DNA of 41,247 nt from an uncultured Clostridia bacterium (GTDB taxonomy: Bacteria > Bacillota > Clostridia > Christensenellales > UBA3700), in the NCBI GenBank assembly GCA_947175555.1, contig CAMWNK010000012.1, forward strand, positions 1-41,247. The letters run 5' to 3'. Position 1 is the stretch's first letter, and every line of letters starts with the position of its first letter. This document shows, one piece after another, positions 1-41,247 of the stretch. Below the pieces are notes generated by a model, which worked only from the letters and a program-made list of their open reading frames with translations, was not told the origin of the DNA and did not search any database. The translations under genes and the position numbers were made by a program.

Positions 1-2
1 GC

Positions 3-851
3 GTAAGCGTTAGCATAGCTCGCACCGATCCCAACTACCTCAATTACAGCTTGTCTAATACTACGGTAGTATTCGATATAATCCTTGGGGCAGGTATGTC
101 CTTAGTGTTTATAGACTGGACGGACGGAGCGGGTAATCCATTTGCAAACGGCGACAGTCTGACGTTTAACGACGCAGTGCAACACCCTGTAGTAACGGTA
201 ACAGACGGTGCAGGCACGATAATAACGGATGCAAACGTAACGTATGCCGATGCAAACGGCAACGCGGTAAGCTCCAAGTGGACAGGCAGCTATAGCGTCA
301 AGATAAGCATAGATACAAGCAAGTACGCCATAGACGGAGCGTGCTCGGACGTATGTGAGTACGTGATATTAGTTGATAGCGACGGCAACGGAGATTACAA
401 GATAATCTCAATAGAAGTAGGCGGAAATTATAAAAAGAACTATTCTACAGGCGATAGCTTCGATAGTTACGGTATGGTGGTGTACGGAATATATCCCGAC
501 GGGGAGAAGGTGGAGCTTAACAATAGCGATTATACGTATTCTCCGGACGGTGCGCTTACAGAAGGCGACAACACAATTACTGTGAGCTACGGAGACTTGA
601 GCGCAACGTTCACCGTCAAGGCAGGGCAGCTTGTAGAGGGCGGTGTGATAGACGGTAAGTGGGTGAGTAAGAAAGTATACATTATCACAACGGCAGGCAT
701 TGCCGCGCTGATACTGATGTGTATTGTACTTGCGGCATGTCTTATCGGTATGAATAAAAAGATGCAGCAGTTGTTTACCAAGGCAATCAATTCAGGCGAT
801 AACGCAAGCGATACCAATAATGGCAGCCTTGCTCAAGATGAAGAAGATTGA
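3..851 (+). CDS. C-terminal part of a surface protein, 5'-truncated by the window: Ig-like domain(s) plus C-terminal TM anchor
   Basis: Frame is open upstream of the track start at 51 (VSVSIARTDPNYLNYSLSNTTVVF...). Big_3-like stretch IEVGGNYKKNYSTGDSFDSYGMVVYGIYPDGEKVELNNSDYTYS...TITVSYGDLSATFTV, then TM segment VYIITTAGIAALILMCIVLAACLIGM. Confidence 0.8.
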   Translation, partial: VSVSIARTDPNYLNYSLSNTTVVFDIILGAGMSLVFIDWTDGAGNPFANGDSLTFNDAVQHPVVTVTDGAGTIITDANVTYADANGNAVSSKWTGSYSVKISIDTSKYAIDGACSDVCEYVILVDSDGNGDYKIISIEVGGNYKKNYSTGDSFDSYGMVVYGIYPDGEKVELNNSDYTYSPDGALTEGDNTITVSYGDLSATFTVKAGQLVEGGVIDGKWVSKKVYIITTAGIAALILMCIVLAACLIGMNKKMQQLFTKAINSGDNASDTNNGSLAQDEED

Positions 852-882
852 TTACTTGTAAGATAGCTATGATATACTGATT

Positions 883-921
883 GCATTTTCAGCTGACTGC
901 TAACTGCAGTCGGCTGAATGC
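883..921. terminator. Strong hairpin between convergent genes, possible bidirectional terminator without a clear U-tract
   Basis: GCATTTTCAGCTGACTGC-TAACT-GCAGTCGGCTGAATGC, between the + gene ending at 851 and the - gene ending at 950. Confidence 0.5.
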
Positions 922-949
922 TATTATATGGATATTATTTGATTTGCTT

Positions 950-2005
950 TTATAGTAACAGAGCAATTAAGCTCATCAGTATAAACGATATCAGCGATTG
1001 TGTAATTTTGGTTGCAAAGTAATATCGCCAGCTTATCTTGCAGGCGGAGAGAAATGTCAGAGACTGCATACCTATCGATATGCCGCCAAAGGATAGAGCC
1101 AGCGCAACCCAAGGCATAGTCGTAGACAGCGGCAGATTGCAATCAGCTATTATTTGACACCCTTTAGTTACTTCTACCAGCGATACTGCAATACCTCTTG
1201 CCATATCATAAGGCATCTGTTGCCAGAATACGCATTTTTGCAATCCGCTTGCGATAAGCCCTATAATTCCTATATCCTCTAATACGTCTGATATCATGCT
1301 GAATACCGCTATGTATCCGCCTACCGCCAGCAGTGAGGTGATGGAAGAGAGCATACTCTCAGACAGCAACGCGCCCATATTGCGCTCTCGTATTTTCACC
1401 TCGCCGCCCAAGGCGTCCTTTTTATTGCCGCGGTAAATCAGTCCGTTGAGCAGCGCGGAAGCAAAGTGCACGGCAAGCAGTATATATCCTGTGGACGTAC
1501 TCTTGAACATGACCGTAGCCACCGTGCCTACAACGAATAGCGGTCCGCTTGTAGATGTGAATGCGGATATTATTTTGACTTGTCGCGCATTAATCGCCCC
1601 GCCGTCGTACAGTTCGCCGAGCAGCTTTGCACCTACGGGGTATCCGCTGATTATGCCCATGCAGCTTACGTAGCCTCCCGCTCCAGGGGCGTTGTATAAC
1701 TTGGATACTGGCCGACGCAGTAGCGAGCCCAACGTATCCGCCATGCCCAGCCCCGTCAGCAGACGCGAGAAGAAGAAAAAGGGGAAGAGCGCAGGCGCAA
1801 CCGACGTGGCAAAAAGTTTTATGCCGTAATACACCGATGCAATATATCTGTCGGGATTGATGACGAGGAAGATTATCAGTAGTGTCAGCAAGCACGAGGG
1901 CACAATCGCGCCCCCGCCTGCAAGGAAAGACTTTAGCTTACGGAAATAACCGACCATATTAAATAATACAACGTCAAAGCGCGGATAATGATTATTAATT
2001 GCCAT
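950..2005 (-). CDS. ylbJ: YlbJ-like sporulation integral membrane protein (nucleoside-recognition/Gate family)
   Basis: Multi-TM protein with SVAPALFPFFFFSRLL and GIISGYPVGAKLLGELYDGG motifs typical of YlbJ. Actual start may be an internal Met. Confidence 0.75.
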   Translation of the reverse strand: MAINNHYPRFDVVLFNMVGYFRKLKSFLAGGGAIVPSCLLTLLIIFLVINPDRYIASVYYGIKLFATSVAPALFPFFFFSRLLTGLGMADTLGSLLRRPVSKLYNAPGAGGYVSCMGIISGYPVGAKLLGELYDGGAINARQVKIISAFTSTSGPLFVVGTVATVMFKSTSTGYILLAVHFASALLNGLIYRGNKKDALGGEVKIRERNMGALLSESMLSSITSLLAVGGYIAVFSMISDVLEDIGIIGLIASGLQKCVFWQQMPYDMARGIAVSLVEVTKGCQIIADCNLPLSTTMPWVALALSFGGISIGMQSLTFLSACKISWRYYFATKITQSLISFILMSLIALLL

Positions 2006-2272
2006 ACTTGTCTATATATAAAGATTAATAATATAGATATATTGCCTGTGCCTTGATAGTGAGGCGCGCGTATGACTTTAATAAAAGTAATGCGGCTAAA
2101 GCTGGCGATTGCATTTCATAAGTGAAATCTTTTTTTCATATCGAGGTTAAGGAGCAAAGCCGTAGTATATTCTGCAAAGAGCGATTAAATAAACTTGAAA
2201 GCATATTGCTTAAGACTTATCTATATGGCTTATTACCTTAATGCTGTTTTAGATATTCTTTACACTAAATAA

Positions 2273-2300
2273 TTGACTTATGGGAAAAATGTAGTATAAT
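2273..2300 (+). promoter_or_regulatory. Sigma-A-type promoter of hrcA operon
   Basis: TTGACT (2273-2278), 16 bp spacer, TATAAT (2295-2300), just upstream of CIRCE. Confidence 0.8.
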
Positions 2301-2304
2301 AGAA

Positions 2305-2331
2305 TTAGCAGTCGCAAGCATAGAGTGCTAA
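2305..2331 (+). promoter_or_regulatory. CIRCE operator (HrcA binding site)
   Basis: TTAGCAGTC-N9-GAGTGCTAA; consensus TTAGCACTC-N9-GAGTGCTAA with one mismatch in the left arm. Confidence 0.93.
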
Positions 2332-2362
2332 CACTCGATAGCGATTACTGCCAGAGGTAAGA

Positions 2363-3379
2363 ATGGATCAGTTGTCCGCAAGAAAGAAGAGATTGCTTGA
2401 AGCGGTGGTCGACAGCTATATATGCAGCGTCGAGCCTATATCTTCGTCTGCCATACAGAAGGAATATATGCCCGACGTATCCAGCGCGACGATTAGGAGC
2501 GAACTTGCGGGATTGGAAGAGCTTGGCTACCTCGTCAAGCCTCACGTAAGCGCGGGCAGAGTGCCCTCGAGCAAGGCGTACAGATACTATGTCGAGAGCA
2601 TACTCAGCAGTGTGTCCGAAGAGGACATAGACGAGCTCGAGCAGGCGGGCAGAGCTAAGATAGAAGGCGTCGAGACCATTGTAAAAGATACCGTCAAGGT
2701 AGTGAGCGACATCACCAATTATACCTCTCTCATGGTGCTTGAGGGCGTTGACAATCTGATTGTCAAAGAGGTAAAGCTAATCAATCTGGGCAACGATACC
2801 GCTTTAGTCATAGTCATTACCGACGCGGGAGTGCTTAGGGATAAACTCATAGACATCGGCGCAGGCGTTACCGACGGATATCTCGACTCCGCGGCGTGCA
2901 TAATCAACGACGCTTTCGGCGGCAGGAGCATTAAGGATATCAGCTACAGCGATACGTTGCCTGCCGGAGTTGAAGAATTCAAGCAGGTATTTGATGAAGT
3001 CGTCGCGCTTCTACGCGCCTGCAAGAGCGGCAGCGACTCGCAGATATACGTCGAGGGTACGGATAAAATATTCGATTATCCCGAGTACAAGGACGTAGAT
3101 AACGTACGCAACTTTATGTCCGTCATCAGCCGTAAGGATAAGATACACGAGCTTATCGACGGGGACAGCGATATAGAGTTCAGCATTAAGATAGGCGCGG
3201 AAGAGGGCGTAAAGAATATGGCTCTCGTTACCGCAAGGTATGCTATCTCGGGCAATAAAGTAGGGCGCGTGGGCGTTATCGGTCCCGAGCGCATGGATTA
3301 TAAAAAAGTTATCAAAGTATTGAGCAGATTGGGCAGGACCATAGGAGAGCTTACGGACAAGGAGGATAAAGATGTCTAA
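2363..3379 (+). CDS. hrcA: Heat-inducible transcription repressor HrcA
   Basis: N-terminal winged-helix (SARKKRLLEAVVDSYICSVEPISSSAIQ..SSATIRSELAGLEELGYL), GPERMDY motif, CIRCE upstream, grpE-dnaK downstream. Confidence 0.95.
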   Translation: MDQLSARKKRLLEAVVDSYICSVEPISSSAIQKEYMPDVSSATIRSELAGLEELGYLVKPHVSAGRVPSSKAYRYYVESILSSVSEEDIDELEQAGRAKIEGVETIVKDTVKVVSDITNYTSLMVLEGVDNLIVKEVKLINLGNDTALVIVITDAGVLRDKLIDIGAGVTDGYLDSAACIINDAFGGRSIKDISYSDTLPAGVEEFKQVFDEVVALLRACKSGSDSQIYVEGTDKIFDYPEYKDVDNVRNFMSVISRKDKIHELIDGDSDIEFSIKIGAEEGVKNMALVTARYAISGNKVGRVGVIGPERMDYKKVIKVLSRLGRTIGELTDKEDKDV

Positions 3380-3902
3380 GAAGAAAGAAAGCGTCGAAGA
3401 AGAAAGCGAGGCTGTAACGTACGAATTCGATAAGGCAGAGCAAGTAAACGGCGATGACGTTATCGTAGAGAGCGCGCAGGATAACTACAAAGAAGAGTAC
3501 GACGCGCTTAACGCAAAATATATAAGGTTGCAGGCGGACTTTGACAATTTCAAGCGTCGCAATTCCGATCTCGGTACGAGGATGTATCAAGAGGGCAAGT
3601 TCGAAGTGATAGAGGGTATATTGCCCGTGCTTGACAATCTCGACATGGCTATCTCGGCGCAAAAGGACGAGGGACAGCGTCAGGGTATCGAGCTGGTGCG
3701 CAAGCAATTCCTTGATGTTATGGGCAAGTTCGGGGTAGAAGAGTACGATCCTAAGGGCGAGGAGTTCAGCCCTCATCTGCACGAGGCGGTGATGAGTCAG
3801 GACGATCCCGACAACGTCGGCAAGATAATATCCGTGCTCAAGAAGGGATATAAGCACAGCGGCAAGGTGCTCAGGCACCCCATGGTTATTGTAGGCAAAT
3901 AA
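3372..3902 (+). CDS. grpE: Nucleotide exchange factor GrpE
   Basis: RLQADFDNFKRRN, LPVLDNLDMA, GKVLRHPMVIVGK; between hrcA and dnaK. Confidence 0.95.
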   Translation: MSKKKESVEEESEAVTYEFDKAEQVNGDDVIVESAQDNYKEEYDALNAKYIRLQADFDNFKRRNSDLGTRMYQEGKFEVIEGILPVLDNLDMAISAQKDEGQRQGIELVRKQFLDVMGKFGVEEYDPKGEEFSPHLHEAVMSQDDPDNVGKIISVLKKGYKHSGKVLRHPMVIVGK

Positions 3903-3934
3903 GCGATATTGCGGCATTAACGCAACATACGTAA

Positions 3935-5788
<1,854 letters not shown>

Positions 5789-5795
5789 TAGGTAT

Positions 5796-6908
5796 ATGGC
5801 TAAAGATTTATACGAGCTACTCGGCGTGAATAAAAACGCCTCCGAGGATGAAATTAAGAGCGCCTACCGCAAGATGGCGCTCAAGTATCATCCCGACCGC
5901 TATGCTTCCGCTTCCGAACAGGAGAAGAAGAGCGCGGAGGATAAGTTTAAGGAAATCAATCACGCCTACGAGGTACTCTCGAATAAGACCAAGAAAGAGA
6001 ATTACGACCGCTACGGCAATGAGGACGGTCCGCAAGGCTTTGGCGGAGGCGGAGGCTTCGGGGGCTTTGAGGGCGGAGGCGGATTCGACGATATACTCAG
6101 CTCTATATTCGGCGGGGGCTTCGGCGGCAGACGCAATCCCAACGCTCCGCGCGACGGCGACGACGTAACAATGAACGTTACGCTCACCTTTAACGAGGCG
6201 TATTCCGGCACGACTAAGACAGTGCGCTATACGAGGGAGAGCGAGTGTCCCGATTGCCACGGCAGCGGCGCTAAAGACGCGTCGTCTGTCAAGGTATGTC
6301 CTTACTGCCACGGCAGCGGCTATGTTACTCAGACGCAGCGCACAATGTTCGGTCAGCAATCCGTAAGGACCGTGTGCAGCAACTGCGGCGGAAAGGGCAA
6401 GGTAATAAGCGATAAGTGCAAGAGCTGTAAGGGCAGCGGAAGCGTGAGACGGGACGTCGTCAAGGAAATAAAAATTCCCGGCGGCGTGGATACGGGCACG
6501 AGGATGACTGTGCGCTATGAGGGCAACAGCGGACGCAACGGCGGTCAGAAGGGCGATTTGATTATCGTGTTCACCGTGCAGGCAAGTCCTATATATAAGC
6601 GCGTGGGCAACGACTTGTTTGCCGATCAGCATATTACGGTATATGACGCGGCGGTAGGATGCGATATCATGCTTGAGACCATGAAAGGACCTGCCAAGCT
6701 CAAGATACCCGAGGGCGTGCAGACAGGCACAAAAATCAGACTCAAGGGCAACGGCATGAAAGTGCTCAACCGCGACACCTACGGCGACTTATACGTAACG
6801 GTCAAGGTGGATACCCCCAGAGGATTGGATAAAAAGCAGCTTAAGCTCCTCAAGGAGTTTGAAGATTCGCTCAAAGACGGTCAGAAACCGAGGTACAACA
6901 AGAGCTGA
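5796..6908 (+). CDS. dnaJ: Molecular chaperone DnaJ (Hsp40)
   Basis: J-domain with HPD (KYHPDRY), G/F region, four CxxCxGxG repeats. Confidence 0.97.
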   Translation: MAKDLYELLGVNKNASEDEIKSAYRKMALKYHPDRYASASEQEKKSAEDKFKEINHAYEVLSNKTKKENYDRYGNEDGPQGFGGGGGFGGFEGGGGFDDILSSIFGGGFGGRRNPNAPRDGDDVTMNVTLTFNEAYSGTTKTVRYTRESECPDCHGSGAKDASSVKVCPYCHGSGYVTQTQRTMFGQQSVRTVCSNCGGKGKVISDKCKSCKGSGSVRRDVVKEIKIPGGVDTGTRMTVRYEGNSGRNGGQKGDLIIVFTVQASPIYKRVGNDLFADQHITVYDAAVGCDIMLETMKGPAKLKIPEGVQTGTKIRLKGNGMKVLNRDTYGDLYVTVKVDTPRGLDKKQLKLLKEFEDSLKDGQKPRYNKS

Positions 6909-7834
6909 TGAATATCGTAAAAAGGGTTACCGTATATACTACAAGCGCAGGCAGCGAGCTTGTGGCTGATATTTTATACGGCGCGGGCAGCGAAGGCGTA
7001 GGAATATACGACAGCGAGGACTTCAAGTCCATGCTGAATAGCGATATAATATGGGATTATGTGGACGAGTCCGCCCTCGCATACTCAGAGGTAGTACGCG
7101 TGGCGGGCTTTTTTTCGCCCGACTTCAACGTGAATATCATCACGGAAGCATTACAGGAGCTTAAAAGTCGTTCTGAGACAGACCTCGGCAGTTTGGAAAT
7201 AAACTGCGACGAGGCGGACGCCGATGCGTGGATAGATATTTGGAAGTCTTACGCCCGCCCCATACGCGAGGGCAAGATAGTCATATTGCCCGAGTGGACA
7301 GATTGCGGATTTAAGAGCGAGCAGGGCGATATAATTATTCGTCTCGATCCTGGGATGGCTTTCGGTACGGGAGAACACGAGACCACAAGGCTGTGTCTGA
7401 GACTGTTGCAAGACGTCATAAAGACGGGGGACAGGGTACTCGATATCGGTACGGGCAGCGGGATACTCGCAATAGCAGCCGCTAAGCTGGGAGCAAGCGA
7501 GGTTGATGCCTGCGATATAGACGCTCAGGCTGTGGATGCGTGCATACGTAACTGCAAGGTCAACGGCGTCGCCGATAAGGTCAATGCCGCTAAGGCGGAC
7601 TTGACGTCTGCAGCTCGCGGCAAGTATGACGTAGTGCTCGGCAACATTACTGCCGATATCCTTATGCGCCTTAGCAATGATATAGGCGACTATACCGCAA
7701 GCGGCGCATCGACTGTGGTGTCGGGGATAATCCACTCCCGCGCAGACGATGTGGAGCAGGCTTATACTAAGGCGGGCTTTAATCTTGCAAAGACGGCTGT
7801 TTTAGGCGAGTGGCGGGCATACGTATGGAAGTAA
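6908..7834 (+). CDS. prmA: Ribosomal protein L11 methyltransferase PrmA
   Basis: DPGMAFGTGEHETTRLCL and VLDIGTGSGILAIAAAKLGA motifs; conserved position after dnaJ. Confidence 0.93.
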   Translation: MNIVKRVTVYTTSAGSELVADILYGAGSEGVGIYDSEDFKSMLNSDIIWDYVDESALAYSEVVRVAGFFSPDFNVNIITEALQELKSRSETDLGSLEINCDEADADAWIDIWKSYARPIREGKIVILPEWTDCGFKSEQGDIIIRLDPGMAFGTGEHETTRLCLRLLQDVIKTGDRVLDIGTGSGILAIAAAKLGASEVDACDIDAQAVDACIRNCKVNGVADKVNAAKADLTSAARGKYDVVLGNITADILMRLSNDIGDYTASGASTVVSGIIHSRADDVEQAYTKAGFNLAKTAVLGEWRAYVWK

Positions 7835-8541
7835 AGAGATTTTTTGCAGATACTTCACCCGATTGCGGCGTATTTACCTTGGACGGCGACGAGCTGTATC
7901 ATATGAGGAAAGTGCTCAGGTACAAGGTAGGTTACAAGGCGATAATATGCAACGGCGACGGCAATGAGTACGATTGCACCGTTACCGAAATTACGGACGA
8001 TTGCGCAGTCCTTAAAGTCGATAATGTGCATGAGTGCGCGGGCGAGCCCGACTTCAATCTCAGATTATGTCAAGCTATTCCCAAGAGCGCGAAATACGAA
8101 TACATAATTCAAAAGAGCGTGGAGCTCGGCGTAAGCGAAATTATTTTTTTCGATTCCGACTATTCAAGTAGCGAAGAGTATAGGCAGGAGCGCGCGGATA
8201 AGATTGCGCTCGAGGCGTGCAAGCAATGCGGCAGAGCTCGCAGAGTTAGGGTGAGCCGCTTGTCATCTCTCGATGAGGTGCTCGATAGGGCGCAGGGCAT
8301 GTCTGTTATTATGCCTTACGAGAAGGCGGACGGCGCGTCCATAGCTTGCGCCGCAGGCGTCAAGGGAGATATAGCGCTCATCATCGGTAGTGAAGGCGGA
8401 TTCAGCGACAGGGAAGCTCGCCTTGCGATAGACAGGGGTGCGATGCTCGTAACGCTGGGCAAGCGCATCCTTAGATGTGAGACAGCTGCGGCGGTTGCAA
8501 CCGCGCTCGTAATGTATGAAAGAGGCGGATTGGGCAAGTGA
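7825..8541 (+). CDS. rsmE: 16S rRNA (uracil(1498)-N(3))-methyltransferase RsmE
   Basis: MEVKRFFAD..., IIGSEGGFSDREARLA, LGKRILRCETAA. ATG at 7825 preferred over track start 7810. Confidence 0.92.
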   Translation: MEVKRFFADTSPDCGVFTLDGDELYHMRKVLRYKVGYKAIICNGDGNEYDCTVTEITDDCAVLKVDNVHECAGEPDFNLRLCQAIPKSAKYEYIIQKSVELGVSEIIFFDSDYSSSEEYRQERADKIALEACKQCGRARRVRVSRLSSLDEVLDRAQGMSVIMPYEKADGASIACAAGVKGDIALIIGSEGGFSDREARLAIDRGAMLVTLGKRILRCETAAAVATALVMYERGGLGK

Positions 8542-9779
8542 AGATAGTAGTATACAATCTCGGTTGCAAGGTCAATAAGTACGAGTGCGACTGTCTTATA
8601 AGTAAATTGAGAGAGAGGGGGCACGAGGTATCGGAGAAGCTGGAGCGTGCCGACATATATATAGTCAATACATGCGCCGTAACCGCCGAGGCGGAACGCA
8701 AGTCAAGGCAGTGCGTAAGCAGATGCCTAAAACTTAACGGCGATGCTAAGGTGATAATCGCAGGCTGCGCTTCTCAAGACGACTATCAGCCCTTTTCCGA
8801 CTCTCCGCGCGTGAGTTATGTGTGCGGTACAGCGGGCAAGTCGGAAATAGTAGACAAGCTCGACGATATCGGCGTCAACGTATCTCAGCTTCCTATTGAG
8901 TACGAAGAGCTGGGCAATCCCGAGACCGACCGCACGCGTATGTCGGTCAAGATTCAGGATGGGTGCGACAATTACTGTTCATATTGCCTGATACCGTATC
9001 TCCGCGGGCGAAGCCGCAGCAGACGAGAGGACGCTATAATAAGCGAATGCTCGAGTTTAAGCCGCAAGACGTGCGAAATAGTGCTTACGGGCATAGATAT
9101 ATCTTCCTATGGGAAGAATATCGGCAGCTCTCTTGCCTGCCTCATAGGCAAACTCAAGGACATAGATTGCAGGATAAGGCTGGGCTCATTGGAGGCGAGC
9201 GTTATCACAAGCGAGTTGCTTGACGCGTGCAAGGCTTTACCTAAGTTCTGTCCGCACTTTCATCTGTCTTTACAGAGCGGTTGCGACAGCGTGCTCAAGC
9301 GTATGAACAGACACTATACCACAGACGAGTACGCGGACAAAGTCGCCCTTATCCGCGCATATTTTCCCGATGCTGCGATTACTACGGATATCATATGCGG
9401 CTTTCCTTGCGAGAGCGATATTGACTTTGAGCAGACGCTTGGATTTATTGACAGGATAGGGTTTGCTCATGTGCACGTATTCGGATATTCGCCGCGTAAA
9501 GGCACTGCCGCGGCAAGGCTCAAACCATTGCACGGCAGCATTGTCAAGGCAAGGTGCGCAAGAGCTCAAGAGATTGCTAAGGCGTGTGCCGATAGATATC
9601 TTAGCTCTATTATTGGTAAGACGTTAGAGGTATTGACAGAAGGCGTAGAGGACGGATATACCTGCGGATTTTCAAGAGAGTACGTAAGATGTTATATATC
9701 GGGCGCGCCGCTTGGCAGCGTAGTCAGAGTAAGAGCAATCGAGCCGTATGCGGACGGATTGCTGTGCGAGATGATTTAG
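8538..9779 (+). CDS. mtaB: tRNA t6A37 methylthiotransferase MtaB
   Basis: NLGCKVNKYECD, radical SAM CDNYCSYCLIPYLRGRSRSR, C-terminal TRAM-like region. GTG start. Confidence 0.92.
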   Translation: MKIVVYNLGCKVNKYECDCLISKLRERGHEVSEKLERADIYIVNTCAVTAEAERKSRQCVSRCLKLNGDAKVIIAGCASQDDYQPFSDSPRVSYVCGTAGKSEIVDKLDDIGVNVSQLPIEYEELGNPETDRTRMSVKIQDGCDNYCSYCLIPYLRGRSRSRREDAIISECSSLSRKTCEIVLTGIDISSYGKNIGSSLACLIGKLKDIDCRIRLGSLEASVITSELLDACKALPKFCPHFHLSLQSGCDSVLKRMNRHYTTDEYADKVALIRAYFPDAAITTDIICGFPCESDIDFEQTLGFIDRIGFAHVHVFGYSPRKGTAAARLKPLHGSIVKARCARAQEIAKACADRYLSSIIGKTLEVLTEGVEDGYTCGFSREYVRCYISGAPLGSVVRVRAIEPYADGLLCEMI

Positions 9780-9841
9780 TCGTTTCGTTTAGCGGCATCA
9801 GTCAATCGATTAAATAAAATTATATATTAGGAGTGAAGGTT

Positions 9842-10186
9842 ATGGATAACTGCATTTTTTGCAAAATAATCGCGGGGGATATCCCTTCTGACAGAGTATA
9901 CGAGGATGAGGATATGATAATCATCAGAGATATCAATCCGCAAGCGCCCGTGCATCTCTTGCTTATCCCCAAGGAGCATTATGCCGACATCACGTGCCTT
10001 AACGCAGAGAGGGCTGCTACGCTTGGCAGATGTCTTAATAAGTTGCAAGATATCGTCGGCAATATTCCTCAGCTCAAGGACGGATTCAGACTGATTAATA
10101 ATAAAGGCGAATTTGCGGGGCAGACCGTAGGACATATGCACGTGCATATTCTCGGCGGCACGGCTATGGGCGAGGGATTGCTGTAA
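9842..10186 (+). CDS. Histidine triad (HIT) family nucleotide-binding protein
   Basis: CIFCKIIAGDIPSDRVYEDED and GQTVGHMHVHILGG (HxHxH). ATG at 9842 after GGAG SD. Confidence 0.93.
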   Translation: MDNCIFCKIIAGDIPSDRVYEDEDMIIIRDINPQAPVHLLLIPKEHYADITCLNAERAATLGRCLNKLQDIVGNIPQLKDGFRLINNKGEFAGQTVGHMHVHILGGTAMGEGLL

Positions 10187-10205
10187 TACATATATTAAAA
10201 AACAG

Positions 10206-10234
10206 TTGACATTAAAGCCTTGATATAATAATAT
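10206..10234 (+). promoter_or_regulatory. Promoter upstream of rpsU
   Basis: TTGACA-N17-TAATAT, with overlapping TATAAT alternatives. Confidence 0.6.
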
Positions 10235-10277
10235 AATCAAGTAGATAATTCCGTAGAGCGGACAGGAGGTGAAAAGT

Positions 10278-10457
10278 ATGTCGACAGTCAAAGTAGGAGA
10301 AAACGAGTCTTTGGACAGCGCAATCAGACGCTTTAAGCGTAAGTGCTCTCGCGACGGCATAATCGGCGACCTCCGTAAGAGAGAGGCTTACGAGAAGCCC
10401 AGCGTTAAGCGCAAGAAGAAGGCAGAGGCAGCTCGCAAGCGTATGTATAAGAACTGA
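10278..10457 (+). CDS. rpsU: 30S ribosomal protein S21
   Basis: [28 protein letters not shown]...[26 protein letters not shown]. Confidence 0.96.
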
Positions 10458-10472
10458 TTAATACGCGATTAA

Positions 10473-10497
10473 GGCACGGAGATATCCGTGCTTTTCT
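10473..10497 (+). terminator. Rho-independent terminator after rpsU
   Basis: GCACGGA-GATA-TCCGTGC-TTTTCT. Confidence 0.8.
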
Positions 10498-10798
10498 ATT
10501 TATCGGCTCATGATATTATGCGCTGCGGCAGCGCGCTCTTATTGATGTGGGCGAGTGGCTCGCATCCCTTATAGATACGATACTTAATATGCGTAATCTG
10601 CCTTATTAGACGCTAATTAATTAGGTATTGTATGAAAGATATTAAATAGAGTATAAGTCCCGCTCGGTGTAGAGCGGGACTTATGCTACAGAGCTTATAA
10701 GCCTATTTTTGCACTATAACTCTGCATACGGTTGGCAGCGTCTTATAATGCCGCTATCGGATAGACGATATTGATAGTATCGCCTTATGACGCTGCTG

Positions 10799-10918
10799 TC
10801 AGTCGAGCGCCTTAATGATTTTTTCTTTAATCATTTCTTTGCCCGACGGCTTCTTGCTTTTTTGTACGGCAATGGCAGTAAGCATGCCTACGCTTATTCC
10901 CATCCAAAACTTATTCAT
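10799..10918 (-). CDS. Small (39 aa) hypothetical protein with hydrophobic N-terminus, not in ORF track
   Basis: MNKFWMGISVGMLTAIAVQKSKKPSGKEMIKEKIIKALD*, preceded by AACGGAGGCGTATT (GGAGG SD). Confidence 0.6.
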   Translation of the reverse strand: MNKFWMGISVGMLTAIAVQKSKKPSGKEMIKEKIIKALD

Positions 10919-11141
10919 AATACGCCTCCGTTATTTCTGCGCCGTATGTTACGGCTTCGTAAGTAGTATGTGCTAATGCCGAATATTGGCGCAAGGAAAA
11001 AAATGTATCTTGCTTTATAAGCCGCATTTTGCGATTTTCGACTTTTTTGAACGCTTTAATGACGTGTTCGTAATTATCGGCTGTAGTTTAATCGCAAAGA
11101 GCAAGTCGTGTAATTATATTGCGTCGCAGACGATTCGGCTA

Positions 11142-11181
11142 TAAAAAATATGCGTCCGCAGCAAATAGCCGCTACGGACGC
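11142..11181 (-). terminator. Terminator downstream of the GDPD-family gene
   Basis: Minus strand GCGTCCGTAGC-GGCTATTT-GCTGCGGACGC-ATATTTTTT. Confidence 0.8.
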
Positions 11182-11201
11182 TACTAATACGTTCTTTTGA
11201 T

Positions 11202-11981
11202 TTAGGAGAGGGGAGTATTGCTCTTATCGGTAAATGATAAAGCGTCGTCTATCGAAATGTAGCCGTCGTTTTTATCCGAGTGCTCGAATATGATAGTGTC
11301 GGCATACCTGCGCGCAATGTCCAGCTGCGCGGGAGTGCGCACCGTCCAAGCAACTATCAGCTTGTCTTGATGCTTGGACTTTATCGAGGTGAAATAAGGC
11401 TTGCGCGTCTGGTCTACTCTCAAAGCGAGGAAGTCTACGTTGCGGTATTGCTTCATAAGTTTCAGCGCGCCTGTATGTAGGAATATAGGATCGTACAACT
11501 GTCCCGTTATGACCTCGGGATGATTGGACACCCACCAATCGACAATGCGGTTGTCAAAGGATTCAATACAGTAATTGCCGTTATAATCTTTCAGCCTGTC
11601 GTATACCGCGCGGCATACTTCTTCTACGCGGGAGCGGGCAGCGGGTTTGATTTCTATAATCATGCCCACATCGCCTGCTGTCAATTCGAGCACTTCGTCG
11701 AATAACGGTATACGATGGGGCGTGCCCATAAGTTTATAGCTGTCTAAGCGAGAAGTGTCTATTCGTGTCGTCTTGTCGGGCAGATTGCAGCTGCGCTTGA
11801 GATTATAATCGTGATGGACTATCAGCTTGCCGTCTAATGTGAGATAGACGTCATACTCATATCCAAGACCTAATTGCTTGGCTTTCTCGAAAGCGGGCAG
11901 TGAATTTTCCGGAATGCTCTTATTGTCGTGCAGTCCTCTGTGGCAGAAGGCGTTGCCTTTAATCCAGTTGAAGTCTTTCAT
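11202..11981 (-). CDS. Glycerophosphodiester phosphodiesterase family protein
   Basis: FCHRGLHDNKSIPENSLPAFEKAKQLGLGYEYDVYLTLDGKLIVHHDYNLKR. ATG at 11981 with AAGGAGATT SD; track start 12020 too far upstream. Confidence 0.88.
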   Translation of the reverse strand: MKDFNWIKGNAFCHRGLHDNKSIPENSLPAFEKAKQLGLGYEYDVYLTLDGKLIVHHDYNLKRSCNLPDKTTRIDTSRLDSYKLMGTPHRIPLFDEVLELTAGDVGMIIEIKPAARSRVEEVCRAVYDRLKDYNGNYCIESFDNRIVDWWVSNHPEVITGQLYDPIFLHTGALKLMKQYRNVDFLALRVDQTRKPYFTSIKSKHQDKLIVAWTVRTPAQLDIARRYADTIIFEHSDKNDGYISIDDALSFTDKSNTPLS

Positions 11982-12119
11982 GCTTAATCTCCTTAAGCGG
12001 CAGTGTATATGTGCTCTCAAAGCGCTTTGGCACTATTTGCAAGATACCTCTTATATTTGAGATAGCCGATAGTTGCGAAATCGCTTTTATTAGCGCGTCT
12101 TATTTGGTCGGTAGTTATC

Positions 12120-12734
12120 TCAATATCCGAGGCTTTCGCCTATCAATACCACGTGCACGGACTGTTGCCTGCGCATAGGGTGGTGCATGATAGTGGTAAC
12201 GTTGCATATGCAATCGGGACAGTTGCAGTAGCTGCACACTCCCGTTATCGCGCAAGGAGTCTTTTTATTGAGTCTGCGGGTGTTTGCGGGCGAGGCGACA
12301 TTACGGACGCGCTTGATTGCGCTGTCTATATTGTCGGTTACCTTATTGATGCCTATGACGTAGATGATATTGGGCACTCCGTATATCAATGCCGATACTC
12401 TGTTGCCCGCGCCGTCTATATTGACTATCTCTCCATCGTAGGTGAGAGCATTAGCGGAGGATATGTAATATTGGGCTTTAGCGGCTTTTTTATACATATC
12501 TTCTATCTTGTCCGCTTTGGCAAGAGAGTGGCAGTATACTTTGTTGCCGTCGCCGGCAAGTCTATCTATAAGCCCCATTTCCTTTACGGTCATGCTGCCG
12601 CCTATGCCTATCGTAGAGCCTCCGCCTATGATAGATAAGACGTGAGAGCTTGCCTCCTCGGCTGTGTCGAAGTACGAAGCTATGAATCCGCGTCTTGCGA
12701 GATTGGAGCATAGTAATTGCACGTTGTAAGCCAT
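12120..12734 (-). CDS. LUD domain (DUF162-like) protein
   Basis: GGGSTIGIGGSMTVKEMGL, IYGVPNIIYVIGINKV, NTRRLNKKTPCAITGVCSYCNCPDCIC. Confidence 0.85.
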   Translation of the reverse strand: MAYNVQLLCSNLARRGFIASYFDTAEEASSHVLSIIGGGSTIGIGGSMTVKEMGLIDRLAGDGNKVYCHSLAKADKIEDMYKKAAKAQYYISSANALTYDGEIVNIDGAGNRVSALIYGVPNIIYVIGINKVTDNIDSAIKRVRNVASPANTRRLNKKTPCAITGVCSYCNCPDCICNVTTIMHHPMRRQQSVHVVLIGESLGY

Positions 12735-12826
12735 ATTCTTTTCCTCCCTTTCATTACATGTATATTATACTAAATTTATTTGCTAATTACCATACTTTTT
12801 TTATATAATGATGCAAAGGATTGATT

Positions 12827-14629
12827 ATGTCGCGCGATCAGAGTAATATTCGTAATTTTTGTATAGTAGCCCACATAGACCACGGTAAAAGCACGCTTGC
12901 GGACAGGATAATGGACGTAACCGGCGCCGTGAGCAAGCGCGAGGCTAAGCAACAGCTGCTCGACAGTATGGACATCGAGCGGGAGAGAGGTATTACCATT
13001 AAGCTCACTCCCGTGCGTATGGAGTACGAGTATGGCGGCAAGACGTATATATTCAATCTTATAGATACCCCCGGGCACGTGGATTTTACCTACGAGGTAT
13101 CGCGCTCGCTCAAGGCATGCGAGGGCGCTATACTCATAGTAGATGCGTCTCAGGGCGTGGAAGCGCAGACGCTCACCAACGTATACCTTGCCGTGGACAA
13201 CGACTTGGAGATTATCCCCGTCATCAATAAGATAGACTTGCCTTCCGCCCGTCCCGAAGAGGTCAAGGCGGAGATTGAAGAGGTCATAGGTATTCCCGCA
13301 GACGATGCTCCGCTCATATCTGCTAAGGAGGGCGTAGGCATTGAAGAGGTGCTTGCCCAAGTAGTGGACAGATTGCCCCCGCCGTCGGGCGATATCGATA
13401 AGCCTCTTAAGGCGCTCGTATTCGACTCCTATTACGACAGCTATAAAGGCGCGGTATCTATCGTCAGGATATTCGACGGCACGGTATCTGCGGGCGACAG
13501 AATAATGATGATGTCTACGGGTATGCAGTTCGACGTTACGGAAGTGGGCTTTTTTACGCCCAATTCTCGCGCGGTAGAGCGGCTTGAGGCGGGAGACGTA
13601 GGTTATCTTTGCGCCAGCATCAAGAACGTGTCCGATACCAAGGTAGGCGATACGATTACTTCTTCTGTCAATCCCACCCCCGAGCCCTTGGCGGGCTTTA
13701 AGGAAGCGGAGCCTATGGTATACAGCGGCGTATATCCTGCCGACGGCGCGCATTACGACGACCTTAAAGATGCTTTGGAGAAGCTCAAGCTCAACGACGC
13801 CGCGCTCTTTTACGAGCCGGAGGTGTCTGCGGCTTTGGGCTTTGGATTCAGATGCGGCTTCCTCGGACTGCTGCATATGGAGATAATCGAGGAAAGGCTG
13901 GAGAGGGAGTTTAATCTCGATCTTGTTACCACCGCGCCGAGCGTATCGTACCGCGTCGTAACCACCTCGGGCGAGACAGTAGAGGTGTCCAACCCCACAA
14001 TGTTGCCGCCTGCGGGGCAGATAGACCATATGGAAGAGCCCGTTGTCAAGGCGGAGATATTCACGCCGCCCGAGTACGTAGGTACGGTCATGGAGCTGTG
14101 TCAGGACAAGCGCGGCACTTTCGTCAATATGACTTATATCGAGGCTAAGCGCGTCATGCTCGAGTACGAGATGCCGCTCAATGAGATAATATACGACTTT
14201 TTCGATTCTCTCAAGTCGCGCAGTAAGGGATATGCCAGTCTCGACTATGAGATACTCGGATATAAGCGGGGCGACCTCGTCAAGATGGATATATTGCTCA
14301 ACGGCGAGCTGTGCGATGCCTTATCGCTGATAATTCATAAAGACAAGGCTTACGCAAGGGGCAGAGTGATTGCCGAAAAGTTGAAAGATATTATCCCGAG
14401 ACAGCTGTTCGAGGTGCCTATTCAGGCGGCTATCGGCGGCAAGGTAATAGCAAGAGAGACGGTCAAAGCCGTGCGCAAGGACGTGCTTGCGAAGTGCTAC
14501 GGCGGAGATATCACGCGTAAAAAGAAGTTGCTCGAGAAACAGAAAGAGGGTAAAAAGCGCATGCGCCAAGTCGGCTCGGTAGAAGTGCCAAGCGAGGCTT
14601 TTATGACCATTCTTAAGTTCGATAAATAA
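12827..14629 (+). CDS. lepA: Elongation factor 4 (LepA)
   Basis: [42 protein letters not shown]-terminal [28 protein letters not shown]. Confidence 0.97.
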
Positions 14630-15738
14630 TGAATAATTCTTTAGGGGTGTATATCCATATACCTTTCTGCTCAAGCAGGTGCAAGTATTGCGATTTTGTA
14701 TCCTCTACAGGCGGCGAGGACGCCATGCGCGAGTATGTCGCCGCGCTTAAGGGCGAAATTCAAGCTCGCGCGACCGACTATGTAAATTATACCGTAGATA
14801 CATTGTTTATAGGCGGCGGCACTCCGTCCGCGCTGTATGTGGGAGGGGTAGAGGAGATAATACTTCACCTAAGGCGTAGCTTTAATTGCGACTTTACGGA
14901 AGCTACTGTCGAGTGCAATCCCGAATCGCTTACAGAGAATAAACTTGACGAATACATAAGCAGCGGCGTTACAAGGCTAAGCATAGGGGTGCAAAGTTTG
15001 AGCGATAATACTCTGTCCGCTTTGGGGCGCAGGCATACTGCGCCAATGGCAAGGCAAGCAGTTTCACTCGCCGTCGAGAGCGGATTGGACGTGAGCTGCG
15101 ACATTATGCTCGCTACTCCTTATCAGAGCCCTCATAGCGCGGCGCGCGATGCGGAAGAGCTATCCGATATGGGGGTAAGTCATATCTCCGCCTATATGCT
15201 TTCGTTGGAGCAAGGCACGCCTCTTGCGCGCGAATATTCTTGCGGCAAGTATAGCTACGATGACGACTGCGCCGCCGATATATATCAGGCTGTAGCCGAT
15301 AAACTGCATGAGAAGGGATTCGACAGATACGAGGTAAGCAACTGGGCTAAAGAAGGCAAGGAATGCCTGCACAATCTCAAGTATTGGAAGAGACTGCCAT
15401 ATCTCGGATTGGGAGCTGCGGCGCACAGCCTTATAGGCAATACACGGTTTTATAATTCTCACAGTATCGAGGAGTACCTTGAGGGAGCGCGCGACAGCTC
15501 GTATCCCGTCATCGCCGAGGCGGTGCTTACCGATAAAGAGGAGGAAGAGGAGCTTATTATGCTGTCGCTGCGCACATCGTCGGGGCTCGATACTTCGCAA
15601 ATGGGAAAAGAGGGGCGCAGGTATATAGAGAGAGCAAGGCGTAACCCTCGCTATTTCAATACGCACGGCGACAAAATCGTCGTTAAGGATGAATTTATAC
15701 CCGTGTTGTCGCAAGTAACGCTGTTGCTAATGGATTGA
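14629..15738 (+). CDS. hemW: Radical SAM family heme chaperone HemW
   Basis: GVYIHIPFCSSRCKYCDFVS, TLFIGGGTPSAL, overlaps lepA stop (TAATG). Confidence 0.9.
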   Translation: MNNSLGVYIHIPFCSSRCKYCDFVSSTGGEDAMREYVAALKGEIQARATDYVNYTVDTLFIGGGTPSALYVGGVEEIILHLRRSFNCDFTEATVECNPESLTENKLDEYISSGVTRLSIGVQSLSDNTLSALGRRHTAPMARQAVSLAVESGLDVSCDIMLATPYQSPHSAARDAEELSDMGVSHISAYMLSLEQGTPLAREYSCGKYSYDDDCAADIYQAVADKLHEKGFDRYEVSNWAKEGKECLHNLKYWKRLPYLGLGAAAHSLIGNTRFYNSHSIEEYLEGARDSSYPVIAEAVLTDKEEEEELIMLSLRTSSGLDTSQMGKEGRRYIERARRNPRYFNTHGDKIVVKDEFIPVLSQVTLLLMD

Positions 15739-15811
15739 GGGCGCAATTTAATTTGATTCAAATAGTTGCCGTGAGATTGCAAATCAACGCATAATATAGT
15801 ATTATAGGGAC

Positions 15812-16729
15812 GTGGCTGTAAGACAAAACGCAGACAACTCACCGGTATTTAGGTGGATTATAAAGTTTATTTACGTGGTATATCTGGTGATATACGCCGT
15901 TTACGCTGTCAGCAATTATCTCAACGGAGAAGGCAGCTTTTTAGTCAACGTCATAGTCTTGAGCTTTACAAGTCTTTCCGCTCTGATATTGATTATTACC
16001 ACCATAATGGATTACGTCGTAAAAGACAGCGACACGCGCACCACCGCTAAGGTTACGCTGCATACTCTTAAGAATATGTTTAAGGTAATCAAGGTGGGCG
16101 TATCCGTGCTCGTCCTTATCAATACCATAAGCGACAACAGTTGGAATGCCTTCAATATCATCGTTATCGTGATATCGCTGCCTGTGAGCCTGCTGTTGCT
16201 GTGCATAGAGTATATCTACTTTTCCATAGCCAAGTACGTGCGTTATATCAGGAACGGCGGCATTAACTTGGACGACCTCGACGATGACGAGGCTGCCGTG
16301 CTTATAGAGATGCAGAAACATCGCCGTAAGAGTAGGAAGAATGCGGGATTTTTGTCCGCGCTGATGACGGGAGAGTTGACGGGAGAAGAGGATATCGACA
16401 CGGATGAAGATACTTTGGACGCTGTTAGGTCGGTTAAGAACGGCAGACGTTACCGCTTGCCCAGCAATTACGTGGAGCCCGAGCTTGTATTGGAAGAGGA
16501 GCTTGAAGAAATAAAAATCATGCAGAATTCTTCGGGCGATGACGATGATGAGTACATCAGTGAGGAGTCCGACACGGATAGCGATATATTCGAGCTGTGG
16601 CCGAGGGTAGTCCCTTCTTGCGGCAAGGTATATCCCAAGCCAGTTACTTGGATACCTCTTCCGAGAAAGCGCAGAAAGTATTACGACAGGCGTAGAGGTG
16701 GCTCGTCGATAGACAGAGACAGATATTGA
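15812..16729 (+). CDS. Hypothetical membrane protein, N-terminal TM helices and charged cytosolic tail
   Basis: About four hydrophobic segments, then acidic tail (SSGDDDDEYISEESDTDSD) and basic C-terminus. GTG start uncertain. Confidence 0.65.
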   Translation: MAVRQNADNSPVFRWIIKFIYVVYLVIYAVYAVSNYLNGEGSFLVNVIVLSFTSLSALILIITTIMDYVVKDSDTRTTAKVTLHTLKNMFKVIKVGVSVLVLINTISDNSWNAFNIIVIVISLPVSLLLLCIEYIYFSIAKYVRYIRNGGINLDDLDDDEAAVLIEMQKHRRKSRKNAGFLSALMTGELTGEEDIDTDEDTLDAVRSVKNGRRYRLPSNYVEPELVLEEELEEIKIMQNSSGDDDDEYISEESDTDSDIFELWPRVVPSCGKVYPKPVTWIPLPRKRRKYYDRRRGGSSIDRDRY

Positions 16730-16757
16730 TACGGCATAATAAAATAGAAAGAGCATT

Positions 16758-16783
16758 AGGACCTATTGTAAGGTCCTTTTTTT
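16758..16783 (+). terminator. Rho-independent terminator
   Basis: AGGACCT-ATTGTA-AGGTCCT-TTTTTT. Confidence 0.85.
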
Positions 16784-16846
16784 GTATCCTCTATAGGATT
16801 GACTTGGCTATTTACTATCGGCTTAAGCGCAGTTTATCGGAAAACA

Positions 16847-16874
16847 AATAAGCCCCGACGCGTCGGGGCTTATT
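16847..16874. terminator. Bidirectional terminator between convergent genes
   Basis: AATAAGCCCCGACG/CGTCGGGGCTTATT, perfect palindrome, 23 nt from the M28 peptidase stop. Confidence 0.8.
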
Positions 16875-16896
16875 GTTGCAACAATTTAACTTAAGA

Positions 16897-18198
16897 TTAT
16901 TCTTGCGGCGCGACTATTTCGTCATTTGCAGCCGTATCGTCTTGCGTTTGCTCGCCTTGAGTTTCGGGAGCGGCAAAGCCGTATTTGTCAAACGTGTCGA
17001 TAAAGTCCATCGTGATATCGAACACTTTGGAAAGGCATTCGGGCGATAGATTGTCGTAGTTGTCCAATCTGGTGTGATAATACTTCTGTACGCTGGGATT
17101 CATTGCCGCAACCGATACGGCTTTATATCCGCCCATGGAGAAAGCCGCCGCGTCCGTAGCTCCCGCATATACGGAGCCGTAAGGAAGGTCCATGCCGTGC
17201 TTAGCAGCTACGCGTTTATAGAGCGCGCACGCTTCGTCGTCGTTGCGTACTATACCGTTGAGGTCTCTGTTGTATATTCCCAGATACTCGAGCTCGCGCA
17301 AGGTCTCGTAAGTGAGGAATACTGTCTCTACGTCTTGCTCCTTAGCGTAATCGGGATTATTCTTTACAAAGGCTTTTGCTCCGCGCAGCCCCGCCTCTTC
17401 CGAGCCGGTGATAAGGGCGACTACCTCGGTGTTTTGCAATTTGATGTCGTTGTCGCGCATGGTCTTGATTGCGGCTATTGCCATATAGCAGGCTGTAAGG
17501 TTGTCATTGGCGCCGGGGACGACTCTTCTTGTGTCGGCAAAGAACCAAAACGCTATAAAGAAAGGTACGAAAGCGCATGTCGCAACTCCCGCCCAAATAA
17601 GTCCGCCCGAGGGCATACCTATGGGGCCAGATATAACTATCGCGGCAATGGATGTGGCAAGTATGTAGAGCAGTCCTACTATTACTACGATAATGGAGCC
17701 GAGGAACATGGGATATCCGCCCACGTGATGCCAGTGCCACTCGTATACGGCGTCGGAGTGTCCGTTGATTACCACGCGGCGCTTCACCTCGCCTTCGGGC
17801 TTATATGCGCCGAGGACATTGCCCGACTCTCCCTTGTAGAACATCCAGTCAAGGGCGGGAAGATAAAATACGAATTGGAATATCAGCGGTATCACTGCTA
17901 TCGCGGCGCATACAATCGACATGACGGGCGCGAGGAAAAATATCGGTACGGCAAGTGTCAGAAATATGCTGACGAAGTATGTCCAGCCGAAGAAAGCGTG
18001 AGGAGCTACTTTGAATGACTCCGACTTGACTTCCGCGCCGAGGTCTGTCAGCGTGTCGGACATATAAGATAGTGCCTTGCGCTCGCCTTCGCTGCCGGGA
18101 TCTCTGTCTCCAAAGCTCGTGATTACGTGCTTGATTTCTTTTTGAATAAAGTCTACGCCGTCGTTGCGTTGAGACTCGCCTATTTCGCTCAACTTCAT
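16897..18198 (-). CDS. M28 family zinc metallopeptidase with central TM region
   Basis: VVINGHSDAV, GANDNLTACYMAI, ITGSEEAGLRGAKAFV, ATDAAAFSMGGY, YYHTRLDNYDNLSPE; internal hydrophobic segments. Confidence 0.88.
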   Translation of the reverse strand: MKLSEIGESQRNDGVDFIQKEIKHVITSFGDRDPGSEGERKALSYMSDTLTDLGAEVKSESFKVAPHAFFGWTYFVSIFLTLAVPIFFLAPVMSIVCAAIAVIPLIFQFVFYLPALDWMFYKGESGNVLGAYKPEGEVKRRVVINGHSDAVYEWHWHHVGGYPMFLGSIIVVIVGLLYILATSIAAIVISGPIGMPSGGLIWAGVATCAFVPFFIAFWFFADTRRVVPGANDNLTACYMAIAAIKTMRDNDIKLQNTEVVALITGSEEAGLRGAKAFVKNNPDYAKEQDVETVFLTYETLRELEYLGIYNRDLNGIVRNDDEACALYKRVAAKHGMDLPYGSVYAGATDAAAFSMGGYKAVSVAAMNPSVQKYYHTRLDNYDNLSPECLSKVFDITMDFIDTFDKYGFAAPETQGEQTQDDTAANDEIVAPQE

Positions 18199-18320
18199 AA
18201 TTTCCCTCCTAAGATGACTATGATGTTTTAATTATAAGTTATCGTCGCCGCCGTGTCCAGTAAAAATACTAAATAACACTTGTAATGCCCGATAATTTAT
18301 GAGATAATATAATATATAGT

Positions 18321-18656
18321 ATGGAGAGTGTAAGGATGAGCAGACGTTATTTCAAATTTTTCGTTGCGATAGTTGCCGTAGTCATGCTGGTGTCTCTTCT
18401 CGGATGCACGGTGCTTGCCGAGACGGAAAACGACTTAAACAAGAAGCAACTCTATCAGCCTTTATCGCTAAAAGATATATTCTTCTGGGTAGCTTTCGCG
18501 CTTCTTTTACTGGTAGTGGTATTTTTATGTTTCTTATTTACCAAGAGTAAAAAGTTTAAGCTGAAGCAGAGGGAGAAAATGATAGAGAGCGATAAGACGT
18601 ATACTCCGCCTGCTGTGATTAATATATCGGACGGCGATTCGGAAAATAAGTTATGA
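18321..18656 (+). CDS. Small hypothetical membrane protein (signal/lipobox-like N-terminus plus one TM)
   Basis: MSRRYFKFFVAIVAVVMLVSLLGCTVLAE..., second hydrophobic helix DIFFWVAFALLLLVVVFLCFLF; overlaps next gene. Confidence 0.65.
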   Translation: MESVRMSRRYFKFFVAIVAVVMLVSLLGCTVLAETENDLNKKQLYQPLSLKDIFFWVAFALLLLVVVFLCFLFTKSKKFKLKQREKMIESDKTYTPPAVINISDGDSENKL

Positions 18657-19018
18657 AGAGATTGTTCCCCCTCGTATTGGCGGTGTTGTTGATAGCGCTC
18701 ATTGCTACGCTGTGCGCTTGTACGCCCAAGGCATATCAGATACAAGAAAAGCTCAAGAAAGAGGGCTACATGGCTCAGTCTTTCGATTACGAGAGCGCGG
18801 GCGTAGAGCAGGATAAGACTTCGTACGTGTTCTCGGCGGTAAAGGGCACCACGGGCGGCAACGGCAATTACGTATATGTGATAGCATTTAAGAGCGAGAG
18901 CGACGCCGTGAGATATGAGTCTCGGAATAAGGACAGCGCCGTAAGGCAAAACCTTACGCGAAAAGGTAAACTGATAGTGTACGGCGACGCGGCGTCGGTA
19001 GCCATACTTACCGATTAG
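18653..19018 (+). CDS. Hypothetical lipoprotein
   Basis: MKRLFPLVLAVLLIALIATLCACTPK (lipobox-like), overlaps upstream stop (ATGA). Confidence 0.7.
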   Translation: MKRLFPLVLAVLLIALIATLCACTPKAYQIQEKLKKEGYMAQSFDYESAGVEQDKTSYVFSAVKGTTGGNGNYVYVIAFKSESDAVRYESRNKDSAVRQNLTRKGKLIVYGDAASVAILTD

Positions 19019-19128
19019 AAAGGCGCATACGGTCAATAATCGGTAGAGGAAAAGCTATCGGTTTGTTTGCATAATCAGCAAGATATGCCTGCGCTTTGTT
19101 AAGTAGCGCTGCGGCGGCGGGAGAGTGT

Positions 19129-20916
19129 ATGAAAGATATTAAGAGCAGGGCGGATATCGCCGAGGAATATAAGTGGGATTTGTCTGCGATTTATTCAAGC
19201 GACGCTTCTTGGGAAAAGGAATATAAGGAACTTGATTCGAAGATAGCCGATATCGGCTCGTTCAGCGGGAAGTTGGATTGCGAGGAAAGGATACTTGAGT
19301 GTCTTAAGTTGTCCGACAGTCTTTCCATGACGCTCGGCGAGCTGTACGTGTACGCAAGACAGCGTCTCGATGAGGACGCGGCGTGCGATAAGTATCAGGC
19401 TATGTGCGATAAGATAGAGCTGCTGGGCGTAAAGCTGTCGGAGGCAAGCTCGTTCATATCGCCGCAGCTTGCTGCTTTAGACAACGATTATCTATTGACT
19501 CTTGCAAAGAAAACGCAATTTTCCTATTACGACTATATGCTTAAAGAGGTCGTAAGGGGCAAGGAGCACACGCTGACGGAGGCGGAGGAAAAAATAATTG
19601 CGCAGGCGGGATTGTTCAGCGGCGGATTCCATGACGCCTTCAACATGTTCGACAACGCGGATATCAAGTTCGCCAAGGTGAAGGACGGCGACGGAGAAGT
19701 AGTGCCCATGTCTCACGGCAATTATTCCGTCTTGTTGCAATCGCCCGTAAGGTCTGTGCGTAAGGCTGCCTTCAACTCCATGTTTAAGGCGTATGAGGGC
19801 ATGATAAATACGATTACGCAGCTGTATGCAGGCAACGTAAAAAAGGATTTGTTCTACGCCAAGGTGCGCAAGTACCCCGACTGCCTTTCCCGCGCGGTAG
19901 ACGGCGAGAATGTGCCTAAGGAAGTATATCTTACGCTTGTCAAGTCGGTCAACGCCAATCTAAACGTAATGCACGAGTATATGAAGTATCGCGCCCGCGA
20001 GCTCGGCTATTCCAAGCTGCATATGTACGACTTGCACGTGCCGATTGTCGCTCGGTATGATAAGAGAGTTGATTATAACGAGGCTAAAGAAATTGTGCTT
20101 GCCGCTCTTGCGCCTATGGGAGAGGATTATCTTGCTATAGTACGTAGGGCGTTCTCTGAGAGATGGATAGACGTATACGAGAATAAGGGCAAGCGCAGCG
20201 GCGCATATTCTTGGGGTACGTACAACTCGCATCCGTATATGTTGCTCAACTATCATCCCACCATGCACGACGTATTTACGCTTGCGCACGAGATGGGGCA
20301 CAGTATGCACTCATATTATTCGGATAAGGCTCAGCCTTTTGCAAAGGCGCAATACGAGATATTCGTGGCGGAGGTCGCTTCCACAGTCAACGAAGTGCTT
20401 CTGCTCAAGTATCTTTTGAGCAAGTCCGACGATAAGGACGAGCGTAAATATCTGATGTCATATTATCTTGATATGTTCCGCACTACGCTGTTCAGACAGA
20501 CGATGTTTGCGCAGTTCGAGGTGGAAGCGCACGCGCTTGCCGAGCGTGGAGAGCCCGTTACCAAGGAATCGCTGTGCGACATATATTACGCTCTCAATAA
20601 GAAGTATTACGGCAGCGCGGTTGTGTCCGATGATCTTATACGATACGAGTGGGCGAGGATACCGCACTTCTACCGCAGCTACTACGTTTATAAGTATTCT
20701 ACGGGTATAATTTCCGCGGTGAGCATAGCCGCGTCCATACTCGAAAAAGGCGCGCCTGCAGTGGACGCATACAAGCAGTTTCTGAGCGCGGGAGGAAGTA
20801 TGCCTCCCACGGATATTCTTAAACTGGCGGGAGTTGACCTCACGTGCGATGCGCCCTACGATACGGCAATGAGCGAATTTGCCGCTACGCTTGCCGCGCT
20901 CAAAGAGCTATCTTAA
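19129..20916 (+). CDS. pepF: Oligoendopeptidase F (M3 family)
   Basis: HEMGHSMHSYYS zinc motif, FVAEVASTVNEVLL, IPHFYRSYYVYKYSTG. ATG at 19129 preferred. Confidence 0.93.
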   Translation: MKDIKSRADIAEEYKWDLSAIYSSDASWEKEYKELDSKIADIGSFSGKLDCEERILECLKLSDSLSMTLGELYVYARQRLDEDAACDKYQAMCDKIELLGVKLSEASSFISPQLAALDNDYLLTLAKKTQFSYYDYMLKEVVRGKEHTLTEAEEKIIAQAGLFSGGFHDAFNMFDNADIKFAKVKDGDGEVVPMSHGNYSVLLQSPVRSVRKAAFNSMFKAYEGMINTITQLYAGNVKKDLFYAKVRKYPDCLSRAVDGENVPKEVYLTLVKSVNANLNVMHEYMKYRARELGYSKLHMYDLHVPIVARYDKRVDYNEAKEIVLAALAPMGEDYLAIVRRAFSERWIDVYENKGKRSGAYSWGTYNSHPYMLLNYHPTMHDVFTLAHEMGHSMHSYYSDKAQPFAKAQYEIFVAEVASTVNEVLLLKYLLSKSDDKDERKYLMSYYLDMFRTTLFRQTMFAQFEVEAHALAERGEPVTKESLCDIYYALNKKYYGSAVVSDDLIRYEWARIPHFYRSYYVYKYSTGIISAVSIAASILEKGAPAVDAYKQFLSAGGSMPPTDILKLAGVDLTCDAPYDTAMSEFAATLAALKELS

Positions 20917-20930
20917 GACAAGGAGTAATT

Positions 20931-22415
20931 ATGGCAGAGAGTAAAGCTAAGACTAATATAAGCAACGCGCGCACCATGCCCAACAGCTTTGAGGCAGAGC
21001 AGGCGGTGCTTGCGGCTATGTTGCTTGATACGGAGGTGTGCGACAGGTTCATCCCCACGCTTGATACAGACGACTTTTATACTACGGCGGACAAGAAGAT
21101 TTTCTCCGCCATAAAGGAGCTGTTTAGCGAGGGCGGCGCGGTAGACGCGGTGGGACTTGTCAGCAGACTTAACCGTAAGGGCGAACTCGATTCCGTAGGC
21201 GGAGTAAGCGCGATAGAGAACATGGTGGATACCATACCATCTACCGCTAACGCCGATTATTATCTTTCTATAGTCAAGCGCGACAGCGCGCTGCGCACCA
21301 TTATCAGACGTTGTAACGAAGTAATCGAGAGAGCTTACTCCGACGACAATGCCGACAGCGTACGCGCCTTTGCGGAGTCTAAATTTTTCGACCTCGGCAG
21401 CGGCAGCGCGGAAGAGGGTGGATTGCAGCACATAAGCGATCCTATGAGTCAGCTTGTAAGCAAGCTGAACGACGTGTATACGCATAAGGCCACGAGCAAG
21501 GGATTGCTTACGGGATTTAATAACCTCGACGGAGTGCTCAACGGATTGCTCCCCGGGCAGATACTCGTCGTGGCGGCGCGTCCCGGTCTTGGCAAGACGT
21601 CGTTTGCGCTCAATATAGTTACCAATATCGCTGCCCGCAACGAGGGCAACGTCATGGCGGTATTCAATCTTGAGATGTCCGCCACCGAACTTGCGCAGAG
21701 GATGCTCGTCAATCTCACCAAGATAAGCATGAATAAGCTGGTCAGAGGAGAAGAGGACGGCAACGATTGGGATGACATCTGGCGCAGCGTAAGGGCTGTA
21801 AATAAGTCGGGAATATACATAGACGATACCGTAAATACTACGCCCGAGGATATATTGCACAAGTGCCGCGCGCTTCGTAAGAAACAGGGCAGGCTCGACC
21901 TTATCGTGATAGACTATCTGCAACTTATGGGTTCGTCTGTCAAGAATTCGCGCGCAAGCAAGCAGCAGGAAGTCGCCGAGATATCCAGAGGCATGAAGAT
22001 ATTGGCTAAGGAGCTCGGCGTGCCCGTCATATTGCTTTCTCAGATGTCGCGCGATATCGAGAAGAGAGAGAAGGACGATAAGACGCCTCGTCTGTCCGAC
22101 TTGAGAGAGTCGGGCGCGATAGAGCAGGACGCGGACGTAGTTATGTTTATACATCGCGCAGAGGACAGCCTCGAGACTTCTGTCAAGAACGTTGACTTGA
22201 TAATCGCCAAGCACCGTAACGGTCCTACGGATATATTGCACTTTATATTCGACGGCGACAAGATGACGTTCACGCCTACGACGCACAAGGGCAGCGCGTT
22301 CAAGAAGGTGGAGAGCGGAGAAAAAGAGGAGCAGGATTATCTGCCTTCCGCAGACGATTATATCCCGCCCGAGCCTCCTGCGGGCGTGCCGGACGACATA
22401 TATCCCGAGGAGTAA
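20931..22415 (+). CDS. dnaB: Replicative DNA helicase DnaB
   Basis: MPNSFEAEQAVLAAMLLD, VVAARPGLGKTSFALNI, IVIDYLQLM, LSDLRESGAIEQDADVVMF. ATG 20931 after AAGGAG. Confidence 0.96.
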   Translation: MAESKAKTNISNARTMPNSFEAEQAVLAAMLLDTEVCDRFIPTLDTDDFYTTADKKIFSAIKELFSEGGAVDAVGLVSRLNRKGELDSVGGVSAIENMVDTIPSTANADYYLSIVKRDSALRTIIRRCNEVIERAYSDDNADSVRAFAESKFFDLGSGSAEEGGLQHISDPMSQLVSKLNDVYTHKATSKGLLTGFNNLDGVLNGLLPGQILVVAARPGLGKTSFALNIVTNIAARNEGNVMAVFNLEMSATELAQRMLVNLTKISMNKLVRGEEDGNDWDDIWRSVRAVNKSGIYIDDTVNTTPEDILHKCRALRKKQGRLDLIVIDYLQLMGSSVKNSRASKQQEVAEISRGMKILAKELGVPVILLSQMSRDIEKREKDDKTPRLSDLRESGAIEQDADVVMFIHRAEDSLETSVKNVDLIIAKHRNGPTDILHFIFDGDKMTFTPTTHKGSAFKKVESGEKEEQDYLPSADDYIPPEPPAGVPDDIYPEE

Positions 22416-22431
22416 AAGCAATACGACAATC

Positions 22432-22466
22432 AAAGCGTCGCAGAAAGTTTTCTGCGACGCTTTTTT
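22432..22466 (+). terminator. Rho-independent terminator after dnaB
   Basis: AAAGCGTCGCAGAAA-GTT-TTCTGCGACGCTTTTTT. Confidence 0.92.
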
Positions 22467-22527
22467 AATTTAATAAGTCATTGCCAAGTCAAGGCGGGCA
22501 TATCCTAATATGACGGGAGGCGGCAAG

Positions 22528-22800
22528 ATGGCTTTTATTGACGAATTGGCGGACAAACTCGGATTGAGGCTAGGCGAGAGCGTGAGCGGCTGTAAAGTAA
22601 CAATTTACGGACGCATTGGCGTTATTGCCGAAGGACATAGGGGAGTATACTATTACGACGAGTCTGTCGTTAAGGTCAGGATTAAGGACGGTATGCTCGT
22701 AATCGAGGGCGAGGGGTTGACCATAAGCTCGGTAAGCGGACAGGAAATTGCCGTAATAGGTCGTATAGTCGGCGTAAAAATGGAAGAGGGCGCAAAGTAA
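22528..22800 (+). CDS. yqfC: Sporulation protein YqfC (YabP/YqfC family)
   Basis: Small protein KVTIYGRIGVIAEGHRGVYYYDESVVKVRIKDGMLVIEGEGLTISSVSGQEIAVIGRI; upstream of yqfD. ATG 22528 after GGAGGCGGCAAG. Confidence 0.85.
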   Translation: MAFIDELADKLGLRLGESVSGCKVTIYGRIGVIAEGHRGVYYYDESVVKVRIKDGMLVIEGEGLTISSVSGQEIAVIGRIVGVKMEEGAK

Positions 22801-22906
22801 AATGCGATTGAGTGCATACGCGGCGGCTCTGTTTTTTGTATTTAAGTTGCGGCGCAATCGCTTTGCATAGGGTAGGACATGCTGTTAAGCAATTGGGAGA
22901 GATAAT

Positions 22907-24037
22907 ATGAAATATACCGTGATATCCGTATCCGCGCATAAGATGCGGGGAATACTCAATTCATTGCACGGCAGGGGCGTGGAAATCGTGCGCGGAAGGA
23001 TAGAGGGCGAGAGATGGATATTCTCCGTTCCTCATGCCGCTACCGACACCGCAATGAAGCTGCTTGACGCGATAGATGCCGATTATACTATCATGCGCTA
23101 CGGCGGCGTCAAGAGACTTAAGTCGCTGGTGGCATTCAATATGGGATTGATTATAGCCGCGGTGTTAGCAATAATAGTTGCGGCGGTATGTTCTTTGTAC
23201 GTGTTCGGCGCAGATATCAGCGGAGAGGACGAGCTTGTGGCGCAGGCGCGCGTCGTCCTTTCAGAGCAGGGGCTGGACAAGGCAGCGGTGTCTAAGCGGG
23301 ACGTGGACGTACAAACGCTTAAGGACGCGCTCTACGCGGGAGTAGACAGGCTTGCTTTTGTGTCGGTTAAGCTGCGCGGAAGCAGGCTGAAAGTAACTAT
23401 GGTGGCTGAAAAGTCGGTACTGCCCGAGCACAAGAAATATTCTGCCATTTATGCCGAGCGAGACGGTATAGTAACATCCGTAACCGTACTCAGCGGCACG
23501 GCAATGGTAAAGGAAGGAGACAGAGTGCTCAAGGGCGATTTACTCATAGAGGGCAAGCGCGCCGTAGGCGTAGACGAGATGGGAGAAGATATATACGAGG
23601 AGTGCCCCGCGTCGGGCAGCGTAACGGCTCGCGCATGGATAAGCAGTCGCATAAGCGTCAGCGGCAGTTATACCTCTTTCGTTAGGACGGGCAATAGTGT
23701 CAAGTACAGGTACTTGACGTTTTTCGGAAAGATTATAGGCTCGGATAAAGGGTGCGAGTATGCTATGTACGAAAGAGAGGAGAGGAGCATCAAGTCTTAC
23801 TCTCTGCTTCCTTTCGATGTGGTGGAGGTGGAGTATTTCGAGACGCAGGCGAGTGTGCGCGATATAAGCGAGGGCGAGCTCGACGCCGCAATATTCGAGG
23901 AAAGCAGAAGGCTGCGCGAGACGATAGACGAGGATGCTTTGATAATTAACGACCGCAATTCTGTAAAAAGGCTGGACAATTTATATATAATAGATATATA
24001 CTATGAGATAGTAAAAGATATAGCGGAAGGCGTATGA
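22907..24037 (+). CDS. yqfD: Sporulation protein YqfD
   Basis: Single TM after about 80 aa, YqfD-like periplasmic region (RDGIVTSVTVLSGTAMVKEGDRVLKGDLLIEG); next to yqfC. Confidence 0.85.
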   Translation: MKYTVISVSAHKMRGILNSLHGRGVEIVRGRIEGERWIFSVPHAATDTAMKLLDAIDADYTIMRYGGVKRLKSLVAFNMGLIIAAVLAIIVAAVCSLYVFGADISGEDELVAQARVVLSEQGLDKAAVSKRDVDVQTLKDALYAGVDRLAFVSVKLRGSRLKVTMVAEKSVLPEHKKYSAIYAERDGIVTSVTVLSGTAMVKEGDRVLKGDLLIEGKRAVGVDEMGEDIYEECPASGSVTARAWISSRISVSGSYTSFVRTGNSVKYRYLTFFGKIIGSDKGCEYAMYEREERSIKSYSLLPFDVVEVEYFETQASVRDISEGELDAAIFEESRRLRETIDEDALIINDRNSVKRLDNLYIIDIYYEIVKDIAEGV

Positions 24038-24065
24038 GCTTGCCGCTTGAGCGATACGGAGGAAT

Positions 24066-25520
24066 ATGAAGTCGGAAAAAAATAAGCCGCTGCTCGAGAC
24101 CGTAATATCGGCGTTGGTGCTTTTGCCCGTCGCATTCGTTACGGTGTACGCATCCATGGCGTTTTCTCTGAGGACGGTCAACGTATTCGCTTTCGGTCAA
24201 GGCGCCGCGAGCGTATTCGTGCCGATATTCTTCGCAGTGTATTTCGTTATGATAACGTTGATGATATATATATCATACGCCGTTAAGAGTAAAGAAATAA
24301 AATGCGGATTCGTTAAAGCCGAGGGCGTGATCTTCTCTACAGTGTCGATCGCGCTTATACTTAACAGCTTTATGGTCGAGTGGATGAACTCGTTTGCTTC
24401 TCCCCTTGCCATAGTAATGTTGCTGATAGGCATACTGCTCACTCCTAAATTGGGACTTGTATCCTGTCTTACCTCGGTATTGCTTGCAGTAATTTTGGAG
24501 TGCCCCGTATCCTATCTGCTTACGCCGTCGGGTTTCAGTCTCGGCTCGTTGCTGGGCAGCGTGGACGCATTCGTGGCGGCATTCTTCGTCGCATTCTTGT
24601 TAAGGGGTAGGAAGCTGAGTAGATTCAGCCTCACGTGGGGTACGCTTGCTATAGCGGTGTGCACTTCTTTTATCGGTGGATTGCTTTCTCTTGCCGATTC
24701 GGTCAGCATAGGTTCATTCTTCAACGGTTATTTCAGCAGCGTGCTCGGCAACGTGGTGTCGGTATGTCTGTTTACTGCGATATTGCCTATTTACGAGAGC
24801 GTTACGCGCATCTGGACCGACTTTAAGCTGGCGGAGCTGTGCAGTCTCAATCAGCCTATACTCAAGCAGATGAGCGAGGAGGCCCCCGGTACATTCAGCC
24901 ACGAGCTTACCGTTGCCAATCTTGCAGAGGCTTGCGCGAGCGATATAGGGCTCAATCCCTATCTTGCAAGAGCATGCGCCTATTATCATGACATAGGCAA
25001 ACTTAACGATCCTCAGTTTTTCAGCGAAAATCAGAAAGGTTATAACCCTCACGACGACCTCATTCCCGAGGTGAGCGTAGCCAAGATACGTAAGCATACG
25101 CGCGACGGCTATGAGATGTGTAAGAAATATAAGTTCCCCGACGAGGTGTGCAAGGCGGCATTGGAGCATCACGGCAATACGCCTATCATGTTCTTCTATA
25201 TGAAAGCGAAAAAGTTGGGCGGCAACGTCGATATATCGGAGTTCAGATACGATTGTCCCACCCCCACGACCAAGTATTCCGCGATAGTCATGCTGTGCGA
25301 TATATGCGAATCCATGTCGCGCGCAAGACCTCCCGAGACGATAGAACAGCTTGAGGCGAGCGTTGCGGGAGTTATTAAGGATAAACTTACCGACGGTCAG
25401 TTCGATAAGTGCGATATCACTATATCGGAATTGCAAACTATCAAGGCTACGATAGTCAAGGTCATACCTGCCATATTGCATAAGCGTATCGATTACGCTA
25501 AAGCCAAGGAGGAGAGATGA
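24066..25520 (+). CDS. 7TM-HD domain phosphohydrolase, PgpH/YqfF-like, apparently without the extracellular 7TMR-HDED domain
   Basis: Multi-TM region followed by HD: PGTFSHELTVANLAEACASDIGLNPYLARACAYYHDIGKLNDPQFFSENQ..ALEHHGN; 484 aa, next to yqfD and ybeY. Confidence 0.88.
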   Translation: MKSEKNKPLLETVISALVLLPVAFVTVYASMAFSLRTVNVFAFGQGAASVFVPIFFAVYFVMITLMIYISYAVKSKEIKCGFVKAEGVIFSTVSIALILNSFMVEWMNSFASPLAIVMLLIGILLTPKLGLVSCLTSVLLAVILECPVSYLLTPSGFSLGSLLGSVDAFVAAFFVAFLLRGRKLSRFSLTWGTLAIAVCTSFIGGLLSLADSVSIGSFFNGYFSSVLGNVVSVCLFTAILPIYESVTRIWTDFKLAELCSLNQPILKQMSEEAPGTFSHELTVANLAEACASDIGLNPYLARACAYYHDIGKLNDPQFFSENQKGYNPHDDLIPEVSVAKIRKHTRDGYEMCKKYKFPDEVCKAALEHHGNTPIMFFYMKAKKLGGNVDISEFRYDCPTPTTKYSAIVMLCDICESMSRARPPETIEQLEASVAGVIKDKLTDGQFDKCDITISELQTIKATIVKVIPAILHKRIDYAKAKEER

Positions 25521-26005
25521 GCGATAAGGGCGTATTCGTCTACAACGACGTAAATGCCGAGCCTTACGGCTCAGACTTTTTTGAGGATATTTACCGCTCT
25601 GCGCTCAAAGAGCTTAAGCTGCCCGATGACTTTATTGTGGAGCTGAGCATTACTTCCGCCGATTTTATTCGGACTATCAATGCGGACAAGCGCGGTATCG
25701 ATAAAGTTACTGACGTGCTCAGCTTCCCTTCTTGCGAATTTATTTTTCCTTACCATAAGAAGTATTACGATGCTTTGTCGGACCCCTATTACGGCAGAGT
25801 CATGCTCGGCGAGATATTGATATGCCGCAGCAGAGCGGAAGAGCAGGCGGAGGAATACGGACACAGTCTCGATAGGGAGATGGGCTTCCTCTTCGCGCAC
25901 GGACTGATGCATTTGTTCGGCTACGACCATGTCGACGACAGACAGGAGAGCGAGATGACGTCCAAGGTCGAGAGCACGCTCTCGCGAATAGGATTGGTGA
26001 GATAA
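25517..26005 (+). CDS. ybeY: Endoribonuclease YbeY (rRNA maturation)
   Basis: TDVLSFPS, LGEILIC, HGLMHLFGYDH zinc motif. Confidence 0.93.
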   Translation: MSDKGVFVYNDVNAEPYGSDFFEDIYRSALKELKLPDDFIVELSITSADFIRTINADKRGIDKVTDVLSFPSCEFIFPYHKKYYDALSDPYYGRVMLGEILICRSRAEEQAEEYGHSLDREMGFLFAHGLMHLFGYDHVDDRQESEMTSKVESTLSRIGLVR

Positions 26006-26898
26006 TGAAGAGCGGATTTATCGCAGTTATGGGCAGGCCCAACGCAGGCAAATCTACGCTTATCAATACAATGGTGGGCGAGAAAGTATCTATCGTATCT
26101 CATAAGCCGCAGACTACCCGCAATAAGATACTCGGCATTATCAACGGCGAGGGATATCAGGCGATATTTATCGACACTCCCGGGTTGCACAAGGCTAAAA
26201 ACGCGCTGTCCGAGTACATGATGAAGAGCGCGGAGAGCGCGCTCGACGGCGTAGACGCGGTTATTTATATGATAGCGTGCGACAAGGGCATTGATAAGTA
26301 CGATAAGGATAGGATAGCTAATCTGTCGGCATCTTCCACACCTATAATAGTCGCGATCAATAAGTGCGACGTAGTGGATAAGCAAGTCGTGCCTCAGCGT
26401 ATAGAGGAGCTGAGCGAGATTAAGAACACGACTGCCGTCATGCCAATCAGCGCGCGTACAGGCAAGGGCGTGGATGCGCTTGTCGATTTACTCGTAGGGC
26501 TGCTGCCGGAAGGCGATAAGTACTTTGACGACGATGCTTATACCGATAAGAGTCTGCGCTTTATGGCGTGCGAGATAATCAGAGAGAAATCGCTGTACAA
26601 CTTAAGCGAAGAGGTGCCTTACGGAATAGGCGTGAGCATAAATAAATTCAGCGTCAACGAGCGCGGCGTTACGGAAATAGACGCGGACATCGTGTGCGAA
26701 AAGAAGGCTCATAAACCCATAATTATAGGCAAGGGCGGAGCTATGCTCAAGAAGATTGCTTCCGCCGCGCGTTATGAACTTGAAAAGCTCGTAGACGGCA
26801 AAGTTTATCTTACGCTGTGGGTGAGGGTTAAAGAGGATTGGCGCGACAGCGGTTTTATGCTCAATCAGCTGGGATACAATCCCAAAGATATCAATTAA
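26005..26898 (+). CDS. era: GTPase Era
   Basis: VMGRPNAGKSTLINTMVGEKVSIVSHKPQTTRNKILGI, DTPGLH, NKCD, C-terminal KH. Confidence 0.96.
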   Translation: MKSGFIAVMGRPNAGKSTLINTMVGEKVSIVSHKPQTTRNKILGIINGEGYQAIFIDTPGLHKAKNALSEYMMKSAESALDGVDAVIYMIACDKGIDKYDKDRIANLSASSTPIIVAINKCDVVDKQVVPQRIEELSEIKNTTAVMPISARTGKGVDALVDLLVGLLPEGDKYFDDDAYTDKSLRFMACEIIREKSLYNLSEEVPYGIGVSINKFSVNERGVTEIDADIVCEKKAHKPIIIGKGGAMLKKIASAARYELEKLVDGKVYLTLWVRVKEDWRDSGFMLNQLGYNPKDIN

Positions 26899-26974
26899 GC
26901 GTCCGCGTTAGACGCGTTTCGTCATAGAGGTATAAATTTTCGCTCAATGCGCATATTATCCTCGGAGGCGGACT

Positions 26975-27070
26975 ATGAAAGGTGTTCAGGATACGCTGTG
27001 GGATTTATTTAAGAATACAGGCGATATCAAGTATTATATGATGTATAAGGCTATAAAGAGGGGAGAGTAA
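26975..27070 (+). CDS. yqzL: YqzL-like small protein (31 aa), missed by the ORF track
   Basis: MKGVQDTLWDLFKNTGDIKYYMMYKAIKRGE* with GGAGGCG SD; W-x-LF-x-TG-x-I-x-Y pattern and conserved position between era and recO. Confidence 0.8.
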   Translation: MKGVQDTLWDLFKNTGDIKYYMMYKAIKRGE

Positions 27071-27106
27071 ACAGTTGATTCTCTCCTTTGCCTTAAAAAG
27101 GAGATT

Positions 27107-27652
27107 ATGGATACCCTTACCTTGGATTGTCTGTGCCTTAAGAGCGTCAACTGGAGCGAGAGCGACAGGATAGTTACGCTTTACGCTGTAGACACGGGCA
27201 AGATTTCCGCAAAGGTCAAGGGCTGCAGGAAAGCAGGCGCAAAGCTCGCCGCAGCGGCCTCGCCGCTCAATTTCGGAAGATATTATCTCACCGCTGTTAA
27301 AAACAAATATACGGTTACGGGGTGCGATATTTACGATACTTTTTTTGATATCGGCAATGATATCGAGAGGTATTACGCAGCCTGCGTAGTGATAGAATTT
27401 ATCGATAAAACTCAGCCCGATTACGATTACAATAATGACCTTATGATAGCATCTCTCGACGCGCTCAAGCGACTTTGCTGCCGCAAGGACGATTCGCAAG
27501 ATATAGTTGCAGATTTTCTTACCGACGCGTTGCGGCATATAGGCTATGCCTGCGAGAGAGGTTCTCTGCGCAGATTGGGCAACTTCCTTTACCTCAAGAC
27601 GGACGTCGTGCTGTCTTCGCTTAAAGGCTATCTGTCAATGATAGGCAAATAG
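27107..27652 (+). CDS. recO: DNA repair protein RecO, short form
   Basis: Downstream of era; LDCLCLKSVNWSESDRIVTLYAVDTGKISAKVKGCRKAGAKLAAAASPLNFGRYYL (OB-fold). 181 aa only. Confidence 0.85.
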   Translation: MDTLTLDCLCLKSVNWSESDRIVTLYAVDTGKISAKVKGCRKAGAKLAAAASPLNFGRYYLTAVKNKYTVTGCDIYDTFFDIGNDIERYYAACVVIEFIDKTQPDYDYNNDLMIASLDALKRLCCRKDDSQDIVADFLTDALRHIGYACERGSLRRLGNFLYLKTDVVLSSLKGYLSMIGK

Positions 27653-27694
27653 CCCGATTTTGTTAAATAAATGCCTTTACGTCAGTCTAAATTC

Positions 27695-27723
27695 TTGTAT
27701 TTTAAGCGGATATAAAGTATAAT
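27695..27723 (+). promoter_or_regulatory. Promoter of ppdK
   Basis: TTGTAT-N17-TATAAT, flanked by a 9 bp inverted repeat. Confidence 0.65.
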
Positions 27724-27754
27724 AAATTCAAGAATTTTTATCACGGAGGCAATA

Positions 27755-30421
27755 ATGTCTAAGAAGTATGTTTATTTGTTCAAAGAAGCGGACGGCGATA
27801 ACAAGGCTTTGTTCGGCGGTAAAGGCGCCAACCTTGCCAAGATGACGTCTTGGGGAATGCCTGTTCCTCCCGGATTCACTATCACCACCGAGGCTTGTAC
27901 TAAGTATTATGACGACGGCGAAGTGCTCGCAAACGAAGTTGTCGAAGAGATTTTCAACGCGCTCGAGAGAGTTGAAAAGGATGTAAATAAGAAGTTCGGC
28001 GACGAGAAGAATCCTTTCCTCGTATCCGTACGTTCGGGTGCTCGCGCATCCATGCCCGGCATGATGGACACAATCCTCAACCTCGGTCTCAACGACGTAT
28101 CGGTCAAGGGACTTGCCAATAAGACGGACAACCCCCGTTTTGCTTACGATTGCTACCGCAGATTCATTCAGATGTTCTCCGACGTAGTTATGGGCGTGCC
28201 CAAGTCGGAATTCGAGAAAATTATCGACGAGCTTAAAGAAGAGAAGGGCGTAAAGCTCGATACCGAGCTCACGGCAGAGGATTTGCAGGCGCTTATTGCT
28301 AAGTTTAAGTCTGTATATAAGAAGGCGATGAAGCAGGACTTCCCTCAAGATCCCAAGGTACAGCTCACAGAGGCGGTCAAGGCCGTATTCCGCAGCTGGA
28401 ACAACCCCCGCGCTATCGTATACCGCAGGATGAACGATATCCCCGGCAGCTGGGGCACGGCAGTCAACGTGCAGTCGATGGTATTCGGCAACATGGGCGA
28501 GACCTCGGGCACGGGCGTGGCGTTTACCCGCGATCCCTCCACGGGAGAGAAGAAGCTCTACGGCGAATATCTTATGAACGCGCAGGGCGAGGACGTCGTT
28601 GCAGGTATCCGTACCCCTAATTCAATAGATCACCTGGCACAGACCAATCTTGCCGTATACAATCAGTTCGTAGCCATAGCCGATACTCTTGAGAAAGAGA
28701 ATAAGGATATGCAGGATATGGAGTTCACTATCGAAGAGGGCAGACTTTATATGTTGCAGACGCGTAACGGTAAGAGAACCGCAAGGGCGGCAATCAAGAT
28801 AGCTTGCGACCTCGTCGACGAAGGCATGATTAGCAAGGAAGAGGCTTTGCTCAAGATAGAGCCCAAGCAGCTCGACGCGCTTTTGCACCCTCAGTTCGAC
28901 GCGTCTATACTCAAGAACATTAAGCATATTTCTTCGGGACTTCCCGCATCTCCCGGCGCAGCTTGCGGTAAGGTCGCTTTCAGCGCGGAAGAAGCTGTAG
29001 AGCGCGTTAAGAACGGCGAGAAAGTTATTCTTGTAAGACTCGAGACTTCTCCCGAGGATATCGAGGGCATGTACGCTGCCGAAGGTATCTTGACTGCAAG
29101 AGGCGGTATGACTTCTCACGCAGCCGTCGTTGCAAGAGGTATGGGCGAGTGCTGCGTTGCAGGTTGCCCCGACCTTAAGATTAACGAAAAGACCAAGACT
29201 CTGCACATCGGTTCGCAGAAGTTCACTACCGAGGATTATATCTCCCTCGACGGTTCTACAGGATATATCTACGGCACAGCGTTGCCTACCATTAACGCAG
29301 AGGTTACAGGCGACTTCGCAAGGATTATGAGCTGGGCAGACGAGTGCCGCGCATTGCAGGTAAGGACCAATGCCGATACCCCTCACGACGCCGCTCAGGC
29401 TGTTACTTTCGGAGCCGAGGGCATCGGACTTTGCCGTACAGAGCACATGTTCTTTGCCGAAGACAGAATTACTGCCGTGCGCGAGATGATAGTGAGCAAG
29501 ACGGTGGAAGAGCGTAAAGTAGCTTTGGACAAGCTGCTGCCTATGCAGAGAAGCGACTTCCTTGGCATATATAAGGCCATGAAGGGAAGACCTGTTACTA
29601 TCCGCTTCCTCGATCCCCCGCTCCACGAGTTCGTACCCAATAAGCCCGAGGAAATCAAAGAGCTGGCAGGCGTAATGAACATACCCGTAAAGGATCTCGA
29701 GGCTACAATATCCAACCTGCATGAGTCCAATCCTATGATGGGACACAGAGGTTGCCGCCTTAGCATCACCTATCCCGAGATAGCCGAGATGCAGACCAGA
29801 GCGGTCATTGAGGCAGCTATCGAGGCAAGCAAGGACGGCATCAACGTAGTTCCCGAGATAATGATACCTCTCGTAGGCGACGTAAAAGAGCTTAAGTTTG
29901 TCAAGAAAGTCGTAGTCGACACCGCCGAGAAGGTCATGGCAGAGAAGAAGATTAAACTCGTATACCACATCGGCACGATGATTGAGATACCCAGAGCCGC
30001 GCTTACCGCTGACGATATCGCGCAGGAAGCGGAGTTCTTCTCCTTCGGTACCAACGACCTTACCCAGATGACTTACGGATTCAGCCGCGACGACGCAGGT
30101 AAGTTCCTCGGTTGCTATTACGAGAACAAGATTTTCGAGTCCGATCCTTTCGCTAAGCTCGATCAAGTAGGCGTTGGCAAGCTGGTCAAGATTGCTATCG
30201 ATTTGGGCAAAAAGACTCGTCCCGACATCAAGCTCGGTATTTGCGGAGAGCACGGCGGAGATCCTTCTACCATAGAGTTCTGCCACAATGCGGGATTGTC
30301 GTACGTCTCTTGCTCGCCTTTCCGTGTGCCGATAGCTCGTCTTGCCGCAGCTCAGGCTAATATCCTCAATCCTCGCAAGAAGCCTCTCGATATGGCTACC
30401 AGATACGTGGAAGAGGACTAA
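27755..30421 (+). CDS. ppdK: Pyruvate, phosphate dikinase
   Basis: FGGKGANLAKMTSWGMPVPPGFTITTEAC, GGMTSHAAVVARGMGECCVAGC, TNDLTQMTYGFSRDDAGKFL. Confidence 0.97.
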   Translation: MSKKYVYLFKEADGDNKALFGGKGANLAKMTSWGMPVPPGFTITTEACTKYYDDGEVLANEVVEEIFNALERVEKDVNKKFGDEKNPFLVSVRSGARASMPGMMDTILNLGLNDVSVKGLANKTDNPRFAYDCYRRFIQMFSDVVMGVPKSEFEKIIDELKEEKGVKLDTELTAEDLQALIAKFKSVYKKAMKQDFPQDPKVQLTEAVKAVFRSWNNPRAIVYRRMNDIPGSWGTAVNVQSMVFGNMGETSGTGVAFTRDPSTGEKKLYGEYLMNAQGEDVVAGIRTPNSIDHLAQTNLAVYNQFVAIADTLEKENKDMQDMEFTIEEGRLYMLQTRNGKRTARAAIKIACDLVDEGMISKEEALLKIEPKQLDALLHPQFDASILKNIKHISSGLPASPGAACGKVAFSAEEAVERVKNGEKVILVRLETSPEDIEGMYAAEGILTARGGMTSHAAVVARGMGECCVAGCPDLKINEKTKTLHIGSQKFTTEDYISLDGSTGYIYGTALPTINAEVTGDFARIMSWADECRALQVRTNADTPHDAAQAVTFGAEGIGLCRTEHMFFAEDRITAVREMIVSKTVEERKVALDKLLPMQRSDFLGIYKAMKGRPVTIRFLDPPLHEFVPNKPEEIKELAGVMNIPVKDLEATISNLHESNPMMGHRGCRLSITYPEIAEMQTRAVIEAAIEASKDGINVVPEIMIPLVGDVKELKFVKKVVVDTAEKVMAEKKIKLVYHIGTMIEIPRAALTADDIAQEAEFFSFGTNDLTQMTYGFSRDDAGKFLGCYYENKIFESDPFAKLDQVGVGKLVKIAIDLGKKTRPDIKLGICGEHGGDPSTIEFCHNAGLSYVSCSPFRVPIARLAAAQANILNPRKKPLDMATRYVEED

Positions 30422-30452
30422 TCAATTTAATAATCGATTAATAACCGATATG

Positions 30453-30485
30453 ACGGACCTCGCTGAAAGGCGAGGTCTGTTTTTC
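30453..30485 (+). terminator. Rho-independent terminator after ppdK
   Basis: GGACCTCGC-TGAAAG-GCGAGGTCT-GTTTTT. Confidence 0.88.
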
Positions 30486-30570
30486 CTCTTTTTGGTAAAT
30501 CGATGTATAAGCTAAGCCTTATTTGACATATTTCTACAACTGTGATATTTTAATATAGTAGGAGATATCT

Positions 30571-32715
30571 ATGAAAAAGAAAAAGCTATTGGTATTATTT
30601 CTGACGGTAAGTCTGTTGATAGCGGCTATTGCCGTTACGGGAGTGCTTGCAGGTTGTCAGAACAAGAAAGAAGAAGCAGTGATTACTTCTGCCAAGACGC
30701 ATAACTTCATCTATGACGGACAGGCGCATACGATCACCGCAACGCTCAATCATACCGAGTGCGAGTTGGAGTATTACAGCAGAGGTAAACTGGGAGAGAA
30801 GATTAATAACTCTTTCAAGAACGCAGGTAAATATCAGATTACTATAGTTGCTCCCGAGACCGAGCACTTTCAGAGAGCGGAGCTCAACGTTACCGTCAAC
30901 GTAACGCAGAATATCAGCGGACTTATCGCAGACGTGGCATCGTCTGTATCGGTGTCTGTGGATAAGCCCGTAATCATGGATTTGGATACGTCGTTGATAT
31001 TTACGGACGGCGCGGTTTCGCATATCTTCGCAATAGTAGCCAAGACGTATATCGACTGTCCTAACGATTACGTCAAGGGCTATGCGGAAATCAATGTCGA
31101 TTCTAAAATGGTATTCGGCATATATTTGGACGGCAGCGACTTGTACGTCAACGTAAAGGGCAATAAGTATAAATACGCCGATGCCGACGCAGGTTCGCTG
31201 TTCACGATAATCACGAGTAAAGAGATTACGGATATCGATGTCGGTAAACTCGTCAATATGGTGCTCGGCGTCATTTTGGACAGCGACAGCATATTGAGCA
31301 AAGGTAACGGCAGTTACGATATTCAGCTCAGCACTGCTAAGATATGGGCTAAGCTGAGCCCTATTGCAGCCAATTTCTTGGACGGCAATCTTAAGTACAG
31401 CGACGGTACGCCTGCCTTTGAAATTAACGGACATACCGTAGATTATAACTTTATAGATACCGTGCTCAAGAATAACGACCTCAGCCTGACCATGTCGGTA
31501 GATACTGCGGGCGGAGTGTTCAGATGTTCTGCTAGCGGCAATATTACCACCTCCGAGAGATTCGGCAGCAAGAGATACGGCATTAGCCTTAACGTAAACA
31601 AGTTTTCTATAGCTACCGATGGCGAGCGTCTCGAGACACTGCCCATCGACGGCAAGCATAGCGAATATAAAGAAATCAAGCTGCTCAATACGGATATAGA
31701 GGGCACTGTTACCTTCAGCGGAGATAACGGCAATAAGGTGTACGACTACGTCATCAAGGCTGACTTTGATCCATTCGTTATTATCAATTCCGTGAGCGAG
31801 GGTTACGATAAGGATAGACTTACAGCCGCTCTAATGCAATCGGGCTATATATATATGGATGTGAGTTCGAGCGATGCCGATCCTTCGCAGCCTTACACGC
31901 ACATCAAGTTCGTTTACGATCCCGTCCACAGCGGCAGTACGCAGGTATATGCGTTTATCAAGTTGGATTCCGACACGGACGCATTCGTAATTACGCTTGA
32001 CATAATGGACTTTATAGACCTTATCGGCGGTATCGGCAACAATTCGGTGATAGCTCCCGATATAGATACCGGCGCGCCCGACCTTAATCCCGACGATATT
32101 CTCAACGGCGACGTGATTAAGAGAGACCATATACTCAAAGCGGTGGCTGCAGGCGTACGTACGCTTGAGAACTTTATCAAGACGCCTGCGGAAGGTATTA
32201 CCTTTGAGGTGAGTATGTTCGAGGACGCATTGATTGCGTTTAAGGAGAATATGCAAGACGTACAAATCGACGTAGACGCTATCATAACATCGCTGTTTGG
32301 CGATTATGCTTCGTTCAACATCAAGGTTACGACTTCTTCGTACGGAGAGACGGTAACGGACTTCAACGCCTACGGCACGTTGAACGGCAGCAAGTATTAC
32401 GACAATGCTACCCAAGAGGTTAAAGATATCAAGTTCCTTAACGAGATAGAGGTGGATAGCACGGAGGCTATCGTGATAAATAAAGACGACGTTATCAATT
32501 CCGTCAACTCGGCTCTTGCAGATAGGGTTACCGCAAAGTATACAGACGGCACTACGGGCAGCGGCTATGCCGTATCGGTATGCGGAGTAGAAGGCTTAGA
32601 CCTCACATCTACGCAAGAGCAGACGGTAAAGCTGTATATGTACGTTCTGCGCGACGAGTCTACCAGTTGCTTCGGACTGATGGCAGTTGAGGCGAAAGTC
32701 AAGATAGGCGGCTGA
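30571..32715 (+). CDS. Large lipoprotein with N-terminal Ig-like (MBG-type) domain
   Basis: Signal peptide with lipobox (VLAGCQNKKEE), YDGQAHTITATL...FKNAGKYQITIVAPETEHF. Confidence 0.8.
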   Translation: MKKKKLLVLFLTVSLLIAAIAVTGVLAGCQNKKEEAVITSAKTHNFIYDGQAHTITATLNHTECELEYYSRGKLGEKINNSFKNAGKYQITIVAPETEHFQRAELNVTVNVTQNISGLIADVASSVSVSVDKPVIMDLDTSLIFTDGAVSHIFAIVAKTYIDCPNDYVKGYAEINVDSKMVFGIYLDGSDLYVNVKGNKYKYADADAGSLFTIITSKEITDIDVGKLVNMVLGVILDSDSILSKGNGSYDIQLSTAKIWAKLSPIAANFLDGNLKYSDGTPAFEINGHTVDYNFIDTVLKNNDLSLTMSVDTAGGVFRCSASGNITTSERFGSKRYGISLNVNKFSIATDGERLETLPIDGKHSEYKEIKLLNTDIEGTVTFSGDNGNKVYDYVIKADFDPFVIINSVSEGYDKDRLTAALMQSGYIYMDVSSSDADPSQPYTHIKFVYDPVHSGSTQVYAFIKLDSDTDAFVITLDIMDFIDLIGGIGNNSVIAPDIDTGAPDLNPDDILNGDVIKRDHILKAVAAGVRTLENFIKTPAEGITFEVSMFEDALIAFKENMQDVQIDVDAIITSLFGDYASFNIKVTTSSYGETVTDFNAYGTLNGSKYYDNATQEVKDIKFLNEIEVDSTEAIVINKDDVINSVNSALADRVTAKYTDGTTGSGYAVSVCGVEGLDLTSTQEQTVKLYMYVLRDESTSCFGLMAVEAKVKIGG

Positions 32716-32737
32716 TATCGCAATCGATAATTAAGGT

Positions 32738-32773
32738 AAGGACCTTGGCTATAGTAGCTCAAGGTCCTTTTTA
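32738..32773 (+). terminator. Rho-independent terminator
   Basis: AAGGACCTTG ... CAAGGTCCTTTTT. Confidence 0.88.
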
Positions 32774-32902
32774 ATTGTCAGTCCTATTTACGTGCGCTGA
32801 TTGCTCATCGGGATATATTGTGGAATTTGGCGAAATGTATCTATGATGATACGTTGTGAGGATATATTAGATAGATATTACACTCGTTAGCTATGGCTTA
32901 AC

Positions 32903-32932
32903 TTGATTAAGCGGACGTATTCATGCTATAAT
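32903..32932 (+). promoter_or_regulatory. Promoter upstream of trpS (extended -10)
   Basis: TTGATT-N18-TATAAT with TGC directly before the -10. Confidence 0.6.
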
Positions 32933-32966
32933 TACACGGTAAAATATAATTTGCAAGGCGTCATTT

Positions 32967-33977
32967 ATGGATAAGAAAATTATATACAGCGCCGTACAGC
33001 CTACGCATTGTCTTACGCTTGGCAACTACATAGGCGCGCTTAATAATTGGTTGCAGTATCAAAAGGAAGAGAGCAACGACTGCATATTCGCTATAGCGGA
33101 TCTGCATGCGCTTACCGTCAGACAAGATCCCAAAGCGTATAGGGAGAGATGTCTGTCGCTTTTTGCTCAGTACTTGGCTATGGGACTTGACTGCGATAAG
33201 AGCATACTTTACTTTCAGTCGCAGGTACATCAGCATGCGGAACTGCAATGGATACTCAACTGCTATACCTATGTCGGCGAAATGAACAGAATGACGCAGT
33301 TTAAGGATAAGTCCGCAAAGCATGCCGATAATATCAATATGGGATTGATGGACTATCCCGTGCTTATGGCAAGCGACATATTGCTGTATGACAGTAATTA
33401 CGTGCCCGTAGGCATAGACCAGATGCAGCATATCGAGATAACTCGCGATATAGCGGTGAGATTTAATAATTTGTACGGAGACGTATTCACCGTGCCCGAG
33501 GGCAGACTGGGCAAGGTGGGGGCTAAGATAATGAGCCTTTCCGATCCTTCGTCCAAGATGAGCAAGTCCGATCCAGACGCCAATGCCACCATTAACGTGC
33601 TTGACGAGGAGAGCGTAATAATGAAGAAGTTTAAGAAGGCGGTTACCGACTGCGACAACTTCATCGCCTACGATCCCGAAAAGAAGGCGGGGGTATCCAA
33701 TCTGCTGTCCATACTTGCCGTATGCACTGGCAAGAGCATAGAGCAGACGGTAGCCGATTGCGACGGGCTGATGTACGGACATCTCAAGATAAGGACGGGC
33801 GAGGCCGTAGCCGCCATGCTCAAGCCGGTACGCGACAACTATAAGCAGCTTATGGAAGATAGGGATTATCTGTATAAGCTGGCGGAGGACGGCAGAGTGA
33901 GAGCGCACTCAAGGGCGAGCGTTACGCTGAGCAGAGTAAAGGAAGCGGTAGGTCTTATACCCCGTATGGGCAGATAA
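32967..33977 (+). CDS. trpS: Tryptophan-tRNA ligase
   Basis: AVQPTHCLTLGNYIGALNNW, MDYPVLMASDILLYDSNYVPVGIDQMQHIEITRDIA, KMSKSDPDA. Confidence 0.95.
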   Translation: MDKKIIYSAVQPTHCLTLGNYIGALNNWLQYQKEESNDCIFAIADLHALTVRQDPKAYRERCLSLFAQYLAMGLDCDKSILYFQSQVHQHAELQWILNCYTYVGEMNRMTQFKDKSAKHADNINMGLMDYPVLMASDILLYDSNYVPVGIDQMQHIEITRDIAVRFNNLYGDVFTVPEGRLGKVGAKIMSLSDPSSKMSKSDPDANATINVLDEESVIMKKFKKAVTDCDNFIAYDPEKKAGVSNLLSILAVCTGKSIEQTVADCDGLMYGHLKIRTGEAVAAMLKPVRDNYKQLMEDRDYLYKLAEDGRVRAHSRASVTLSRVKEAVGLIPRMGR

Positions 33978-34868
33978 ATGTTTGGCTACATCGTAGTTGA
34001 CAAGCCTGATATGTATATCAAAGACTTTACGATGTACAAGGCTTTTTACTGCGGCTTTTGCAAAGGTGTGGGCAAGAGGTGTTCGCAACTGATGCGCTTT
34101 AGCACCAATTACGACATGACCTTTTTCGATATATTGTTGCACAGCGTGCACAATAGAGAGGTCGCCATATCCAACGAGGCTTGCGTGCTCAATCCCATAA
34201 AGAAAAAGAGCATATGCGTAAGCGACGAACTCACCGCCGTAAGCATAGATATCAATACGATATTGTTGCATTACAAGCTACGCGATGACGTCTACGACAG
34301 CGGCAGTTGCGCAGGCAGATTTATAGACTCGGCTATCATACGCCGTCATTATAAGGCAGCGGCTAAGCGTATGCCCGAGGCGGATAAGATATGCTCGGAC
34401 GGCTACTCGGAGTTGAGGAGACTCGAGAGCGAGCGGTGCTCGTCATTAGACGAGGTGGCGCATCCATTTGCTGATATGATGCGCTCGCTTGCGCGCTTGG
34501 CGTTCAAGGATAAGTATGACGACAATATAGGCGCGTTGATGTACAACATGGGCAGGTGGGTATACTTCTGCGATGCGTTGGACGACATCGAGGACGACTA
34601 TAAGGATAAGACGTACAATCCTTTTCTTATAGACTACGCCTATAAGAGCAGAGAAGAATTCATGAAAGAGCGCGGGGCGGAAGCCGAGTTTGCGCTCAAG
34701 AGCGCATATAAGGCGGTATGCGACGCGTTCGCTAACGTGAGCACGCCGCTATACGAAGGTGTGCTCACCAATATAATATGGTACGGGCTGCTGGGCACGA
34801 CCAATAAAATTATCGGAGGATGTAAAGTTGCAAAGAGATCCGTATTCCGTTCTCGGCTTGAGCAATGA
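33978..34868 (+). CDS. DUF5685-like family protein
   Basis: MFGYIVVDKPDMYIKDFTMYKAFYCGFCKGVGKRCSQLMRFSTNYDMTFFDILL; DALDDIEDDYKDKTYNPFL. Starts directly after trpS stop (TAA|ATG). Confidence 0.8.
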   Translation: MFGYIVVDKPDMYIKDFTMYKAFYCGFCKGVGKRCSQLMRFSTNYDMTFFDILLHSVHNREVAISNEACVLNPIKKKSICVSDELTAVSIDINTILLHYKLRDDVYDSGSCAGRFIDSAIIRRHYKAAAKRMPEADKICSDGYSELRRLESERCSSLDEVAHPFADMMRSLARLAFKDKYDDNIGALMYNMGRWVYFCDALDDIEDDYKDKTYNPFLIDYAYKSREEFMKERGAEAEFALKSAYKAVCDAFANVSTPLYEGVLTNIIWYGLLGTTNKIIGGCKVAKRSVFRSRLEQ

Positions 34869-35454
34869 CGCTACGAGAGAGCAGATTGACGAGGCGTATT
34901 ATACGCTTAAGAGCGATTGCGAAAGTAAACTTTTTGAAGAAGGTCGCGTAGGCACGGATGCCTCGCGTAAACTTGCCGAGATAGAGCGCGCTTATGCCGA
35001 CTGTCTCGAGGACTTGGATAAGAGAATCAGCTTTGACAGCTTCGGCAGCAGTTACGGCGAGGTAGAGCAACTTATCAAGGACAGCCGTATAGACGAAGCT
35101 CAGCGCAAGCTCGATACCATAGAGCCGCGCGATGCCGAGTGGCACTATATGCAGTCCGTAATTTATTATAAGCGTAACTGGCACATCGAGAGCAAGAAGC
35201 AACTTGAGATAGCTGTCGCGCTTGATCCCGATAATGCTAAGTATAAGCGTTCGCTTGACAGAATGAACGCGCAGATGAGCGGCGCGCAGGGCGAAGCGAA
35301 CAGAAGCGGTGAGCAACAGACTGTCAGAGGCGGTTATGCTCAGCCTTCTGCCGCGGAGACGACTTCTATGGCATGTTGCAATACCTGTTCTACGCTCATA
35401 TGCTGCGACTGTCTGTGCGAGTGCTGCGGAGGAGACCTCATCCCTTGTTGCTGA
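34828..35454 (+). CDS. Degenerate J-domain protein with TPR-like region and Cys-rich C-terminus
   Basis: DPYSVLGLSNDATREQIDEAYYTLKSDC...; HPD absent; ends CCNTCSTLICCDCLCECCGGDLIPCC. TTG start after GGAGG, overlaps upstream gene. Confidence 0.8.
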   Translation: MQRDPYSVLGLSNDATREQIDEAYYTLKSDCESKLFEEGRVGTDASRKLAEIERAYADCLEDLDKRISFDSFGSSYGEVEQLIKDSRIDEAQRKLDTIEPRDAEWHYMQSVIYYKRNWHIESKKQLEIAVALDPDNAKYKRSLDRMNAQMSGAQGEANRSGEQQTVRGGYAQPSAAETTSMACCNTCSTLICCDCLCECCGGDLIPCC

Positions 35455-35455
35455 T

Positions 35456-36010
35456 ATGAAGAGGTCGCACTCCTACGAGATAGCGCTTTCTGCGATATCC
35501 GCGGCAATGGCTGTCGCCTTTATCGTGGCGCAGGCATATGTGCCGATTATGACAATCGCTATCAACGTTATGGCGGCTATGGCTGTCAATCTTCCGTTTA
35601 CTAAAGACATGTGGAAGGGCGGCGTTCTTGCTTACGTAGCGGCGTCGGGGTTAGGCTTTCTTATCGTCAATATCAAGGCATTGCCATTTATAATGCTCTT
35701 CGGCGCATATTCGGTGCTGATGTGGCTGCTTGACTTTAAGTTTTATCAATCGGCTAAATTAAATAAAATCATTAAGATAGCAATTATCGCGCTTATCAAG
35801 ATAGGCTTTTATCTGCTCATGTTTTGGGCGTGCTACGTGCTTATGGACATCGCGCTCGATACGGCAAGTATATTCGGTAAGACTTTCAATCTCAATTTCT
35901 ATATAGTGTGGGGCGTGTGTTTTGCTGTGTTTTGCTTATACGATCCTCTTATCAGATGGGTGTTTAAGTGCGAAAAGGCTTTGATAAACAGAATTATCAA
36001 AAAAGATTGA
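35456..36010 (+). CDS. Hypothetical multi-TM membrane protein
   Basis: MKRSHSYEIALSAISAAMAVAFIVAQAYVPIMTIAINVMAAMAV...; ATG one nt after preceding TGA. Track start 35309 rejected. Confidence 0.75.
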   Translation: MKRSHSYEIALSAISAAMAVAFIVAQAYVPIMTIAINVMAAMAVNLPFTKDMWKGGVLAYVAASGLGFLIVNIKALPFIMLFGAYSVLMWLLDFKFYQSAKLNKIIKIAIIALIKIGFYLLMFWACYVLMDIALDTASIFGKTFNLNFYIVWGVCFAVFCLYDPLIRWVFKCEKALINRIIKKD

Positions 36011-36284
36011 TTTTTGTGATTGCAAAATAAATTCTTCTATTACACTTGGTTGCGGAGCAACATATTAGCCGCATTATGCGTTGTGGGCAATAGACGTATC
36101 CTTGTTCTGACCTTGGACGCAGTTGATATTACTTTAAGATTTGATATAGATAATTGCAATTAATTTGCAATATAAGTGCCTTGAGCCGTTATGCTATAAA
36201 GCATTTGGCTTTCTATTACGATACTGAAAATAAGTCGTTACTGACAATAGATTTATATATATATTGTATAATAGTTATATTAAT

Positions 36285-36317
36285 ATAATAAGACCGCCGA
36301 TTAAGCGGTCTTATTAT
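36285..36317. terminator. Terminator, probably bidirectional, 3' of the DUF4097-like gene
   Basis: ATAATAAGACCGC-CGATTAA-GCGGTCTTATTAT, 13 bp perfect stem. Confidence 0.85.
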
Positions 36318-36329
36318 TCAGTAGGTGGA

Positions 36330-37280
36330 TTAGTCCATCTTCTTTATATTGGCATTGTTAGAGCCTAAATTTTCTACTATAGGGTTGCCCCAGTATTTAA
36401 TATCGGCAGAGCCGCTTACCGATACGGTAAGTCTTTCGCTTACGTTCAGCTCAATCTCGCACGAGCCCGACGAGTGCACGGACGCGACTGTCAGCGCAAA
36501 GTCTTTTGCGCTTATTTCGGTAGAGCCGGAGGAGTGCACTGTAAGTTTATTACCGCTGCCGGATAGCTCTATATCCGTGCTTCCCGAGCCGTCCACTGTG
36601 ATTGTAGGGCAGGTAAGCTGAGTGCAGCTAAGTTCTACGCTGCCCGATACTTTGGCACTAAGCGAGTTGGCAACGCCCGATAACTCTATATCGGCAGAGC
36701 CGCTTGCCCTTACGCTAATGTCTTGGAACGTCCCTCTTGCGCCGAATTTTGCAGAGCCCGACGCCGTTATTGCAATGCTTTTTGCGGTTATGTTAGCGGC
36801 TTTAAGCTCGGTAGAGCCTGATATATCCAGGTCAAAGTCGCCGTATTCCCAGTCGGGCAGTTCCGCGCTCAGCGAGCCGCTTATCGTACCGCGCAGACTC
36901 AGTATTGTCTCCTCGGGTACGGTGAGTATGATATCTGTGGTTTGCTCTTTGTACATCACTCTGTGCCACCACTTCATTGAGCTCGCCGTCTCGTTGATTC
37001 TCAGCTTGCCGCCTTGCACCGCTACGCTGAAGGTGGTAAGTAAGCTGTCGCTGTAGGTGAGGCTATAGTCCTCTCCGCGTTGCAGTATCAGTCGGTGTCC
37101 GCTGCGCAGATTCATATCTATTTCATTAAACGAGGCGGAGGAGATGAAAGTCTTTTCGGCATACTCGGCGTCTTTAGTGAACAGTCTGCTTGTACCCTTG
37201 AAGTATACTGCACAGCCCACGCCCGCAATCAGCGCGCCTACGGCAACTATTATTATCATTGCAAGGACAAACTTTTTCAT
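36330..37280 (-). CDS. DUF4097/DUF2807-like beta-helix putative adhesin, membrane-anchored
   Basis: N-terminal TM, then repeated (S/G)GSxxIEL / SGSADIELSG / SGSTEISAKDF units. Confidence 0.8.
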   Translation of the reverse strand: MKKFVLAMIIIVAVGALIAGVGCAVYFKGTSRLFTKDAEYAEKTFISSASFNEIDMNLRSGHRLILQRGEDYSLTYSDSLLTTFSVAVQGGKLRINETASSMKWWHRVMYKEQTTDIILTVPEETILSLRGTISGSLSAELPDWEYGDFDLDISGSTELKAANITAKSIAITASGSAKFGARGTFQDISVRASGSADIELSGVANSLSAKVSGSVELSCTQLTCPTITVDGSGSTDIELSGSGNKLTVHSSGSTEISAKDFALTVASVHSSGSCEIELNVSERLTVSVSGSADIKYWGNPIVENLGSNNANIKKMD

Positions 37281-37924
37281 GCTCTTCCTCCCCGTATTCC
37301 CAATCCGAACTTAATTATTCCGAAATACGCTCTTATCAGATTTATTACGCACAGCATTAGCAGGCAGCCTGCTCCGAAAGCTGCTATTCCCGAGCCAAGT
37401 CCTATTAAGAAAGCTCCAAAGCTGTTTGTCATCATAAAGAACGATACTACGCACATCGCAATTCCCGACAGAGGAATCGCCATCCCCACGCCGATTAGTA
37501 CCAGCAGCACTATTCCGCCTACGAATGCTATCAGTAAAGTTAGCGGTAATAGCAATATTGTAAGGCAGCCCCTTCCGCTGCGCGCGGGGCGGTAGCTGTC
37601 ATAGACGGGCGGGGTATATACGTTGCCCTGTCTGTCATTATTCTTATTGTCGCTGTTTGCGGATGAATTGACGCCGCCTTCCATTATTTCGTCCGCCGCG
37701 CTATAGGCGGTCTGCGTCTTGCTTTTATCGTCGCTCACTACGTTAATGGCAACGTCCTCGGGGAAGCCGAATTCCTTTAATATATCCGCTTCGCCGACGC
37801 CGCTCTCGCGCTTGTCGTTGTATATCTCCTCGTAATAGTTGATTACGGCTTGCGCTTCCGCGCCCGTTATGCCGTGCCGCTCCAAAGCGCGCCGCAGATC
37901 GTCTATCCATATCTTATAGTTCAT
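37277..37924 (-). CDS. DUF1700-family membrane protein
   Basis: WIDDLRRALERHGITGAEAQAVINYYEEIYNDKRESGVGEADILKEFGFPEDVA, then TM helices; overlaps PadR gene. Confidence 0.85.
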   Translation of the reverse strand: MNYKIWIDDLRRALERHGITGAEAQAVINYYEEIYNDKRESGVGEADILKEFGFPEDVAINVVSDDKSKTQTAYSAADEIMEGGVNSSANSDNKNNDRQGNVYTPPVYDSYRPARSGRGCLTILLLPLTLLIAFVGGIVLLVLIGVGMAIPLSGIAMCVVSFFMMTNSFGAFLIGLGSGIAAFGAGCLLMLCVINLIRAYFGIIKFGLGIRGGRA

Positions 37925-38238
37925 AGCTTCCCTCCACGATTATTCAAGTAGCGGTATATTGTCATTATCTCTTCCATATCTCGGTAAAACTCTCTTAGCT
38001 GAGTCTTTCCCTTTTCCGTTATCTTATAGTATTTTCGCAATCTTCCGTTATACTCGCGGTTGCGAGTGCTCACCGCGCCCGAGGCTTCCAGTCTGCGCAG
38101 TACGGGGTATAGGGTGGATTCCGATATCTCGATATAGGGCGATAGCTGTCCGATTATCTTATATCCGTAGGACTCTTCCTCGCATATGGCTGCCAGTACG
38201 CAACCTTCGAGCAATCCCTTCTTCAGCTGAGAATCCAA
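37921..38238 (-). CDS. PadR family transcriptional regulator
   Basis: LKKGLLEGCVLAAICEEESYGYKIIGQLSPYIEISESTLYPVLRRLEASGAVSTRNREYNGRLRKYYKITEKGKTQL. Confidence 0.93.
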   Translation of the reverse strand: MDSQLKKGLLEGCVLAAICEEESYGYKIIGQLSPYIEISESTLYPVLRRLEASGAVSTRNREYNGRLRKYYKITEKGKTQLREFYRDMEEIMTIYRYLNNRGGKL

Positions 38239-38265
38239 TTTATACCTCCATACTATTCATTACAT

Positions 38266-38297
38266 AATACTATACATTGCATAGTATTGCTTGTCAA
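38266..38297 (-). promoter_or_regulatory. Promoter of PadR operon with overlapping palindromic candidate operator
   Basis: Minus strand TTGACA (38292-38297)-N17-TATAGT (38269-38274); AATACTAT-N7-ATAGTATT at 38266-38288. Confidence 0.75.
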
Positions 38298-38467
38298 CTG
38301 ATTTTCAGCCCTTTTTGCGTCTTACAGCTTATAATGAGGATAGGGGTAATAGTGTATAATGATAGGCGCTTATATTGCACGGTTGCGTAAGATAATATGC
38401 GCCGCTTTATGCGTCTGATATCAGTGATAGTCGTATCCGTTTTTATAATATGAAGATTTTCGTTGCG

Positions 38468-38959
38468 CTATCTGCGTATTAGTTCTTTAGCCTGCTTGCC
38501 GCTGATATGCTCGATTTTCAGCTCTAAGGCATTGAGCGCAGGGTAGTAGCGGTTGATTTCTTCCTCGCGCCCGTTATCGCTGTCTTGGGGGCAATACTTG
38601 ATTGCAAGTTTAGCTACCGCGATAGTCTTATCAGGCTCTTGGGTTATTTCCTTTACTTTGCCAAAGACTATTACACTCTTGTAGTACGTAGTATATTCGC
38701 TCTCCACCACGTCGTCCTTAGCTATCACGCACAGCGATGCCTTATCGTTGCGCCTTATCGCGTCTAATTTGTGTCCTGCCTTAGCGCAATGGAAGTATAT
38801 TGCATTATTGTCCCTATCGTATACGTAGCTTAGCGGCACGCCGTAAGGATATCCGTCGTCGCCCGATACCGATAGCACGCCCGAGCTTGCTCTGATAAGT
38901 ATCTCCTCACACTCTTGTTGACTCAACTGTTGATTGGCTCTGCGCATCTGTCTGAACAT
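38468..38959 (-). CDS. Pyridoxamine 5'-phosphate oxidase-like (NimA-type split-barrel flavoprotein)
   Basis: GVLSVSGDDGYPYGVPLSYVYDRDNNAIYFHCAKAGHKLDAIRRNDKASLCVI. Confidence 0.85.
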   Translation of the reverse strand: MFRQMRRANQQLSQQECEEILIRASSGVLSVSGDDGYPYGVPLSYVYDRDNNAIYFHCAKAGHKLDAIRRNDKASLCVIAKDDVVESEYTTYYKSVIVFGKVKEITQEPDKTIAVAKLAIKYCPQDSDNGREEEINRYYPALNALELKIEHISGKQAKELIRR

Positions 38960-39089
38960 TGCTTACCTCTTATTACGCTGCTTATTATTTATATAATTAT
39001 AGCATATCATTTACTCATTACTGTAGCTATAGTCATTATTTCATTGCTGTTTTTATTTAAAAAATATTAGCGGCATCAGTGCGCCGCCT

Positions 39090-39266
39090 TGTACATGTAT
39101 TAGTATAATTGATGATCATTTTTTCAATGAGTAGCCGATAATTGTATTAATATTTTAGCCTTTAAGTAATAATAAGTCAATATCTTAACGCGTAAAACGA
39201 CGAAAAACCATATATTTCCTCGCAATTCTTCCGCCCGTGATCATCAATTATACTAATTTATGTACA
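39090..39266. repeat. Long inverted repeat pair (about 30 bp arms, 117 bp between), candidate invertible promoter or MITE-like element
   Basis: Left arm 39090-39119 TGTACATGTATTAGTATAATTGATGATCAT; reverse complement of right arm 39237-39266 TGTACATAAATTAGTATAATTGATGATCAC; 27 of 30 identical. Confidence 0.85.
39152..39180 (-). promoter_or_regulatory. Sigma-A-like promoter inside the inverted-repeat segment, pointing left
   Basis: Minus strand TTGACT (39175-39180)-N17-TAAAAT (39152-39157). Confidence 0.55.
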
Positions 39267-39392
39267 TTTTTTCGGATTAAATTTCGACGCCGATATACAA
39301 TATCTGAGATAAACGGAACAATTTCGCATTGCTCTTAAATATACGCTGAGATAACTATAAATCGAAATAGTAGTCGTGTATACGGAGTTATA

Positions 39393-41247
39393 GTGTCAAG
39401 TAGAAGATATAGATTAATATCAACTATTTCTGCGGCAATTATTATTGTCGCGGTACTTCTATGCTTTTGCTTTATTTCTGTAGATAATATCAATAACGCA
39501 TTTGCTTTCACCGCAAGTAATATGACAAATGATACTGTCATAGATATCGGCGATATATTGCTTGACAGCTACGCGGACCGTACTGACGGAAAGGTATTCG
39601 ATGGCGAAGTTATGCAATCATTGTATGCTAAGTTGACAGGCAATGCGGCAAAAGATACTATTGCCGATGTAGACGCTTTGGGTACGCAGACAGCCGCGCA
39701 GATACGCTCTAATAATGGTAATAAAGATATCGTACTCACCATGGACGGGCAGAAGTGGACCGTAACACATCTTACTAAAGATAGGTCTGGCAATACGATA
39801 GCGACGCTATGGCTTGCTACGGCGACGGAGACGAGCGAGTTGAATAAATGGAGTGCAAGTACTCCTACTGATTATCCGTCAAATATGTACAGTAGCAGTT
39901 ACATAAGAGCAGACGTGCTTAATAGCGGCGGAAGCGGATATGTAGCTAATAATGGTGATACTGAGCTTACTAAGGTAGAGCAGCGTGATACGCATAAATA
40001 CGCAAGACTTACAATGCCTAATGTGGCAGGTTCGCTTACAGACTTTATAGTTACCCCTGCTCAAGTAGCTTATCAAGAGACGGAAAATCAGTACGAAAGT
40101 GGTGGAATGGGTTATACTATGTCCAATGAGGCGTACGGCAGTCCAAGCGGCACGGCAAATTGGATGGATATCACCTTTAATTACAGTGGAAAGAGCGGCT
40201 ACTCGGAATGGAAGAACGACTATATATGGCTACCGTCTTTAACAGAAACAGGATATAACACCACATATACCGGAATATGGGGATTATCTAACAGACAACG
40301 ATCCAACTCAGTCGAATCCTGGCTGCGCGTTGCTCACTCTGCTAGTGCTGCTAGTATGGGTGCCATGCGTGCGGCGGGCAATAGCTATGTCTTCAATAAT
40401 GTAACGACTAGTTACGCCGTCCGTCCCGCGTTTCACTTGAATCTTGACTTGGCGGCAGAGTATAGCGGTGGAGTTGCCTTGGCTGAGCCTACAGACGTAA
40501 CTGTAGAATATAAGGGCTCTGCGCTTACGTTGGACGACATAGCGGCGGAGCAAAAAAAGTGGTTCAATGCCCAGCAGCTTAGTATAACATATGATAGCGA
40601 GATTAAAGACGCGGGCACATATAAAGTAAAGGCAGAGATTAAGGCAGAGCTCGCTGCTGACGGTCTTACTTTCGAAGGCGAGCCGAATACTACCGCAGGC
40701 GAGAGCGATACGGTGCGCTACTTTAACTTTACCGTAACAAAGAAGAAGATAGGAATAACTGCAAGATTAGATAGCGGCGGACTGCCGACGGTAACGCTCA
40801 AGAACGCAGGCGACATATACACAGGCGACACTCCGCAAAACGGTCGCGCGCCGAGCTTCGGCTTTACGTACACCTCAAGCGGTGGAGTTACTTCCGATAC
40901 CTTGCCAACGGCGGTAGGTACGTATACTGCAACAGCTAAGTTGACTAATGACTGTAATTATGAAATAGACACAGCAAATAGTACGCTATCCGTAACATTC
41001 AAGATAGATAAGAAATCCGTGGATAAGCCTGCCTTATCGGGACAGGTAACCAAGCCGTACAGCGGAGTGGCGCAGAGCTTTACTCTGCAAGGAGTAACTG
41101 CAGACGTATCGCTTACTTTGCCCGACGGGGTAACGTATGCAGACGGCGCGCTTAGCGCAACTAATGCAGGGGTATATAAGATACGTGTTGCCTTAGCGGA
41201 TAACGGCGTAGCCACGCAGTGGGCGGACGGCACGGACAGCGCATATG
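39393..41247 (+). CDS. Large secreted surface protein, 3'-truncated by the window: signal peptide, DUF6273-like domain, Ig/MBG-like repeats
   Basis: Open frame from GTG 39393 (GGAG SD) to window end, over 618 codons; MSSRRYRLISTISAAIIIVAVLLCFCFISVDNINNAFA...; WLRVAHSASAAS...SYAVRPAFHLNLDL; KPYSGVAQSFTLQGV...ATNAGVYKIRVAL. Confidence 0.85.
   Translation, partial: MSSRRYRLISTISAAIIIVAVLLCFCFISVDNINNAFAFTASNMTNDTVIDIGDILLDSYADRTDGKVFDGEVMQSLYAKLTGNAAKDTIADVDALGTQTAAQIRSNNGNKDIVLTMDGQKWTVTHLTKDRSGNTIATLWLATATETSELNKWSASTPTDYPSNMYSSSYIRADVLNSGGSGYVANNGDTELTKVEQRDTHKYARLTMPNVAGSLTDFIVTPAQVAYQETENQYESGGMGYTMSNEAYGSPSGTANWMDITFNYSGKSGYSEWKNDYIWLPSLTETGYNTTYTGIWGLSNRQRSNSVESWLRVAHSASAASMGAMRAAGNSYVFNNVTTSYAVRPAFHLNLDLAAEYSGGVALAEPTDVTVEYKGSALTLDDIAAEQKKWFNAQQLSITYDSEIKDAGTYKVKAEIKAELAADGLTFEGEPNTTAGESDTVRYFNFTVTKKKIGITARLDSGGLPTVTLKNAGDIYTGDTPQNGRAPSFGFTYTSSGGVTSDTLPTAVGTYTATAKLTNDCNYEIDTANSTLSVTFKIDKKSVDKPALSGQVTKPYSGVAQSFTLQGVTADVSLTLPDGVTYADGALSATNAGVYKIRVALADNGVATQWADGTDSAY

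Follow-up and report, generated by a model that had tools for sequence, protein, structure and literature searches.

Results

The window cassette

We studied a stretch of 41,247 nucleotides (the window) and read a feature near its end as a member of a larger set of cassettes spread over the genome, each being a promoter that is inverted by site-specific recombination (probability about 0.9); promoter activity and orientation-dependent expression are inferred. This reading is built on what the assemblies display directly, i.e., the anatomy of the cassettes, their linkage to a single gene family, the co-variation of their arms and the presence of both ON and OFF copies.

The window cassette is bounded by two arms of 29 nt each, which are complementary at 27/29 positions and represent what we call class A recombination sites. 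The left (distal) arm (39090..39118, plus strand) reads TGTACATGT-ATTA-GTA-TAATTGATGATCA with the variable central bases GT, and the right (gene-side) arm (39238..39266, minus strand) carries the same central bases. A first-pass annotation had reported an inverted repeat with an uninterrupted block of 20 bp. This block (ATTAGTATAATTGATGATCA) is real and is the longest one within the arms; in 300 first-order Markov simulations of the 1.5 kb around it, perfect inverted repeats reached at most 14. The inverted repeat thus stands, while the suggested dimensions (arms of 30 bp, 117 bp enclosed) were off by one base per arm, since 119 nt are enclosed.

The enclosed segment (39119..39237) is captured in OFF orientation, the only one seen for this locus in the assembly, and has inverted counterparts on contigs C101 and C20. 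It holds, as annotated before, a sigma-A-like promoter on the minus strand (39152..39180; TTGACT at 39175-39180, N17, TAAAAT at 39152-39157) that is directed away from the surface gene. Beyond the distal arm, a terminator-like minus-strand hairpin (GCGGC-N8-GCCGC at 39070-39087, followed by TAATATTTTT; 39060..39087 in total) is sited to stop a transcript of the OFF orientation. On the other side, a plus-strand leader (39267..39392), whose first ~40 nt (TTTTTTC...) are alike in many copies, connects the gene-side arm to the giant surface-protein gene (39393..41246, plus strand). Its GTG start at 39393 is located 126 nt beyond the right arm, in agreement with the earlier annotation. The gene encodes an N-terminal hydrophobic segment, runs past the contig end and is 1 of 28 paralogs. 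That is, the locus shows what defines an inverton in terms of layout: inverted repeats around a promoter segment next to a gene.

Class A copies within the genome

The genome that carries the window comprises 1.74 Mb in 102 contigs. As for further copies of the arm, which the first-pass annotation had proposed to look for, we identified about two dozen relatives of the whole 177-bp unit, which are uniform in size and 73-95% identical. One outer arm (TGTACATG...) always borders unrelated DNA, while the other one (...TTATGTACA) always borders a partly conserved leader followed by a surface-family gene, mostly at a distance of 115-144 nt from the arm. The unit is absent from 58 relatives. When contigs of other species were scanned for the arm, five hits in unrelated bacteria emerged, each of them single and unpaired, and we take these as chance matches.

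The arms follow the consensus TGTACATnn-ATTA-RYA-TAATTGATGATCA, where the central RY bases differ between loci (GT 10, GC 3, AT 3, AC 2; n=18). Within a locus, they are identical between both arms in 18/18 copies (permutation p of ~5e-6, with the copies being related and thus not fully independent). We consider this a signature of recombination sites, because a strand-exchange region needs matched centres, which independent decay of transposon ends would not yield. Centres that vary among loci and yet match within each locus indicate active site-specific inversion, a mark for which a single assembly suffices and no reads are needed.

Most inner positions vary among the 18 fully read segments, except for TTGAC and TAAAAT, which are invariant (18/18); the promoter boxes are the best-conserved portion of the inner segment. 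Terminator-like stems are present in 11/18 distal flanks vs. 2/18 gene-side flanks.

Surface-protein genes and class B cassettes

A protein search identified 28 genes of the surface family in this genome, which share the N-terminus MSxKRYRLIS..AAIIIVAVLLCFCFISFDN.. and, where intact, encode proteins of ~1,670-2,020 aa that have a hydrophobic segment at the N-terminus and, at the C-terminus, a membrane segment followed by a basic tail. Two of them (on contigs C81 and C96) begin at a contig edge and were left out of the cassette count. All 26/26 judgeable genes are preceded by a cassette (20 of class A, 6 of class B), standing at a similar distance in each case. Searches of Pfam and NCBIfam name the surface protein only through weak or irrelevant matches, e.g., a weak one to DUF6273, and within our partial coverage of the literature we found no published account of the gene family or the arms. 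The family also occurs in a sister genus (genomes G021, G027, G030, G032 and G034); the matches in G047 and G009 are fewer or weaker.

Class B cassettes serve further paralogs of the same genome and have arms of the form GGACCTATTA-NNN-TAATAGGTCC (CCTATTA-NNN-TAATAGG). The pattern is found at 17 places in the genome vs. 0 for a reversed control. The central triplets TTG, TAG, ACG and ACA are observed and are the same in both arms for 7/7 full cassettes. Six of these cassettes are OFF, while the one on contig C94 is ON, i.e., its promoter (TTGCAT-N17-TATAAT) faces the gene.

Orientation of the cassettes

All class A cassettes that are full and have an assembled gene side are OFF (17/17), and so are four partly assembled ones. 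For two further copies, located on contigs C101 and C20 (26644), the inner segment lies the other way round with respect to the distal arm, which corresponds to ON. Here, the outer arm bases remain with their flank although the inner segment is inverted. The gene sides of both copies are absent from the assembly, such that they may instead result from recombination between loci.

A further hint comes from contig ends. The contigs C80 and C24 share exactly 55 bp, of which 29 nt are the distal arm and 26 nt belong to its flank, and contig C48 terminates at the same place, i.e., at the inner edge of the arm. The 55-mer has no second occurrence in the loci examined. Since a second pair of contigs (C66/C102) likewise overlaps by exactly 55, we took 55 as the k-mer of the assembly. 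Given this assumed assembler k-mer, a contig break located where an arm with locus-specific flank meets its inner segment suggests that two alternative inner orientations were present in the sample.

All orientation counts are derived from consensus assemblies, where ON states may be under-represented, because an ON minority would not get assembled.

Class C cassettes in the sister genus

In the sister genus, the same surface protein family is served by another type of cassette (class C), given by AAAAGT-NN-AC.TTT.CTGAC, which is nearly palindromic about its 2-nt centre and encloses 68-90 nt. The pattern is present in 13/17 sister-genus genomes, while the reversed control gave 0. Based on the promoter direction relative to the surface gene, 40 cassettes are OFF vs. 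3 ON. A clean ON copy is provided by locus L125 (G021), and G060 holds one gene (335/335 nt identical) OFF on contig C12 and ON on contig C4. The end of this C4 contig as well as the end of L306 fold back into the gene leader and thus contain both junctions; they do not represent clean chromosomes. Such ends are expected from an assembly graph that contains both orientations.

Both orientations therefore exist within the family (C94 and L125 ON, G060 both). The comparison of orientations among relatives, which the first-pass annotation had put forward as a check, gave ON copies in the genome itself and in two relatives and thus contradicts a single fixed orientation.

Apart from these, two surface-family genes of G021 (L126, L128) lack a class C cassette in front of them and may be expressed independently of any switch. 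Class C cassettes also precede one non-surface gene (protein start MPIRLGSSGEAKVSICDTQVFRKKLV) in L330 (G059), L335 (G030) and L338 (G062), where the promoter is directed away from that gene in 3/3 species.

Candidate recombinases

The window had been described as free of recombinase genes, which is borne out: no tyrosine or serine recombinase is encoded on its contig. When searching the whole genome for such invertases, we found five, all elsewhere, i.e., three tyrosine recombinases (on contigs C74, C51 and C3), a small serine recombinase (C25) and a large serine recombinase (C1). The C74 enzyme is XerC/XerS-like and its gene adjoins a LexA-like gene. None of the recombinase genes of this genome was found to adjoin a class A or B cassette.

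For class C, a link to the small serine recombinase is well supported by adjacency and co-occurrence. Orthologs of the C25 enzyme (at least 60% identity) are present in G009, G021, G027, G030, G032 and G034, and the gene neighbours a class C cassette both in G034 and, for each of its two copies, in G021. The four sister-genus genomes that lack the small serine enzyme (G008, G013, G017 and G024) are also devoid of class C sites.

Classes A and B, on the other hand, are probably driven by the tyrosine recombinases of contigs C3 and C51. Serine recombinases have a crossover of 2 nt, which misfits the 3-nt centres of both classes. Furthermore, homologs of the C3 enzyme in G014, G036, G049 and G052 adjoin inverted-repeat cassettes, of which 3/4 have a 3-nt-centre dyad as observed for classes A and B. 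Since a direct linkage is absent in the genome itself, this assignment is drawn from the form of the sites and from the relatives.

An alternative would keep the switch as described and have classes A and B worked by the small serine recombinase of contig C25. Orthologs of this enzyme co-occur with the surface family in six relatives and adjoin class C cassettes in G034 and G021, which speaks in favour of this reading. We nevertheless regard it as unlikely, given that the 3-nt centres, with all three bases free in class B, misfit a 2-nt serine crossover, that the C25 gene itself adjoins a class-C-like inverted repeat instead, and that it is tyrosine recombinases of the C3 type that adjoin 3-nt-centre sites in relatives.

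With regard to the tyrosine recombinase genes located beside single inverted-repeat cassettes (L181 in G052, L183 in G014, L184 in G036, L179 in G049), we observe for L184 and L179 that the cassette is placed directly before the recombinase gene with TTGACA-N17-TAAAAT facing it. Judging from this arrangement, the recombinase may itself be switched.

Proposed mechanism and remaining alternatives

Within the invertible-promoter reading, a recombinase would work on the two inverted arms and thereby flip the 119-bp segment. In OFF orientation, the promoter would fire away from the surface gene into the terminator-like hairpin; in ON orientation, transcription would pass through the gene-side arm and the 126-nt leader into the gene of the giant surface protein. 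Each of at least 26 surface-gene paralogs is equipped with a cassette of its own, using the two site classes A and B. Since the assembly shows almost all cassettes OFF, probably only a minority of cells expresses any given gene. The earlier idea of a recombinase-controlled promoter of a surface gene caught in its OFF state is thus supported by the matched arm centres, the gene-family linkage and the inverted copies elsewhere.

The same OFF bias (17/17 full class A cassettes with gene side, 40 OFF vs. 3 ON for class C) could also be read as the trace of once-invertible promoters that are by now frozen OFF, with the surface genes forming a silent archive used only through gene conversion. We consider this very improbable: the arm centres are matched in all class A copies, inverted segments are present at C101, C20 and C94, the C80/C24 junction suggests both orientations within the sample, and switches of this kind normally have a low ON fraction, as known for cwpV (PMC4737114) and BT1927 (PMC12548429).

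The least probable reading is a dispersed MITE, i.e., a non-autonomous transposon that ends in 29-bp inverted repeats and whose A+T-rich sequence resembles a promoter by chance. It would account for the many scattered copies (about two dozen, 73-95% identical) that are uniform in size and have inverted repeats at their ends. We reject it for the 177-bp unit, because every gene-side flank leads to one gene family, central arm changes are matched in both arms unlike in independent decay, and inner segments are inverted against fixed outer arm bases; furthermore, the flanks give no evident sign of a target-site duplication, and in the sister genus this gene family is served by cassettes whose arms are unrelated. 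Thus, the dispersal that the first-pass annotation had named as a sign of a MITE is found, while the unrelated loci it had coupled to it are not, as 26/26 judgeable surface genes have a cassette.

Coming back to invertible promoters, one could go further and picture a var-like antigenic wardrobe operated by promoter inversion, i.e., more than 26 giant surface proteins with one or very few ON per cell, locus-specific central arm bases serving as address codes that limit inter-locus recombination, and one gene family whose control differs between genera, with a serine recombinase in one and an unrelated tyrosine recombinase in the other after re-wiring. We put this forward as a speculative picture that is doubtful as a whole.

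Comparison with known systems

Promoter inversion before surface genes is well known. What is extreme here is the number of at least 26 individually invertible promoters for one paralogous family, with two site classes, in a 1.74-Mb genome. Since the same protein family has sites for another type of recombinase in the sister genus, the system also provides a natural case for asking how the enzyme of a switch can be exchanged while its target genes persist.

The cassettes resemble in their working the Mpi promoters of Bacteroides fragilis with 13 regions (PMC4747536). Both systems feature many dispersed invertible promoters with one arm type before surface loci and presumably a distant master recombinase. 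In contrast to Mpi, the genes concerned here (at least 26) all belong to one paralogous family, a single genome holds two arm classes, the centres are 3 nt long and tyrosine-like, and the recombinase classes probably differ. A serine-type system as in Mpi applies only to class C of the sister genus, and the C25 small serine recombinase reaches 40.8 bits vs. a cut-off of 272 for the Mpi family model (NF009949, NCBIfam). Furthermore, the genome is far from Bacteroides by gene content.

BT1927 of Bacteroides thetaiotaomicron is a phase-variable S-layer gene that is ON in ~1 in 1,000 (PMC12548429). It shares with our cassettes a surface protein under an inverted-repeat-flanked promoter, and is OFF in nearly all cells. 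Organism and arms are unrelated, and the paralog set per genome is far larger here. For cwpV of Clostridioides difficile, which is controlled by RecV and ON in ~5% of cells (PMC4737114), a site-specific recombinase switch is likewise located ahead of a large surface protein; however, that switch sits between promoter and gene, such that the promoter does not move, and concerns a single gene.

For Firmicutes_A, a survey of invertons in gut strains reports a median of 3 per genome (PMC11892184). The surveyed invertons resemble ours in having promoter segments in inverted repeats near surface genes, common arm motifs and invertases nearby. They differ in scale, as we find ~30 cassettes with two arm classes for one gene family, and in approach, since such surveys are read-based (PhaseFinder-type) while our analysis is assembly-based.

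Additional repeats

The class-C-like inverted repeat of contig C25 (L040:2136-2256; TAGTAAAAGTCTG[A/C]TTTTA) spans 120 bp between the small serine recombinase gene and a gene for a BspA-like leucine-rich-repeat lipoprotein. It is possibly a separate switch of the small serine enzyme. Finally, dispersed repeats (TGTCATTCTGAGCG / GTCATTTCGA) are found upstream of sister-genus surface genes in G021 and G030 (L125:290-643, L127:132-492, L133), which look like a separate, unrelated repeat family.
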